Part shown: one piece after another, positions 1-64,000 of the stretch
Layout of the letters: the number at the start of each line of letters is the position of its first letter
How positions within the stretch are numbered: position 1 is the first letter of the stretch
NCBI RefSeq assembly: GCF_024498955.1
Contig: NZ_CP093311.1
Location: 2,294,001 to 2,358,000 of the forward strand
DNA length: 64,000 nt
Source: Thermomonas paludicola
GTDB taxonomy: Bacteria; Pseudomonadota; Gammaproteobacteria; Xanthomonadales; Xanthomonadaceae
Reading direction: 5' to 3'
Program-made: the position numbers and the translations under genes
Notes under the pieces: generated by a model
What the model was told of the DNA's origin: nothing
Seen by the model: the letters and a program-made list of their open reading frames with translations, nothing else
Databases searched by the model: none

Positions 1-1080
1 CGCTTCCATGGCCGCATCATCGCCCCCCTGGTTGCCCATGCCGAAGAACTGGGGCTTCGCTGCGACCACTGGTTCATCGGACTTGCGGTCGAAGCTGCCG
101 ATTTTGCCGACTTCCACCACCTGCCCTGCCTGTCCTACCGGGAGACCTGCGCGATCCTCCGCCACGCGCTGGCCTCACTGCCTGGCAGCGGTCATGGGCT
201 GGAATTGGGCGCGCGCCAGACCCTGGCCGAATTCGATGTCCTCGGCCTGGCGATGCTGGCCTCGCCAACCTTCGGCGATGCATTGCGCACCGGCATCCGC
301 TACGCCCCCATCACCGGGGTCATGTTCGCACTGGCGATGGATGAGGAGCGCGCCGGCGTCGCCATCACCCTGCACATGTACGAACACGATGCGCAGCTGC
401 AGCCGTATCTTTGCGAAGAGCTGATTTCAAGCTGCATGAATCTGTGCCGGGCGATGCTGGGTGACGGGTTCCAGCCCGAGCGCGTGGATCTGGCGTATCC
501 GCCACCGCCACACGCCGAGCGCTACACGCAGCTGTTCGGCCCGAACGTGCGGTTCGGATGCCACGAAAACCGGATCGTGATCGCGCATCGCTGGATGCCC
601 ACGCCCATGCCCGCCGCGAACCCGAACGCGGTACGCCAGATGACCGCCGTCTGCGATGCGGAAATGCCGCCGGGCCACGCCGCATCCGGGCTGGCCGCAG
701 CCATTGAACAGCGCCTGTGGCAGCGGCTGGCCAACCCTCCGCGCCTGCAGGAACTGGCCACTGAAATGCACATGACCGAACGCACCCTGCGCCGGCAACT
801 GCAGGCAGAGAACGACAGTTACCGCGCCCTGCTCGATCGTCTCCGCGCGCGCGCCGCCAGCCGGCTGCTGCGCGAACGCGTGTTGCCGCTGGGACAGGTG
901 GCGGCGGCCGTGGGGTTTGCGGATGTGCGCGACTTCCGCCGCGCCTTCAAGCGCTGGACCGGGCAACTGCCCGGCCAGCTTCGCCACGGCCAGCGCCCGG
1001 CAGCGGAGGCGCCGGCTCAGCCAAGCACCATCACGCCATCCACCTCGAACGCGGCGCCGCGCGGCAGCGCCGCCGCTTGA
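1..1080 (+). CDS. AraC-family transcriptional regulator, 5'-truncated by window edge
   Basis: The reading frame is open from base 1, so the N-terminus lies outside the window; 359 residues are visible before TGA. The N-terminal two thirds look like the arabinose-binding/dimerisation-type domain of AraC regulators (a stretch reading [19 protein letters not shown] is typical of that family). The last ~110 residues form a double helix-turn-helix: the first around [10 protein letters not shown] and the second around [18 protein letters not shown], followed by a Pro/Ala-rich tail. It is a DNA-binding regulator; effector and targets cannot be read from the sequence. Its 3' end overlaps the convergent ridA gene by 64 nt. 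A GTG or ATG start inside the visible part is unlikely because upstream residues fit the domain. Confidence 0.85.
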
Positions 1081-1400
1081 ATGGTGGAGCGCGCCGGATA
1101 GGGCTGGCTGAAGTACTCGGCCATCACCGCATTCACCCGCGCGAAGTCGGCGAGATCGGTCAGGTACAGGCCCAGCCGCACCACGTTCTCGAAGGATCCC
1201 CCGGCGGCCACGCAGACCGCGCGAAGATTGTCGAATGCCTGCCGCGCCTGCGCCTCGATGTCCCCTTCCACCATTTGGCCACTCCCCGGCAGCAAGGGCG
1301 TCTGCCCGGACAGGTACACGGTGTTGCCGGCGCGGATGGCCTGCGAATACGGGCCGATGGCGGCGGGGGCGGAATCGGTATGGATGGCGGTGCGCGACAT
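1017..1400 (-). CDS. ridA: RidA family enamine/imine deaminase
   Basis: A 127-residue protein of the RidA/YjgF/UK114 family, which hydrolyses reactive enamine/imine intermediates such as 2-aminoacrylate released by PLP enzymes like threonine dehydratase (IlvA is encoded in this window at 24555). The N-terminus carries AIGPYSQA and the C-terminus [13 protein letters not shown], where the conserved substrate-binding Arg sits. The position usually occupied by a Glu near the C-terminus appears to be Asp (FEVDGVMVL). The ATG at 1400 is chosen because a GGAG ribosome-binding sequence lies just upstream and the family N-terminus fits; a longer frame upstream is probably untranslated. It follows spoT on the same strand with a 68-nt gap. 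Confidence 0.9.
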
Positions 1401-1468
1401 GGGATCTCCGGGCGGCATGAAGGTCTGCAACCCCGGATTCTACTGCGCGCCCGCAGGCGGCCGTGCGC

Positions 1469-3652
1469 TCAACAGCGCTGCACGTCCTGCACCACCTGCA
1501 GCCTGCGCACGCCGCGGATCACCTCGGCCAGGTGGCGGCTGTCGGTGACGTCGATGCCGAAACGCAGCACCGCGATGTTGCTGTCGCGCTCCAGGTACTC
1601 GACGCGGTCGATGTTGGATTCCGCGTTGGCGATCGCCGCCGCCACCTGCGCCAGCACGCCGGGGCGGTTTTCCACTTCGATGCGGATCGCCACGCTGAAA
1701 TCGCCGGCCACTTCGCGGTCCCAGCCGATCGCCACCCAGCGCTCCGGCGACTTGCGGAATTCGGCCACGTTCGGGCATTCCATCCGGTGCACCACGATGC
1801 CCTTGCCGGCGCTGTGGTAACCCATGATCTCGTCGCGCGGAATCGGCAGGCAGCACTGCGCGAAGCTGATCACGCCGCGCTCCGACCCGGTGATCAGGAT
1901 GCGCTCCTGCAGCACTCCCGCCGTTGCCGACGCTTCCGCGCCTGGCGACTGGCTGGACTGCTGCGCCAGCAGCAAGGCCACCTGCGACGGCATGCGGTTG
2001 CCCAACGCGATATCGGCCAGCATCGCCTCCAGCCGCGAATAGCGGTTGTCCGCCAGATACGACTCCAGCCGCGCCATCGGGATGCGGTCCAGCGCGGTGC
2101 CCTGCGCGCCCAGCGCACGATCCAGCATGTAATGGCCAAGCTGCACCGCGTCTTCGTGTTCGAGCTGCTTGAGCTGCTGGCGGATCGCGGTGCGCGCCTT
2201 GCTGGTGGCGACGAATTCCAGCCACTGCGTGGTCGGCACCGCGGACTTGGCGGTAATGATCTCCACCGACTGCCCGCTGGCCAGCTTGGTGCGCAGCGGT
2301 GCAAGCCGCTTGTCCACGCGCGCGGTGACCGCGTGATTGCCGACATCGGTATGCACCGCGTAGGCGAAATCCAGCGCGGTGGAATTGCGCGGCAGCGACA
2401 GGATGTCGCCCTTCGGCGTGAACAGGTAGACCTCGTCCGGGAACAGGTCGACCTTGACGTTCTCCAGGAACTCCAGCGACGAGCCGGTGGCGCGCTGGCT
2501 CTCCACCAGGTTGGCGATCCACGCCGCTGCCCGGCCCTGCGCGCTGTTGCCGCCGCCCTCCGCGCCGATCTTGTAGGCCCAGTGCGCGGCCACGCCGCGC
2601 TCGGCGATCAGGTTCATCTCGCGGGTGCGGATCTGCACCTCGATCGGTGAGCCGTACGGCCCGAACAGCACCGTGTGCAGCGACTGGTAGCCGTTCGCCT
2701 TGGGGATCGCGATGAAATCCCGGAAGCGCCCATCCAGCGGCTTGTACACCGCATGCACCACGCCCAGCGCGTGATAGCAGTCCGGCACGCTGTTCACCAC
2801 CACGCGAAAGCCGAACACATCCATCACCTGGTCGAAGCTGCGGCCTTCGGAACGCATCTTGGTATAGACGCTCCACGGCGTCTTGATCCGCCCCACCAGC
2901 TGATGATCGAGTTTTTCCAACGCCAGCCGCTGCGCCAGCAAAGCCTCGATCTGCGTCAGCGTCTCGCGCCGCGCCAGCGGCTGGCTGCGGATGCGCCTGG
3001 CGATCACCGCGTGCCGCCACGGATGCAACGCGCGGAACCCCAGGTCCTGCAGTTCGGCCTTGATCAGGTTCATGCCCAGCCGCTGCGCGATGGGCGCGAA
3101 GATCTCCAGCGTTTCGACGGCGATGCGCCGCCGCGCCTCGTGCGTCTGCGCGCCCAGCGTGCGCATGTTGTGCAGGCGATCGGCCAGCTTGATCAGGATC
3201 ACCCGCAAGTCGCGCGACATGGCCAACAGCATCTTGCGGAAGCTTTCGGCGGCGGCCTCCTGGCGGTCGGCGAAGCGCAGCTTGTCCAGCTTGGTGACGC
3301 CATCGACCAGCTCGGCGACGGTTTCGCCAAACTGCGCGGTGATGTCGGCGCGGGTCAGCGGCGTGTCTTCGATGGTGTCGTGCAGGATCGCCGCCACCAG
3401 CGTTTCGACGTCCAGGCCCTGCTCGGCCAGCACCTGCGCCACCGCCACCGGATGGGTGATGTAGGGCTCGCCCGACTTGCGCATCTGCCCGGCGTGCGCC
3501 GCCGCACCCACCGCCCATGCGCGCCGCAGCAGGGCGCGCTGCGCCTCACCCAGATACGCAGCCGCCTGCTCCAGCGCCTGCACATAGTCCGGCACCGCAG
3601 CCGCATCGGGCGCGGCGGGCGGCAGGGCAAGCGCGGGATCGCCGGGAGTCAT
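1469..3652 (-). CDS. spoT: Bifunctional (p)ppGpp synthetase/hydrolase SpoT
   Basis: 727 residues, the usual SpoT/Rsh length. The N-terminal HD hydrolase domain is intact: H67 (ITHPVA) and H91-D92 in LHDTIEDT. The synthetase domain follows (RFRDFIAIPKANGYQSLHT), then a TGS domain (VYLFTPKGDIL) near residue 400 and a C-terminal ACT domain (VENRPGVLAQVAAAI). The intact HD motif argues for hydrolase activity as in SpoT rather than the hydrolase-dead RelA. It makes and degrades the stringent alarmone in the cytoplasm. It lies 122 nt downstream of rpoZ with an intrinsic-terminator-like hairpin between them, so its expression may depend on read-through or on its own promoter. Confidence 0.97.
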   Translation of the reverse strand: MTPGDPALALPPAAPDAAAVPDYVQALEQAAAYLGEAQRALLRRAWAVGAAAHAGQMRKSGEPYITHPVAVAQVLAEQGLDVETLVAAILHDTIEDTPLTRADITAQFGETVAELVDGVTKLDKLRFADRQEAAAESFRKMLLAMSRDLRVILIKLADRLHNMRTLGAQTHEARRRIAVETLEIFAPIAQRLGMNLIKAELQDLGFRALHPWRHAVIARRIRSQPLARRETLTQIEALLAQRLALEKLDHQLVGRIKTPWSVYTKMRSEGRSFDQVMDVFGFRVVVNSVPDCYHALGVVHAVYKPLDGRFRDFIAIPKANGYQSLHTVLFGPYGSPIEVQIRTREMNLIAERGVAAHWAYKIGAEGGGNSAQGRAAAWIANLVESQRATGSSLEFLENVKVDLFPDEVYLFTPKGDILSLPRNSTALDFAYAVHTDVGNHAVTARVDKRLAPLRTKLASGQSVEIITAKSAVPTTQWLEFVATSKARTAIRQQLKQLEHEDAVQLGHYMLDRALGAQGTALDRIPMARLESYLADNRYSRLEAMLADIALGNRMPSQVALLLAQQSSQSPGAEASATAGVLQERILITGSERGVISFAQCCLPIPRDEIMGYHSAGKGIVVHRMECPNVAEFRKSPERWVAIGWDREVAGDFSVAIRIEVENRPGVLAQVAAAIANAESNIDRVEYLERDSNIAVLRFGIDVTDSRHLAEVIRGVRRLQVVQDVQRC

Positions 3653-3727
3653 GCGTCGAGACTAACCGCGCAACGCGATGCCGGCAAACGGAAATTTCAA
3701 ACGAAATCGCGGGCAAAACCAAAACAG

Positions 3728-3749
3728 AAACGGCCCCGCAGGGCCGTTT
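3728..3749 (-). terminator. Hairpin between rpoZ and spoT
   Basis: A perfect 9-bp stem (AAACGGCCC / GGGCCGTTT) with a 4-nt loop. Read on the minus strand it is followed by CTGTTTTGGTTTT, a broken T-rich tract, so it should act as a partial intrinsic terminator of rpoZ transcription before spoT. Confidence 0.7.
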
Positions 3750-3774
3750 CGTGGACGCAACCTCGAAGCTGCGA

Positions 3775-4074
3775 TCAGTCGTCGCCCTTCATGTCGTCGT
3801 CGGCGGCCACGACCTCGGCGGCAGCCCATTCCAGCGCCTCGCGCTCCTTGCGCTCGCGCTCGGCCTTTTCAACCGAATCGATGAAGTCGGTATTGATGAC
3901 CCGCGCGGCGATCTCGCGCAGCGCCAACACGGTGGGCTTGTCGTTGGACTCGCTGTTGTCCAGCTTCGGCTCCACGCCGCCAGCCAGCTGGCGCGCACGC
4001 TTGGCGGCCATCATCACGAGTTCGAAGCGGTTATCGACCACCTGCAGGCAGTCTTCAACGGTAATCCGGGCCAT
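3775..4074 (-). CDS. rpoZ: RNA polymerase omega subunit
   Basis: 99 residues beginning [20 protein letters not shown], the classic omega N-terminus, with the conserved helix region KRARQLAGG. Omega folds against beta' and aids polymerase assembly, and in proteobacteria helps form one ppGpp binding site, which fits its place just upstream of spoT. The C-terminus is acidic and charged ([21 protein letters not shown]). The gene order yicC-gmk-rpoZ-spoT on one strand is the widespread gammaproteobacterial arrangement. Confidence 0.97.
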
Positions 4075-4121
4075 GGCTATCCTGCGGCGTTTGGGCCGCT
4101 GCGGGTTCTAGAGAGTCGGCC

Positions 4122-4150
4122 ATTCTATGCGCGGATGCCGCCCACCGCAA
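4122..4150 (-). promoter_or_regulatory. Candidate sigma-70 promoter for rpoZ
   Basis: On the minus strand a TTGCGG -35 box (4145-4150) and a TAGAAT -10 box (4122-4127) are separated by exactly 17 nt in the gmk-rpoZ gap, predicting a start near 4115, about 40 nt before rpoZ. Confidence 0.6.
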
Positions 4151-4194
4151 GCCTGCGCCTTTCAAATCAGAAACTTAGGCGCACGCAGACCTGC

Positions 4195-4812
4195 TTACGG
4201 ACCCACCAGCAGGCCTTCGATCAAGCGCGCATGCCGCGCCACCTGCGCGTCCTTGCGCAGGCGGCTGGCGGTGAAGATGCTGCACATTTCGGCCACCGCG
4301 GTGTCAAACACCTCGTTGACGATCACGTAGTCGAATTCGCTGTAATGGCTCATCTCCTCGCGCGCCGCGGCCAGCCGGCGCTGGATCACCTCCTCGGTGT
4401 CCTGCCCGCGCTTGCGCATGCGCTCTTCCAGCGCGGACCGGGACGGCGGCAGGATGAACACGCTGACCGAGTCGGGCACCTTGGCGCGCACCTGCCGCGC
4501 GCCCTGCCAGTCGATCTCCAGCAGCACGTCATGACCGGCAGCCAGCTGCGGGTCCACCGACTGCCGCGCCGTGCCCTTCCAGTCGCCGTGAACCCGCGCG
4601 CACTCGAAGAAGTCGCCCGCATCGATCATCCGCTGGAACTCATCGACGCTGACGAAGTTGTAATGCTCGGCATGCCGCTCGCCCGGTCGCGGTGCGCGCG
4701 AGGTGAACGAGATCGACAGCCGGATGTTCGGATCATGCGCCAGCACGGCGTTGACGATGCTGGACTTTCCAGCCCCGGAGGGCGCCGCGACGATATAGAG
4801 GGTTCCGCGCAT
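4195..4812 (-). CDS. gmk: Guanylate kinase
   Basis: 205 residues, normal family length. It phosphorylates GMP to GDP with ATP. The P-loop APSGAGKSS is at residues 10-18, followed by the GMP-binding segment TSRAPRPGE and HYNFVSVDEF, and the LEIDWQGARQV motif. It begins 10 nt after the yicC stop, indicating co-transcription, and is followed by a 120-nt gap holding a candidate rpoZ promoter. Confidence 0.98.
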   Translation of the reverse strand: MRGTLYIVAAPSGAGKSSIVNAVLAHDPNIRLSISFTSRAPRPGERHAEHYNFVSVDEFQRMIDAGDFFECARVHGDWKGTARQSVDPQLAAGHDVLLEIDWQGARQVRAKVPDSVSVFILPPSRSALEERMRKRGQDTEEVIQRRLAAAREEMSHYSEFDYVIVNEVFDTAVAEMCSIFTASRLRKDAQVARHARLIEGLLVGP

Positions 4813-4822
4813 GGGCTTGGGG

Positions 4823-5686
4823 TCACTCGATGTTCTGGATCTGCTCGCGGATCTGGTCGATCAGCACTTTCAGCTCGACGGCGGCATTGCTGGTGCGCGC
4901 ATCCACCGATTTGCTGCCCAGCGTGTTCGCTTCACGGTTGAATTCCTGCAGCAGGAAGTCGAGGCGGCGACCGACCGGCTCCTTGCCGCCCCTGAGGATG
5001 CGCCGCAGCTCCGACAGATGGCTGTCGAGGCGGTCCAGCTCTTCATCGACATCGAGCTTCTGCAACCAGATCACCAACTCCTGTTCCAGCCGCCCCGGCT
5101 CCAGCGCCGAGCCCAGATCCGCCAGCCGCGCGTCCAGCTTCTGGCGCTGGCCGGCACGGATGTGCGGCACCAGCGTGCGCACCTCGGCGGCGATCTTCGC
5201 CACTGCATCGGCGCGCTCGCCGATGACCGCAGCAAGCTTGCCTCCCTCGCGCTCGCGGGCCGCCACGAAGTCGTCCAGCACCGCGTCCAGCAGGGCCATC
5301 GCTTCGCGTTGCAGCAACTCGCCATCGATGCCTCGCGATTGCAGCACGCCCGGGAACTGCAGCAGTTCGGTGAACTGCACCTGCAACTGCGGGAAGCGCG
5401 TGTCCAGTTGCCGGGCCAGCTCGCCCAGCCGCTCCAACAGCGCCTCGTCCAGCTGCAGTGACTCGCCGCTGCTGGCCGCACGCAGGCGAATCACCAAGTC
5501 CAGCTTGCCGCGTGAAACGCGCGATGCCACGCGCTCGCGCAATTGCGACTCCAGCGCGCGCAGTTCTTCGGGAAGACGCAGGCTCAATTCCAGGAAACGG
5601 TGATTCACCGCGCGCAACTCGCCGGAGAGAGACCCCCATTCGGTGGCCCGCTCGCTGGCGGCAAAGGCAGTCATGCTGCGAATCAT
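4823..5686 (-). CDS. yicC: YicC family endoribonuclease
   Basis: 287 residues starting [12 protein letters not shown], matching the conserved YicC N-terminus, which is why ATG 5686 is preferred over the ATG four codons later. The C-terminus has the family signature [21 protein letters not shown]. YicC proteins are endoribonucleases reported to act on small RNAs in E. coli. The gene is first in the minus-strand yicC-gmk-rpoZ-spoT group and is divergent from rph, leaving a 66-nt shared upstream region. A much longer open frame upstream on the same strand runs antisense through rph and is not part of the gene. Confidence 0.93.
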
Positions 5687-5752
5687 TCGGAATCCAGGCC
5701 CATCGAAAAGCGAATGGTAATCTAGCACCCCGCAAATTCCCGGCCTGTTTCG

Positions 5753-6492
<740 letters not shown>

Positions 6493-6496
<4 letters not shown>

Positions 6497-7080
6497 ATCT
6501 GGTACTGGCCAGCAGCAACGCCGGCAAGTTGAGCGAGCTGCGCGAACTGCTGGGCGACGGTTTCACCCTGCACGCGCAGTCCGAATTCGGCGTGGGCGAC
6601 GCCGAGGAAACCGGCCTGTCGTTCGTCGAGAACGCCATCCTCAAGGCGCGCCACGCCGCACGCGCAACGGGCCTGCCTGCCTTGGGCGACGACTCCGGGC
6701 TGTGCGTGGATGCGCTGAATGGCGCGCCGGGGCTGTATTCCGCCCGCCATGCCGGGCGCCACGGCGACAGCGAAGCCAACATCGACAAACTGCTGCGCGA
6801 ACTCGACGGCATACCTGACGCAGAGCGCAACGCGCGCTTCGTCTGCGTGCTGGCCCTGCTGCGGCACGCCGACGACCCCATGCCGCTGGTCGCCGAGGGC
6901 GTCTGGTGCGGCCGCATCCTGCGCGCGCGCCAAGGCGGCAACGGCTTCGGCTACGACCCGGTGTTCTACTCGCCCACCCATGCCTGCGGCGCTGCGGAGC
7001 TGCCGGCCCACATCAAGAACCGCGACAGCCATCGCGGCATCGCATTGGCGAAGCTGCAGGAGCGGTTGCGGAATCCGTGA
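6493..7080 (+). CDS. rdgB: XTP/dITP diphosphatase (RdgB/HAM1)
   Basis: 195 residues from a GTG start that overlaps the rph stop by 4 nt; the N-terminus [19 protein letters not shown] matches the family closely. The enzyme hydrolyses non-canonical purine triphosphates (XTP, ITP, dITP) to monophosphates, cleaning the nucleotide pool. The catalytic [10 protein letters not shown] and the GFGYDPVFY segment are both present. Just after the stop a REP-like palindrome separates it from hemW. Confidence 0.95.
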
Positions 7081-7103
7081 TGCCCGCCTCCGCGGGAATG
7101 ACG
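7078..7103. repeat. REP-like palindromic element
   Basis: On the minus strand this reads GTCATTCCCGCGGAGGCGGG followed by CATCAC: a CCCGC/GCGGG stem with a 4-nt loop inside the GTCATTCCCGC consensus common to extragenic palindromes in this bacterial group. It sits at the rdgB stop and runs into the region of the hemW start. A related copy lies at 46611-46635. Confidence 0.6.
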
Positions 7104-7118
7104 AGAAAACGAGCACCC

Positions 7119-8270
7119 ATGCTGACCACGCCGCCGCTTTCGCTCTACGTCCACCTGCCCTGGTGCGTGCGCAAATGCCCGTACTGCGATTTCAATTCGC
7201 ACGCGCAGCGCGGCGCACTGCCCATCGATGCGTATGTGGACGCATTGATCGCCGACCTCGACTTCGACCTGCCGCTGGCGTGGGGCCGCATCGTGCACAG
7301 CGTGTTCTTCGGCGGCGGCACGCCGTCGCTGTTTCCGCCCGAGGCGATCGACCGCTTCCTGCAGCAGGCCAGCGCGCGGCTGCGCTTCGCGCCCGATGCC
7401 GAAATCACCCTGGAAACCAACCCGGGCACGGTGGAACACGGCCCGTTCCCCGGTTACCGCGCGGCCGGCGTCAATCGCCTGAGCCTCGGCGTGCAGAGTT
7501 TCGACGACGGCTGCCTGCAGCGGCTCGGGCGAATCCACTCCAGCGGCGACGCCGAACGTGCGGTCAAGGCCGCGCAGGATGCCGGCTTCGACAATCTCAA
7601 CCTCGACCTGATGTATGCGCTGCCGCAGCAGACGCTGGCGATGGCGCTGCACGACGTGGATCGTGCCATCGCCCTGCAGCCAACCCACGTCAGCCACTAC
7701 CAGCTCACGCTCGAGCCCAACACGGCGTTCGCCGTGCGCAAGCCCGCGGGCATCCCCGACGAGGACAGCGCCTGGGACATGCAGGAGGCCTGCCAGGCGC
7801 GGCTGGCCGAGACCGGCTTCGCCCAATACGAGACCAGCGCCTACGCACGCGACGGCCGGCAGTGCGCGCACAACCTCAACTACTGGCGGTTCGGCGACTA
7901 CCTTGGCATCGGCGCGGGCGCGCACGGCAAGCTGACCCTGGGCGCCACCCGGCAGGTGCTGCGCCGCTGGAAGCTCAAGCATCCCACCGACTACCTGGCC
8001 AAGGCCGGCACCCATGCGGCGATCGGCGGCGATGACTACCTGACCGAGCAGCGCCTGCCGTTCGACTTCATGCTGAACGCGCTGCGCCTGAACGAAGGCG
8101 TGCCGCTGTCGATGTTCGAAGCACGCACCGGCCTGCCCCGCGCGGCCATTGCGGAGCGGCTGGCACACGCGCACCAGCGCGGCTGGCTGGAGCCGGATGC
8201 CGACTGGCTGCGCCCGACCGAACTGGGCCGGCGCTTTGCCAACGACGTGATCAGCCTGTTCCTGGACTGA
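7119..8270 (+). CDS. hemW: Radical SAM heme chaperone HemW
   Basis: 383 residues. The radical SAM cluster motif is C16-x3-C20-x2-C23 (CVRKCPYC) with an extra Phe-rich context typical of HemW, followed by FFGGGTPS (SAM binding) and a C-terminal HemW domain. HemW was long called oxygen-independent coproporphyrinogen III oxidase-like, but lacks that activity and binds and delivers heme. ATG 7119 is preferred because the protein then starts a few residues before SLYVHLPWC; an in-frame ATG at 7098 lies inside the REP-like element. Confidence 0.95.
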   Translation: MLTTPPLSLYVHLPWCVRKCPYCDFNSHAQRGALPIDAYVDALIADLDFDLPLAWGRIVHSVFFGGGTPSLFPPEAIDRFLQQASARLRFAPDAEITLETNPGTVEHGPFPGYRAAGVNRLSLGVQSFDDGCLQRLGRIHSSGDAERAVKAAQDAGFDNLNLDLMYALPQQTLAMALHDVDRAIALQPTHVSHYQLTLEPNTAFAVRKPAGIPDEDSAWDMQEACQARLAETGFAQYETSAYARDGRQCAHNLNYWRFGDYLGIGAGAHGKLTLGATRQVLRRWKLKHPTDYLAKAGTHAAIGGDDYLTEQRLPFDFMLNALRLNEGVPLSMFEARTGLPRAAIAERLAHAHQRGWLEPDADWLRPTELGRRFANDVISLFLD

Positions 8271-8274
8271 CCCC

Positions 8275-8299
8275 CGCCGCCCAATGGATTGAGGCGGCG
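8275..8299 (+). terminator. GC-rich hairpin after hemW
   Basis: A 7-bp stem CGCCGCC / GGCGGCG with an 11-nt loop begins 5 nt after the hemW stop. No T tract follows, so termination is uncertain; its 3' arm overlaps the candidate -35 of the next gene. Confidence 0.35.
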
Positions 8300-8317
8300 A
8301 CCCATCGCGCATACCAT
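8289..8317 (+). promoter_or_regulatory. Candidate promoter of the DUF1631-PilZ pair
   Basis: TTGAGG (8289-8294) and TACCAT (8312-8317) are spaced by 17 nt, predicting transcription from about 8324, 30 nt before the GTG start at 8354. Confidence 0.45.
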
Positions 8318-8353
8318 GCAGGACATTGCTGTTGTGCAGGGGGCGTTCCACCC

Positions 8354-10642
8354 GTGGCTTCATCCACAAACTCAGCCTCTCCAGCTGCGGCCACCTTGGC
8401 CAACACAACCCTGCCCCGCCGTGCGCGCCAGGCCCTTGAACGGGTGCTGGTGGATGTCCGCGCGGAAATGGGCCAGCAATTGCCGCAGCTCCTCCAGGAG
8501 TCCGAACTGGCGCTGGCGCGCGCGGCGCCCAGCAGCGACTCCAAACTGGAGTCGGCGCGATTGACGTCCATTCGCAATCTGGGCCGGGGCGTGCAGGCGT
8601 TCTCTCGCCGCTATCTGGCATCGATTGAAACCTCGCTGGCCAACCTGCAGGCGACGCGGTCCGCGCAAGGCAAGCCGACCGACCACCCGGTGCTGGAACT
8701 GCAACTACTCGAAGATGAGGTCGTCAGCGACGAAACCACGCTGGTGAACATGGCCAGCCGGATGGAATCGCGCAACAGCCTGGCGCTGCAGCTTCTGGGT
8801 CAACGCTTTGGCGTGCTGGCCGGCGCCCCGGCCTTCGATGGCGAGTCCCTGCCTCTGGGCCCGTATGCCTTGTGCAATGCGCTGGCCGATGCCGCCGACA
8901 AACTCGAGCTGTCGCGTTACGCGCGGTTGTTGCTGTTCCAGCAATTCGAAAAGGCGATGGCGGAGTTCTACCCGCCGATGCTGGACGCGCTCAATGCCCG
9001 CCTGGCGCAGGACGGCATCCTGCCGTATCTGAGCTTCGTTCCGGTGCGGGTGCGCCCGGGCTCGGCGGCGCCCGCTGCGGCAGCGGCGGCGGCAGCGGCA
9101 GCCGCTGCGGCTGAGGATCGTGGCCACGCCGGCGAACACGCTGGCGGGCACGGCGGCGACAGCGCGCCGCATCAGGATGCCGGCCATGCGGGATCTGCCG
9201 CGCAATCCCCGTCGTCCTCGGCAGCAGCGGAGGCCGCCAACCCCGGTTTTGCCGCGCTGCAGGACCTGTTGCACCGGCGACGCGCGCTGATCAACAAGCT
9301 GCGCCCCGGCGTGCAGGACGAGCGCGCGCGCGCGCAACTGCCCCACGGCGAAGTGCTGGGCGCGCTGCAGCACATGCGCAACACCGCCACCAAGGCCGAC
9401 TCGCCAGTCGATTTCCGGCAGATCCTGCTGGCCCAGGCGCGCCAGCTGCACGGCCACGGCGTGTCCCTGGCGGAAGCCGACAACGACAGCTTCGAATTGC
9501 TCAACCTGTTCATGAACCAGCTGCAGCGCGAGCTGCGCAAGTCCAGCCCCGGCGAAACGCTGGTGGATCGCTTGCGCCTGCCGCTGGTGCAGCTGGCGAT
9601 GCGCGACCAGAGCTTCTTCACCAACGCCGAACACCCCGGGCGCCAACTGCTGGACGCGGTGTCGCTGGCTGGCGCGCGCTGGCTGGCGGACGATGACCTT
9701 GATAGCCAATGGCTCGGCCTGCTGCAGCGCGCGGTTGCATCCGTGCAGCATGACAGCGATGCCGGGCTGGACACGTTCACCGACGCCAACCAAACCCTGC
9801 AGGCGGGCCTGCAGGCACTGGCGCGCAAGGCGGAAATGGCCGAGCGCCGGCAGGTGGACGCGGCGCGCGGCCGCGAGAAGCTGGAAGTCGCGCGGCGGCG
9901 CGCGCAAACCGAGATCGCGCGGCTGACCGAAGGCCGCAACCTGCCCGAATTCCAGACCGCCCTGCTGGAACAGGCCTGGGTGGATGTGCTGTCGTTGGCG
10001 CACCTGCGCAACGGCGAGCATTCCGATGCCTGGCTGCAGCTGCTGGACGTGACCACCCGCATCATCGACACCTGCACCGCGGAATCGGCGCCACCGCTGG
10101 GCCCCACCGAGCTCGAATGCATGCGCGCTGCGCTGGAGCAGGTGGGTTACCACAGCGAGAACGTGGAGGCGATCGTGCACCGGCTGGCTGCGGGCGGCGA
10201 CGCTGCCGACGAACCCGCCACCGACCCGGATCTGCTGCTGCAGCTGGGCACCCAGGTTCGGCTGGGGGAAGGCCATGCCCCCGCCAGCAAGGCCGACGCG
10301 CCGCTCCTGTCGACCGATGAACAGTCCGCGATGGAGCTGCTGCGCACCCTGCGCGAGCCGGCATGGGTTGAAATCGAAAATGACCAGGGACAGGCGCAGC
10401 GCTATCGGCTGGCCTGGGTCAGTGCCCACACCGGCCAGATCCTGGTGGTGAATCGGCGGGGCCAGCGAACCAGTCATGACGAGCTGGAAACGCTGGCACG
10501 CAAGCTGGCCGAGGGCCAGATGCGCCTGCTGGTGGGCGACACGCCGCCTGCCGAAGCGGCATGGGATGCGACGATCACCAGTCTGCTGAGAACCGCCGGC
10601 GAACCCGATGCACTGCCTGACGGAGGCAACCATGGGCATTGA
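8354..10642 (+). CDS. DUF1631 family protein
   Basis: 762 residues from a GTG start. I recognise the long DUF1631 family found in Xanthomonads and other gammaproteobacteria; no biochemical role is established. There is no signal peptide or membrane segment, so it is likely cytoplasmic. Most of it is predicted helical. A low-complexity linker at about residues 235-295 (9060-9240) begins with a run of Ala and continues His/Gly/Ser-rich, separating an N-terminal region from the main domain. The final ~60 residues, with EPAWVEIENDQGQ and LVVNRRGQR, resemble a small beta-barrel of PilZ-like type. The gene overlaps the next, stand-alone PilZ gene by 11 nt, which suggests a shared c-di-GMP-related role (inference). 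Confidence 0.8.
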   Translation: MASSTNSASPAAATLANTTLPRRARQALERVLVDVRAEMGQQLPQLLQESELALARAAPSSDSKLESARLTSIRNLGRGVQAFSRRYLASIETSLANLQATRSAQGKPTDHPVLELQLLEDEVVSDETTLVNMASRMESRNSLALQLLGQRFGVLAGAPAFDGESLPLGPYALCNALADAADKLELSRYARLLLFQQFEKAMAEFYPPMLDALNARLAQDGILPYLSFVPVRVRPGSAAPAAAAAAAAAAAAAEDRGHAGEHAGGHGGDSAPHQDAGHAGSAAQSPSSSAAAEAANPGFAALQDLLHRRRALINKLRPGVQDERARAQLPHGEVLGALQHMRNTATKADSPVDFRQILLAQARQLHGHGVSLAEADNDSFELLNLFMNQLQRELRKSSPGETLVDRLRLPLVQLAMRDQSFFTNAEHPGRQLLDAVSLAGARWLADDDLDSQWLGLLQRAVASVQHDSDAGLDTFTDANQTLQAGLQALARKAEMAERRQVDAARGREKLEVARRRAQTEIARLTEGRNLPEFQTALLEQAWVDVLSLAHLRNGEHSDAWLQLLDVTTRIIDTCTAESAPPLGPTELECMRAALEQVGYHSENVEAIVHRLAAGGDAADEPATDPDLLLQLGTQVRLGEGHAPASKADAPLLSTDEQSAMELLRTLREPAWVEIENDQGQAQRYRLAWVSAHTGQILVVNRRGQRTSHDELETLARKLAEGQMRLLVGDTPPAEAAWDATITSLLRTAGEPDALPDGGNHGH

Positions 10643-10979
10643 ATCCCGCCGCCAGCCACGCCGTGCGGTGCCCGGCATGGTGACGGTCTTCGACACCATC
10701 AGTGAAGAAACCGTGGGCCATCTGGGCAATCTTTCGGTGGGCGGCATGCTGCTGGTTGCCAGTCGCAGTCTGCCTGACGATGCGCTGTTCCAGTTCCGCT
10801 TCAACCTGCCCGACGACATCGGCGCCGCGCAGCCGCTGGAAGTCGGCGCGCATGTCCTGTGGCAAGCGCGAGCTGGCGCACCGGGGCAGTCGTGGATCGG
10901 CATGCGCTTCCTCGGCCTGTCGCCGGACGCGTTGCGCAGGCTGCGCAACTGGGCGGAGCTGGCGCCTGCGCACCCCTGA
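10632..10979 (+). CDS. PilZ domain protein
   Basis: 115 residues made up of a single PilZ domain. The c-di-GMP-binding arginines are present near the N-terminus (ESRRQPRRA, residues 4-12) and the second motif NLSVGG matches the (D/N)xSxxG consensus, so ligand binding is plausible. The ATG at 10632 has a strong ribosome-binding site (CGGAGG, 10621-10626) located inside the end of the upstream DUF1631 gene, with which it overlaps by 11 nt. Likely partner proteins in the window are the GGDEF-EAL protein at 14477 and the propeller GGDEF protein at 31569, but no physical link is shown. Confidence 0.9.
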   Translation: MGIESRRQPRRAVPGMVTVFDTISEETVGHLGNLSVGGMLLVASRSLPDDALFQFRFNLPDDIGAAQPLEVGAHVLWQARAGAPGQSWIGMRFLGLSPDALRRLRNWAELAPAHP

Positions 10980-11054
10980 TTCAGGCACAGGTGGCGCTGC
11001 GGCAAACGGACGGATGCGCGACAATCGCGGCGTCTCCCCTGTCGCGCTGTCGCC

Positions 11055-12377
11055 ATGTCCACGACCTCCCTCGCCGCTCTTTTTCCGCACCACCTCGGCC
11101 AATTGCAGTCGCACGCCGCCGAGGCGCTGCGCCGTGGCGGCTTCGATTGCCTGCTGATCGCCAGCGGCACGCTGCACTACCAGGCCTTCGACGACCGCGA
11201 CTATCCGTATGCGGTGAACCCGCAGTTCAAGGCCTGGTTGCCGCTCACCCAGGCTCCCGGCAGCTGGCTGATCGTCACTCCAGGCCAGCGCCCGACACTG
11301 CTGTTCCTGCAACCACACGACTACTGGCACGTGGTGCCGGCTGCACCCAGCGGCTACTGGGTCGAGCACTTCGACATCCACATCATCCGCACGCCGGACG
11401 ACGCGCTGCAGCACCTGCCTGGCGATCTCTCCCGCTGCGCAATCCTGGGCGAGGCGCAGAGTGCGATCGGCGACTGCATCCCCAACAACCCGCCGCCGGT
11501 ACTCGCCTACCTGGATTACCAACGCGCGTTCAAGACGCCCTATGAAGTCGAGATGATGCGGCAGGCCAACCGCATCGGCGCACGCGCACACCGCGCCGCC
11601 GAGCGCGCCTTTCGCGCGGGTTCCAGCGAGTTCGGCATCCATCTGGCGTATTGCCAGGCCGCCGGGCAGGATGCCAACGACCTGCCCTACGGCAACATCA
11701 TCGCGCTCAACGAACACGGCGCCGTGCTGCACTACACCCAGCGAGACCGCCTGCCGCCCGCGCCGGTGCGCAGTTTCTTGATCGACGCCGGCGCCAGCTT
11801 CGGCGGCTATGCCAGCGACATCACGCGCACGTATTCGGCCAACGACGACGACTTCGCGGCGATGATCCGCGCCGTGGATGCCGCGCAGCTGGCGCTGTGC
11901 GACATGGTGCGTGCCGGCACCGATTACGCCCGCATCCACATGCAGGCGCATTTGCTGCTGGCCGGCGTGCTGCGCGATTCCGGCGTGCTCAAGGTCGCAC
12001 CCGAGGACGCGCTGGCAAGTGGCGTGTCCAGCGCGTTCTTCCCGCACGGCATCGGCCACGGCATCGGCTTGCAGGTGCACGACGTCGCGGGCTTTGCCGC
12101 CTCCGATGCAGGCGGCCACATCGCAAAGCCGGACGGCCACCCCTTCCTGCGCCTGACCCGCACGCTGCAACCGGGCATGGTGGTGACCATCGAACCGGGC
12201 ATCTATTTCATCGACATGCTGCTGGACGAGCTGAAGGCCAAGGGCCTGGGCGATGCCGTGGACTGGTCGCGGGTGGAGGCCTTCAAGCCCTGTGGCGGCA
12301 TTCGCATCGAGGACGACGTGGTCTGCACCGACGGCGAGCCGATCAACCTCACGCGCGAAGCGTTCGCGGCGGTCTAG
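11055..12377 (+). CDS. pepQ: Xaa-Pro dipeptidase (prolidase) PepQ
   Basis: 440 residues, close to E. coli PepQ in length and across the whole chain (for example VNPQFKAW and HYTQRD). An M24 pita-bread metallopeptidase that cleaves Xaa-Pro dipeptides. The dinuclear metal ligands are all visible: Asp in LIDAGASF, Asp in ASDITRTY, His in FFPHGIGHGIGLQ, Glu in TIEPGIYF and Glu in GIRIEDD. It stands alone on the plus strand, convergent with the related aminopeptidase gene pepP; the 140-nt gap contains a long inverted repeat. Confidence 0.95.
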   Translation: MSTTSLAALFPHHLGQLQSHAAEALRRGGFDCLLIASGTLHYQAFDDRDYPYAVNPQFKAWLPLTQAPGSWLIVTPGQRPTLLFLQPHDYWHVVPAAPSGYWVEHFDIHIIRTPDDALQHLPGDLSRCAILGEAQSAIGDCIPNNPPPVLAYLDYQRAFKTPYEVEMMRQANRIGARAHRAAERAFRAGSSEFGIHLAYCQAAGQDANDLPYGNIIALNEHGAVLHYTQRDRLPPAPVRSFLIDAGASFGGYASDITRTYSANDDDFAAMIRAVDAAQLALCDMVRAGTDYARIHMQAHLLLAGVLRDSGVLKVAPEDALASGVSSAFFPHGIGHGIGLQVHDVAGFAASDAGGHIAKPDGHPFLRLTRTLQPGMVVTIEPGIYFIDMLLDELKAKGLGDAVDWSRVEAFKPCGGIRIEDDVVCTDGEPINLTREAFAAV

Positions 12378-12396
12378 CGGAATTGCTGCATCGCCT

Positions 12397-12506
12397 GGCC
12401 GGCATGGCGGGGAAGGTGATCGAGCGCGCCATGGAGGGCGCGCGGCCGCGAATCGTAGCCGGACGCGAAGCCTGAGCGGCGAGCGCGTTCCCCCGCCATG
12501 CCGGCC
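12397..12506. repeat. Long inverted repeat between pepQ and pepP
   Basis: Arm 12397-12414 (GGCCGGCATGGCGGGGAA) is the reverse complement of 12488-12506 except for one extra base. Between the arms lies a smaller palindrome (GCGCGCC, six bases, GGCGCGC). The gap between the convergent genes could fold into a branched structure that stops transcription from both sides, or it may be a mobile REP-type remnant. There is no T tract. Confidence 0.6.
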
Positions 12507-12517
12507 GGGCGGCGCGA

Positions 12518-13840
12518 TCACCCCGCCATCAGTGCTTCCACCTCGTCCGCGCTGCGTTCCAGCGCGCCAGTCAGCACGCGGTGGCCATCGCGGGTGATCA
12601 GCACATCGTCTTCGATGCGGATGCCGATGCCGCGCCATTTCGCCGGCACCGCGGGATCATCCGCGGGAATGTAGAGCCCGGGCTCGATGGTGAACACCAT
12701 GCCCGGCTCCAGCAGCCGGGAAGCGCCATCGATCCGGTATTCGCCAACGTCGTGCACGTCCAGCCCCAGCCAATGCCCGGTCTTGTGTCGGTAAAACCGC
12801 TTGTAATCGCCGTCCGCAAGCACGCGCTCCAGCGTCCCCTTGAGCAACCCGAGCGACAGCAGGCCCTCCGACAGCGTGCGCACCGCAGCATCGTGCCCCG
12901 CCTCGTAAGCCGTATTGGGCCTGGCTTGCGCCAGCGCCGCCGCCTGCGCGGCGCACACCAGGTCATGCAGCGCCCGCTGCGCCTTGCTGAACCGGCCATT
13001 GACCGGGAAGCTGCGGGTGATGTCGGCGGCATAGCCGCGGTATTCGGCGCCGGCGTCGATCAACACCAGGTCGCCTGCGCGGGACTTTGCGTTGTTGGCG
13101 CCGTAATGCAGCACGCAGGCATTGGCGCCCGCACCCACGATGCTGGCATAGGCGGGCTGCGCATCGTGCCTGCGAAACACGCGCTCGATTTCTGCCTGCA
13201 GCTCGTATTCGTGGATGCCCGCGCGGGCCGCGCGCATCGCGGCACGATGGGCCTCGATGCTGATGTCGGCGGCTTTTTGCAGCAGCTGGATTTCGTCCGC
13301 CGACTTGAACAGGCGCATTTCATCCAGCAAGTGCCCCAGCTCGAGGAACTCCTGCGGCGGCTGCGCACCCTGCCTTGCCTGCGCGCGCACGCGGTTGATC
13401 CAGCCGATCAGCTTGAGATCGAACTCGGCGTCGCGGCCAAGCGGGTAATGCACGCGACGGCGGTTTTCCAGCAGGCCGGGCAGGATGTCGTCGATGTCGG
13501 AAATCGGGTAGGCATCATCCACGCCCAGCGTGTCGATCACGCCTTCCGGCCCCAGCCTCGGCCCGTCCCAGCCTTCGCGCCCGGGATCGCGTTCGCGACA
13601 GAACAGGATGGTTTCGCCATGCTTGCGGCCCGGCACCAGCACCAGCACCGCGTCGGGCTCGGCAAAGCCGGTCAGATACCAGAAGTCGGAATCCTGCCGA
13701 TACGGGTAGTGGGTGTCGCGGCTGCGGATGCGCTCCGGCGCGGCTGGCAGAATCAGGATCGCGCCATCGCCCGCCGTCGCCATCAACTGCTGGCGGCGGC
13801 GAGCCAACACGGTGCGCCAATGGGTCGTCAACGGCCGCAT
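12518..13840 (-). CDS. pepP: Xaa-Pro aminopeptidase PepP
   Basis: 440 residues with the N-terminal aminopeptidase P domain (SRDTHYPYRQDSDFWYLTGF) and a C-terminal M24 catalytic domain. Metal ligands are seen in LIDAGAEY, ADITRSF, HWLGLDVHD, TIEPGLY and GIRIEDDV. It removes the N-terminal residue from peptides with Pro in second position. It starts 6 nt after the ygfB stop on the same strand; the ygfB-pepP pair is widespread in gammaproteobacteria. Confidence 0.96.
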   Translation of the reverse strand: MRPLTTHWRTVLARRRQQLMATAGDGAILILPAAPERIRSRDTHYPYRQDSDFWYLTGFAEPDAVLVLVPGRKHGETILFCRERDPGREGWDGPRLGPEGVIDTLGVDDAYPISDIDDILPGLLENRRRVHYPLGRDAEFDLKLIGWINRVRAQARQGAQPPQEFLELGHLLDEMRLFKSADEIQLLQKAADISIEAHRAAMRAARAGIHEYELQAEIERVFRRHDAQPAYASIVGAGANACVLHYGANNAKSRAGDLVLIDAGAEYRGYAADITRSFPVNGRFSKAQRALHDLVCAAQAAALAQARPNTAYEAGHDAAVRTLSEGLLSLGLLKGTLERVLADGDYKRFYRHKTGHWLGLDVHDVGEYRIDGASRLLEPGMVFTIEPGLYIPADDPAVPAKWRGIGIRIEDDVLITRDGHRVLTGALERSADEVEALMAG

Positions 13841-13846
13841 GGTCGA

Positions 13847-14389
13847 TCAGTGCAGGCTTTGGCGGTGCTGCGCTCCCAATACGCAGTCCGCATGCAACAG
13901 CAATACCGCCATGCGCAGGTATTCCTCGATCTCGGCCAGCGCATCCTCGTCGCTGGCGTCATCGGCCTCGTCTATTTGTGCCGCACCCAGATTGGCGAGG
14001 TCGCGCAGCGCTTCCTGCCCATCCTCGGTCAGGGATTTTCCGCCTACCGCCAAACCGAACCCGCCCAGGAAGGACCTGCACCACGCGAACAGCGCGTCAG
14101 CCCGCTTGATGGCGCGCTCGCCATCCGGCAACAACAGCTGGAAGCCGAACGACGGGTCGCCCAACTGCGACACGCTGGCCGCACGCAGGCGATCCAGCAC
14201 GTCTCCGGCAACCGGCGTTGGCAGCGCGGGGTCGGCCATGACCAGCGCCAGCCATCCCGCGGCATCGCCACCACCGGCGGCCAACCAGCCGCACAGCGCG
14301 CCGTGCAGCTCCGCAGGACTGCTGGCAAGGTGCAGGCGGTCGGCGGCCTGCTCCACCTCGGCCCAGTCCGGCAACTCGATTTCGCTCAC
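13847..14389 (-). CDS. ygfB: UPF0149 (YgfB-like) family protein
   Basis: 180 residues. Family features include the N-terminal SPAELHGALCGWLAAG and the C-terminal acidic stretch DEADDASDEDALAEIEEYLRMAV. Homologues sit upstream of pepP in E. coli and Pseudomonas; in P. aeruginosa YgfB was reported to affect ampDh3 expression, but the general role is not settled. No signal peptide or membrane segment is seen. It is divergent from the GGDEF-EAL gene across an 87-nt gap with a 7-bp hairpin (14433-14454). Confidence 0.88.
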   Translation of the reverse strand: MSEIELPDWAEVEQAADRLHLASSPAELHGALCGWLAAGGGDAAGWLALVMADPALPTPVAGDVLDRLRAASVSQLGDPSFGFQLLLPDGERAIKRADALFAWCRSFLGGFGLAVGGKSLTEDGQEALRDLANLGAAQIDEADDASDEDALAEIEEYLRMAVLLLHADCVLGAQHRQSLH

Positions 14390-14476
14390 GCGCTCAACCT
14401 CTGCGGGGGAGTGACGAGTGTAGCAACCACGGCTTGCCGCTTGTTGTCGGCAAGGGCACGCGCCTAAACTCGGCGG

Positions 14477-16786
14477 ATGGGCATGCGCGGCATTCCGGCA
14501 AAACGAGTCGTGTCATGCAGTGCGCTGCTGGCGCCGCTGCCTGCCATCGCGGCGGACGTGGATCTTCCGGCCGACCATTTGCTGGTGCTGCTGCTGGCAT
14601 CGCTGGTGCTGGCCCTGGCCGCGCTGGCAATTGCCGGCCATCGCCGCCGCGAACGCGAGCAACTGGAGCACCTGCGCAAGCTGCGCGAGCGCGAACAACG
14701 CCTGCGGCTGTCGTTATGGGCCTCGAACGAACTGTACTGGCAGTACGACCTGCGCACGCGGGAGCTGGAAAAAACCCGGGTGGCGCCCGACCAGGCCAAC
14801 GACCTGGCCGTGCACATCGCCCTGGACAAGAATCCGCAGATCCACCCGGAGGACCTGCCGCTGGTGTTGCAGCGGCTGCGCGAATACCTGCGCGGGCTGA
14901 CGCCCATCTTCATGTCCGAGCAGCGGATCCTGGGCGAGGACGCACACTGGCAATGGGTCCGGATCCGCGGCCGGGCAATCGAACGCGACGGGGCCGGGCG
15001 CGTGATTCGCCTCGCCGGCACGGCGCGCAACGTCGATACGCTTCACCAGTTGGAGAGCCAGCGCAAGATCGCCACCGAGGTGATGCGCAGCATGGCCGAG
15101 TCGGTGGCCGTGCTTGACGCCGATTTCCGCTTCGTGGCCGTCAATCCCGCGTTCAGCCGCATGACCGGTTACGCGGAGGCCGACGTCCTGGGCAAGGACT
15201 CCTCCCTGTTGAACGGCAGCCGGCACGACCCCGCGTTCTACGAGCAAGCACGCAACGCCATCAGCATCAACGACGGCTGGGCCGGCGAGATGTGGCAGCA
15301 GTGCAGGGACGGGCGCGAATTCCTCTGCGCCATGCAGTGCAACGCCATCCTCGAACCCGGCAGCAACCGCAGGCTGTACGTGCTGGTGGCCAACGACATC
15401 ACCGAACGCCGTCGGATCGAACAGGAACTGCGCTACCTGGCCAACTACGACACGTTGACCAACCTGCCCAACCGCACGCTGTTGGCCGAGCGCCTGGCAC
15501 ACGCCATCGTGCATGCCCGCAGGCACGGCTCCTGCCTGGCCCTGCTGTTCCTCGACCTCGACAATTTCAAGAACATCAATGACTCGCTGGGCCATGCCAC
15601 CGGCGACCGCGTCCTGCGCGCGGTGGCGCGCCGCCTGCAGGAGGTGCTGGGCGCAGGGCGAACGGTGGCGCGGGTCAGCGGCGACGAGTTCGTCGCCATC
15701 CTGGAGAATCTGGCCGACGCAGGCGAGGCGGAACGCGCCGCCCTGCGGATCATCGAGGCCTTCGACATCCCGCTGCGTCTCGATGAGCGCTACGAATTCA
15801 CCATTTCGCCCTCGATCGGCATCAGCCTGTTCCCCGAGCACGCACAGGTGCCAACCGACATGCTCAAGCACGCCGATACCGCCATGTATCAGGCCAAAAG
15901 CAGCGGCAAGCGCGGCTTCGTGCGTTACGCGCACAGCATGGACGACGACATCCGCCGCCGCGCCAATCTGATTGCCGCACTGCGCAAGGCGGTGGAGCGG
16001 GACGAACTGTCGCTGGTGTACCAGCCGCAGCTGGTCCTGCAGGAGCGCCGGGTTGGCGCGGCCGAAGCCTTGTTGCGCTGGAACAGCCCCGAGTTCGGCG
16101 TCGTCACGCCCAGCGAGTTCATCCCGCTGGCCGAGGAAAGCGGAATGATCCTGCCGATCGGCGAATGGGTGCTGCAGCAGGCATGCCGCACGCTGGCCGG
16201 CTGGCATCAGGCTGGCGCGGATCCTCGACTGAAGGTGTCGGTGAATGTCTCCGCGCTGCAACTGTTGCGCAGCGATCTGGTGGCCACGGTGTCCGCGGCG
16301 CTGGAACACAGCGGGCTGCCGGCCGCCGCGCTGGAACTGGAGCTGACCGAAAGCGTGCTGATGGCCAATGCCGAGGTCGTGCGCGAACGCCTGCTCGCCT
16401 TCCGCCGGCTGGGCATCGCGATCGCCGTGGACGACTTCGGCACCGGCTATTCCTCGCTTGCCTACCTGCACCGCCTGCCGATCAATACGCTGAAGATCGA
16501 CAAGGCGTTCATCGACGGTTTGGCCATGCCCGACGACCACGAGGACGCCACGATCACCACCACCGTCATCGCCATGGCCCGCACGCTTGGCCTGCAGGTC
16601 GTGGCCGAGGGCGTGGAAACCGCGGAGCAGCTCGCTTTCCTGGAACACAACGCGTGCAGCATCGTGCAGGGCTACTGGATCTCGCGGCCACTGGAGGCCG
16701 GCGCCTGCCTGCGTTTCATCCTCGCCGCGCAGGCGCGCCAGCACGCACCGCAGGTGCTTCTTGACCCCGGCACGGCGCCTGCCTAA
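14477..16786 (+). CDS. Membrane-anchored PAS-GGDEF-EAL cyclic-di-GMP enzyme
   Basis: 769 residues. An N-terminal signal-like segment and a hydrophobic helix (residues ~33-53) anchor it, followed by a basic coiled-coil-like stretch, two PAS-like sensor regions (about 80-200 and 210-315), a GGDEF domain and an EAL domain. The GGDEF signature is SGDEF at 401-405, first Gly to Ser, often still active, and the upstream RxxD inhibitory site is missing (RTVA instead). The EAL motif is intact (E530-A-L), as are DDFGTGYSSLAYL and KIDKAFI, so phosphodiesterase activity is likely. A TTGTTG / TAAACT promoter (14441-14470, 18-nt spacer) would start transcription almost on the ATG, suggesting a leaderless message; an alternative ATG is at 14483. 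Confidence 0.93.
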   Translation: MGMRGIPAKRVVSCSALLAPLPAIAADVDLPADHLLVLLLASLVLALAALAIAGHRRREREQLEHLRKLREREQRLRLSLWASNELYWQYDLRTRELEKTRVAPDQANDLAVHIALDKNPQIHPEDLPLVLQRLREYLRGLTPIFMSEQRILGEDAHWQWVRIRGRAIERDGAGRVIRLAGTARNVDTLHQLESQRKIATEVMRSMAESVAVLDADFRFVAVNPAFSRMTGYAEADVLGKDSSLLNGSRHDPAFYEQARNAISINDGWAGEMWQQCRDGREFLCAMQCNAILEPGSNRRLYVLVANDITERRRIEQELRYLANYDTLTNLPNRTLLAERLAHAIVHARRHGSCLALLFLDLDNFKNINDSLGHATGDRVLRAVARRLQEVLGAGRTVARVSGDEFVAILENLADAGEAERAALRIIEAFDIPLRLDERYEFTISPSIGISLFPEHAQVPTDMLKHADTAMYQAKSSGKRGFVRYAHSMDDDIRRRANLIAALRKAVERDELSLVYQPQLVLQERRVGAAEALLRWNSPEFGVVTPSEFIPLAEESGMILPIGEWVLQQACRTLAGWHQAGADPRLKVSVNVSALQLLRSDLVATVSAALEHSGLPAAALELELTESVLMANAEVVRERLLAFRRLGIAIAVDDFGTGYSSLAYLHRLPINTLKIDKAFIDGLAMPDDHEDATITTTVIAMARTLGLQVVAEGVETAEQLAFLEHNACSIVQGYWISRPLEAGACLRFILAAQARQHAPQVLLDPGTAPA

Positions 16787-16795
16787 GGTGGCCGG

Positions 16796-17017
16796 ATGGA
16801 CAAGGCCAACCTGCACGGGGAACTGCACAAGCTGCTGGCTCGCATCGACCTGCTGGCCGGTCGCATGCAGCGCCTGCAGGATGAGAACCGCAGCCTGCGC
16901 CAGCAGGTCGAGCAAATGACCGGCGAACGGGCACAACTGCTGAACAAGCAGGAGCAGGCGCGCAGCCGGGTGGAAGCGATGATCGGGCGGCTGAAGTCGC
17001 TGGAGCAGCACACATGA
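16796..17017 (+). CDS. Small coiled-coil protein, ZapB-like (TIGR02449 type)
   Basis: 73 residues, nearly all one amphipathic coiled coil with heptad spacing (LHKLLARIDLLAGRMQRLQ). It sits directly before zapA with an ATGA overlap, so the two are translationally coupled. In many gammaproteobacteria a small protein of this family occupies this slot; a role with ZapA at the division ring is inferred from the pairing and from similarity of architecture to ZapB, not from sequence identity. Confidence 0.75.
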   Translation: MDKANLHGELHKLLARIDLLAGRMQRLQDENRSLRQQVEQMTGERAQLLNKQEQARSRVEAMIGRLKSLEQHT

Positions 17018-17304
17018 GCGAACCGGTCACCGTCCGTATCCTCGACCGCGAATACACCATTGGCGTCGGCGACGAAGAGCGTGCCGGCCTGGCGGTGGCC
17101 GCGCGCTTGCTGGATGCGCGGATGCGCGAATTGCGCGGCGGCAACAAGCTGGTGCCACCCGACCGGCTGGCAGTGCTGACCGCGCTCAATTTCGCGCACG
17201 AGTTGCAGCAGGCGAAGGGCACTGCAGCAGCCACCGCCGACGACAGCGGCACGCTTGCCCTGCTGGCCGAAGCCAATCGCAAGCTGGATGCACTGCTGGC
17301 ATAA
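17014..17304 (+). CDS. zapA: Cell division protein ZapA
   Basis: 96 residues with the ZapA N-terminal domain (VTVRILDREYTIGVGDEE) and a C-terminal coiled coil ending in LLAEANRKLDALLA. ZapA crosslinks FtsZ filaments at midcell. The order zapA, 6S RNA, 5-FCL seen here is conserved from E. coli to Xanthomonads and supports the call. Confidence 0.93.
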   Translation: MSEPVTVRILDREYTIGVGDEERAGLAVAARLLDARMRELRGGNKLVPPDRLAVLTALNFAHELQQAKGTAAATADDSGTLALLAEANRKLDALLA

Positions 17305-17339
17305 AGCTGAATCACTCAGCCAGCACGCCCCGATTCCCC

Positions 17340-17367
17340 TTCACCACCGCACGCGGCAGGCTATACT
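17340..17367 (+). promoter_or_regulatory. 6S RNA promoter
   Basis: TTCACC (17340-17345) and TATACT (17362-17367) with a 16-nt spacer; the predicted start at about 17374-17375 coincides with the 5' strand of the 6S closing stem. Confidence 0.65.
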
Positions 17368-17374
17368 GCCGGCG

Positions 17375-17558
17375 TCCTCTGCTGTGTGCGACGGCGTGCG
17401 CAACATTCGCCTTGTCCCTTAATGACGACAACGGGAGTGCAATGGTAGCCGGGAGTGCAAGTCCGCCTTGAGCGGGAAGCCCGATGGTCGCCACGCATTC
17501 CCACTTGAACCCCGGGTTCAAGGTCGTTTCGCATGCATCGCCACGGCGGAGACATCTT
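17375..17558 (+). ncRNA. ssrS: 6S RNA
   Basis: About 184 nt, the E. coli length, lying between zapA and the 5-FCL gene as in E. coli. The 3' half has the conserved block GCATTCCCACTTGAACC and the hairpin TTGAACCCCGGGTTCAA (17505-17521), directly comparable to the TTGAACCAAGGGTTCAA region of E. coli 6S. The 5' end (GTCCTCTGCTGTGTGCG) pairs with the 3' end (CGCCACGGCGGAGAC) to form the closing stem. 6S RNA mimics an open promoter and binds sigma-70 RNA polymerase in stationary phase. Ends are approximate by a few bases. Confidence 0.92.
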
Positions 17559-17587
17559 TCCTTCCCGCAGCACGGTTCGCCACCCGC

Positions 17588-18192
17588 GTGAGCTCGCCAT
17601 CCGACCGCGCCGCGCTGCGCAAGACACTGCGCGAACGACGCCGCAGCCTTGCTGCACAGCAGCGCATCGCCGCCGCCAATGACCTGGCCACGCGCCTGTT
17701 GGCGCTGCCGTTCCTGCAGGAACATGGCAGCCCCGTCTCCGGCTACGTGGCCGGCTATTGGGCGATGGATGGCGAGATCGGCCTGCACGCTTTCCAGCTG
17801 CGCCTGCCTGCATCGCTGATCTACTGCCTGCCGATGCTGCATGACGACGGCACCCTGCGCTTTGCGCCGTGGCGCGCGGGCGACCCGCTGGTGACCAACC
17901 GCTACGGCATTCCCGAGCCCGACATCAGCGCGAGCGCCGCGCTGACGGCCGAACACATGACCCTGCTGGTACTGCCACTGGTGGGCTTCGATGCGGCGTG
18001 CAACCGGCTTGGCATGGGTGCCGGCTGGTACGACCGCAGCCTCGCTTTCCGCAGCGCGCAAGCTGCACCGCCCTGGCTGGTGGGCGCCGGCTTCGCGATC
18101 CAGCGCGTGGATGCCCTGCACAGCGAAGCCTGGGACGTGCGGCTGGATGCGATTTGCTGCGAAGACTCGACCTATCTCGCCAAGGACACCGC

Positions 18193-18196
<4 letters not shown>
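17588..18196 (+). CDS. ygfA: 5-formyltetrahydrofolate cyclo-ligase
   Basis: 202 residues from a GTG start (17588). Converts 5-formyl-THF to 5,10-methenyl-THF with ATP. Visible motifs: the N-terminal LRKTLRERRRSL, RYGIPEP, and the catalytic-site LGMGAGWYDRSLAF. The frame stays open further upstream to an ATG at 17468, but that would translate through the 3' half of 6S RNA and adds 40 non-conserved residues, so the GTG is preferred. It may be co-transcribed with 6S RNA, as in E. coli. An ATGA overlap couples it to the EVE gene. Confidence 0.94.
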
Positions 18197-18663
<467 letters not shown>

Positions 18664-18667
18664 TGCA

Positions 18668-19315
18668 ATGAGTGATGCCAAGAAACTCGCCGCCGAAAAA
18701 GCCATCGAATACGTCGAGGACGGCATGATCGTCGGCGTTGGCACCGGCTCCACGGTCGCGTACTTCATCGATGCACTTGCGCCGTGGAAAGACCGCATCA
18801 AGGGCGCGGTCTCCAGTTCGGAGCAAAGTACCGCGCGCCTGAAATCCCACGGTATCGACGTCATCGACCTGAACGCCGCCGGCCCGCTGTCGCTGTACGT
18901 GGACGGCGCGGACGAATGCGACCCGCGCAAGCATTTGATCAAGGGCGGCGGCGCCGCACTGACCCGCGAGAAAATCATCGCCGAGGCCAGCGAGCGCTTC
19001 ATCTGCATCGTGGACCCCAGCAAGCTGGTGCCGGTGCTCGGCAAGTTCCCGCTGCCGGTGGAAGTGATCCCGATGGCGCGCAGCCTGGTCGCCCGCGAGA
19101 TTCTGCGGCTGACCGGTGGCCAGCCGGTGTGGCGCGATGGCGTGGTCACCGACAACGGCAATGTCATCCTCGACGTGCACAACCTGACCATCGTCGACCC
19201 GGTGGCGGTGGAGCGCGAGCTCAACCAGATCCCCGGCGTGGTCGCGGTGGGCCTGTTCGCGCGCCGCCCGGCCGACGTGGTGATCGTCGGCGGGCAGCCG
19301 CCGCAGCTGCTCTGA
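18668..19315 (+). CDS. rpiA: Ribose-5-phosphate isomerase A
   Basis: 215 residues. Interconverts ribose-5-phosphate and ribulose-5-phosphate in the pentose phosphate pathway. Substrate-binding motifs [18 protein letters not shown] and [11 protein letters not shown] are intact. Last gene of the 5-FCL/EVE/rpiA operon; it converges with ilvD, with only 9 nt between stop codons. Confidence 0.97.
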
Positions 19316-19317
19316 GG

Positions 19318-19334
19318 CGGGGCGTCACGCCCCG
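19318..19334. terminator. Hairpin between rpiA and ilvD
   Basis: A perfect 7-bp CGGGGCG / CGCCCCG stem whose 3-nt loop is the ilvD stop codon. Placement between two converging genes suggests a bidirectional transcription stop, but neither side has a T tract. Confidence 0.4.
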
Positions 19335-21166
19335 TCCAGCAATTCCCGGTTGCGCACCGCGCCCTTGTCTGCGCTGGTCGCCAGCAGCGCATACGCCTTC
19401 AACGCCACGCTGACCTTGCGTCCGCGCGGCTGCGCGGGCTTCCAGCCCCGCGCGTCCTGCTCCGCGCGGCGCAAGGCAAGCTCGCCTTCATCGACGCGCA
19501 ATTCGATGGAACGCTGCGGAATGTCGATGCGGATGCGGTCGCCGTCGCGAACCAGTCCGATCGCCCCGCCCGCCGCCGCTTCCGGCGACGCGTGGCCGAT
19601 CGACAAGCCCGATGTGCCGCCGGAAAAACGGCCATCGGTCAACAACGCGCACTGCTTGCCCAAGCCCTTCGACTTCAGATAGCTGGTCGGATACAGCATC
19701 TCCTGCATGCCCGGCCCGCCCTTCGGACCTTCGTAGCGGATCACCACCACCTCGCCGCGCTTCACCTCATCGCCAAGGATGCCGGCCACCGCCGCGTCCT
19801 GGCTTTCGTAGACGCGCGCGCGGCCCTCGAACACGTGGATGGACTCGTCCACGCCGGCGGTCTTCACCACGCAGCCATCGACCGCGAGGTTGCCGTACAG
19901 CACGGCGAGTCCACCCTCCTGCGAATAGGCATGCTCGACGCTGCGGATGCAGCCCTCGGCCCGATCCAGATCCAGCGTCGGCCAGCGGGTGGACTGGCTG
20001 AAGGCGACCTGGGTCGGGATGCCGGCGGGGCCGGCGCGGTAGAACGTGTGCACTGCCTCGTCATCGACCGTGGCAATGTTCCACTGCGCGATGGCCTCGC
20101 CCAGTGTCTGCGCATGCACGGTCGCGGTGTCCACGTGCAGCAGCCCGCCACGCGCCAGCTCGCCGAGGATCGCCATGATCCCGCCGGCGCGGTGCACGTC
20201 CTCCATGTGGTACTTGGGCGAATTCGGCGCGACCTTGCACAGCTGCGGAACCCGGCGCGACAGGCGATCGATGTCGCGCAGGGTGAAGGCGACTTCCGCT
20301 TCCTGCGCCGCGGCGAGCAGGTGCAGGATGGTGTTGGTGGAACCGCCCATCGCGATGTCCAGCGTCATCGCATTTTCAAAGGCCTCCAGCGTGGCGATGC
20401 CGCGCGGCAATGCGGTGGCGTCTTCCGCGCCGTACCAGCGATGGCAAAGCTCCACGATCAGGCGCCCGGCGCGCTTGAACAGCGCTTCGCGGTCCGCGTG
20501 GGTGGCCAGCATGGTGCCATTGCCCGGCAGCGAAAGCCCCAATGCCTCGGTCAGGCAATTCATCGAGTTGGCGGTGAACATGCCGCTGCACGAACCGCAG
20601 GTCGGGCAGGCGTTGCGTTCGTATTCGGCAACCGTTTCGTCTGATGCGTGTTCGTCGGCCGCGATCACCATCGCATCGACCAGGTCGAGCTTGTGTTCGG
20701 CAAGCCCCGTCTTGCCCGCTTCCATCGGGCCGCCGGACACGAACACCGTGGGGATGTTCAGCCGCAGCGCGGCCATCAGCATGCCGGGGGTGATCTTGTC
20801 GCAGTTGGAGATGCACACCAGCGCGTCGGCGCAGTGCGCATTCGCCATGTACTCCACCGAATCTGCAATCACTTCGCGCGAGGGCAGCGAGTACAGCATG
20901 CCGTCGTGGCCCATCGCGATGCCGTCATCCACGGCGATGGTGTTGAACTCTTTCGCGATGCCACCGACCGCTTCGATTTCACGCGCCACCAGCTGGCCCA
21001 TGTCCTTCAAATGCACATGGCCCGGCACGAACTGGGTGAAGGAATTTGCAATCGCGATGATGGGCTTGCCGAAGTCACCATCGCGCATGCCGGTGGCACG
21101 CCACAGCGCACGCGCGCCGGCCATGTTGCGGCCGTGGGTGGAGGTCTTCGAGCGATAATCGGGCAT
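19325..21166 (-). CDS. ilvD: Dihydroxy-acid dehydratase
   Basis: 613 residues, full length. Dehydrates dihydroxyisovalerate and dihydroxy-methylvalerate in valine and isoleucine synthesis. Iron-sulfur cysteines lie in [11 protein letters not shown] and [18 protein letters not shown], and the N-terminus [20 protein letters not shown] is the family hallmark. It is divergent from the ilvC operon, so it is outside that operon's attenuator and must be controlled separately. Confidence 0.97.
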
Positions 21167-21276
21167 GGCGAGGCATCGATGTGGTTTGGGGGGAGGCGCT
21201 GCAAGCCTTGATTCTGCTGCGTTTGCGCGGTTTCAGCTGCAACTTTTCGATATGCGAAATCAGCATGAGAAAAGTG

Positions 21277-21282
21277 TTGACA
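21277..21282 (+). promoter_or_regulatory. Candidate -35 box of the ilv-leu operon
   Basis: A perfect TTGACA. No convincing -10 box follows at 16-18 nt (TTCCTC at 17 nt), so either an activator assists or the true start is elsewhere. It lies in the 363-nt ilvD-ilvC gap, whose ilvD-proximal ~100 nt show nothing else that I recognise. Confidence 0.4.
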
Positions 21283-21312
21283 ACAACGCTTTCGGCATGT
21301 TCCTCTAAAAAC

Positions 21313-21426
21313 ATGCTGCAACGCCACATGCCCCCGCCGATCCCGATGACCGCCTCTCAGGCGGCATCCATTCTCGTACTCGTACTCATTACCTCGCCCA
21401 CAGGTGCGGGACGATCCGGCGTGTAA
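21313..21426 (+). CDS. ilvL: ilv operon leader peptide
   Basis: A 37-residue reading frame ending [19 protein letters not shown]. Residues 20-26 are seven branched-chain amino acids in a row (Ile Leu Val Leu Val Leu Ile, codons 21370-21390). Some of these codons, such as GTA and ATT, look uncommon for such a GC-rich region. It is followed by an intrinsic terminator and then ilvC. This is the expected form of a multivalent attenuation leader. Other in-frame ATGs at 21328 and 21346 would give 32 or 26 residues; no start has a clear ribosome-binding site, so the start is uncertain, but the control codons and stop are not affected. Confidence 0.8.
21403..21410 (+). promoter_or_regulatory. Candidate antiterminator arm
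   Basis: GGTGCGGG, identical to the first eight bases of the GGTGCGGGG terminator arm at 21471-21479. It can pair with the 5' arm CCCCGCA (21458-21464) and so block terminator folding when the ribosome stalls at 21370-21390; a ribosome reaching the stop at 21424 would cover it. Confidence 0.6.
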
Positions 21427-21453
21427 GCAGCAAACACACAACGCCAGAATCGC

Positions 21454-21485
21454 AAAACCCCGCATCGAAAGGTGCGGGGTTTTTT
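21454..21485 (+). terminator. Attenuator terminator upstream of ilvC
   Basis: An 11-bp stem (AAAACCCCGCA / TGCGGGGTTTT) with an 8-nt loop, running into a T tract at 21480-21485. It lies 28 nt after the leader-peptide stop and 45 nt before ilvC, so it must be read through for the operon to be expressed. Confidence 0.85.
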
Positions 21486-21529
21486 CGTTCTGGCCTCCGC
21501 TTCACTCCCCCAACCCAGGAACACTCGCA

Positions 21530-22516
21530 ATGACCAGCAACACACCTCGCATCGCCATCATCGGCTACGGCAGCCAGGGCCGCGCGCACGCGCTCAACCT
21601 GCGCGACTCCGGCTTCGACGTCACCGTTGGCCTGCGCCCGGGCGGCCCCACCGAACTGAAGGCCAAGGCCGACGGCTTCACCGTGAAAGCGCCGGCCGAG
21701 GCGGTGAAGGGCGCGCAGATCGTCGCCGTGCTCACCCCCGACATGGTGCAGCCGCAGCTCTATGGCGAAGTCGTCGAGCCGAACATGGACGCGGGCGCCT
21801 GCCTGCTGTTCGCGCACGGCTTCAACGTCCACTACGGGCAGATCAGCCCGCGCGACGACCTGGACGTGGTGCTGGTCGCGCCGAAGGGCCCGGGCGCGCT
21901 GGTGCGCCGCGAATACGAGATCGGCCGCGGCGTGCCGTCGGTCTACGCCGTGCACCAGGATCGGAGCGGCAATGCCGAGCAGCTCGCGCTCAGCTACTGC
22001 GCAGGCATCGGCGGCGCGCGCCAGAACGCCATCAGGACCACCTTCCAGGAAGAAACCGAGACCGACCTGTTCGGCGAGCAGGCGGTGCTGTGCGGCGGCG
22101 CCACGCGGCTGGTGCAGGCCGGCTGGGAAACGCTGGTGGAAGCCGGCTACCAGCCCGAGGTCGCCTACTACGAATGCCTGCACGAACTGAAGCTGATCGT
22201 CGACCTGTTCTACGAAGGCGGCATCACCCGCATGCACGAGTTCATCAGCGAAACCGCGCAGTACGGCGCGCTGACCCGAGGCGACTACGTGGTGGACGCC
22301 AACACCCGCGCGCAGATGAAGAAAGTGCTGACCGAGATCCAGGACGGCAGTTTTGCCCGCCAATGGATCGCCGAATATGCCGCCGGCAACGCCAACTACA
22401 AGGCGATGAAACAGGCCGACCTGGAACATCCCATCGAAACCATCGGCAAGAAATTGCGCGCCAACATGAAGTGGCTGGACACCGCGCCCGCCCTGAAACC
22501 CGCCGAGGCCGCGTGA
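21530..22516 (+). CDS. ilvC: Ketol-acid reductoisomerase, class I (NADP+)
   Basis: 328 residues, class I length. Isomerises and reduces acetolactate and acetohydroxybutyrate. The Rossmann motif GYGSQG is at residues 12-17 and the Arg in VGLRPGG fits NADPH use. Catalytic acids are in [13 protein letters not shown] and the C-terminal domain ([14 protein letters not shown]). The ATG at 21530 follows the attenuator; the frame is open further upstream, but that part overlaps the terminator and leader. First enzyme gene of the ilvC-G-M-A-leuA-B operon. Confidence 0.97.
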
Positions 22517-24261
22517 TGAACGGCGCCCGCTGGCTCGCGCAGGCGTTGGTGGCCGAAGGGGTGGACACCCTGTTCGGCTATCCCGGCGGCGCGATCATGC
22601 CGTTTTACGACGCCCTGCACGACACCCCGCAACTCCGCCACGTGCTGCCACGACATGAACAAGGCGCGGCGTTCGCGGCAAATGGATATGCGCGGGCCAG
22701 CGGGCGGGTGGGCGTCTGCGTGGCGACCTCCGGCCCCGGCGCATCGAACCTGGTCACCGGCATCGCCGACGCGATGCTGGACTCGGTGCCGATGGTGATC
22801 GTCACCGGCCAGGTACCCACCACGCTGATGGGCACCGACGCGTTCCAGGAGCTGGATGTGTTCGGCATGACCTTGCCGATGGTCAAGCACAGTTTCATCG
22901 CCCGCCGCGTCGAGGACCTGCCGATGATCGTCGGCGAAGCCTTCCGGCTGGCGCGTTCGGGCCGTCCCGGCCCGGTGCTGATCGACCTGCCCAAGGACGT
23001 GCAGAACGCCGACGCAGCACACCTTCCGGCGCACGTCCCGCTGGCCACGGATGCACCTGAACCGCCCAGGGATGCATCGCTGCACGCAGCGCTGGCGCTG
23101 ATCGCGCAGGCGCAGCGGCCGGTGATCTACGGCGGTGGAGGCATCGCGCTGGGCGATGCGGTCGCCGCGTTCCGCACCTTCGTCGATGCCACCCAGATCC
23201 CGACCGTGCTGACCCTGAAAGGGCTGGGTGCCCTGCCCACCCAGCATCCCCTCAACCTCGGCATGCTGGGCATGCACGGCAGCCGCGCCGCCAACGTGGC
23301 GGTGCAGGAAGCAGACCTGCTGATCGTGGTGGGCGCACGCTTCGACGACCGCGCCACCGGCAAGCTGGCCGAATTCGCCCCGCATGCGCGCATCGTGCAT
23401 GTCGATCTGGACGCCTGCGAAATCGGCAAATTGCGCCATGCCGATGCCGGCGTGCGTGGCGACATCGTCACGGCCCTGACCCGGCTGACGCTGCCCTGCG
23501 CCGCGCATCTGCACGGGCGCAATGGCGTCGCGCGGAAGGCGTGGCGCGCACAGTGCAAGCAGCGCGCACAGCAGCACGCCGCGCGCTACGACGCGCCGGG
23601 CGAGGGCGTCTATGCGCCGGCGTTGCTGAAAAGGCTGTCGGAACTGGCGCCCGGGGCCGTGGTTGCCTGCGACGTGGGCCAGCACCAGATGTGGGTGGCG
23701 CAGCACTGGCGCATGCAGCACCCGCGCCAGCACCTGACCAGCGGCGCGCTGGGCGCGATGGGCTTCGGCCTGCCCGCCGCGCTGGGCGCGCAAGTGGCGC
23801 GCCGCGACGCGCAAGTGATCTGCGTCAGCGGCGACGGCTCGATCATGATGAACCTCCAGGAGCTGGCCACGCTGCGGCGCTACCAGCTGCCGGTGAAGAT
23901 CGTGCTGCTCGACAACCAGGCGCTGGGCATGGTTCGCCAGTGGCAGGAATTGTTCTTCGACAAGCGCTATTCCGAAGTCGACCTGTCCGACAACCCCGAC
24001 TTCGCCGCAGTCGCGGCGGCCTTCGGCATCCAGTCCCTGCACGTCAACCGCGCCGATCACGTGGAGGCCGCCCTGCAGGCACTGCTGGCCGCCGATGGCC
24101 CCGCGCTGCTGCATGTCGCCATCGATACCGCCGCCAACGTGTGGCCACTGGTGCCACCCAACCGCAACAACGCGCAAATGCTCGACGCGGCCTGCGCCGA
24201 TGCCGATGCAGCTGCGCCTGCCCGCACCGCCACGGAGATGCCGCATGCGCTACCAGCTTGA
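22516..24261 (+). CDS. ilvG: Acetolactate synthase large subunit
   Basis: 581 residues. ThDP-dependent enzyme that condenses pyruvate with pyruvate or 2-ketobutyrate. The ThDP glutamate is E48 (RHEQGAAFAANGYAR); the diphosphate/Mg motif is GDGSIMMN; FAD-domain motif GARFDDRATGK is present. Its ATG shares one base with the ilvC stop (TGATG), indicating translational coupling. Pairing with a short IlvM-like subunit rather than an IlvH-type one suggests an isozyme II (IlvGM)-like enzyme. Confidence 0.95.
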   Translation: MNGARWLAQALVAEGVDTLFGYPGGAIMPFYDALHDTPQLRHVLPRHEQGAAFAANGYARASGRVGVCVATSGPGASNLVTGIADAMLDSVPMVIVTGQVPTTLMGTDAFQELDVFGMTLPMVKHSFIARRVEDLPMIVGEAFRLARSGRPGPVLIDLPKDVQNADAAHLPAHVPLATDAPEPPRDASLHAALALIAQAQRPVIYGGGGIALGDAVAAFRTFVDATQIPTVLTLKGLGALPTQHPLNLGMLGMHGSRAANVAVQEADLLIVVGARFDDRATGKLAEFAPHARIVHVDLDACEIGKLRHADAGVRGDIVTALTRLTLPCAAHLHGRNGVARKAWRAQCKQRAQQHAARYDAPGEGVYAPALLKRLSELAPGAVVACDVGQHQMWVAQHWRMQHPRQHLTSGALGAMGFGLPAALGAQVARRDAQVICVSGDGSIMMNLQELATLRRYQLPVKIVLLDNQALGMVRQWQELFFDKRYSEVDLSDNPDFAAVAAAFGIQSLHVNRADHVEAALQALLAADGPALLHVAIDTAANVWPLVPPNRNNAQMLDAACADADAAAPARTATEMPHALPA

Positions 24262-24481
24262 TCTCACCCTGCGCCGCGCCGAAGGCGCACTGGTACGCGT
24301 GCTGGGCACCGCCGAGCGCCGCGGCTTCGCCCCGCTCAGCGTGGATGGCGACGCGCGCGACGACGGCGACCGCTGGCATCTGCGCATGACCGTGGAAGGC
24401 GAACGCGAGCCGGAAGGCCTGCTGCAGCAGCTGGCCAAGCTCTACGACTGCCTGGCCGTGGAGATGCAGCCATGTCGATGA
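24245..24481 (+). CDS. ilvM: Acetolactate synthase small subunit, IlvM-like (ACT domain)
   Basis: 78 residues forming a single ACT-like domain (RYQLDLTLRRAEGALVRVLGTAERRG, shortened here: RYQLDLTLRRAEGALVRV at residues 2-19). It overlaps the end of the large-subunit gene by 17 nt in another frame. Length and position match IlvM of acetolactate synthase II, which in E. coli is poorly inhibited by valine; whether that holds here is not shown by the sequence. Confidence 0.85.
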   Translation: MRYQLDLTLRRAEGALVRVLGTAERRGFAPLSVDGDARDDGDRWHLRMTVEGEREPEGLLQQLAKLYDCLAVEMQPCR

Positions 24482-24555
24482 ACGCGTCGCACAACCGCCG
24501 TGGTGTCTTCGCATGGCCGTGCGGCCTTGCAGATGCTTCGGCTGTCGCAGCCTGA
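24472..24555 (+). CDS. Possible 27-residue peptide between ilvM and ilvA
   Basis: A short frame starting ATGTCGATG inside the end of ilvM and ending TGATGG, where its stop shares one base with the chosen ilvA start. It would encode MSMNASHNRRGVFAWPCGL and eight more residues. It may serve only to couple ilvA translation to ilvM. I do not recognise the peptide; it could equally be untranslated spacer. Confidence 0.25.
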   Translation: MSMNASHNRRGVFAWPCGLADASAVAA

Positions 24556-25658
24556 TGGAGCCTTCGGTAACCGCCGCGCATGCCGTGACCGCCAGCGACG
24601 TACTGGCGGCGCAAGCGCGCCTGCGCAGGTATCTGGACGTCACCCCGACCCACTATGCGGAGCGCTTCGGCTGCTGGCTGAAGCTCGAAAACCTGCAGCG
24701 CACCGGCTCCTACAAGGTGCGCGGCGCGCTGAACGCACTGCTGGCCGCACGCGAGCGCGGCGACCTGCGCGCCACCATCGCCGCCTCCGCCGGCAACCAC
24801 GCGCAAGGCCTGGCGTGGGCTGGATACCGGCTTGGCATGCAGGCGATCACGGTGATGCCGCGTACGGCCCCGCAAACCAAGATCGCCGGCGTTTCGCACT
24901 GGGGCGCCACCGTGCGCCTGCACGGCGACACCTATGACGAAGCAAAAGCATTCGCCGCAGAACTCGCCGCGCAAAACGGCTATCGCCTGCTGTCCGCGTT
25001 CGACGATCCCGACGTGATCGCAGGGCAAGGCACGGTGGGCCTGGAAATCGCCGCTGCCATGCGCCCGGACGTGGTCCTGGTGCCGATTGGCGGCGGCGGG
25101 CTGGCGGCGGGCGTCGCGCTGGCGCTGAAGTCGCAGGGCGTGCGCATCATCGGTGCGCAGGTCGAAGGCGTGGATGCCATGGCGCGTGCCCTGCGCGGCG
25201 ATGACGCCATCGTCGAACCTGCCGCAACGCTGGCCGACGGCGTGCGGGTCAAGGTCCCCGGCCAGCTGACCCGCAGCCTGCTGCACGCGCTGCTGGACGA
25301 CGTGGTGATCGTGCGCGAAGCCGAGCTGCGCGAAACCCTGGTGCGGCTGGCGCTGGAAGAACACGTGGTTGCCGAGGGCGCTGGCGCACTGGCACTGGCG
25401 GCGGGCAAGCGCGTGGCCGGCAAGCGCAAATGCGCGGTGGTGTCCGGCGGCAACCTGGATGCCGGCGTGCTGGCCAGATTGCTGCAGGACGTGCGGCCGC
25501 GGCCGCCACGCAAGCCACGGCAACGCAAGCAGGAGCGACTTCCACCGCCGGCAGTCAAGGCGTTCCCGCTTGCTGCCGGCCTTGCCGCAATCACCTGTCG
25601 ATCCATCCCCGTGCCGCGCCAGGCGCGCGCCGAATCAGAAGAAGAACTCCTCGCATGA
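24555..25658 (+). CDS. ilvA: Threonine dehydratase, short form without ACT domains
   Basis: 367 residues. PLP enzyme that deaminates threonine to 2-ketobutyrate, the first step to isoleucine. The PLP lysine is K54 in GSYKVRGA; the phosphate loop is [19 protein letters not shown] is intact. The catalytic domain ends near residue 310 and there are no C-terminal ACT-like regulatory domains, so isoleucine feedback as in long IlvA is not expected. The last ~55 residues are a Pro/Arg-rich tail unlike the catalytic fold. An in-frame ATG at 24513 would add 14 residues. An ATGA overlap links it to leuA. Confidence 0.9.
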
Positions 25659-27193
25659 AGACTCCCCAGGAACGCGTCCGCATTTTCGACACCACCCTGC
25701 GCGACGGCGAACAGTCGCCGGGCTTCACCATGAGCGCCGCGCAGAAGATCGCCTTCGCCCATGCGCTGGCCGACCTCGGCGTGGACGTGATCGAAGCCGG
25801 ATTCCCGAACAGCTCGCCGGCCGACTTCGGCGCGGTGCAGACCATTGCCCGCGAGGTGCGCGGCGCGTCCATCGCCGGCCTTGCGCGTTGCCATGCGGGC
25901 GACATCGAGGCCTGCGCACGCGCGTTGTCGGAAGCGGCCGCACCGCGCATCCACGTGTTCATCTCGACCAGCCCGCTGCACCGCGAACACAAGCTGGGCA
26001 TGAGCAGGCAGCAGGTGGTCGAGCACGCCATCATGGGCGTGGAACTGGCGCGCAGCCACGTGGACGACGTGGAGTTTTCCGCAGAAGACGCATTCCGCAC
26101 CGAGCGCGAGTTCCTGGTCGAGGTGTTCGAGGCCGCGATTGCCGCGGGTGCGCGCACCGTCAACGTGCCGGACACCGTGGGCTACGCGACGCCCGAGGAA
26201 ATCCGCGACCTGTTCCGCTACCTGCGCGCGAACGTGAAGGGCGCGGACGGCGTGGTGTTCAGCGCGCACTGCCACAACGACCTGGGGCTGGCCGTGGCCA
26301 ATTCGCTGGCCGCCATCGAAGGCGGTGCGCGCCAGGTGGAATGCACCATCAACGGCATCGGCGAACGCGCCGGCAATGCCGCACTGGAAGAACTGGTGAT
26401 GGCGATGAAGGTGCGCGGCGGCTGGTACGGCGTCGATACCGGCATCGACACGCCGAAGCTGCTGGACACCTCGCGCCTGCTCTCGCGCATCACCGGCATC
26501 CAGGTGCAGCGCAACAAGGCCATCGTCGGCGCCAATGCGTTCGCGCATGAGTCCGGGATCCACCAGCACGGCATGCTGAAGCACCGGGGCACCTACGAAA
26601 TCATGCACCCGCAGGATGTGGGCTGGGCCGAATCGCAGCTGGTGCTGGGCCGCCACAGCGGCCGCGCCGCCGTCGCCGACCGCCTGCGCGCGCTGGGTCA
26701 CGTCCTTGACGATGCGCGACTGGATGCAGTCATCGCCGATGCCAAGGCGCTGACCCAGACCCAGCACGTGGTCAGCGATCTTGACCTGCTGCGGCTGCTG
26801 GACGGCGACCCGTCCGGCGGCGGCTGGCGCATCACCGCGATGTCGCTGATCGACGAAGGCCAACACACCCGCGCCCGCATCGAACTGTCCGATCCCGGCG
26901 ACCTGCACGTCGCGCAGGAAGCGCAGGGCGATGGCCCGATCGCCGCCCTGTTCGCCGCACTGGCGCGCGCCACCGGCGTGGATTTCGAGCTGGAAAGTTA
27001 CGAAGTGCACAGCATGGGCATCGGCCGCGATGCACGCGGCGAGGCCAATCTCAGCGCGCGCATCGGCGGTGAAGCCCTGGCCGGCCAAGGCACCAGCCGC
27101 GACGTGCTGGAGGCCAGCGCGATTGCCTGGCTGGCGGTGGCCAACCAGGTGCTGCGCAGCCACGCCTCGCAACGCATCGCCGCATTCGCCTGA
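25655..27193 (+). CDS. leuA: 2-isopropylmalate synthase
   Basis: 512 residues. Condenses acetyl-CoA with 2-ketoisovalerate, committing carbon to leucine. N-terminal TIM barrel with the metal Asp in [13 protein letters not shown] (D12), [13 protein letters not shown], and [10 protein letters not shown]-terminal leucine-binding regulatory domain from about residue 380. ATG 25655 overlaps the ilvA stop by 4 nt. The gene is in the same operon as ilvC-G-M-A, so leucine and isoleucine/valine synthesis share the leader attenuator. Confidence 0.96.
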
Positions 27194-27218
27194 CCTCTCT
27201 TCCTTTCCGGAATTCCTT

Positions 27219-28307
27219 ATGCAAGCCACCATCGTCGTGTTGCCGGGGGACGGCATCGGCCCCGAAGTCACCACCACCGCCGTCGCCGTTCTGCGCACCG
27301 TTGCCAACCGCCACGGGCACGCGTTTCAGTTTGAGGAACAGTTGATCGGCGGCGCCGCCATCGACGCCTGCGGCACCCCGCTGCCCGAGGCAACCCTGCA
27401 CGCGGCGGCACGCGCCGACGCCGTGCTGCTGGGCGCAGTGGGCGGACCGAAGTGGTCGGACCCGAACGCAACGGTGCGCCCGGAGCAGGGCCTGCTGGCG
27501 ATCCGCAAGGCGCTGGGCCTGTATACCAACCTGCGCCCGGTGAAACCGCACGCGGCCACGCTGGGCGCCTCGCCGATCAAGCCGCACCTGCTCCAAGGCG
27601 TGGACCTGGTCGTGGTGCGCGAACTCACCGGGGGCATCTACTTCGGCGACAAGACCCGCAGCGACGTTGAGGCCAGTGACCTGTGCCGCTACAGCGTCGC
27701 CGAGATCGAGCGCGTGGTGCGCCACGCCGCAGCGCTGGCGCGCGCGCGCAGCGGCAAGCTGACTTCGGTGGACAAGGCCAACGTGCTGGAAACCTCGCGG
27801 CTGTGGCGCGAGGTGGCGACGCGCATCGTGCGCGAGGAGTTCCCGGACGTGACGCTGGAACACCAGCTGGTCGATTCGATGGCGATGCACCTGCTGGCGC
27901 GCCCGCGCGAATACGACGTGATCGTCACCGAGAACATGTTCGGCGACATCCTCACCGACGAAGCGTCCATGCTGGCCGGCTCGCTGGGCCTGCTGCCATC
28001 CGCATCGCTGGGCGACGGCAAGGTTGGCCTGTACGAGCCCATCCACGGCAGCGCGCCGGACATTGCCGGCAAGGGCATTGCCAATCCGTATGCGGCGATC
28101 CTCAGCGCCGCGCTGCTGCTGCGGCATTCACTGGGATTGGAACAGGAGGCGCAGTGCGTCGAACAGGCGGTCTCCGACGCACTGGCGGCCGGCGCATTCA
28201 CCGCCGACCTTGCCACCCGCGGCGGCAACGCGGCCAGCACCCAGGCCGCCACCGCGGCCGTCATCGAACGCCTGCTCGGCTGCCAGGTGCTGGAGCTGCG
28301 CGACTGA
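27219..28307 (+). CDS. leuB: 3-isopropylmalate dehydrogenase
   Basis: 362 residues. NAD-dependent oxidative decarboxylation of 3-isopropylmalate. Motifs: [11 protein letters not shown] at the N-terminus, the LRPVKP substrate region, [15 protein letters not shown], and the NAD-binding [15 protein letters not shown]. Starts 25 nt after leuA and is the last gene of the plus-strand operon. Confidence 0.97.
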
Positions 28308-28327
28308 TTCCGCCCTGCAGCGGAATC
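28306..28327 (+). terminator. Hairpin at the end of leuB
   Basis: A perfect 8-bp stem GATTCCGC / GCGGAATC with a 6-nt loop, starting within the leuB stop codon. No T tract follows. The rest of the 212-nt gap before the convergent leuD stop holds nothing recognisable. Confidence 0.45.
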
Positions 28328-28519
28328 ATGCAGCGTGCGGCGTACTCAAGCCGGCACTGCTCGTGTCAGTGGCAGTACCGGCTCTTCTGCAACTGCGATC
28401 CATGCCTGCTGCATTCGGTTTGCGTTCCATCGGCTGCGCCGCTGTCCGCCACCGACCAAGACCGCCCCTGCGCGCCAAAGTTCCACGAGGCGCCCTGCGG
28501 CCGCGGCCAAGCCTCCGCC

Positions 28520-29173
28520 TCAGTGCCCTGCGCGCGCGGCGAACACCCACGGCTGCGCGCGGCGGTGGCGCGCCTCGAACGCCGCGATCGCTTCCCGTGC
28601 CTGCAGGGTCGTGCCGATGTCATCCAGGCCGTTGAGCAGGCAGTGCTTGCGGAATGGTTCGACTTCGAACCGGTGCTGCACGCCATCGGGGCGGGTGACG
28701 GTCTGCGCGGCGAGGTCAATCGCCAGCGCGTAGCCGGCGCTGGCTTCGCACTGGGCGAACAGTGCGTCCACTGCCTCGCCCTCCAGCACGACCGGCAGCA
28801 ACCCGTTCTTGAAGCTGTTGTTGTGGAAGATGTCGGCGAAGCTGGGCGCGATGATGACGCGGAAGCCGTATTCCCCAAGCGCCCACGGCGCGTGTTCGCG
28901 GCTGGAACCACAGCCGAAATTCTCGCGGGCCAGCAGTACGCTGGCGCCGGCATAGCGCGGCAGGTTCATCACGAAGTCGGGGTTGCGCGGGCGCGTCGTG
29001 CAGTCCTGCCCCGGCTCACCGGGGTCGAGATAGCGCCACTCATCGAACAGGTTCACGCCGAAGCCGGTGCGCTTGATCGATTTCAGGAACTGCTTGGGGA
29101 TGATCTGGTCGGTATCGACATTGGCGCGATCCAGCGGGCAGGCCAGGCCGGAATGGGTCGTGAACGGTGTCAT
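28520..29173 (-). CDS. leuD: 3-isopropylmalate dehydratase small subunit
   Basis: 217 residues. Partner of LeuC in isomerising 2- to 3-isopropylmalate. Motifs [14 protein letters not shown] and [16 protein letters not shown] are typical. ATG 29173 overlaps the leuC stop by 4 nt; the frame upstream is leuC in another frame. The leuC-leuD pair is on the opposite strand to leuA-leuB, so it is not under the ilv leader. Confidence 0.96.
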
Positions 29174-30591
29174 TGCAGCTCCCTCACATCGACGAAGTGG
29201 CCGGCAATCGCCGCTGCCGCCGCCATCGCCGGGCTGACCAGATGCGTGCGGCCACCGGCGCCCTGGCGGCCTTCGAAATTGCGGTTGGAGGTCGAGGCGC
29301 AGTGCTCGCCAGGCGCCAGCCGATCTGCGTTCATCGCCAGGCACATCGAACAGCCCGGCTCGCGCCACTCGAAGCCGGCGGCGATGAACACCTGATCCAG
29401 CCCTTCGCGCTCCGCCTGCGCCTTGACCAGGCCCGACCCCGGCACCACCAAGGCCTGTTTCACGGTCGCGGCGACCTTTCGGCCCTTCGCCACCGCCGCC
29501 GCGATGCGCAGGTCCTCGATCCGCGCATTGGTGCAGGAGCCGATGAACACGCGGTCAAGCCGGATGCTGGTGATCGGCTGGCCGGCATGCAGGCCCATGT
29601 ACTTCAGCGCGCGCATGATCGAATCGCGCCTGGTCAGGTCCGGCTCGCTGGCGGGATCCGGCACGCACTGGTCGATGGCCAGCACCATGTCCGGCGACGT
29701 GCCCCAGCTGACCTGCGGCTTGATGTCGCGCGCATCCACTGCAACCGTGGCATCGAACGGCGCGTCCGGATCGGACACCAGTGTCCTCCACAACGCGACC
29801 GCCGCGTCCCACTGTTCGCCCTTCGGCGCGAACGGGCGGCCGCGCACGTACTCGATGGTCTTGTCATCCACCGCCACCATGCCCACCCGCGCACCGGCCT
29901 CGATCGCCATGTTGCACAAGGTCATCCGCCCTTCCATCGACAGCGCGCGGACGGTGCTGCCGACGAATTCCAGCGCATGGCCGCTGCCACCGGCGGTCCC
30001 GATCTGACCGATGACCGCCAGCGCGACATCCTTGGCACTGGTGCCCGGCGGCAGCTCGCCTTCCACCACCACGCGCATGTTTTTCATCTTCCGGGCGACC
30101 AGGCATTGCGTGGCCAGCACGTGCTCGACCTCGGAGGTGCCGATGCCGTGCGCCAATGCCCCGAAAGCCCCATGCGTGGAGGTGTGCGAATCGCCGCAGA
30201 CCACGGTCATGCCCGGCAGCGTCGCCCCTTGTTCGGGGCCCACCACGTGGACGATGCCCTGGCGCACGTCGTTCATCGTGAACTCGAGGATGCCGAAGTC
30301 GGCGCAGTTTTCGTCCAGGGTCTGCACCTGCAGCCGCGAGACTTCATCGGCGATGGCGGCCAATCCGCCGGCGCGCTCGACGCGTGTGGTGGCCACGTTG
30401 TGGTCGGGCGTGGCCAGGTTGGCCGCCACCCGCCAAGGCCTGCGCCCGGCCAGGCGCAGACCTTCGAACGCCTGCGGCGAGGTCACCTCATGCAGGATGT
30501 GGCGGTCGATGTAGAGCAGCGACGAGCCATCGTCGCGGCGACTGACTTCGTGCATCTGCCACAGCTTGTCGTACAGGGTCTGGCCGGCCAT
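29170..30591 (-). CDS. leuC: 3-isopropylmalate dehydratase large subunit
   Basis: 473 residues, aconitase family with a [4Fe-4S] cluster. Cluster cysteines are in [13 protein letters not shown] and CSMCLAMN. N-terminus [16 protein letters not shown] is typical. Its upstream region (96 nt) is shared with a divergent LysR-type gene, a usual arrangement for a target of that regulator. Confidence 0.97.
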
Positions 30592-30668
30592 GTCGGTTCC
30601 GGGAGTTGGCTGTGGGCAGACTGCCGGCTTGCAATCAATAACTCAAATGGATAATTTTCATTCATTCA

Positions 30669-30683
30669 ATTCCATTGTGGAAT
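30669..30683. promoter_or_regulatory. Candidate LysR-type operator
   Basis: A perfect palindrome ATTCC-ATTGT-GGAAT that contains the T-N11-A core (T30670, A30682). It ends 4 nt before the LysR gene ATG and 78 nt from the leuC start, in an AT-rich stretch unusual for this genome. Autorepression and control of leuCD are both possible. Confidence 0.5.
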
Positions 30684-30687
30684 ACAT

Positions 30688-31572
30688 ATGGATCTGACCC
30701 AGCTCGCTGCATTTGTCGCCGTGGCCGACAGCAGCAGCTTCTCGACCGCTGCGACCCGCCTGCATCTGACCCAGCCGGCCGTGAGCAAGCGCATTGCCCA
30801 GCTGGAGGCGACGTTGGAGGCACCGCTGTTCGACCGGGCCGGCCGGCAAGTGCTGCTGACCGAAGCCGGCACCCTGCTGCTGCCGCGCGCGCGCGCCTTG
30901 CTGGCGGACGCGGAGTCCGCGCGACACGCCCTGCGCGACCTGCGCGGCGAGACCGGCGGCACCCTGCACCTGGTCAGCAGCCACCATATCGGCCTGCACC
31001 GGCTGCCGCCGCTGCTGCGCACGTTTGCGTCGCGCTATCCGCAGGTGACGCTGGCGCTTCGCTTCATGGATTCCGAGCAGGCCGTGCAACACGTGCTGCA
31101 CGGCCAGGCCGAACTTGCGTTGACCACGCTGGGGGCTGCGACGCCACCGCTGCAGGCAACCAAGGTCTGGGACGATCCCTTGTGCTTCGTCGCCGCATCC
31201 ACGCATCCGCTGGCGCAGCGCAAGCAGCTCGGCTGGGCCGATCTGGCCGCGCATCCCGCGGTCCTGCCTGAGCCGCAGACGTACACCCACGGCATCGTGG
31301 CCGATGCCTTCGCGCGCCGCGACTTGCCGCTGCAGCTACGGATGACCACCAACTACATGGAAACCCTGAAGATGCTGGCGGCGGTGGGGTTGGCCTGGAG
31401 CGTGCTGCCGCGCACCATGCTGGATGCGCAGCTGCAGGTGCTGCCGGTGCCGGGCGCCGCCCTGTCGCGCACGCTGGGCCATGTGACCCACGACAGGCGC
31501 ACGCTCTCGCGCGCCGCACTGGCGTTCGTGGCGCTGCTGCAAGAAGAGCCGGGCTGCGCTGGCCTGCGCTAG
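30688..31572 (+). CDS. LysR-family transcriptional regulator
   Basis: 294 residues with an N-terminal winged HTH (MDLTQLAAFVAVADSSSFS, TQPAVSKRIAQLE) and a periplasmic-binding-type effector domain. Divergent from leuC-leuD across 96 nt containing a T-N11-A palindrome, so regulation of leuCD is the simplest idea (inference). Its TAG stop overlaps the stop of the convergent GGDEF gene within a single CTAG. Confidence 0.9.
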   Translation: MDLTQLAAFVAVADSSSFSTAATRLHLTQPAVSKRIAQLEATLEAPLFDRAGRQVLLTEAGTLLLPRARALLADAESARHALRDLRGETGGTLHLVSSHHIGLHRLPPLLRTFASRYPQVTLALRFMDSEQAVQHVLHGQAELALTTLGAATPPLQATKVWDDPLCFVAASTHPLAQRKQLGWADLAAHPAVLPEPQTYTHGIVADAFARRDLPLQLRMTTNYMETLKMLAAVGLAWSVLPRTMLDAQLQVLPVPGAALSRTLGHVTHDRRTLSRAALAFVALLQEEPGCAGLR

Positions 31573-34493
31573 CTGCCCGCAACACGATTGCGGCCTTCGT
31601 GCTTGGCGCGCAGCAGGCGATCATCCGCAATCGCCAGCAGGGCGTGCGCCGGCTGCCCGGGCGTCAGTTCGGCCACGCCGGCGCTGAACGTGCAGCGCAG
31701 CACGGCGCCGCTCTGCAGCAGCAGTTGCTTGCTGCGGATGCGCTCCAGCAGCTCCTGCATCCGCCGCGTTGCGGTCTGCACCGCCAGCTCCTCCATGCAC
31801 ACCAGGAACTCCTCGCCGCCAAAGCGCGCTGCAAACAGGCCCCATTCGGCAACAAACCCGGCAAGGATTTCGCCAAATTCCTGCAGCACCGCATCACCCG
31901 CTGCGTGCCCGTGGGTGTCGTTGACCAGCTTGAACCGGTCGATATCCAGCAACGCCACGCTCAGCGGCCGCCCCTCGGCGTGCGCACGCGCCACGGCATC
32001 GGCAAGAAAGCGATCGCCGGCACGTCGATTCGGCAAGCCGGTCAGGGCATCGTGGGTGGCAAGGTGCTCAAGCCGATACCCCGCAATCTCCAACTGCTGG
32101 TTCTTCTGGCTGAGTTCTTCGGTGCGTTCGGCGATGACCTGGTTCAGCCGGCGCTGGCTGCGGCGATAGCGCGCGGTGCGCACCCAGCCTGCCAGGAAAA
32201 TGCCGCCCAGCAGCAGCCCGCCGCCCAGCAGCTGCACCAGCGGCCGTTGCCACAGCGCCGGAATCACTTCGACCTGCAGGGATGCCGACCCGATGCCGCT
32301 GCCAGCCGTCCAATCCAGCGGCATCGGCATCGCCTGCACTTCCAGCCGGTAATTGCCGGGCGGAAGACGGGTATAGACCGCTTCAGTCGCGCTGCCCGCC
32401 GTCACCCAATCCTGGTCGTACCCATGCAGGCGATAGCGGTAGCGCAACTTGTCCGGCGCGCGGAAACTCATTCCGGCAAACCCGATGGCAAGCCGATTGG
32501 CCCCCGGTTGCAGCCGCAACACCGGCCTCAATCGCTGCGCCACGCCATCCACCATGATGTGCTCGAACGACACCGGTGGCCCGCCGGAGGACGTTGCGAG
32601 CGCGCTGCCAGGGTCGACCAGCGCCAGCCCCGCCGACGTGGGGAACAACAGCGTGCCGTCCATCGCACGCCAACCCGAAGGCATGCTGGCACCATTGCAC
32701 TGGCTGCCTGGCATGCCGTCGCTTTTGTCCACCACGTGCACCGACAGCAGGCGACGGCGACCGGCATCCACCTCGTCCAACTCGCGCCGGGCGACGCGGA
32801 ACACGCCCATGTTGCTGGACAACCACAGGCTGCCCGCGTGGTCGTCGATGATGCGGAACAGTTTGTCGCGCGGCAGCCCAAGTGCGTGGTCATAGACGCG
32901 GAAACGCCCGCCCTGCATCCGCAGCAAACCGCGGTCACTGGCGATCCACAGGTCGCCGTTTGGGTCGCGCAGGATATCGAACACGTACTGCGCGGGGATG
33001 TCCTTGTCCGGCCGCCAGTGACGCCACTTGCCCGCGGCATCCAGCGACAGCATGCCGTCATCGGTGCCCACCCACAGCACGCCCAGCGGCCCGCGATACA
33101 AGGCCTGCACCGTGGCCGCCGGCTGACCGGGCCCGCCCAGGTAGGACTGCAACCGGCCATTGCGATAGCGCACCAGCCCGTGGCTGCCACCGATCCAGAG
33201 GCTGCCGTCCGCCTCCGGCAACAGCGCGCGTACCAGCGGTGGATCGCCGCTGCCCACGCGGATGTGTTCCAGCACACGCCCCTGCCGATCCAGGCGGAAC
33301 ACGCCCAGGTCATAAGTGCCGACCCACAGCGAACCCTCGCGCCAGGCCAGCGCCAGCACCGAGGTGTCGTGCACGGCGTTGCCAGGGCCCAGGCGGACGC
33401 TGCGTATCTGTCCCTGCACCCAGTGGTTCAAACCATTGGTCTGCCCGATCCAGTAGCCGCCTTCGTCATCCTGCAACACGGCGCGCACGTAATCGCTGCC
33501 CAAACCGTCTTTCTGGGTCAGCCCGCTGGCCATGACATCGGCGACGCGATACAGGCCGTCGGTCGTGCCGGCCCATACCAGGTCTTCGCGATCCACCAGC
33601 AACGCCTTGCTCACCGCGCCGGACACCGGCATCAGCTGCTGCTGGCCATCCGGATCGCGCCGCAACAGCCCGCCGCTGGACAGGTTCATCCACAGCACGC
33701 CCTGCGCATCACGCGCCACCGCATCCACCCGTTTGCCGGGCAGGAGGTGTTCAACGCGGCCGTCGGCATGCCGCCAATGCACGCCATTGTCGCCCGCCAC
33801 CAGCCAGCCGCCGGCACCATCGCGCCGCAGCTGGCGAACCGCTTCCGCTGGCACCCAGTCCTCGCCCCAGCGCTGCGCGTGGCCTTGCACGACGCGATGG
33901 ATGCCTGCCTCACCCGCCACCAGCAGCGCGCCCTGCTCGTCCTGCACCAGGCTGGTGATGGCCGCTGCCGGCAGTCCCGCACTGGCGCCCACTTCCTGCA
34001 GCCGGTTATTGCCATCCAGCCGCAGCAGGCGGGGCCCGGACGCGATCCACAATGCGCCATCCCGCGTATCGCGCAACAGGGTCGTCACCGCCAGGTTGCG
34101 CGTGGCGTCGCCGCCCAGGCGCTGCCAGCCGCCCTGGTAAAACCGGAACACGCCATCCCGCGCGGTGCCGAACAACACGCCGCCGTCTGCGTCGGGAACG
34201 ATGCTGAAGACCCCTGCCAGCTCCGCGCCGGGCGTGTTCTGGCGATCAAACAGGGTGAAGCTGCGCCCATTGAAGCGAACCACGCCCTCCCAGGTGCCGG
34301 CCCACAGAAAACCGGCGCGATCCTGCGCCACCGCATGCACCAGCGGATGCGGCAAGCCTTCTGCCATGCCCCAGCCGTTGACCGTGTAGTGGCGTTGACC
34401 GGGGCCGGCCAGCGCCAACGGCATTGCCAACAACAGGCCCAGCAGTGCAAGCAACAGGCGGGCGCCAGCGCGCAAGAAACCGCGCTTCGCCAT
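31569..34493 (-). CDS. Two-component-type propeller sensor diguanylate cyclase
   Basis: 974 residues. A signal peptide (LLLALLGLLLAMPLALAG) leads to two seven-bladed propeller-type repeat regions (repeats such as DRAGFLWAGTWEGVVRF and GVLWVGTDDGMLSL), a Y_Y_Y-like beta domain (LRYRYRLHGYDQDW), one membrane helix near residue 770, a coiled coil, and a C-terminal GGDEF domain. The active-site motif is intact (RFGGEEF) and the RxxD inhibitory site is absent. It should sense a periplasmic ligand and make c-di-GMP in the cytoplasm. ATG 34493 gives the cleanest signal peptide; an upstream start adds 11 residues. Confidence 0.93.
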   Translation of the reverse strand: MAKRGFLRAGARLLLALLGLLLAMPLALAGPGQRHYTVNGWGMAEGLPHPLVHAVAQDRAGFLWAGTWEGVVRFNGRSFTLFDRQNTPGAELAGVFSIVPDADGGVLFGTARDGVFRFYQGGWQRLGGDATRNLAVTTLLRDTRDGALWIASGPRLLRLDGNNRLQEVGASAGLPAAAITSLVQDEQGALLVAGEAGIHRVVQGHAQRWGEDWVPAEAVRQLRRDGAGGWLVAGDNGVHWRHADGRVEHLLPGKRVDAVARDAQGVLWMNLSSGGLLRRDPDGQQQLMPVSGAVSKALLVDREDLVWAGTTDGLYRVADVMASGLTQKDGLGSDYVRAVLQDDEGGYWIGQTNGLNHWVQGQIRSVRLGPGNAVHDTSVLALAWREGSLWVGTYDLGVFRLDRQGRVLEHIRVGSGDPPLVRALLPEADGSLWIGGSHGLVRYRNGRLQSYLGGPGQPAATVQALYRGPLGVLWVGTDDGMLSLDAAGKWRHWRPDKDIPAQYVFDILRDPNGDLWIASDRGLLRMQGGRFRVYDHALGLPRDKLFRIIDDHAGSLWLSSNMGVFRVARRELDEVDAGRRRLLSVHVVDKSDGMPGSQCNGASMPSGWRAMDGTLLFPTSAGLALVDPGSALATSSGGPPVSFEHIMVDGVAQRLRPVLRLQPGANRLAIGFAGMSFRAPDKLRYRYRLHGYDQDWVTAGSATEAVYTRLPPGNYRLEVQAMPMPLDWTAGSGIGSASLQVEVIPALWQRPLVQLLGGGLLLGGIFLAGWVRTARYRRSQRRLNQVIAERTEELSQKNQQLEIAGYRLEHLATHDALTGLPNRRAGDRFLADAVARAHAEGRPLSVALLDIDRFKLVNDTHGHAAGDAVLQEFGEILAGFVAEWGLFAARFGGEEFLVCMEELAVQTATRRMQELLERIRSKQLLLQSGAVLRCTFSAGVAELTPGQPAHALLAIADDRLLRAKHEGRNRVAGS

Positions 34494-34619
34494 CGTCCCG
34501 CTGCGCTCGGTTCGTCCGCTTGGCAAGCACGCCCCCCTGTCGGCCTGGCCAGGCGATCATGCGCCTGGCTCCAGGATCAATCTATCACCCTTGCAGCGCC
34601 GGCCGCGGCGCTTTCCGGA

Positions 34620-37600
34620 TCAAGGCGTCGCTTCGTCGGGACGCACCCGGAACCACGCCGCGTACAGCGCCGGCAGGAAGAACAGGGTGAGCAGGGTCGC
34701 CACGGTCAGGCCGCCCATGATCGCCACCGCCATCGAGCCGTAGAAGGCGCTGCGCGACAGCGGGATCATCGCCAGGATCGCCGCCAGCGCGGTCAGCACG
34801 ATCGGCCGGAAACGACGCACGGTCGCGTCGATGATCGCGTGCCAGCGGTCGTGGCCGGCATCGATGTCCTGCTGGATCTGGTCCACCAGAATGACCGAGT
34901 TGCGCATGATCATGCCGGCCAGCGCAATCGTGCCCAGCATCGCCACGAACCCGAACGGCACCCGGAACAGCAGCAGCGCCAGCACCACGCCGATCAACCC
35001 CAGCGGCGCGGTCAGCAGCACCAGTGCGGTACGCGGGAAGCTGCGCAACTGCAGCATCAACAGCGCCGTCACCACCAGCACGAACAGCGGCAGGCCGGCC
35101 TTGATCGAGTTCTGCCCGCGCGCGGAATCTTCCACGGTGCCGCCGGTTTCCAGCAGATAGCCCTCCGGCAACGCCGCGCGGACGCCTGCCAGCGTGGGCA
35201 GGATCTGCGCCACCACGGTGGGCGGGGTCAGCGCGTCGCTGTTGAGGTCAGCGCGCACGGTGACCGTGGGCAGGCGATTGCGGTGCCAGATGATGCCGTC
35301 CTCGAAGCCGTATTCCAGCGTCGCGATCTGCGCCAGCGGCACGCTGCCAGCGGCCGTGGGCACCGCCAGGCTGCCCAGCAGGTCGGGATGCACGCGTTCT
35401 TCCTGCGTGCCGCGCAGGAGAATTTCGATCAGCTCGTTGTCTTCGCGATAGGTACTGACCGACAGCCCCGACAGCGAACCCGACAGGAAATGCGCCAGTT
35501 GCGCGCTGCTCACGCCCAGCGCGCGCGCGCGATCCTGGTCGATGCGCAGGCGCACCACCTTGCTCGGCTCGCTCCAGTCCAGGTTCACGTTGGCCACGTT
35601 CGGGTTGGCGCGCACCCTGTCCGCCACCCGGCGTGCAAGCGCCTGTACCTGGCCGATGTCCTCGCCAGACACGCGGAACTGCAACGGATAGCCGACCGGC
35701 GGGCCGTTTTCCAGACGCGTCACCCGCAACTGCAGCTGCGGGAACTGCGGCGCCACTTGCTCGATCAGCCACTTGCGGGTGTCCTCGCGCGCGCTCAGGT
35801 CCTTCGCCAGCACCACGAACTGGCTGAAGTTGGCGGCCGGCAGCTGCTGGTCCAGCGGCAGATAGAAGCGCGGCGAACCGGTGCCCACATACGCCACGTA
35901 ATTGGCGATGCCCGCACGCGACTTCAGCAGCGCTTCCAGCCTGCGCGCCTGCGCATCGGTGGCGCGCAGCGAGCTGCCTTCGGCCAGCTCCAGGTCCACC
36001 ATGAGCTCGGGCCGCACCGAATCCGGGAAGAACTGCTGCGGCACGAAGCGGAACAGCGCCAGCGACGCCACGAATGCCAGCCCGGTGATGCCGATCACCA
36101 GCCAGCGATGCCGCAGGCAAGCCTCCAGCCAACCACGCAGGCGCAGGTAAAACCTGCTGGCATACGGATCGTGTGCGGCGGCGGCGGGCGTTGCCTGCGC
36201 GTGTGGCGCGGGCAGCATGCGATCGCCCAGCCAGGGAATGAACAGCACTGCCGCCACCCACGACACGCACAGCGCGATCGCCACCACCTGGAACAGCGAG
36301 CGCGTGTATTCGCCTGTGCTGGACGCGGCGGTGGCGATCGGCAGGAAGCCGGCCGCAGTCACCAGCGTGCCGGTCAGCATCGGGAACGCTGTGGATTCCC
36401 AGGCGAAGCTGGCCGCCTTCAGCCGCGAGAAGCCCTGCTCCATCTTGATCGCCATCATCTCCACCGCGATGATCGCGTCGTCCACCAGCAGGCCCAATGC
36501 CAGCACCAGCGCGCCCAGCGAAATCTTGTGCAGGCCGATGTCGAACACGTGCATGGCGGCGAAGGTCATCGCCAGCACCAGCGGGATGCTGACCGCCACC
36601 ACCATGCCGGTGCGCAGGCCCAGCGAGAAGAAGCTGACCAGCAGCACGATCACCACCGCTTCGCCCAGCACCTGCACGAACTCGCCCACCGCTTCATGCA
36701 CGGCTTGCGGCTGGTCGGACACTTTGCGCAGCTGCATTCCCACCGGCAACGTGGTCTGCAAGCGCTCGAACGTGTCCTCAAGCGCCTTGCCCAGGCGAAT
36801 GATGTCGCCGCCGTCGCGCATCGCCACGGTGATGCCGATCGCATCCTGGCCCATGAAGCGCATTTTCGGCGCGGCCGGGTCGGCAAACCCGCGCATCACC
36901 TTCGCGATATCGCCCAGGCGCACGGTGCGCCCGCCGGCGCGGATCGGAAACGCACGGATTTGATCCACCGAATCAAACTGCCCGTCCACGCGCAGGCGGA
37001 TGCGGTCGCTGCCGGTTTCGAAAAACCCGGCCGGGGTCATCGCATTCTGCTCGTCCAGCGCCTGCTTCACCGTCGCCAGCGGGATGCCCAGCGTGGCCAG
37101 CTTGGTATTGGACAGCTCGATCCAGATCTTCTCGTCCTGCAAGCCCACCAGCTCGACCTTGCCCACATCCGGCACCCGCTGCAGCTCCAGCTGGATGCGG
37201 TCGGCGTAGTCCTTCATCAGCGCATAGTCGAAACCCGGCGCGGTGAGCGCATAGATGTTGCCGTAGGTATCGCCGAACTCGTCATTGAAAAACGGCCCGA
37301 CCACTTCGGCCGGCAGCGTGGCGCGAATGTCGCCGACCTTCTTGCGCACCTGGTACCAGAGCGCCGGCACGTCCTTCGAGGCCATCGCGTCGCGCGCCAT
37401 GAAGATCACCTGCGACTCGCCCGGCCGCGAGTACGAGCGGATGAACTCGTATTTGCCGGTGCTCATCAGCGCCTTTTCGATGCGCTCGGTGACCTGCTTG
37501 GACACTTGTTCCGCAGTCGCGCCCGGCCACAGCGTGCGCACCACCATCGCCTTGAAGGTGAACGGAGGATCTTCCGACTGGCCCAGCTGGCGATACGACC

Positions 37601-37688
37601 ACGCACCGGTCAGCGCCAGCACGATCATCATGAACAACACCAGCGCGCGATTGCGCAGCGCCCATTCCGACAGGTTGAAGCGGCCCAT
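34620..37688 (-). CDS. RND family efflux transporter permease
   Basis: 1022 residues, full length for the HAE1/AcrB-like RND group: first membrane helix near residue 15, large periplasmic loops, and the TM4 proton-relay motif GLLVDDAIIAVE with two adjacent aspartates. The N-terminal FTFKAMVVRTLWPGATAEQV is typical of the subgroup paired with short lipoprotein adaptors. It exports unknown substrates with the adaptor encoded 2 nt upstream; no outer-membrane channel is in the operon, though a TolC-like gene lies at 40320. Confidence 0.95.
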   Translation of the reverse strand: MGRFNLSEWALRNRALVLFMMIVLALTGAWSYRQLGQSEDPPFTFKAMVVRTLWPGATAEQVSKQVTERIEKALMSTGKYEFIRSYSRPGESQVIFMARDAMASKDVPALWYQVRKKVGDIRATLPAEVVGPFFNDEFGDTYGNIYALTAPGFDYALMKDYADRIQLELQRVPDVGKVELVGLQDEKIWIELSNTKLATLGIPLATVKQALDEQNAMTPAGFFETGSDRIRLRVDGQFDSVDQIRAFPIRAGGRTVRLGDIAKVMRGFADPAAPKMRFMGQDAIGITVAMRDGGDIIRLGKALEDTFERLQTTLPVGMQLRKVSDQPQAVHEAVGEFVQVLGEAVVIVLLVSFFSLGLRTGMVVAVSIPLVLAMTFAAMHVFDIGLHKISLGALVLALGLLVDDAIIAVEMMAIKMEQGFSRLKAASFAWESTAFPMLTGTLVTAAGFLPIATAASSTGEYTRSLFQVVAIALCVSWVAAVLFIPWLGDRMLPAPHAQATPAAAAHDPYASRFYLRLRGWLEACLRHRWLVIGITGLAFVASLALFRFVPQQFFPDSVRPELMVDLELAEGSSLRATDAQARRLEALLKSRAGIANYVAYVGTGSPRFYLPLDQQLPAANFSQFVVLAKDLSAREDTRKWLIEQVAPQFPQLQLRVTRLENGPPVGYPLQFRVSGEDIGQVQALARRVADRVRANPNVANVNLDWSEPSKVVRLRIDQDRARALGVSSAQLAHFLSGSLSGLSVSTYREDNELIEILLRGTQEERVHPDLLGSLAVPTAAGSVPLAQIATLEYGFEDGIIWHRNRLPTVTVRADLNSDALTPPTVVAQILPTLAGVRAALPEGYLLETGGTVEDSARGQNSIKAGLPLFVLVVTALLMLQLRSFPRTALVLLTAPLGLIGVVLALLLFRVPFGFVAMLGTIALAGMIMRNSVILVDQIQQDIDAGHDRWHAIIDATVRRFRPIVLTALAAILAMIPLSRSAFYGSMAVAIMGGLTVATLLTLFFLPALYAAWFRVRPDEATP

Positions 37689-37690
37689 GC

Positions 37691-38779
37691 TCAGCGCGCC
37701 TGCACGACGACGGGACGATTGCGCCGGTCCACTGGCGCGACTTTTTCACCTTCACGCAGCAGGTGGCCGCCGCCTGCCACCACCCACTCACCCGCCTTGA
37801 CGCCCGCCAGCAGCGGCACGCTGTCTTCGGCGTAACCGCCCAATCGCACCGCGCGCGAATGCGCCACGTTGCCGGCATCCACCACCCATACCGCAGCGCC
37901 CGCTGCGCCGCGCTGCACCGCCGCCAGCGGCAGGCGCAGGCCGGCACCCGCTGCGGGACCGGCAATGAACACGCGCGCACTCGAACCCAGCGCCACCTGC
38001 GCCGCAGCATCGCCTTGCAGCGCCACTCGCGCGGCATAGGTCCGGGTCTGCGGATCGGCGGTGGCGGCGATTTCACGGAGCGTCCCTGGCAGGTGCCGCC
38101 CAGGCGCATTCCACAATTCGACGATGGCCGCTTGCCCGGTATGGAAATCGCGGATGCGCGCCTCGGGAAGATCAATCGCCACTTCACGATCACCGCCGGC
38201 CGCCAGTACGAACACCGGCTGCCCGGCGGCCACCACCTGCCCGGCTTCGGCCTGACGACTGGCAATCACGCCATCACGCGGCGCGCTCAGGCTGCTGTAG
38301 CTGGACTGGTTGCGCGCCAGTTCGTATTGCGCGCGGGCGGCACGGTAGGCGGCCTGCTGGGCATCGAATGCCGACTGACTGACCATGTTTTGCGCCAGCA
38401 GCTTGCGGTAACGCGCCAGATCGCCGCCAAGCCGCTCCATCTCCGCCTGCGCGGCGCTGGCCTGCAGCCGCGAATCGCCGGGGTCGAGTTCGGCCAGCAC
38501 TTGCCCTTGCTTGACCTGCGTACCGGCATCCACCAGCCGCTTGACCAGATTGCCGCCCACCCGAAACGCCAACGGACTCTCCTGGCGCGCATGCACTTCG
38601 CCGGCAAAGGCATCACCCGCCATGCCCGGCGTGGCACCCGGCTGCACCACCAGCACCGTGCGCAGCGCCTGCGGCGCCGGCCGCTCATCGCCGCATGCCG
38701 CCATTACCAGCGCCAGCGTGGTCATTGCCGCCAGACGCAGCGCCAGCGTCGTGTTCCACCACCGTCCACCGTGTTGCAT
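37691..38779 (-). CDS. RND efflux periplasmic adaptor, lipoprotein
   Basis: 362 residues. Signal peptide with lipobox VMAAC (Cys29), then the membrane-fusion-protein order: beta-barrel strand, lipoyl half (ESPLAFRVGGNLVKRLVDAG), an alpha-hairpin of about 70 residues, second lipoyl half (SAPRDGVIASRQAEAGQVV), and barrel. It links the permease to an outer-membrane channel. Divergent from a TetR gene, its likely repressor. Confidence 0.93.
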   Translation of the reverse strand: MQHGGRWWNTTLALRLAAMTTLALVMAACGDERPAPQALRTVLVVQPGATPGMAGDAFAGEVHARQESPLAFRVGGNLVKRLVDAGTQVKQGQVLAELDPGDSRLQASAAQAEMERLGGDLARYRKLLAQNMVSQSAFDAQQAAYRAARAQYELARNQSSYSSLSAPRDGVIASRQAEAGQVVAAGQPVFVLAAGGDREVAIDLPEARIRDFHTGQAAIVELWNAPGRHLPGTLREIAATADPQTRTYAARVALQGDAAAQVALGSSARVFIAGPAAGAGLRLPLAAVQRGAAGAAVWVVDAGNVAHSRAVRLGGYAEDSVPLLAGVKAGEWVVAGGGHLLREGEKVAPVDRRNRPVVVQAR

Positions 38780-38819
38780 GCTCGCTCCGCTGGTCGCGCC
38801 ATAATTGAACTGGCCGGTA

Positions 38820-38828
38820 TGGTATAAT
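38820..38828 (+). promoter_or_regulatory. Extended -10 promoter of the TetR gene
   Basis: TGGTATAAT, a perfect TATAAT with the TGn extension, 30 nt before the tetR-type ATG. No good -35 is present, normal for extended -10 promoters. On the minus strand the same gap has TTGATA with TAATTA 18 nt away, a possible promoter for the efflux operon, so the two overlap and one operator could shut both. Confidence 0.6.
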
Positions 38829-38857
38829 TACGAAACTTCGCAGTCCAGTATCAAGGC

Positions 38858-39511
38858 ATGAGCCGAAGCATCGCCCCCAGCAAGCCCGCCAGCCCCGGCC
38901 GCCCGAAGGACCCCGCCAAGCGCGTGGCTGTCCTGGAAGCGGCCAAGCGCATGTTCATCCAGCACGGCTTCGACGGGGTGAGCATGGACCAGATCGCCGC
39001 GGAGGCGGGCGTCTCCAAGCTCACTGTCTATAGCCACTTCGGCGACAAGGACAGTCTGTTCACCGAAGCCGTGCGCGCCCACTGCGAGCAGGGCATGCCC
39101 ACGCAGCTGTTCGAGCCCACCCCGGACACGCCGCTGCGGCAGCGCCTGACCGTCATCGCGAACGCCTTCCTGGCGATGGTCCTGTCGCCCGAGGCCATCG
39201 CCGGGCACCGCGTGCTGTGCTCGCCACAGGTCGCCGGCAGCCAGTTGCCGACGATGATCTGGGAAGCCGGCCCGGCGCGGGTCAATGCCGCATTCAGCGC
39301 CCTGCTGGAACGCCGGATCGCCGCCGGTGAGCTGGCGATCGACGACCCGCAGCGCGCCGCCGGCCACTTCTTCACCCTGCTCAAAGGCGATCTGCACGCG
39401 CGCGCAGTCATGGGCAGCTGCTGCGGCGGCGCCAGCACCTGCGGGGACAGCATCGACCAGCACATCGCAAGCGTGATCGACCTGTTTCTTCGCGCCTATG
39501 CAATACCCTGA
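38858..39511 (+). CDS. TetR-family repressor
   Basis: 217 residues. N-terminal TetR HTH (VLEAAKRMFIQHGFDGVSM, IAAEAGVSKLTVYSHFGDKD) and a helical ligand domain of the AefR-like C-terminal type. The tail is cysteine-rich (SCCGGASTCGD), which is uncommon and might bind metal or respond to oxidants (speculative). Divergent to the adaptor-RND operon across 78 nt, the usual layout for an efflux repressor. Confidence 0.92.
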   Translation: MSRSIAPSKPASPGRPKDPAKRVAVLEAAKRMFIQHGFDGVSMDQIAAEAGVSKLTVYSHFGDKDSLFTEAVRAHCEQGMPTQLFEPTPDTPLRQRLTVIANAFLAMVLSPEAIAGHRVLCSPQVAGSQLPTMIWEAGPARVNAAFSALLERRIAAGELAIDDPQRAAGHFFTLLKGDLHARAVMGSCCGGASTCGDSIDQHIASVIDLFLRAYAIP

Positions 39512-39646
39512 ACGAACGCTTTCCAGCGCCGGGCAGCCGATGACTTCCGGCACTGCGTGCTGGTGTGTTGGTACGCCCACACTGCCCGCCAGATCGAACC
39601 CTGCCGGCACTACAATGCACGGTTCCCCGCAACGGATTTTTCACGC

Positions 39647-40300
39647 ATGAGCATCAACTTCGCCCGCGCCCGCGAAACCATGGTGGAACAGCAAGTACGC
39701 CCTTGGGACGTGCTCGATGTCCGCGTGCTGGACATCCTGGCCCGGCTGCCGCGCGAGGCGTTCGTGGCCGACGCGCTGCGCGGTCTGGCCTATGCCGACA
39801 CCGAACTCCCGCTGGGCCACGGCGAAGTGATGATGAAGCCGGTCATGGAAGGCCGCGCCCTGCAGGCACTGCTGCCCGCCGCCCACGAAAGCGTGCTGGA
39901 GATCGGCACCGGCAGCGCCTACCTGACCGCGTGCCTGGCGCAGCTGGCGCGTGAAGTGGTCAGCATCGAACGCCATGCCGATCTGGCCGAAGCCACACAG
40001 GGCCGGCTGGCCGTGCAGGGCATCGGCAACGCGCAGGTGCGCACCGCCGACGCACTCGCATGGAATCCCGGCCGCACGTTTGACGTGATTTGTGTCACTG
40101 GCGCAGTGGATGCCATCCCGGCACGCTTCGTGGAGTGGCTGACGCCGAACGGCCGCATGTTCGCAGTGCGCGGCCGCGCGCCGGCGATGGAGGCGGTGCT
40201 GGTGCACCGCACTGTCAACGGCAGCCGCGTCGAATCGTTGTTCGAAACCGACCTTCCCTATTTGGTCGGCGCCGAGCCGGCGCCCACCTTCACTCTGTAA
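39647..40300 (+). CDS. pcm: Protein-L-isoaspartate O-methyltransferase
   Basis: 217 residues. Methylates isoaspartyl residues in damaged proteins. N-terminal MVEQQVRPWDV and the SAM-binding LEIGTGSAYLTACLAQL are the key motifs. ATG 39647 is chosen over an upstream in-frame ATG because conserved sequence starts there. It lies 19 nt before tolC on the same strand, as in other Xanthomonads. The 135-nt gap before it has a TACAAT (39611) as a possible -10. Confidence 0.9.
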   Translation: MSINFARARETMVEQQVRPWDVLDVRVLDILARLPREAFVADALRGLAYADTELPLGHGEVMMKPVMEGRALQALLPAAHESVLEIGTGSAYLTACLAQLAREVVSIERHADLAEATQGRLAVQGIGNAQVRTADALAWNPGRTFDVICVTGAVDAIPARFVEWLTPNGRMFAVRGRAPAMEAVLVHRTVNGSRVESLFETDLPYLVGAEPAPTFTL

Positions 40301-40319
40301 GCCGCCAAGGATCCTCCCC

Positions 40320-41648
40320 ATGCTGCGTCGCCCGCTTGCCCTCGCCCTCGCCCTCGCCCTGCTGCCGGTCGCCGCCCAGGCAGACGATCTGCTCCAGAGC
40401 TACCAGAACGCGCGCAGCAGCGACCCGCAGTACGCGGCGGCGGAAGCCAACCGCGCCGGCGCTGCAGAGCGCCCGGTGCAGGCGCGCGCCAACCTGTTGC
40501 CCAACATCGGCGGCTCGGTGGGCAGCACCCGGGTTGACCACGGCGCGGGCGCCTCGCGCACCGGCACCTGGGGCGTCAGCCTGCAGCAGTCGCTGTTCAA
40601 TTTCGGCAACTACACCGCACTGCAAGGCGCCAAGGCACAGGATCGCGCGGGCGGCTACACCCTGGAGGCTGCCGGCCAGAATTTGATCACCCGCACCTCC
40701 GCCGCCTACTTCAACGTGCTGGTGCAGCTGGAAACGCTGGCCGCCGCCGAGGCCGCGGAGACCGCGCTGAAAAAGCAATTCGACTTCGCCAGCAAGCGCC
40801 TGGAAGTGGGCCTGGCTCCGATCACCGACGTGTACGAAGCGCGCGCCCAGTACGACGGCACGCGCGCCAACACGCTGCTGGCCCGCAATGCCTTGCAGGA
40901 TGCCTATCAGGCGCTGGTGGAAATCACCAATGCCCCGGTGGCCAACCTCAAGGGCCTGCCCGACGACTTCAAGCCGGCGCTGCCGGCCGAACAGGGCGTG
41001 GATGCATGGGTGGCCAATGCGCTGGCCAGCAATCCGTCGCTGAAGGCGCAGCAAGCCAGTCTCGAGGCTGCCGAGGCGGGCGTGTCCACCGCGCGCGCCG
41101 GCCACTACCCCACGCTGGGGCTGCAGGCCTCGTACGGCAAGGCGATTCCGGGATTGTTCGACCCGGCGTTCGTCGGCGCCAACAAGGCCAGCACCAGCGT
41201 CGGCCTGACCGTCAACATCCCGATTTTCTCGGGCTTTGCAACCCAATCCGGCGTGCGCAGCGCCCTGGCCCAGCGCGACAGCGCCGCCGACCTGGCGGAG
41301 CAGACCAAGCGCTCGATCGAACGCAGTACCCGCAGCGCCTATCAGGCGGTGGTCGCCGGCATCAGCGAAGTGGAAGCGCGCCGGTTGGCGCTGGTGTCGG
41401 CGCAAAGTGCCTACGACGCCTCGCAGGTCGGACTGGAAGTCGGCACGCGCACCGTGCTCGACGTGCTGAACAACCAGCGCACCCTGTTTGCCGCGCAGCA
41501 GGCGTTCGCGCAGGCCAAGTACAACTTCCTGCAGAGCCGGTTGCTGCTGGAGCAGGCTGCCGGGTCGCTGGACGTGTCCGACGTGGAAGACATCAACCGC
41601 CTGCTGACCGCCGACAAGCCGCTGGGCAAGGAATTGGCCGCGCGCTGA
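40320..41648 (+). CDS. tolC: TolC family outer-membrane channel
   Basis: 442 residues with a Sec signal peptide (LALALALALLPVAAQA) and the TolC repeat structure: long helices and two membrane strand pairs, e.g. DLLQSYQNARSSDPQY at the mature N-terminus and NVPIFSG-type segment NIPIFSGFATQSGVR in the second half. Forms the trimeric exit duct for RND, ABC and MFS exporters and type I secretion. The RND operon 2.5 kb away lacks its own channel and could use this one (inference). Confidence 0.93.
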   Translation: MLRRPLALALALALLPVAAQADDLLQSYQNARSSDPQYAAAEANRAGAAERPVQARANLLPNIGGSVGSTRVDHGAGASRTGTWGVSLQQSLFNFGNYTALQGAKAQDRAGGYTLEAAGQNLITRTSAAYFNVLVQLETLAAAEAAETALKKQFDFASKRLEVGLAPITDVYEARAQYDGTRANTLLARNALQDAYQALVEITNAPVANLKGLPDDFKPALPAEQGVDAWVANALASNPSLKAQQASLEAAEAGVSTARAGHYPTLGLQASYGKAIPGLFDPAFVGANKASTSVGLTVNIPIFSGFATQSGVRSALAQRDSAADLAEQTKRSIERSTRSAYQAVVAGISEVEARRLALVSAQSAYDASQVGLEVGTRTVLDVLNNQRTLFAAQQAFAQAKYNFLQSRLLLEQAAGSLDVSDVEDINRLLTADKPLGKELAAR

Positions 41649-41684
41649 GCCGGCCCAGGCGCGGCAGGCCGTGCGCCTGCCCGC

Positions 41685-42989
41685 CTAGCGGAATGGTGGT
41701 GCAGCTGGCAGCAGCGGCGCCACCAGATCCAGCGTGCGCGCCAGCGCACCGCGCCCCTCTTCCAGCAGCCGGGCCGCATTGGCGGTCATCGCGTGGCGCC
41801 CGGCCGGATCATCGAACAGCCCGCGCAGCGCTGCCGCCAGCGTCGATGCATCCACAACCACCTGCATTGCATTCGCCTCGCGCAGGCGGCGCGCAATGTC
41901 GGCGAAATTGTGCAGCTGCGGGCCACTGAGAATGGCGGTGCCCGTCGCGGCCGGCTCCAGCAGGTTATGCCCGCCCACCGGCTGCCAGCTGCCGCCGACG
42001 AACGCCACCTGCGCGCAGGCATAAAACCGCAGCAGCTCGCCCAGGGTATCGATCACGAATACGCCGGTATCGCGTTGTGGCCAGACCTGTTCACTGCGGG
42101 TGGCAACGGCGAACCCCGCTTCGCGCGCACGCTCGGCCACCGCCCGGAATCGTTCGGGATGGCGCGGCGCCCACAGCAGCAGGGCCTGCGGGTGGCTGTC
42201 ACGCAGCACGCGATGCGCCTCCAGCACGCCCGCTTCCTCGTCCTCGTGGGTGCTGGCCGCAATCCAGATCGGCCGGGACACGCCCAATGCCGCGTGGAAA
42301 TCATGGACGAACCCGGCGCTGACCACCGGCGCCATGTCGAACTTCAGGTTGCCGGTGACCTGCACGCAATCGGCACGCGCGCCCAGCTTCTCGAAGCGGC
42401 GGGCATCCTCCTTCGACTGCGCCGCCACCAGATGCACGCTGGCCAGCGCGCGACGGATCAACGGTGCCAGCACCCGGTAGCCGCGCAGCGAGCGAGCCGA
42501 CAGGCGCGCGTTGAGGATGAAGCTGGGGATCTGCCGGTCGCGGCAGCCGAACAGCAGGTTCGGCCACAGCTCGGTTTCCACGATCAACGCCAGCGCCGGC
42601 CGGAACTGATCCAGGAAGCGTGCCACCGCACCCGGCAAGTCGTAAGGCAGGTACACGTGGGTCACCGCATCGCCCCACAGTGCAAGCACGCGATCGGAGC
42701 CGGTCGGGGTAATCGTGGTCACCACCAGCCGCAGGTCGGGGCGCAGGCGGCGCAGCGCATCCACCAGCGGGGCGGCCGCGTTGACCTCGCCCACCGACAC
42801 CGCATGCAGCCACAGCGGCGCCGGGCCGCCGGCGGAGAAATATGCGGCATAGCGCTCGTCCCAGCGCTGGAAATAGGCGCGCTGGCGAAAGCCGCGCCAG
42901 ATCAGGTGATACAGCGTGATCGGCACAAGCAGATACAACGTGGCCGAATACAGGCCCCGCAACACGCGTTCGGTGAGATCGGCCCGCAT
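41685..42989 (-). CDS. waaA: 3-deoxy-D-manno-octulosonic acid (Kdo) transferase
   Basis: 434 residues. Adds Kdo from CMP-Kdo to the lipid A precursor at the inner membrane. N-terminal membrane helix (LYLLVPITLYHLIW), HAVSVGEVNAA, ETELWPNLL, and the CMP-Kdo-binding C-terminal region with FVGGSWQPVGGHNLLEPA are conserved. ATG 42989 fits the family N-terminus; the frame is open 20 codons further. Divergent from a lipid A acyltransferase gene 44 nt away. Confidence 0.95.
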   Translation of the reverse strand: MRADLTERVLRGLYSATLYLLVPITLYHLIWRGFRQRAYFQRWDERYAAYFSAGGPAPLWLHAVSVGEVNAAAPLVDALRRLRPDLRLVVTTITPTGSDRVLALWGDAVTHVYLPYDLPGAVARFLDQFRPALALIVETELWPNLLFGCRDRQIPSFILNARLSARSLRGYRVLAPLIRRALASVHLVAAQSKEDARRFEKLGARADCVQVTGNLKFDMAPVVSAGFVHDFHAALGVSRPIWIAASTHEDEEAGVLEAHRVLRDSHPQALLLWAPRHPERFRAVAERAREAGFAVATRSEQVWPQRDTGVFVIDTLGELLRFYACAQVAFVGGSWQPVGGHNLLEPAATGTAILSGPQLHNFADIARRLREANAMQVVVDASTLAAALRGLFDDPAGRHAMTANAARLLEEGRGALARTLDLVAPLLPAAPPFR

Positions 42990-43033
42990 CCGTACAGGAT
43001 AGCGAAGCCGGCGCGGTCGGTAGAATCCCCCGC

Positions 43034-43945
43034 ATGACATCGACACCACCGTCCCGGCCCTCGCTTGCCCCGAAACACTGGCCCGCCTGGCTGGGCGTGG
43101 GCCTGTGCATGGCGCTGGCGCGCCTGCCGTGGCGCGCGCAGCGCTGGCTGGGCGCGGGCGTGGGCTGGCTGGCCCTGCGCCTGCTGAAGGATCGCCGCGA
43201 GGCCGCCCGCAGCAATCTTGCGCTGTGCCTGCCGGCGCTGGACGCTGCGCAACGCGAGCGCCTGCTCCACGCCAATTTCCGCGACGTCGGCATCGGCCTG
43301 TTTGAATTCGCCCGCGCCTGGTGGGGCGATGCCGCTCCCATGCGGCGCAGCGCGCACATCGAGGGGCTGGAGATCCTGCAACAGCTGCAGGCCGAGGGCC
43401 GCGGCATCCTGCTGGTGTCCGGCCACTTCATGACCCTGGAAATGTGCGGGCGCCTGCTGTGCGACCACGTGCCGCTGGCCGGCATGTATCGCCGTCACCG
43501 CAGCCCGGTGATGGAATGGGCGGTGCTGCGCGGGCGCCTGCGCTACGCGTGTGCGATGTTCGGCAACAGCGACACCCGTGCGGCGATCCGCCACCTCAAG
43601 CACGGCGGGGTGCTGTGGTACGCGCCGGACCAGGACATGCGCGGCAAGGACACCGTGTTTGCACCGTTCTTCGGCATTCCGGCGGCCACCATCACCGCGA
43701 CCCATCAATTCGCACGCCTCACCGGCTGCGCCGTGGTGCCGTTCTTTCATCGGCGCGAAGGCGGGCGTTATACCCTGCGCGTGGGCCAGCCACTGGCGCC
43801 GTTCCCGACCGAGGATGCCGTCATCGACAGCGCGCGGGTGAATGCCGCCATCGAGGCGATGGTGCGCGAAGCACCCAGCCAATATCTGTGGCTGCATCGA
43901 CGCTTCAAGCGCCAACCGGACGGCAGCCCACCGCGCTACCGCTGA
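43034..43945 (+). CDS. Lipid A late acyltransferase (LpxL/LpxM family)
   Basis: 303 residues. Adds a secondary acyl chain to Kdo-lipid A. The HX4E catalytic motif is H131-E136 in SGHFMTLEM, followed by MYRRHRSPVMEW and DQDMRGKDTVFAPFFG. An N-terminal hydrophobic helix anchors it. It shares a 44-nt upstream region with waaA, whose product makes its substrate. LpxL or LpxM type cannot be decided here. Its last 10 bases overlap the convergent ligase-like gene. Confidence 0.92.
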   Translation: MTSTPPSRPSLAPKHWPAWLGVGLCMALARLPWRAQRWLGAGVGWLALRLLKDRREAARSNLALCLPALDAAQRERLLHANFRDVGIGLFEFARAWWGDAAPMRRSAHIEGLEILQQLQAEGRGILLVSGHFMTLEMCGRLLCDHVPLAGMYRRHRSPVMEWAVLRGRLRYACAMFGNSDTRAAIRHLKHGGVLWYAPDQDMRGKDTVFAPFFGIPAATITATHQFARLTGCAVVPFFHRREGGRYTLRVGQPLAPFPTEDAVIDSARVNAAIEAMVREAPSQYLWLHRRFKRQPDGSPPRYR

Positions 43946-45237
43946 TCCACCCGTCCCCACAGGCTGCCCGCGTAAAGCCCGGCCAGCAGCAGCAGCACGC
44001 TGCCCCAGAAGGTGGAATACGCGGCCAAATGGGTATTGAAGGGAAACACGCTGACCGCCAGCGCCAGCATGGCGGGACGCGCGCGCGCGCGCGCCTGATC
44101 GTCGGCAAAACGCCACGCCCGCCAAGCCAGCGCGGCCCCGGCCAGCCACAGCAGCAGCCCGATCAAACCGGTTTCAGACAACACTTCCAACACGATCTGG
44201 TGCGCGTGCAGCGCAACGCCCGCGCCCCAAGCCGCTGCCACGCCGGGTTGTGGATCGCAGGCCGGGAAGGCGTCGCGGAAACCGCGCACGCCCACTCCGT
44301 TGATCGGGTGCGCGCGTGCCATGCACACCGCCGCAGACCAGATCCGGCTGCGGCCCGACAGCGCCATATCCACGCCGGAGGGGGCGGTGGACACGAGCTG
44401 GGCGGTGCGCTGCATGCGCCCCTGCACCTGCGGCGAGACCACGCCCGCAATCGCCAGCGCCAGCGCGCCGGCCGCGAACAGCAGCAGCAGCCTGCGCCAG
44501 CCCAACGCACGCCAGCCGCTGCACAGCAACACCAACGCATAGGTCAGCCACGACGCGCGCGACCCGGCAAGCAACACGACCAGTCCGATGGCACTCGCCG
44601 CCAGCACCCAGCCAATGCGCCCCAGCCGCTGCCAGGCAGCTTCCAGCGCAAACGGCGACAGGCTGGCCAACACGATCCCCAGCTTGAGGTTGCACGGCCC
44701 CAGCACGCCGGCCAGGCGATCGGCCGCCGCCACCTGCGCCGCACTGCACATGCCATGCCCGCTGATTGCCTGCTTGCCGTGGTCGATCAGCCAGAACAGC
44801 GGGCTGGTTCCCAATGCCGCCTCGATGAGCGCATCCAGCGTCCACACGCCGACGATCAGCGCCAGCCCGCCAAACACCCTGCGCCGGCCGACATCGTTGG
44901 CCACCGCCACCGCCACCAGCCACAAGAACGGCAGATAACGCAGGTCGATCAGGACTTCACGCACCGCGCGCAGCGCATCCACCGCATCCACGGCGGACGC
45001 GGCCTCCGCCAGCCAATAGGAGGAAAACAGCACGCTGCACAGCGCCCACGCCGGCATCGCAAGCAGCGCCGTGCCACCACGAAAACGCAACGCCAGCAGC
45101 CGCAGCAGGCCGGCCAGGGCGCCCAGCACCAGCACCACTTCGGCCACCCCGTGCAGCGGCCACAGCGCCACCACCAGCAGCACCCACGCGGGCGCCCAGC
45201 GCAGAACCGGCGGCGCGGTCGCGGTGGTTGCACTCAT
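43936..45237 (-). CDS. O-antigen ligase/polymerase-like membrane protein
   Basis: 433 residues with about ten membrane helices. The Wzy_C/WaaL-type core is visible: LLAGSRASWLTYALVLL, the periplasmic arginine-rich loop, and HAHQIVLEVLSETGLIGLLLWL, where the His is the usual catalytic residue of the ligases. Function is either ligation of O-antigen to lipid A-core or polymerisation. ATG 45237 overlaps the stop of the upstream glycosyltransferase gene by 4 nt, so both act in the same surface polysaccharide step. Confidence 0.85.
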   Translation of the reverse strand: MSATTATAPPVLRWAPAWVLLVVALWPLHGVAEVVLVLGALAGLLRLLALRFRGGTALLAMPAWALCSVLFSSYWLAEAASAVDAVDALRAVREVLIDLRYLPFLWLVAVAVANDVGRRRVFGGLALIVGVWTLDALIEAALGTSPLFWLIDHGKQAISGHGMCSAAQVAAADRLAGVLGPCNLKLGIVLASLSPFALEAAWQRLGRIGWVLAASAIGLVVLLAGSRASWLTYALVLLCSGWRALGWRRLLLLFAAGALALAIAGVVSPQVQGRMQRTAQLVSTAPSGVDMALSGRSRIWSAAVCMARAHPINGVGVRGFRDAFPACDPQPGVAAAWGAGVALHAHQIVLEVLSETGLIGLLLWLAGAALAWRAWRFADDQARARARPAMLALAVSVFPFNTHLAAYSTFWGSVLLLLAGLYAGSLWGRVDQR

Positions 45238-46343
45238 GCGTCCATCACCGCCAGGTACACCGCCAAGGTTGCCTCCTGCATCGCGCACAAAGAATCGCCC
45301 ATCGTAGCCGGCAACGCCGGGGGGCGGACCAGCAGTTCCTCGGCGCGCAGCGCCAGCGCAGCGGCATCGAATGGCTCCACCGCACCCTCCGGCTGCAGCG
45401 CGCGCAGCAGCTCGCCCACGCCACCGTGCTCCCAGCCCAGCAGCGGCCGCCCCACCGACAGCGCTTCCAGCACCGTGCGCCCGAACGCCTCCGGCTTGCG
45501 CGACAGTTGCAGGACCAGGTCGCAGGCCGCATAGGCCACCGGCATGGCCTGCGTTGGCGGGGTCATCGCCAGTGCTTCGCCCACCCCGGCCGTCGTGGCG
45601 CGCCGTGCAAGTTCTGCCAGATAGCGCTCGCGACCCGCCTGCACCGCACCCGGCATCCACAAGCGCGCATCACCGCCCTGCGCGCGCAGCGTGGCCAGCA
45701 AGTCGATGGCATCGGCATGTCCTTTCAGGCGCGTGCCGCGCCCCGGCAGCAGCAGTAGCGGGCCGTCTCCACCCAGCTGCGGGTGCCGCGCCGCGACCTG
45801 CGAACGCGCCGCGCGACCTGGCGACGGGGCGCGCGGAAACGCGTCGGGGTCGATGCCGCGCGGGATCACCGTCAAGCGCCCCGCAGCGCCATTCGGATAG
45901 TGGCGCAGAAGATGCTCGCGAACCGTATTCGACACGCAGATGACGCGCTCGCCACGGGTCATGATCGCGCTGTAGCGAGAGGGCGAGTTCAGGCCGTGCA
46001 CGGTGGTGACGAAATGCGGGCGGGCATGGACGGGCATCCCGCGCAGCGCCAGCCACGCCAGCCATGCCGGAAGGCGCGAGCGGGCGTGCACGATATCGAC
46101 TTTGGCAAACAGCCTGCGCAACGCCGGGACATGACGCAGCGCAAGCGGCGATTTGCGGCCAACGGCCAACGTGACGTGCCCGGCACCCAGCGCCTGCAGC
46201 TCCGGCAGCAGGCGCCCACCGGCCGAGACCACGATGGCGCGATGACCGGCGCGCAGCAGCGCCTGGGCGATTTCCAGCGTGGAACGCTCAACACCACCGG
46301 CGTCCAGCGCCGGCAGCAGCTGCACCACGGTCAGGCGGCGCAT
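45234..46343 (-). CDS. Glycosyltransferase family 4-type
   Basis: 369 residues, GT-B fold. N-terminal QLLPALDAGGVERSTLEIA (acceptor domain), central ICVSNTVREHLLRHY and VIPRGIDPDAF, and the donor site KPEAFGRTVLEALSVGRP with the EX7E motif. It likely adds a sugar in LPS core assembly. ATG 46343 is preferred; a TTG 24 nt upstream would overlap the zinc-finger gene. Confidence 0.88.
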   Translation of the reverse strand: MRRLTVVQLLPALDAGGVERSTLEIAQALLRAGHRAIVVSAGGRLLPELQALGAGHVTLAVGRKSPLALRHVPALRRLFAKVDIVHARSRLPAWLAWLALRGMPVHARPHFVTTVHGLNSPSRYSAIMTRGERVICVSNTVREHLLRHYPNGAAGRLTVIPRGIDPDAFPRAPSPGRAARSQVAARHPQLGGDGPLLLLPGRGTRLKGHADAIDLLATLRAQGGDARLWMPGAVQAGRERYLAELARRATTAGVGEALAMTPPTQAMPVAYAACDLVLQLSRKPEAFGRTVLEALSVGRPLLGWEHGGVGELLRALQPEGAVEPFDAAALALRAEELLVRPPALPATMGDSLCAMQEATLAVYLAVMDA

Positions 46344-46359
46344 CGGCTGCGCCAGGCAA

Positions 46360-46563
46360 TCAGTCAATCAGGACGTAAATGGCGCCGCAGTATGGGCACT
46401 GGCTTTCGCCGCCGTCTTCCACGATCGACAGATACACGCGCGGATGCTCATCCCACACCGCCATTGACGGCAGCGGGCAACTCAGCGGCAGATCGGCGCG
46501 ACGCACCTCATGCCGTTGCGGGGCTTTGGAGGACGCGGTAGCGGTGCGGGCTGGCTCGGCCAT
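46360..46563 (-). CDS. Zinc-finger (NDUFS6/zf-CHCC-like) protein
   Basis: 67 residues. The C-terminal 40 contain a zinc-binding set: Cys in LSCPLPS, His in WDEHPRVYL and CPYC near the end, followed by GAIYVLID. Related to the small domain of complex I subunit NDUFS6; the stand-alone bacterial form has no assigned role. ATG 46563 is more likely than an upstream ATG at 46608, which adds 15 residues. It is followed by the glycosyltransferase after 16 nt. Confidence 0.85.
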   Translation of the reverse strand: MAEPARTATASSKAPQRHEVRRADLPLSCPLPSMAVWDEHPRVYLSIVEDGGESQCPYCGAIYVLID

Positions 46564-46610
46564 GTTGAACTTACGCAGTTGCGGGAACGCGGCCAGTTTA
46601 ACGCGCATCC

Positions 46611-46635
46611 GTCATTTCCGCTTTCGCGGGAACGA
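46611..46635. repeat. REP-like palindromic element
   Basis: GTCATTTCCGC and GCGGGAACGAC form an 11-bp imperfect stem (two mismatches) around a TTT loop, with the GTCATT(C/T)CCGC consensus shared by the element at 7078-7103. Lies between the pirin and zinc-finger genes. Confidence 0.55.
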
Positions 46636-46656
46636 CGCGCAGGCCCGCTGCCGCAA

Positions 46657-47364
46657 CTACGCGGGCAATTCGAACAGCAGCACGTCACTGGTGTCCGCGA
46701 GGCCACGCAGCGCAAGTTCGCCAGCCTCCTCGACGAAGCCCAGCGCAGCGCCGGCACCCAGTACCCGATCGCCCAGCGCGATCTCGCCGGTGGCCACATG
46801 CAGCCAGTACCGGCGCGCGGGGTCAAGGCTGGCCTGCACTGCGTCGCCTGCCAGCAGGCGCGTGGCCGACAGCGTCGCCTGCTGGCGAATGGCGATGGAG
46901 CCGTCCACTCCCTGCGGCGACGCCAGCGTGACCCAGCGGCCACGCCGCGCATCCGGGTCGAAATGCCTCTGGTCGTAGGCGGGCGCGTGGTTGAGCCGAT
47001 CCGGCTGGATCCAGATTTGCAGGAAGTGCACCGGCTCGGCATCCGACCCGTTGTATTCGCTGTGCTCGATGCCATGCCCGGCGCTCATCCACTGCACGTC
47101 ACCCACGCGGATCACGCCGGCATGGCCGGCGCTGTCCTTGTGCGCCAGCGCGCCCTGCAACACCACGCTGATGATCTCCATGTTGGCGTGGCGATGCGGG
47201 GCGAACCCGCCGCCGGGCGCCACGGTGTCGTCATTGATGACGCGCAGGACGCCGAAACCCATCCACTCGGGGTCGTAATAGTGACCAAAGGAAAACGTGT
47301 GCCAGCTGTGCAGCCAGTCCAGCGTCGCATCGCCGCGTGCGGCGGCGGGGCGTTCGACGATCAT
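46657..47364 (-). CDS. Pirin family protein (YhhW-like)
   Basis: 235 residues, bicupin. The metal site of the N-terminal cupin is seen in PHRHANMEIISVVLQG and SAGHGIEHSEYN (three His and one Glu). E. coli YhhW has quercetin 2,3-dioxygenase activity in vitro; the physiological role is unclear. It starts 3 nt after the YceI stop, so the two are co-transcribed. Confidence 0.92.
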   Translation of the reverse strand: MIVERPAAARGDATLDWLHSWHTFSFGHYYDPEWMGFGVLRVINDDTVAPGGGFAPHRHANMEIISVVLQGALAHKDSAGHAGVIRVGDVQWMSAGHGIEHSEYNGSDAEPVHFLQIWIQPDRLNHAPAYDQRHFDPDARRGRWVTLASPQGVDGSIAIRQQATLSATRLLAGDAVQASLDPARRYWLHVATGEIALGDRVLGAGAALGFVEEAGELALRGLADTSDVLLFELPA

Positions 47365-47367
47365 CGC

Positions 47368-48060
47368 TTACTCCTCGGTGACGGCAGGCGCTGCCGCGTT
47401 GACCAGGGCGCCTTCGGTGGTGATGCGCAACTGCACCTCGTCGCTGACGCCCGGCGCGAACGCGCCCATGCCGAAATCGCTGCGCTTCAGCATTGCGCTG
47501 GCGGAGAAGCCGATCGCCTGCTGCTTGAGCATCGGGTGTTCGCCGGCACCATTCAGCGTCACCGCCAATGCCACCGGCTTGGTGATGCCCTTGATGGTCA
47601 GGTCACCGGTCACGCGTAACCGGTTGACGCCGTCCGCCTGCACCGAGGTGCTCTTGAATCCGGCCTGCGGATAACGGACCACGTCGAAGAAATCGGCTTT
47701 CCGCAAATGCTCGTCCAGCGCCGGCACGAAGGTATCGATGGCGGCAACCGGGATCGTCACCTCCACGCGCGAGTTGCCAACGTCGGCGGCGTCATACACC
47801 AGCGTGCCCGCACTGATGGCGAACGCCGCGCTGGGCTGCGAGAAACCGAAGTGGCTCCACTGCACCAACACGTTGGTGTGGGTCGGGTCGAGCGCATAGG
47901 TTCCGGACCGGGCCTGGATCGCCGGCGCAGCGTGAACCGCGGGCGCAGGGGCGGATGCAACAGCCGACGCTGCCGTGGCGGCGGGCGCGGCCGGCCCGCT
48001 GCAGGCGGCAACCGCGGCAGCGATGGCCAGCGGCAGCAACAGGGTGCGAATCGTGATCAT
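47368..48060 (-). CDS. YceI family lipoprotein
   Basis: 230 residues. Signal peptide with lipobox (VAAC; Cys at residue 20), an Ala/Pro-rich linker of about 30 residues, then the YceI lipocalin-like barrel (YALDPTHTNVLVQWSHFGFS, the canonical opening; trimmed here to YALDPTHTNVLVQWSHF). YceI proteins bind isoprenoid lipids such as ubiquinone. ATG 48060 gives the signal peptide; the longer frame upstream does not. It is 51 nt downstream of the nitroreductase and 3 nt upstream of pirin. Confidence 0.9.
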   Translation of the reverse strand: MITIRTLLLPLAIAAAVAACSGPAAPAATAASAVASAPAPAVHAAPAIQARSGTYALDPTHTNVLVQWSHFGFSQPSAAFAISAGTLVYDAADVGNSRVEVTIPVAAIDTFVPALDEHLRKADFFDVVRYPQAGFKSTSVQADGVNRLRVTGDLTIKGITKPVALAVTLNGAGEHPMLKQQAIGFSASAMLKRSDFGMGAFAPGVSDEVQLRITTEGALVNAAAPAVTEE

Positions 48061-48111
48061 GGGCGAAGCTCCGATTAAACCGACAGGGCGATGGCGTGGC
48101 AATCACGCACG

Positions 48112-48702
48112 TCATTCGATGCGGCAGGCTTCGTCGAAGCTCAGTCGCGGCGAACGCGGGAAGATGCTGGCCGGATCGCCGTGCCCAAGATTGACCAGGA
48201 TGTTGGAGCGGATCGGCGTGCCGGCGAAGAACGCCTCATCCACCTTGGCGTTGTCGAAGCCGGTCATCGGCCCGCAGTCCAGGCCCAGCGAACGCGCCGC
48301 CAGGATCAGGTAGGCGGTCTGCAACGCGCTGCTGCGCATCGCCACCCAGGCCAGGTTGGCCTCGTCGCGGTGCTCGAACCACGGCTTGGCGTCGGTGTGC
48401 GGGAACAGCACCGGCAGCTTGTCGAAGAAGCGCATGTCGTAGCCGACGATGGCCACCACCGGCGCTTCCATCGTCTTCTTGTAATTGCCCTCGCTCAGCG
48501 CCGGGCCGAGCTTGGCCTTGGCCTCGTCCGACTTCACGAACACGATGCGCGCCGGCGTCGTGTTGGCCTCGGTGGGGCCGAACTTCAGCAGGTCGTAGAG
48601 CTTGCGCAGGGTCTCGTCGGTCACCTCGCCGGTGAAGGCGTTGTAGGTGCGAGCGGTGCGAAACAACTGGTCAAGCGCGGTATCGGTCAGCAACTGGGTC
48701 AT
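48112..48702 (-). CDS. Nitroreductase family protein, RutE/HadB-like
   Basis: 196 residues, the length of E. coli RutE (malonic semialdehyde reductase of uracil degradation), with similarity along the chain: [41 protein letters not shown] and [19 protein letters not shown]-dependent. No other rut genes are present, so the substrate may differ. ATG 48702 matches the family start. First gene of the minus-strand group with yceI and pirin. Confidence 0.9.
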
Positions 48703-48788
48703 GGGATTCTCGAGTATCGTGTGGAGGCGATGGCGCACAGTGTATAGTTCCACCGGCGCATGTAATGCAGCATATTCGGAACGAATTG

Positions 48789-49772
48789 ATGCCAATCATG
48801 CAACAAAGCTCCATAGTCCGCTCCACCACCCTCGCCCTGCACGACGGTCGCGCCGGCAATGCGCGCCAGGCGCGGGCGCTGGCACGGGCACTGAATCCCG
48901 ATGCCGGCGATGCCATCCTGCATCCGGATCTGCTTGCGCGCTGGTTCGCACCGCGCCAATGGCCGCTTTCCGGTGCGCCGTTCGGCCCCGGCTTCCAGGC
49001 CACGTCCGCGTCGCCGCCCGCAATTGCCGTCGGCTGCGGCCGTCAGGCGGCGCTTGCCACGCGCCTGCTGCGCGCGCGCGGCAGTCGCGCGGTGCAGATC
49101 CTCGACCCGCGCATCGCCCCCCGGCACTGGGACGTGGTGGTGGCGCCCGCGCACGATAACTTGCGCGGCGACAACGTCATCACCACCCTGGGCAGCCTCA
49201 ATCCGGTGGATGACGACTGGCTGCTGTGCGCGATTTCCGCCTTTCCCGAACTGGCCATGCTGCCGACGCCGCACACGGTGCTGCTGGTCGGCGGGCCCAC
49301 CGAGCATGCGCCACTGGAAACTGCCGGCTTCTCCGACCTGTTGCAGCGTCTGGCGGCGCAGGCCCGCGCCGAACACGGCAGCCTCAGCGCCATCGCGTCG
49401 CGGCGCACGCCAGCCGCATGGCGCTCTGCGCTGGGCGCGCTTGACCCGCGCCTGCCCGGCCTGCGCTGGCGGGATACCGGCGATGGCGCCAATCCCTATG
49501 CCGGCCTGCTGGCCAACGCCGACCGGCTGGTGTGCACGCCAGACTCGGTGAACATGCTCAGCGAAGCCGCCGCCACCCATGCGCCGCTGTTCATCTGGCA
49601 ACCACAGGCCCTGCGCGGGCGCCCGCGCGGCTTCATCGATGCCCTGCTTGCACGCGGTCACGCCCGCCCACTGGACGCCGCCATGGCCCCCTTCGAAGCC
49701 CCTCCGCTGCGCGAAACCGAGCGCGTGGCGCAGGAAATCCGATCGCGGCTATCTCTTTCAGGGATGCTCTGA
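48789..49772 (+). CDS. Mitochondrial fission ELM1-family protein
   Basis: 327 residues. Recognised as the DUF1022/ELM1 family from [15 protein letters not shown] near the start, [30 protein letters not shown], and [15 protein letters not shown]. The plant member ELM1 helps recruit a dynamin; the bacterial members have a GT-B-like layout and are often near LPS genes, so glycosyltransfer is possible, but no activity is established. Start is uncertain: ATGs at 48765, 48789 and 48798 are all in frame; 48789 has GGAA upstream. A TATAGT (48743-48748) may be its -10. Confidence 0.8.
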
Positions 49773-49860
49773 ACAACTATTGTTGTCCCAGTGAAGGTGG
49801 AATGACGGAATGGTTCAGAATGACCTTTCCACTTCAAGCCAGCATCGGAATACCAAGCGA

Positions 49861-50598
49861 ATGATCGAAGTCGAGGGCCTCAGCAAGCGTTACGGGCAAT
49901 TCACCGCCGTCGATCAATTGTCGTTCCAGGTCGGTGCCGGGCAAGTCCTGGGATTGGTCGGCCCGAACGGTGCGGGCAAGACCACCACGCTGCGTTGCCT
50001 GGCCGGCATCATCCCGGCCACCTTGGGGCACGCGCGCATCGGCGGTGTCGATATTGCCGCCGATCCGGTCGCGGCCAAACGCCAGCTGGCGTTCATCCCC
50101 GACGAACCGCGCCTGTTCGACCACCTCACCGTCGAGCAACACCTGAACTTCGTCGCCCGCCTGTACGGCGTGGCCGATTGGCAGGAACGCGCGCAGCCGC
50201 TGCTGGATGAACTGGAAATGGGCGACAAGCGCAAGTTGCTGCCGGCCGAACTGTCGCGTGGCATGAAGCAGAAACTGGCGATCGCCTGCGGCCTGCTGCA
50301 CGGACCGCGCGCGGTGGTGCTGGACGAACCGCTGACCGGGCTGGATCCGTATGGCATCCGCCGGATGAAAAACAGCATGCGCCGGCTCGCCGGCGAAGGC
50401 GTGGCCATCATCCTCAGTTCGCATTTGCTGGACCTGGTGGAAGAAGTCTGCACCCATCTGCTGATCCTCAAGGACGGCCGCAAGCTCGCCAATGGATCGG
50501 TGGCCGAGGTGCGCGCGCTTTACGCGGCCGATGGCGACGCCAGCCTGGAGGACGTGTTCTTCCGCGCCACCGGCGACAGCGAAAGCCTGCGCTCGTGA
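49861..50598 (+). CDS. ABC transporter ATP-binding protein
   Basis: 245 residues. Walker A GPNGAGKTT (near residue 39), signature LSRGMKQKL, Walker B AVVLDEPLTGLD, switch His in SSHLLDLVEE. The DxxFDHLTVEQHLNF region and single-domain form fit ABC-2-type exporters. ATG 49861 is chosen over an upstream in-frame start at 49810. GTGA overlap with the permease gene. Substrate unknown. Confidence 0.93.
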   Translation: MIEVEGLSKRYGQFTAVDQLSFQVGAGQVLGLVGPNGAGKTTTLRCLAGIIPATLGHARIGGVDIAADPVAAKRQLAFIPDEPRLFDHLTVEQHLNFVARLYGVADWQERAQPLLDELEMGDKRKLLPAELSRGMKQKLAIACGLLHGPRAVVLDEPLTGLDPYGIRRMKNSMRRLAGEGVAIILSSHLLDLVEEVCTHLLILKDGRKLANGSVAEVRALYAADGDASLEDVFFRATGDSESLRS

Positions 50599-52373
50599 AC
50601 GCAGCCACCCACAACCGGCTTGGCGCAGTGGTGGGCGCCTTCGCCTATCTGCAGGTGATGTCGCTGTACAACACCCTGCGCCAGCGCCTGCTGCGGCTGC
50701 GCCAGCCCAAGTACCTGGTGGGCGCGCTGGCGGGCATCGCCTACATGTACGTGTTCGTGTTCCGCCACATGCTGCAGGCCGGGCGCGAATCAACCGGGCT
50801 GAGGCTGCCCGCCGATGCACTGGGCGATGTCGCCACGCTGGCCGCGCTGGTACTGGCGTTGCTGATGGTGCTGGACTGGCTGTTTTCCGGCGACGAGGCG
50901 AAGCTTGGCTTCAGCGAAACCGAAATCGACTTCCTGTTTCCCGCACCGCTCACCCGCACCACGCTCATCCAGTTGAACTTGCTGCGGTCGCAGCTCGGCA
51001 TCTTTTTTTCCGCCTTCCTGCTCGGCGTCCTGCTGCGCCGCGGCAGTCCGCTGACCGGCCACCCGCTGCAATACGCCGTCGGCCTGTGGTTGCTGCTGTC
51101 GATGTGCCGGTTGCACATGCTGGCGGGCGCGTTCTCGCGCAATCGGCTGGCCGGCCTGGGGCTGCGCGCGTGGCCGCGCCGATTGGCGGTGGTCGTGGTG
51201 GCGCTGCTGGTCGCGTTCGCCTGTTGGTGGTCGCTGCGCGCACAGCTGCACTGGCCAGCGGGCGATGCGGGGTCGGACCTGGCGGCGGTGCGCGCCTGGT
51301 TCCGCGGCATTGTCGGGACCGCGCCGCTGTCGTGGCTGTTGATGCCGTTTCAATGGGCGGTGGCGCCGATCTTCGCGCCCGATGCCGCCGCCTTCCTGCG
51401 CACGCTGCCCCCCGCGCTGGCGCTGCTGGTCGCGCATTACGCGTGGGTGGTGCGCGCGCAAGTGTCGTTCGAAGAAGCGTCGATCGCACATGCGTCGCGC
51501 CGCGCGCTGCGCAAGGCCGCGATGCGCAACGGGCGACTGCGCGAACGCGGCCCGACGAAGCCGCGCAGCGAACCCTTCCCGCTTGCTGCAAGTGGCCGCG
51601 CGCCCCTTGCGTTCCTGTGGAAGGGGCTGATTGCGGCTGGGCCGTTCTATCGCCTGCGCAGCTGGGCGGTGGCATGCGCCGTCGTGGTGCTGGGCGTGCG
51701 CTGGCTCGCAGCCGACCCCGCGATGAAGCCCGCGCTGGTTGCCCTCGGCGCTGCGGGCCTGATGATCGCCGCATGGGGCCTGCTGCTGGGGCCGATGCTG
51801 ATGCAACGCGGCCTGCAGCGCACCCTGCTGTATCTGGACATTCTCAAGGCCACGCCGCTGCGCGGCCGGCAGATCGCGCTGGGCGAAATCATGACGCCGT
51901 CCACGATCATGATCTTCGGGCTTTGGCTGCTGCTGCTGGTGTCCGTGCTGTGCTTCGTCGCCACAGGTGGTCGCGCCGGATTCACGCCCACCGTCATCAC
52001 CGCCGCCGGGGCCGGCGTGGCACTGCTGGTCCCGCCGCTGTGTGGCCTGATGCTGTGCGTCCCGTTCGCCGCCACCCTGTATTTCCCCGCCTGGATTTCG
52101 CCGCAGAAAGGCGGCGGGCGCGGGGTTGAAGTGATGGGGCAGCGCATGATCTTCATGGCCGGCTACATGCTGACCCTGGCCGTGGTGATGCTGCCGGCCG
52201 CGGTGCTCGGCGGGCTGGGCTTCCTGCTGGCGAACTGGCTGGCCGGCATGGCCGTCGGCGCGCTGGTGGCAGCGGCCTGCGCGTGCGCGGTGCTGGCGCT
52301 GGAACTCGACTGGGCGGTGTCGTTGCTCGGCCGCCGCATCGATGGCTTCGACGTCTCGCAGGAATTGCGCTGA
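50595..52373 (+). CDS. ABC exporter permease (putative ABC_export family)
   Basis: 592 residues from a GTG that overlaps the ATPase stop. About twelve membrane helices in two halves, joined by a charged cytoplasmic loop (RRALRKAAMRNGRLRERG, residues ~300-330). The motif SETEIDFLFPAPLTRTTLI is typical of the putative ABC exporter group found beside such ATPases. It should form the membrane channel; no binding protein is present, which fits export. Converges with glnE (32-nt gap). Confidence 0.85.
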   Translation: MNAATHNRLGAVVGAFAYLQVMSLYNTLRQRLLRLRQPKYLVGALAGIAYMYVFVFRHMLQAGRESTGLRLPADALGDVATLAALVLALLMVLDWLFSGDEAKLGFSETEIDFLFPAPLTRTTLIQLNLLRSQLGIFFSAFLLGVLLRRGSPLTGHPLQYAVGLWLLLSMCRLHMLAGAFSRNRLAGLGLRAWPRRLAVVVVALLVAFACWWSLRAQLHWPAGDAGSDLAAVRAWFRGIVGTAPLSWLLMPFQWAVAPIFAPDAAAFLRTLPPALALLVAHYAWVVRAQVSFEEASIAHASRRALRKAAMRNGRLRERGPTKPRSEPFPLAASGRAPLAFLWKGLIAAGPFYRLRSWAVACAVVVLGVRWLAADPAMKPALVALGAAGLMIAAWGLLLGPMLMQRGLQRTLLYLDILKATPLRGRQIALGEIMTPSTIMIFGLWLLLLVSVLCFVATGGRAGFTPTVITAAGAGVALLVPPLCGLMLCVPFAATLYFPAWISPQKGGGRGVEVMGQRMIFMAGYMLTLAVVMLPAAVLGGLGFLLANWLAGMAVGALVAAACACAVLALELDWAVSLLGRRIDGFDVSQELR

Positions 52374-52405
52374 GCGACATTGGCAGGCGCAGGCCGGGCG
52401 CTTGC

Positions 52406-55192
52406 TCACGCGCCGAATGACAGCCCCGCCGCGCGTGCCGCCGCGCGAATCGCCGCTCGCGCCGGTTCCACCCGCGCATCATGGGCGGCGCGACGCGGGC
52501 GTCGGTCCAGCGTGCAGCGCAGGCCCGTGTCCAGCAGCGCAACATGCGCATCCACCAGCCCCGCGTGGGTCGCCCCATCCAGACTTCCCGCTGCCTGTGC
52601 CGCCTGCAACAGCGCGCGCGTCGCCCGCGGCAACAACAACCCGGCGTGCGTTGCGGCATCGCGCAGCACGATGAACTGCAGCAGGAATTCCAGATCCACC
52701 AGCCCGCCTTCGCCCTGCTTGAGGTCGAACAGGGTGGCATCGCTGCGATCCAGCTCGGCGCGCATCCGCCGCCGCATCGAGGTCACGTCGTCGGCCAACC
52801 GGACACGGTCGCGCGCTTGCGAGAGCACCTCCGCACGCAGCGTTTCGAACGCCGCCGCCAGCGACGCATCTCCGGCAATGGCGCGTGCGCGCACCAGTGC
52901 CTGGTGCTCCCACGTCCAGGCGCGGCGCCGCTGGTACTCGGTGAAACTGGGCAGGCTGGAGACCAGCAGGCCCTTGGCGCCATCCGGGCGCAGCCGCACA
53001 TCCACGTCGAACAGCCGGCCCGCGCCGGTTCGCACGCCCAGCAGGGCCACGATCTTCTGCCCCAGCCGCGCGTACCAGCGCGGCGCGTCCAGCGGCCGCG
53101 CGCCGTCGGACATGGCATCCAGCGGCGCATCGAACAGGAACACCAGGTCCAGATCCGAGCCGAACCCGAGTTCTTCGCCACCCAACGTGCCGTAGCCGAG
53201 CACGCTGAAGCGCCCGCCCGCGACGCTGCCGTGCGCGGCCAGCAGCTCATCGTGCGCAAGCTGCAACACGCAGGCCACCACCGCGTCGGCCAGCCACGCC
53301 AGCCCGCGCGCGCACTCCTGCGCGTCGATGCGCGCATCCAGCAGCGCCAGCGCGAAGCGGAAACTCAACGCCTGGCGCACTTCGTTGAGCGCATTCAAGG
53401 CGGTTTCGGTGTCATTGCCGCGCAACGCCGCCGCGCACTGCGCGTGCAGCGCATCGCGGCCGGGGAGCTCGCCGCCCACGCGCACGTCCAACAGTTCATC
53501 CAGCAACAGCGGATGCGCGGCCAGGCGCTCGCCCAACAGCGCGCTGCGCGCCAGCGCGCCGACCAGCCGCGCCAGCGCCGCCGGCTGCTCGTCCAGCAAG
53601 GCCAGATAGCTGGCACGCCGCAGGATGGTATGCAGCAGCGGCAGCACCCGCTGCAGTACCGCCTCCGGATGCGCGGTTGCAGATGCGTGCTGCAACAACG
53701 CCGGCAACACCCGGTCCAGCCGCGCGCGCGCGGCATCCGAGAGATCGCGCACGCCGGGCGTTCGCGCGAACTCGCACAAACTTGCATGCAGCTCGATGGC
53801 CTTGTCGAAGCCGGCCGCATCCAGCGCATCGGCGTCACCATGTTCGGGCAAGGCGCGCCAATACGCGGCAAGTTCGTCGCTGCCGGAGGCACGCCGACGG
53901 CGTGGCGCCAGCAGCGCGGAAAACTCTTCCGACACCCGTTGCCGCTGCAGCGCCAGCGCCGCATCCAGCGCCGCCCAGTCCGGATAGTCCAGCCCGGCCG
54001 CAATTCGCGCACAGCCCAACGCATCGTCCGGCAGCGCGTAGGTTTGCGCATCGCGCAGCATCTGCAGGCGGTTTTCCAGCCGGCGCAAAAAGCGATAGGC
54101 CTGCGCAAGCTCCGCGCCGGCAGTCGCCTCCATGTGGCCCGCTGCCACCAGCGCCTGCAGCGCCACCATCAGTCGCCGGCGACGCAGCACCGGCTCGCGC
54201 CCGCCGCGGATCAACTGCAGCGCCTGCGCCAGGAATTCGATTTCCCGAATCCCGCCCGGCCCGCGCTTGATGTCGCCCGCCATGTCCTTGCGCGCCACCT
54301 CGGCGGCGATCATCGCCTTCATCGCGCGCAGCCCGTCCAGCGCGCCGTAGTCGAGATAGCGCCGATACACGAACGGCCGCAGCGCATCCAGCAGGCGCTC
54401 GCCCGCTTCCAGATCGCCGGCCACCGGCCGCGCCTTCTGCCACGCGTAGCGCTCCCAGTCGCGGCCTTCGCGCTGGAAGTACAGCTCCATCGCCGCAAAC
54501 GACAGCGCCACCCGGCCGGCGTTGCCGAACGGGCGCAGGCGCAGGTCCACGCGGTGGCAGAAGCCGTCCGCGGTCACTTCGTCCAGCAGCTTCGCCAGCT
54601 GCTGCCCCAGCCGCGCGAAATAGTCCTGCGCATGCAGGACGCGCGCGCCGTCGGACTCTCCCTCGTGTTCATAGGCATAGACCAGGTCGATGTCGGAGCT
54701 GAAGTTCAACTCGTGCCCGCCCAGCTTGCCCAGGCCGAACACCACCAGCCGCCGCACGCCCCCCTGCGCGTCGCGAACCCGCCCGAAGCGCCGCGCGAAG
54801 TCCTCTTCCAGCGCGTCCAGCGCAAGCCGCAGACAGCGCTCGGCCAACAGCGTGCTGCCGGCCAATATCTCATCGACGTCTGCCCCATCCACCACGTCGC
54901 GCCACACCAGCCGCGTCGATTCCGCCTGCCGGTAGCGGCGCAGCAGGCGCGCCCACTCCTCGCGGTTGCCGGCCATCAACGCCGGCATCGGCACGGGCTG
55001 CGTGGCGTCGACGCGCAGCCGCGCCAGCAGGTCGGGCTGCATGGCCAGGATGTCGATGGCGAAGTCGCTGGCCAGCGCCAGCCGCGACAGTGCGGCTTCC
55101 GCGTCCATCGGGATGTCGCAGCCAGCGCCGCGCAGGCGCTGCAATGCGCGCGTGGCGATGGTGTGCATGGCGGTGCGGATCGATTCGTCCAT
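52406..55192 (-). CDS. glnE: Glutamine synthetase adenylyltransferase/adenylyl-removing enzyme
   Basis: 928 residues (E. coli 946). Two nucleotidyltransferase domains: the N-terminal deadenylylase with [19 protein letters not shown] and the C-terminal adenylylase with [18 protein letters not shown], separated by a regulatory helix region. Controls glutamine synthetase activity according to PII state. ATG 55192 is chosen as the family-like start; the frame extends 31 codons upstream into the region before the AAA gene. Confidence 0.96.
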
Positions 55193-55236
55193 GTGCCGAT
55201 TGTGGCATCGCCGGCGCGCCGCTATCGTGCGCAACC

Positions 55237-56724
55237 ATGAGCGAATTGCAGGATCTGGCCGCGCTGATCCGCGCGGAAACCCCATTGCTGGTGATTGAAA
55301 CCCCGGACGAATCGCGGGTGCTGGATTTGTTCCGGCAATCGCTGATGCACGTCTGGCGCGCGCTGTATCGCTGGAGCGTGACCGAAGGCCTGCGCCGGAT
55401 CGATATGGATCGCGAGGACGAAAGCACCATCGCCCCCGATCTCAGCGCCACCCTGCGGGACATCCAGGCCGCCAGCCAGCGCGGCATCTACCTGCTGCTG
55501 GATGCCACGCCCTATCTTGGCTACGCCAGCTACCAGCGCGCCATGCGCGACATCATCCAGCGCCGCGACTGCCAGCCCCACGTGATCGTGATGGTGGGCA
55601 CCAAGGTCGAGCTGCCGGAAGCGCTGGAGCCGTTTGCGGTGCGCTTTTCGCTGCGCCTGCCGGATGCCAACGCACTGTTGAAACTGGTGAAGGAGGAGGC
55701 CGCCGGCTACACCAGGGAAAACGGCGGCCGGCGGGTTGAGGTGGATGTGGAGGCGGTGCGCCAGATCGTGCGCAACCTGCAGGGCCTGAGCCTGACCGAT
55801 GCACGCCGCATCGCCCGCCACCTGATCTGGCGCGATGGCGCGCTGGGCCAGGACGACCTGCCGGAGCTGGCGCGGCTGAAATTCGAGCTGCTCAACAAGA
55901 GCGGCCACCTGCACTACGAATACGACACCGCGCGCTTTGCCGACGTGGGCGGCGCGCAGCGGCTGAAACGCTGGGTGGAACAGCGCCAGCCGGCCTTCGT
56001 GCAGGATCCGCCCCCGGCCGGCCTGCAACCGCCCAAGGGCATGCTGCTGCTGGGCGTGCAGGGCTGCGGAAAATCGCTGCTGGCCAAAGCGGTGGCTGGC
56101 GGCTTCGGCGTGCCGCTGGTGCGGCTGGATTTCGGCACGCTGTACGACAAGTACCAGGGCGAAACCGAGAAAAACCTGCGCGCGGCGCTGGCCTCCACCG
56201 AGCAACTGGCGCCCTGCGTGCTTTGGATCGACGAAATCGAGAAGGCGCTGGCCGCCGACGGCGGTGAAAGCGACGGCGGGCTGTCACGCCGCGTGCTGGG
56301 CTACCTGCTGACCTGGATGGCCGAGCGCACCGCGCGCGTGTTCCTGGTCGCCACCGCCAACCAGGTGTTGCAACTGCCGGCCGAACTGCTGCGCAAGGGG
56401 CGCTTCGACGAAATCTTCTTCGTCGATCTGCCCGATGCCGCCACCCGCGCCGACATTTTCGCCCTGCACCTGGATCGCCGCCGGCTGGCGCGCGAGCACA
56501 TCGACCTGTCGGCGCTGGCGGCCGCGGCCGACGGCTATTCCGGCGCCGAAATCGAGCAGGTCATCGTCAGCGCGCTGTATGCCGCCCACGCCGCCGGCAG
56601 TGCGCTGGACACGCATCTGCTGATGCAGGCGATCCACGACACGCGCCCCTTGTCGGTGGTGATGGCCGAACAGATGCAGGCACTGCGCGCTTGGGCGCTG
56701 CCTCGCACGGTGCCCGCGGGCTGA
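55237..56724 (+). CDS. AAA family ATPase, Ycf46-like
   Basis: 495 residues. An N-terminal ~240-residue region of unknown function leads to one AAA domain: Walker A GVQGCGKS (K279), Walker B LWIDEIEK (D332, E333), sensor VATANQ, arginine-finger segment [15 protein letters not shown], and a C-terminal lid. Similar to cyanobacterial/plastid Ycf46, whose role is poorly known (linked to photosynthesis and carbon use in cyanobacteria). It is divergent from glnE over 44 nt and stands as a single gene. Confidence 0.88.
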
Positions 56725-56754
56725 GCCGGCTCATTCGCCGGGAATGCGTGAACC

Positions 56755-56790
56755 AAAAAAAAGCCCGCTTCGACCGAAGTCTCAGCGGGC
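56755..56790 (-). terminator. Terminator of the PYROXD2-like gene
   Basis: On the minus strand GCCCGCT, a 14-nt loop and AGCGGGC are followed by an unbroken run of eight T. It lies about 100 nt past the oxidoreductase stop and is also close to the end of the converging AAA gene. The ~100 nt between hairpin and stop show nothing else. Confidence 0.8.
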
Positions 56791-56892
56791 CTGCTCCCTC
56801 CCCCACGTCGGGACGCAGGTCGATCGTGAAGGATGCGTTAGGAAGATTCACGCTGCACTGCAAAAGAGTACTGCGCAGTCCACGAATGCGAT

Positions 56893-58503
56893 TCAGCCGG
56901 GACGTGGCCCGCGGCGCAGGTCCTTGAGGATTTCGCGTGCGGCGTTGCGCCCCGGAAGACCGGTGACGCCGCCGCCGGGATGGGTACCCGAGCCGCACAG
57001 GTAGAGGTTCTTGAACGCGCCGCGATAGTGGCCCTGCCCCAACAGCGGGCGCGCACTGAACATCTGGTCCAGGCCCAGTGCGCCGTGGAAGATGTCGCCC
57101 CCCACCAGCCCGATGCGGCGCTCCAGGTCCAGCGGGCTCAAGGCTTCATGGCCCAGCACGCTGCGCGCAAAGTTCGGCGCGTAGTCGTTCACGGTGTCGA
57201 TCATCAATTTCGCCACGCTGTCGCGGTGCACATCCCAGCCGTCGTCCACCTCGGGATTCACCTGCTGGCAGAACAGGCTGGCAACGTGCCGGCCCGCCGG
57301 TGCAAGCGTGTCGTCCAATGTGGATGAAATGACCAGTTCGACAATCGGCCGGCGCGCCCAGCCTGCGTTATGCGCCTTCGACTTGGCATCGAAATAGGCT
57401 TGCTCGAAATACTGCAGCGAGGGCCCGATCAGAATGCCGCTTTGATGGTGCGGCTGTTGCTGGCTGCCCGGCATGGCGGTGAAATCCGGCAATTCGCTCA
57501 GCGCCACGTTCATGCGGAAGGTGCCGGACCCGCAGCGGTAGCGCTCGATGCGCTGCGCGGTGTCTTCATCCAACCGGGAGCGCTCGACCAGCTTGGTGTA
57601 CAGCAGCTTGGGGTTGAGGTTGCTGGCAATGGTGGTCGCGCGCAATTCGCGCCCATCGCCCAGCGCAACGCCGACCGCCTTGCCGCCTTCGACAAGGAGT
57701 TGCGCCACCTCGGCATCGGTTTCGATGGCCACGCCGCGCGCCTCGCATTCCTTGCGCATCGCCTGGGTGATCGCGCCCATCCCGCCGATGGCATGGCCCC
57801 ACGCGCCGGCCTTGCCGTTGACCTCGCCGAACACGTGATGCAGCAGCACGTAGGCGCTGCCCGGCGTGTACGGGCTGGCGAAATTGCCGACCACCGAATC
57901 CCAACCCAGCGCGGCCTTCAGCGGCTCGCCTTCGAACCAGCTGTCGAGCAGCTCGCCGGCAGACTTGGTGAAGAGATCCAGCAAGTCGCGACGCCCGCGC
58001 ATGTCCAGCGACTTGACCTGCCTGGCTGCCGACGCCGATGCAAGCCAGTCGGCCAGCACGAAGCGGTCGCTGACATTCGGCGGCGTTTGCTGCATCAACT
58101 GGCGCAGCACCACCACGATGCGATCCAGCATCGCGTAGTACTCGGGCAGCCGCTGCGCATCGCGCGCCGACCACTTCGCCACTTCGCCGTGGGTGTGCTC
58201 ACCGCCCAGGCGAAAACTGCGCCCGTCGGGCAACGGCAGGAAGTTGGCATAGGGCCGCTCGACCACGCGCAGGCCGTGTTGCGCAAGACGCAGATCCGCA
58301 ATCACCTTCGGATTGAGCAAACTCACCGTATAACTGGCCAGCGAATTGCGGAAGCCAGGATGGAACTCCTCGGTCACCGCCGCACCACCGACGATGCCGC
58401 GCCGCTCCAGCACCCGCACCTTCAAGCCCGCGCCCGCCAGATACGCCGCGCAAACCAGGCCGTTGTGGCCACCGCCAATGATCAAGACATCGTCGTGTTG
58501 CAT
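56893..58503 (-). CDS. PYROXD2-like NAD(P)/FAD-dependent oxidoreductase
   Basis: 536 residues. Dinucleotide-binding motif IIGGGHNGLVCAAYLAGAG near the N-terminus, followed by phytoene-desaturase-like segments and a C-terminal FAD-closing motif LYLCGSGTHPGGGVTG. The family (PYROXD2 / NAD(P)/FAD oxidoreductase) has been linked to mitochondria in animals; bacterial substrates are unknown, and carotenoid desaturation is less likely given this subgroup's sequence. ATG 58503 fits the flavin motif. Divergent from the CoA-transferase gene over 95 nt. Confidence 0.88.
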   Translation of the reverse strand: MQHDDVLIIGGGHNGLVCAAYLAGAGLKVRVLERRGIVGGAAVTEEFHPGFRNSLASYTVSLLNPKVIADLRLAQHGLRVVERPYANFLPLPDGRSFRLGGEHTHGEVAKWSARDAQRLPEYYAMLDRIVVVLRQLMQQTPPNVSDRFVLADWLASASAARQVKSLDMRGRRDLLDLFTKSAGELLDSWFEGEPLKAALGWDSVVGNFASPYTPGSAYVLLHHVFGEVNGKAGAWGHAIGGMGAITQAMRKECEARGVAIETDAEVAQLLVEGGKAVGVALGDGRELRATTIASNLNPKLLYTKLVERSRLDEDTAQRIERYRCGSGTFRMNVALSELPDFTAMPGSQQQPHHQSGILIGPSLQYFEQAYFDAKSKAHNAGWARRPIVELVISSTLDDTLAPAGRHVASLFCQQVNPEVDDGWDVHRDSVAKLMIDTVNDYAPNFARSVLGHEALSPLDLERRIGLVGGDIFHGALGLDQMFSARPLLGQGHYRGAFKNLYLCGSGTHPGGGVTGLPGRNAAREILKDLRRGPRPG

Positions 58504-58598
58504 CTTGTCCCCTTGAATTTTCCATTCCTGCCACCGATGCAGGCTGGGTGCAGCCCGCACCCGGGATAATTGCAGATCGCCCGACCTGCCGCCTGCCC

Positions 58599-60113
58599 AT
58601 GCCCCAGTCCCGCATCCGCAACGCCACATTGCTCGCCCGCCGCATGTCGGCAGATGCCGCCGCCGCGCTGATCAACCCCGGCACCAGCGTGGCGATGAGC
58701 GGCTTCACCGGCTCCGGGCATGCCAAGGTGGTGCCCGGAGCCCTGGCACGGCGCATTGAAGCCGTCCACGCCGCCGGCGATCCATTCCGGATCCGCCTGC
58801 TCACCGGCGCCTCCACCGCGCCCGAACTCGACGGCGTGCTGGCCCGCGCCGACGGCCTGGAATTGCGCGCGCCCTACCAGTCCGATCCCGACACCCGTCA
58901 ACGGATCAATGCGGGCAGCATGAATTACATCGACATGCACCTGAGCCAGGTGGCGCAATTCACCTGGTCCGGCTTCTTCGGCAAGATCGACACCGCCGTG
59001 ATCGAGGCCACCGCCATCGCCGAGGACGGTTCGCTGGTGCCCTCCACCTCGGTCGGCAACAACAAGACCTGGCTGGACCTGGCCGACAAGGTCATCGTGG
59101 AAGTGAACCGCTGGCAGCCGGAGGCGCTGGACGGCATGCACGACATCTACTACGGCACCCGGCTGCCGCCCGACCGCGTGCCGATCCCGCTGACCCGGCC
59201 CGACCAGCGCATCGGCCAGCCGCATTTGCGGGTGGATCCCGCCAGGATCGTCGCGGTGGTCGAAACCGATGCCCCCGACCGCAACAGCGCGTTCAAGCCC
59301 ATCGATGACACCAGCCGCCGCATCGCGGGCCACCTGATTGATTTCTTCCGCGACGAAATCAAGCGCGGCCGGTTGCCGGCCAACTTGCTGCCGCTGCAAT
59401 CAGGCGTGGGCAACATCGCCAACGCGGTGCTTGCCGGGTTGGGCGAAAGCGGCTTTTCCAACCTCACCGCGTTCACCGAAGTCATCCAGGACGGCATGCT
59501 GGATCTGCTCGACGCCGGCATCCTGCGCAGCGCCTCGGCCACCGCCGTCTCGCTGTCACCGGAGGCCACCGCACGCTTCAAGGACACCATCGCCAATTAT
59601 CGCGAGCGCATCCTGTTGCGCTCGCAGGAACTGTCCAACCATCCCGAACTGGTGCGCCGGCTGGGCTGCATCGCGTTGAACGGGATGATCGAAGCCGACC
59701 TGTACGGCAACATCAATTCCACCCACATCATGGGCAGCCGCATCCAGAACGGCATCGGCGGCAGCGGCGACTTCGCCCGCAACAGCTACCTGCCCGTCTT
59801 CCTCACCCCCAGCACCGCCAAGGGTGGCGCGATTTCCAGCATCGTGCCGATGGTCAGCCACGTGGACCACACCGAACACGACGTGGCCATCCTGATCACC
59901 GAACAAGGTCTGGCAGACCTGCGAGGGCTTGCCCCCAAACAACGCGCCCGCACGATCATCGACCACTGCGCCCACCCCGACTACCGCGACGCCCTGCGCG
60001 ACTACTTCGACCGCGCCTGCCGCGACAGCTACGGCAAACACACCCCGCACCTGCTGGCGGAAGCGCTGTCCTGGCACCAGCGTTTCATTGAAACGGGGAC
60101 GATGCGGGCCTAG
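58599..60113 (+). CDS. Acetyl-CoA hydrolase / succinyl-CoA:acetate CoA-transferase family
   Basis: 504 residues. Class I CoA-transferase fold. The catalytic glutamate is E294 in FTEVIQDGM, at the same number as in AarC of Acetobacter; the oxyanion-hole segment GVGNIANAVLAGL precedes it. It moves CoA between succinate or acetyl groups, or hydrolyses acetyl-CoA; Ach1/AarC/SCACT cannot be told apart by eye. ATG 58599 follows a GATAAT (58565) by ~30 nt. Last core-type gene before the accessory island. Confidence 0.9.
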   Translation: MPQSRIRNATLLARRMSADAAAALINPGTSVAMSGFTGSGHAKVVPGALARRIEAVHAAGDPFRIRLLTGASTAPELDGVLARADGLELRAPYQSDPDTRQRINAGSMNYIDMHLSQVAQFTWSGFFGKIDTAVIEATAIAEDGSLVPSTSVGNNKTWLDLADKVIVEVNRWQPEALDGMHDIYYGTRLPPDRVPIPLTRPDQRIGQPHLRVDPARIVAVVETDAPDRNSAFKPIDDTSRRIAGHLIDFFRDEIKRGRLPANLLPLQSGVGNIANAVLAGLGESGFSNLTAFTEVIQDGMLDLLDAGILRSASATAVSLSPEATARFKDTIANYRERILLRSQELSNHPELVRRLGCIALNGMIEADLYGNINSTHIMGSRIQNGIGGSGDFARNSYLPVFLTPSTAKGGAISSIVPMVSHVDHTEHDVAILITEQGLADLRGLAPKQRARTIIDHCAHPDYRDALRDYFDRACRDSYGKHTPHLLAEALSWHQRFIETGTMRA

Positions 60114-60279
60114 CAGGGCACACGATGGGGCGAGGGAGGCCGATACCACGCCTGGGGGGCTGCCAGACGAAGACGAGGACGACGCGTTACCCAAGAGCAC
60201 CGTGGTGGTGGTGGCGATCAGGATGTTCCAGTACAGCGACTGCTTGCCGGCGTCGTGACGTACTCGACGCGGCCAACGC
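60114..60279. other. Spacer between core region and type I island
   Basis: 166 nt with no convincing gene. One strand carries a purine-rich GACGAAGACGAGGACGACGC tract and short frames on both strands, e.g. minus-strand KQSLYWNILIATTTTVLLG, which has a membrane-helix look and may be a gene relic. No att-site repeat or tRNA is seen. Confidence 0.4.
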
Positions 60280-61899
60280 TCAGGGAACGGGGGCAAGGCT
60301 CAATTCGGCGAGAAATGCATTGTGGCTCGCTTTCGCCCTGGCAAGGTCGTGTTCGATCCGGACCAGCTCGGCATGCACGGCCGTCAGATCGACCTCTTCT
60401 TCGGCCTGCGCCGTACTGACATAGCGCGAGATATTGAGGTTGTACTCGTTGTCGATGATCTCCTGCAGCGACACCCGGCGGGAATAACGCGCCTGCTCGG
60501 TACGTTCCCGATACGTCGACACGATCCGCGCAATGTCCTGATCGCTCAGCTGGTTCTGGCGCTTGCCCTTGGTGAAGTGCTCGGCCGCGTTGATGAACAG
60601 CACGTCGTCGGGCTTCTTGCACTTCTTGAGTACCAGAATGCAGACCGGGATGCCGGTGGAATAGAACAGGTTGGCCGGCAGGCCGATCACGGTGTCGATG
60701 TGGCCGTCGGTGAGCAGCTTGGTGCGGATGGCCGCTTCCTTGCCGCCGCGGAACAGCACGCCGTGCGGCAGGATGATCGCCATCACGCCGTCATCCTTCA
60801 GGTAATGCAGGCCGTGCAGCAGGAAGGCGAAGTCGGCGGCGCTCTTGGGTGCCACCCCGTGGTTCTTGAAGCGCGGGTCCTGCGCCATCGCCTCGCCCGG
60901 CTCCCAGCGGTAGCTGAAGGGCGGGTTGGCGACAACGGCGTCGAAACGCGGCTTCTTCGCCGGATTGGTTTCGCGCAGGAAGTCCCAGTCGTTGGTCAGG
61001 GTATCGCCGTGGTAGATCTCGAACTCGGTGTCCTTCACCCCGTGCAGCAGCATGTTCATGCGCGCCAGGTTGTAGGTGGTGATGTTGGATTCCTGGCCGT
61101 AGATTCGGCCGATGCTGCCGCCGGCCGCCTTCATGCGGTGGCGCACGTTGAGCAGCAGCGAACCGGAGCCGCAGGCGAAATCGAACACGCTGCCAAGCGA
61201 GCGGCGCGGGCCGGCCTTGGGTTCCTGGCTGTCCAGGGTGACGATGGCCGACAGGATGTTGGAAATCTGCTGCGGCGTGTAGAACTCGCCGGCCTTCTTG
61301 CCGCTGCCGGCGGCGAACTGGCCGATCAGGTATTCGTAGGCATCGCCCAGCGCATCGACATCGGTGGAAAAGTCGGCGATGCCCTCGGCGATCTTGCTGA
61401 TGATGGCGCACAGCTTGGCGTTGCGGTCGGCGTACTTGCGCCCCAGCTTGTCCGAGGCAAGGTTGATTTCCGAGAACAGCCCTTGGAAGTGGCTCTGGAA
61501 GGATTCTTCCTCGATGTATTTGAAGCCGCCCTGCAAGGTGTCCAGCAGCGCGTCGTTGTGGCTCTTGGCCAGGTGGACGATGTGGCCCCACAGATACTGC
61601 GGCTGGATGACGTAGTGCGCCTTGCGCCGCATCTGCTGCTCGAACGCCGGCACGTCGTCGGCATTGTCGGCATACCACACCGACAGCGGCGTCCGGCCGC
61701 CGTTGCCGATGGCATCCGGGTCGGGATAGTCGGCGCCCAGCTCCTTCTTCGCGGCTTCCTCGTAGTTCCACGACAGATAACGCAGGAACAGGAAGGACAG
61801 CATGTAGTCGCGGAAGTCATCCGCGTTCATCGCGCCGCGCAGCTGGTCGGCGATCGCCCAGAGGGTCTTGCCGAGTTGTTTCTGGTCGTTGTCGGTCAC
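60280..61899 (-). CDS. hsdM: Type I restriction-modification methyltransferase subunit
   Basis: 539 residues from a GTG that overlaps the stop of the 67-residue gene (GTGA). N-terminal helical HsdM domain (LGKTLWAIADQLRGAM), SAM motif I DFACGSGSLLL (D240-G246) and catalytic NPPF (N325-F328), so N6-adenine methylation is expected. It is last in the operon; the canonical order puts hsdM before hsdS. No hsdR is visible, so it would lie beyond 64000 or be absent. Confidence 0.96.
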   Translation of the reverse strand: MTDNDQKQLGKTLWAIADQLRGAMNADDFRDYMLSFLFLRYLSWNYEEAAKKELGADYPDPDAIGNGGRTPLSVWYADNADDVPAFEQQMRRKAHYVIQPQYLWGHIVHLAKSHNDALLDTLQGGFKYIEEESFQSHFQGLFSEINLASDKLGRKYADRNAKLCAIISKIAEGIADFSTDVDALGDAYEYLIGQFAAGSGKKAGEFYTPQQISNILSAIVTLDSQEPKAGPRRSLGSVFDFACGSGSLLLNVRHRMKAAGGSIGRIYGQESNITTYNLARMNMLLHGVKDTEFEIYHGDTLTNDWDFLRETNPAKKPRFDAVVANPPFSYRWEPGEAMAQDPRFKNHGVAPKSAADFAFLLHGLHYLKDDGVMAIILPHGVLFRGGKEAAIRTKLLTDGHIDTVIGLPANLFYSTGIPVCILVLKKCKKPDDVLFINAAEHFTKGKRQNQLSDQDIARIVSTYRERTEQARYSRRVSLQEIIDNEYNLNISRYVSTAQAEEEVDLTAVHAELVRIEHDLARAKASHNAFLAELSLAPVP

Positions 61900-62099
61900 C
61901 GCGCCAGATCCCTGTCGGCCTTGGCCTGGCTGCGCAAGGTATCGGCGGAAATCCGTACAGTGCGGCCTTCGCGCACCACGACCAAGTCTGTGCCGCTATC
62001 CATCGCGGTTTTACGTGCCAGTGCGGCTGCACGGCGCAACGCAGCTTGCGAGGCGCGCAGGTCAGGGTTTCGTGCGTTGGAAATATCGCGTGGCTTCAT
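61896..62099 (-). CDS. 67-residue protein, candidate antitoxin
   Basis: Starts MKPRDISNARNPDLRASQA, then Ala/Arg-rich helix and a short C-terminal beta-like motif DLVVVREGRTVRISAD. No annotated domain is certain. It overlaps the zeta-kinase stop by 4 nt (ATGA) and the hsdM start by 4 nt. Small basic proteins next to zeta-type kinases are often their antitoxins, so that role is inferred from context and size only; it could instead be an accessory of the R-M operon. Confidence 0.7.
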   Translation of the reverse strand: MKPRDISNARNPDLRASQAALRRAAALARKTAMDSGTDLVVVREGRTVRISADTLRSQAKADRDLAR

Positions 62100-62614
62100 G
62101 GCTTTTCGCTCCAGTCGAGCAGGACGGGCTCATCGCCCGAATTATCGTACAAGGCCCAGTCGTCCACCTCGGCCTTGTACACCGCATCGAAGTTGCGCAG
62201 TCCGCTGGAAAAACGGCGACGAATCACCGCTTCGGGAATGTCGTGTCCTCCCTGCTGCACCCGCGTGGCCACGCGGTCGATGGCGGTCTGTGCCGCAGGC
62301 AGGCTCAGGAAGAACAGGCTGACGTGGTAGCCCAGCGCGCGCCAGTGCCGGATACGCTGCCGGTAGCCGACACCGGAGAGTGTGGTTTCGAACGCGAAAC
62401 TCTCGCCGCGGGCGACGCAGGCCTCGATCTCTTCCAGCATCAAGCGCCCCGCCTTGATCGCCGCCGATTCCGGAGCGAACGGCGACAGCCCCGCCGCGAT
62501 CAGATCGGCATTGATGAAACGCGGTAGTTGTGCCTCGTCGGGCAGAAACGTGCGGGCAAAGGTGGTCTTGCCCGCGCCATTGGGACCGGCAAGGATGATG
62601 ATGCGCTTGCTCAT
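62096..62614 (-). CDS. Zeta toxin-type P-loop kinase
   Basis: 172 residues. Walker A GPNGAGKTT (residues 10-18), NADLIAAGLSPF after it, and FAFETTLSGVGYRQRI, the arrangement of zeta/PezT-like kinases that phosphorylate UDP-N-acetylglucosamine. It is short compared with epsilon-zeta zeta (~290) but in the range of many chromosomal zeta-family proteins. Overlaps the RhuM fragment and the downstream 67-residue gene by 4 nt each, so it is read as part of the hsd operon. Confidence 0.88.
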   Translation of the reverse strand: MSKRIIILAGPNGAGKTTFARTFLPDEAQLPRFINADLIAAGLSPFAPESAAIKAGRLMLEEIEACVARGESFAFETTLSGVGYRQRIRHWRALGYHVSLFFLSLPAAQTAIDRVATRVQQGGHDIPEAVIRRRFSSGLRNFDAVYKAEVDDWALYDNSGDEPVLLDWSEKP

Positions 62615-62853
62615 CCGCGCAGCCCCGCAGGCGAAGTTCTTTCAGGTTGAACTACCGAGGATCCCTCGGTGGTTCGTTCAGGCTCCAACTCTCTGTCTGC
62701 AAGAATGCTTTCCGGATGCAGGCTGATGCTGTCGGCGGTGACGTCGAACAGTTCCGCCATCTCCGCCTGGGTCAGCCAGACGGTCTGGCCGTCGGCGCGC
62801 AGTTGGATACGGCTGTGGCCGTCCTCGCTGGTGGTGAGGATCAGGCCACTCAT
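62611..62853 (-). pseudogene. Truncated RhuM family gene
   Basis: 80 residues. The first ~65 match the N-terminus of RhuM/virulence proteins (EDGHSRIQLRADGQTVWLTQ shown without its tail, then AEMAELFDVTADSISLH and ERTTEGSSVVQ); full members are ~330 residues. The frame then gives a short unrelated tail PERTSPAGLRG and stops at the zeta start. Overlaps hsdS by 4 nt (ATGA) and zeta by 4 nt. It looks like a 3'-deleted RhuM gene, although the remnant still has an open frame and could be made as a small DNA-binding protein. Confidence 0.8.
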
Positions 62854-64000
62854 GCGCTTGCACCTTCCAGAACGGGGAACAGCTGCTGCATCAGGCCCTG
62901 CTTGTGGGTCTTGAGGGCGGCGAGCTGGTTGGATTCGGCGGTGATCTGGGTGTCGAGGGAGGAGAGGCAGTCGGCGATGCGTTGTTGTTCAGCTAGTTCT
63001 TCGCCCTTACCGCTCGAAGGAGGAATCGGGATTGGTAACGCTGCGTACTCGGTGCCATTGATGCCAGGTTGCCCACTTCGCGCCGAGATGACGTGTACCC
63101 AATTCCAATACTGTTGTGTAGTGAGGAAGCTGGACACAAAGGTCGGAACGGCCTTCCTTCGGTTTGGCCGGATTCGAATCAGAAAGCCAGCAAAGACCAA
63201 GCGGCCGTCTTCCTCGCGGTAACAATACGATTTGCCAACGCTTGCCCCGGTGCGGGCGAGAGCGATGTCACCATCACTCAAATAGTTTTCCGCCGTGGCG
63301 TCGATGTCGACAGATACCTTGCCAGCCGAGACAAACCGCCCCTCGGTGTCGATGTCAGTGATTCTGAGATAGCTTGGCAGGCTTGGGGAAAACGGAACCG
63401 CAGGCGCATTTACGCCGTACTCGGGCTTGCCCTCAAGCAACTCTCCGAGCGGAACAGTCGACCACTCCGGCGCGCTGCGGAACTCGGGAAAGCGGAGGCG
63501 GGGGCGGGTTTCGCCTTCACGGGGGAACAGCTGCTGCATCAGGCCGCGCTTGTGCGCCTTCAACGCCTCTACCTTGCGGCCCTGCGCGGCAATCACCTCG
63601 TCCAGCGAGGTCAGGCAGTCGGCGATTTTTTGTTGCTCGGTTAGATCAGGAACGGCGACTTCAATCTTCTCGATGTTTGATTTCGACAGACTCGGGACAC
63701 CACCAGCCTCGTTGTGTTTTAGCCAATCGATCAGCTGGAAGTGCAAGAACACAAAACGAGGCAAGCATCCCTTGAACGAATGGGTATAGAAGAGCGTGTC
63801 TACAGTCCAGAATTTCCCGGTCAAGAAGATGGGATTATTGATCGTGCCCTTCCGGCCTATACATGCACTCTCTCCGTCGTACAGATAGTCATCAACAGAG
63901 AGCATGTAGCCGCCAGATCCATACACGGGGATTGGGCCGGTACCAAGATGCTTGTAATCCCTACCACTTCCGATCGTTAGAAGCTCACCAAGCGGCTTTA
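62850..64000 (-). CDS. hsdS: Type I restriction-modification specificity subunit, 5'-truncated
   Basis: 382 residues are visible and the frame stays open past base 64000; only about the start of the first target-recognition domain is missing. Two recognition domains are each followed by a conserved coiled-coil: EQQKIADCLTSLDEVIAAQ and EQQRIADCLSSLDTQITAE, both ending KAHKRGLMQQLFP-like. The recognition domains are visibly less GC-rich than neighbouring genes, as is common for these modules. The gene lies upstream of hsdM, the reverse of the usual order. Confidence 0.93.
   Translation of the reverse strand, partial: KPLGELLTIGSGRDYKHLGTGPIPVYGSGGYMLSVDDYLYDGESACIGRKGTINNPIFLTGKFWTVDTLFYTHSFKGCLPRFVFLHFQLIDWLKHNEAGGVPSLSKSNIEKIEVAVPDLTEQQKIADCLTSLDEVIAAQGRKVEALKAHKRGLMQQLFPREGETRPRLRFPEFRSAPEWSTVPLGELLEGKPEYGVNAPAVPFSPSLPSYLRITDIDTEGRFVSAGKVSVDIDATAENYLSDGDIALARTGASVGKSYCYREEDGRLVFAGFLIRIRPNRRKAVPTFVSSFLTTQQYWNWVHVISARSGQPGINGTEYAALPIPIPPSSGKGEELAEQQRIADCLSSLDTQITAESNQLAALKTHKQGLMQQLFPVLEGASA
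62874..62897. repeat. Direct repeat in hsdS, copy 1
   Basis: 24 identical bases shared with 63522-63545; they encode the LMQQLFP end of the second conserved region. The copies are 648 nt apart, a multiple of three. Confidence 0.9.
63522..63545. repeat. Direct repeat in hsdS, copy 2
   Basis: Second copy of the 24-base repeat, at the end of the central conserved region. Recombination between the copies would remove 216 codons in frame. Confidence 0.9.

Follow-up and report, generated by a model that had tools for sequence, protein, structure and literature searches.

Why does a type I restriction-modification (R-M) operon of Thermomonas paludicola carry a predicted kinase gene and a 67-codon gene between those for its specificity and methyltransferase subunits? 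These genes lie at the end of the window, the whole 64,000-nucleotide stretch analysed, and were flagged in a first-pass annotation as a probable toxin-antitoxin pair.

Two small genes are embedded in a complete type I R-M operon

All genes of the unit lie on the minus strand. In reading order, hsdS, encoding the type I specificity subunit (62850..64000; 3' 382 codons in the window, start at L007:4082 outside it, 410 aa in full), is followed by an 80-aa N-terminal fragment of a RhuM-type protein (62611..62853), a 172-aa zeta-type P-loop kinase that is the candidate toxin (62096..62614), a 67-aa basic partner protein that is the candidate antidote (61896..62099), and hsdM, encoding the type I DNA methyltransferase subunit of 539 aa with a GTG start (60280..61899). 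As the first-pass annotation had read, neighbouring genes in this chain are joined by four 4-nt stop/start overlaps (ATGA, ATGA, ATGA and GTGA). A fifth, GTGA, joins hsdS to hsdR (1010 aa, L007:7111-4079), which lies just outside the window, and the full unit is therefore hsdR-hsdS-rhuM'-kinase-67-hsdM. The type I R-M set is complete, hsdR, hsdS and hsdM all being intact, full-length frames with family matches. Specifically, HsdS matches PF01420 (92 bits, 6.4e-26) and PADLOC Specificity_I (5.6e-91), HsdM matches TIGR00497 (378 bits against a cut-off of 243, 5.5e-113) as well as PF02384 and PF12161, and HsdR matches HSDR_N and EcoR124_C (203 bits), which identifies it as EcoR124-type.

The RhuM fragment gave no match in a Pfam search; it matches the PADLOC family PDC-S05 (6e-21, covering 74 of 80 residues), which on our reading is a RhuM family. 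Its counterpart in L010, a Pseudomonadota MAG, is also 80 aa long and 77.5% identical. In Dyella (L016), by comparison, the fragment is degenerate, the aligned site being without a start codon, and the P. spadix locus yielded no match to the fragment. The fragment is thus dispensable, and these two loci rule it out as an essential part of the unit.

The kinase and its small partner form a recurrent unit

The order hsdR-hsdS-(rhuM')-kinase-67-hsdM is seen again in L010, and variants of it occur in P. spadix, in Verrucomicrobiales and in one further sampled genome (G950). Additionally, L058 shows the order hsdR-hsdS-kinase-small-hsdM in another type I family, its kinase being 74% identical and its HsdM only 26%. 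Such recurrent loci rule out a one-off pairing with hsd genes. The spread of the pair is patchy: counting the present genome, it occurs in 1 genome out of 16 examined in the genus and in 6 out of 296 examined in the family.

The kinase scores above cut-off against both AAA_33 (38.4 bits) and Zeta_toxin (36.3 bits), and its Pfam matches include neither a HEPN nor a full ABC domain, the others being weak P-loop matches only. In the predicted model, the fold matches zeta/PezT, and the Walker A motif and catalytic Asp are present; the model is matched equally well by polynucleotide kinases, and a polynucleotide-kinase fold is recognised in it. The first-pass identification of a zeta-type kinase within a toxin-antitoxin pair gains in part from the conserved two-gene arrangement and from the predicted fold.

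The 67-aa protein belongs to no Pfam or PADLOC family, and its sole NCBIfam row (E 0.046) is below cut-off and is noise. At E <= 0.001 it is matched by 46 proteins, its own entry included, none of which has a Pfam domain. Its predicted structure is a helix-hairpin-helix (pLDDT 86), Tyr and Phe are both absent from it, and no sequence test found any likeness to epsilon/PezA. The partner gene lies downstream of the kinase here and wherever it is recognised in the sample, the RhuM fragment and hsdS lying upstream here; antidote genes usually precede the toxin gene. By our own reading of the listing, kinase and small gene share a 4-nt overlap in 31 of 64 related loci sampled from 62 genomes. The partner of L070 forms a fusion protein with a HicB-like antitoxin domain (PF15919, 29.2 bits, cut-off 27). 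Taken together, the kinase and its small partner are a real, widespread two-gene unit.

The unit is enriched in type I and type III operons

A neighbourhood check bears out an association of the pair's homologues with hsd genes, whose absence the first-pass annotation had named as a refutation, and widens it to both type I and type III operons. Among the 64 sampled loci, from which the present locus is excluded, 18 have a same-strand DNA-methyltransferase gene no further than 5 kb from the kinase, as against 3 of 113 loci for the control toxin HigB in the same genomes (Fisher p = 1e-6), a comparison made for methyltransferase genes only, with hsdS and hsdR left out. Left uncounted were a HigB locus in G849 and a kinase locus in G858, each with a methyltransferase gene within 5 kb but on the opposite strand. 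The HigB control, a single family, rules out that the R-M link is what any toxin shows. When loci with only hsdS or hsdR are added, 21 of 64 lie in type I or type III operons; for kinases at least 65% identical, an R-M gene is present in 10 of 18 loci. The position is also specific: of the 10 type I loci, 7 have the kinase directly behind hsdS, and of the 11 type III loci, 6 have a kinase start no more than about 10 nt from the stop codon of mod.

Methyltransferase matches were paired with kinase and HigB positions by eye from tables, and locus counts are approximate in either direction owing to contig edges. E-value limits were 1e-20 or 1e-35 according to sample, those for PF02384 were 1e-5 or 1e-10, and the PF01420 search covered 34 genomes (own included), those of the 1e-20 samples. 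The two rows of G025 are pieces of a single locus, as are the two of G585, and each such locus was counted once.

On the kinase tree, the type I label changes 9 times and the type III label 7 times, with the starred branches forcing at least three and at least four changes, respectively. For this tree, 84 kinase loci were put forward, 15 with broken or partial frames being left out. It includes named and plasmid loci, and the mod-fragment locus L131, absent from the 21 of 64, counts there as type III.

The unit also occurs outside R-M loci

By the criteria used, 43 of the 64 sampled loci have no R-M gene. Among these are two succinyl-CoA-ligase loci (L075 and L076) and one locus in which the pair stands behind a glutamyl/glutaminyl-tRNA synthetase gene (L086). 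The pair also lies between cas9 and cas1 in L060, and TOTE primase genes adjoin it in L079, L081, L082 and L091. Matches were present in 117 plasmid records; of the 9 plasmid regions examined, 6 have no R-M gene. Guarding R-M systems is thus not the sole role of the family.

This breadth would fit an addiction module that inserts between co-transcribed genes, retains itself and the linked operon, and senses no restriction at all. R-M and other defence operons, with their mobility and frequent loss, would then often serve as hosts, and the succinyl-CoA-ligase, tRNA synthetase, plasmid, cas9/cas1 and TOTE settings, together with the patchy spread, are all consistent with such a hitch-hiker. However, HigB is itself an addiction-type toxin and, as a single control family, shows far less R-M association than the kinase, and the preferred position directly behind hsdS or mod is non-random. 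We regard plain addiction as possible but somewhat doubtful.

Broken kinases and selection

Of the 15 loci whose kinase is broken or incomplete, 8 retain an intact partner frame (L011, L015, L062, L070, L074, L089, L091 and L144); six have no recognised intact partner (L012, L090, L140, L155, L156 and L158), and L063 is ambiguous. Within R-M loci, the kinase itself is broken or partial in L011, L070, L144 and L158, and is thus dispensable there. A comparable pattern is reported for AvrRxo1/Arc1 (PMC4938570).

Retention of the partner without a working kinase argues against a non-toxic role, in which a small nucleic-acid or nucleotide kinase and an accessory protein would aid the R-M enzyme in end repair or in assembly and regulation, and no killing would be involved. 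Restriction leaves 5'-phosphates, which counts against an end-repair kinase, and the pair adjoins genes that have no business with DNA ends, such as those for succinyl-CoA ligase and tRNA synthetase. We consider this role unlikely.

The dN/dS of the kinase is 0.08-0.12 in five comparisons, below the 0.15-0.31 of hsdM in four, dS being partly saturated; against L010, rough values at high dS (about 0.4-1.05) are 0.11 for the kinase, 0.22 for the 67-aa gene, 0.15 for hsdM and 0.34 for the RhuM fragment. In line with this, 24 columns, including Lys16 and Asp37, are invariant across 36 aligned kinases diverged down to 37%. A neutral passenger, that is, a remnant like the decayed RhuM fragment in the same junction, is disfavoured by this constraint and appears highly improbable, even with 15 of 84 kinases broken or partial.

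Comparison with known systems

Toxins nested in R-M operons are already known, as PrrC exemplifies, and the kinase pair would be a variant of that kind. As in EcoprrI, the candidate toxin gene lies inside a type I operon, here with an EcoR124-type HsdR; EcoR124 is type IC, like EcoprrI. PrrC, however, is an ABC-ATPase with a HEPN anticodon nuclease that is silenced by the R-M enzyme, whereas the gene here encodes a zeta-type kinase, accompanied by a small partner. The prrABD genes are described as type IC (PMC3874165), and a 2025 review names PrrC and PARIS among R-M guardians (PMC12707154).

Distinct from epsilon-zeta/PezAT, in which solved zeta chains have about 270 aa and the epsilon/PezA antidote gene lies upstream of the toxin, the kinase here has 172 aa and its 67-aa partner is encoded downstream. 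The UDP-GlcNAc binding residues given for zeta are Asp67, Glu100, Thr118, Arg120 and Thr128 (PMC3062530). AvrRxo1-Arc1 likewise combines a zeta-like kinase with a downstream partner, there an antidote, but AvrRxo1 is a secreted protein of about 420 aa in a type III secretion context. The motif described for Arc1, KExFD(x25-27)(Y/L)ExxYY (PMC4938570), is absent from the 67-aa protein and from all 24 aligned partners.

HEPN, DOC and RhuM toxins recur in R-M operons and have been proposed as second-line defence (Anantharaman et al. 2013, PMC3710099); these families are unlike the kinase pair, and neither 'zeta' nor 'P-loop kinase' occurs in the main text of that paper. The pSYSG defence island of Synechocystis PCC 6803 (L092) resembles the locus in having genes for hsdS, MNT, a zeta family kinase (63% identical) and a protein of 59 aa in a row, but has further toxin genes downstream (DUF4433, macro domain). 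The pSYSG genes probably correspond to sll8001-ssl8005, listed among TA-related genes failing the criteria of PMC4963859. In the tables of PMC6211672, zeta and hsdS genes stand separately and under different locus tags, and among the matches listed from open-licence PMC papers none was seen to describe zeta-type kinases lodged within R-M operons.

A putative guardian of restriction

The analysis establishes the operon structure, the conservation of the module, its predicted fold, its R-M enrichment and several changes of context on the tree; toxicity, neutralisation, trigger and substrate are inferred in what follows. We propose that the kinase and the 67-aa protein are a toxin/antidote-like module, repeatedly captured by R-M operons, that guards restriction in the manner of PrrC (probability about 0.5). 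That the two are a toxin and its antidote is probable; if so, guarding of the R-M system would be a reasonably good bet, and pure addiction a serious contender. Lying mostly directly behind the DNA-specificity gene (hsdS in type I, mod in type III), the module would be translated from the shared message through stop/start coupling. In a healthy cell, the small protein, the assembled R-M complex or the two jointly would keep the kinase silent. If a phage then deployed an anti-restriction factor or took over the host, the complex would be disturbed or a labile partner would no longer be made. The freed kinase may then phosphorylate some small molecule or nucleic acid that the cell cannot do without and so arrest the cell, a second-line defence of the kind that PrrC provides for EcoprrI.

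The guard idea of the first-pass annotation is therefore plausible, its main rival being an addiction module. Its specific version, in which the antitoxin falls once methylation is shut down, has no advantage over sensing in the style of PrrC or over plain addiction: kinase and partner come from the same message, so its loss would drop both together, and only a difference in stability would free the kinase.

Taken together, the evidence suggests that the pair may serve restriction systems as a reserve means of suicide or as a safeguard against their loss. More tentatively, it could represent an undescribed family of R-M guardians, in which a minimal kinase of zeta/PNK fold, paired with a small antidote, moves among unrelated type I and type III operons, inserts directly after the gene for specificity and is set off by inhibition of restriction; on this reading, it may guard CRISPR (cas9-kinase-cas1) and TOTE loci likewise. 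Kinases labelled 'zeta toxin family protein' or 'predicted ABC-type ATPase', and their nameless partners, gain a functional hypothesis, and the portable two-gene unit would make the trigger dissectable in E. coli. The guardians so far are few; if the arrangement recurs across phyla, restriction backed by suicide would be a general, testable design.

The kinase and its partner within a type I operon

The Thermomonas paludicola genome is a single contig of 2,717,354 bases, and the minus strand at the right edge of the window (G000:C1:2294001-2358000) carries hsdR-hsdS-rhuM'-kinase-67-hsdM, in which the kinase is a 172-residue zeta-type P-loop kinase and 67 denotes a protein of 67 residues. All five operon junctions are 4-nt overlaps (GTGA, ATGA, ATGA, ATGA and GTGA, read from the sequence); the stop/start overlaps from hsdS to hsdM described in the first-pass annotation are borne out, and hsdR, beyond the window, is joined likewise. 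In the extended locus (L007), the gene upstream of the operon is groEL, after which comes a terminator-like hairpin plus T run (7241-7216); because of this hairpin, the transcription unit probably starts in the gap of ~105 nt before hsdR. The downstream gene is convergent and, by our own reading of its sequence, acetyl-CoA hydrolase/CoA-transferase-like. The HsdM, HsdS and HsdR family assignments are clear, with an EcoR124_C domain in HsdR, and the kinase lies above the Pfam cut-offs for AAA_33 and Zeta_toxin. The rhuM' gene encodes only the N-terminal 80 residues of a RhuM-type protein; a gene of equal length is present in a Pseudomonadota MAG (L010), that of Dyella (L016) is degenerate, and P. 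spadix (L011) yielded no match. Since many of the PADLOC PDC-S05 profiles that match window positions 62611-62853 span no more than 82-116 positions, short proteins of the RhuM N-terminal type may be frequent in defence loci and not simply remnants.

The cassette in relatives and its movement between R-M systems

The 67-residue protein has 46 matches at E <= 0.001, counting the copy in the window, and none carries a Pfam domain; named proteins among the relatives belong to Thermomonas, Pseudoxanthomonas and Dyella. Among the 11 loci fetched through this family, the gene order is hsdR-hsdS-rhuM'-kinase-67-hsdM in L010, hsdR-hsdS-kinase-67-hsdM with a frameshifted kinase in L011, hsdR-hsdS-(transposase-like ORF)-kinase-67-hsdM in Verrucomicrobiales (L019), kinase-67-hsdR-hsdS-hsdM in an Armatimonadetes bin (L014), and rhuM'-kinase-67 followed by a truncated hsdM in Dyella. 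The frame between hsdS and the kinase in L019 appears to be REP-associated/IS200-type, a possible clue to mobility. No hsd genes were found in the other six loci: L013, L017 and L018 are short Verrucomicrobia contigs with little flank, L020 is a type III operon (mod-kinase-small-res), and L012 and L015 have a broken kinase and no R-M gene that we could find.

The identities of kinase and HsdM to those of the window track each other in the cassettes of L010 (83/85%), L130 (79/76%), L019 (76/75%) and L014 (69/68%). L058 repeats the order hsdR-hsdS-kinase-small-hsdM with a kinase 74% identical, but an HsdM 26% identical, to the window's. On a quick tree of 69 kinases, with some long branches and 15 broken or partial kinases left out, the type I label (15 rows) needs 9 changes, with at least 3 forced by starred branches, and the type III label (11 rows) needs 7, with at least 4 forced; both labels are more clustered than when shuffled (means 13.9 and 10.4, respectively). 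These changes indicate several gains or losses of the R-M association, the two not being distinguishable on this tree.

Enrichment at R-M genes and position within operons

For a sample blind to neighbouring genes, the kinase served as the only query against 296 family, 398 phylum and 369 class genomes and matched in 6, 29 and 30 of them, own genome counted each time; once the own locus is removed, 64 loci from 62 genomes remain. In 18 of the 64 (6/34 family and phylum loci, 12/30 class loci), the kinase has a same-strand methyltransferase gene (PF02384 or PF01555) no more than 5 kb away, compared with 3 of 113 for HigB (PF05015), the toxin used as control in these 62 genomes, methyltransferase places being matched to kinase and HigB places by eye from tables. 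This difference (Fisher one-sided p = 9.8e-7, odds ratio 14) refers to one control family and to related, non-independent genomes. L078, L132 and L150 have HsdS and/or HsdR with no methyltransferase by the 5-kb rule, bringing loci with any R-M gene to 21/64; by identity to the window's kinase, these make up 10/18 at >=65%, 5/19 at 55-65% and 6/27 below 55%.

The kinase lies directly behind hsdS in 7 of 10 sampled type I loci (L058, L070, L078, L130, L132, L146 and L152; the L146 hsdS, matched in two pieces, may be split). In EcoprrI, prrC sits right behind the S gene. It is likewise embedded in an R-M operon, of type IC, according to PMC3874165.

Of 11 type III loci, a count that leaves out L131 with its mod fragment only, eight have mod upstream of the kinase, and in six of these (L134, L135, L136, L139, L142, L143) the kinase starts ~10 nt or less from the mod stop. 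Res matches follow downstream in L134, L135, L136, L139, L143 and L144, and L142 has a 903-residue frame in that place. The order in L065, L067 and L068 is DUF4391-kinase-small-mod, with a 4-nt overlap between the small gene and mod; a SNF2 helicase gene precedes DUF4391 in L065 and L067, and the L068 contig ends there. These three form a composite R-M-like operon with a type III mod, and no PADLOC match was obtained at 1e-20 for the DUF4391 protein of L065.

The small partner protein

By our own reading, 31 of the 64 loci contain a 50-75-residue frame that overlaps the kinase by 4 nt and carries one of two related motifs, DPDLRxSxxALxRAAxxARxxAxxTxTxLVVxRDG or xLxxAVxxALExKRRLGQYAVxWxDGKPV; many remaining partner frames start ~17 nt or less from the kinase, and a few script-picked ones are artefacts (e.g. 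L063, L083, L084, L090, L140). The predicted model of the 67-residue protein (pLDDT 86) consists of a long helix, a beta hairpin and a second helix, with no convincing match in the PDB.

Fifteen loci have a broken or partial kinase, some of the breaks perhaps being assembly errors, and eight of these keep an intact partner frame; the lesions in the eight are frameshifts (L011, L015, L062, L089, L091), an insert (L144) and stops (L070, L074). No partner frame was recognised in six (L012, L090, L140, L155, L156, L158; a stretch in L012 matches the partner with no listed frame), and L063 is ambiguous. In L070, a type I operon in which the kinase gene contains a stop codon, the partner (5249-5647) forms a fusion with a HicB-like antitoxin domain (PF15919, 29.2 bits against a cut-off of 27); in L074, the frame that follows the partner scores below the cut-off for PF15919 (25.1). 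Because the partner is kept beside broken kinases and occurs in a HicB-like fusion, we lean towards an antidote role for it.

Contexts outside R-M operons

A rival explanation, addiction, holds that the pair is a toxin-antitoxin module securing its own maintenance without sensing restriction, and its main argument is the presence of the pair at CRISPR, TOTE, succinyl-CoA ligase, tRNA synthetase and plasmid loci outside R-M. At L060:7667-12585 (G036:C1), the kinase and a 57-residue protein lie on the same strand between the Cas9 and Cas1 genes; the module therefore also enters a CRISPR operon. The pair precedes TOTE primase-helicase genes in L079, L081, L082 and L091, of which the related genomes L081, L082 and L091 have the order kinase-small-190-aa-TOTE primase-helicase, and the L079 contig holds part of the primase only. 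It also lies before sucD with a 4-nt overlap (L075, L076) and behind sucC (L076), a toxin-like pair carried by a metabolic operon, with sucD (L075) and sucC (L076) checked by Pfam, and behind a glutamyl/glutaminyl-tRNA synthetase gene (L086).

Nine plasmid regions were examined among 117 records with a match. One, on pSYSG, has the pair in an hsd locus; on a Geminocystis plasmid it lies near an RloB-family gene and on a Cupriavidus plasmid ~1.3 kb from a cytosine methyltransferase, and in six of the nine no R-M gene is among the listed features, these lists being incomplete. The pSYSG locus (L092:4303-8429) runs through hsdS, MNT, zeta family kinase, 59-residue protein, DUF4433 and macro-domain genes, which places a stack of several toxin types after a single type I specificity gene.

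Relation to known systems and proposed mechanism

Toxins lodged in R-M operons are already known, among them PrrC and the HEPN, DOC and RhuM families (PMC3710099). In the literature searched, mostly judged without full text, we found no zeta-type kinase with a downstream partner described as a recurrent passenger of R-M operons, and this version appears new. The nearest known case is the pSYSG island, whose genes of this kind seem to be among those that PMC4963859 lists, but did not test, as TA-related.

The first-pass annotation had suggested that shutdown of methylation also drops the antitoxin. Since kinase and partner would share one message, loss of transcription would free the kinase only where the partner is the less stable of the two, one point against that version. 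In the mechanism that we propose, the sequence shows the pair coupled in translation to hsdS and hsdM on what would be one message; the kinase, judging by its fold, pairing and decay pattern, would be toxic, and the partner would neutralise it. The trigger may be anti-restriction or operon shutdown, as the preference for R-M operons and the analogy with PrrC and PARIS (PMC12707154) would suggest.
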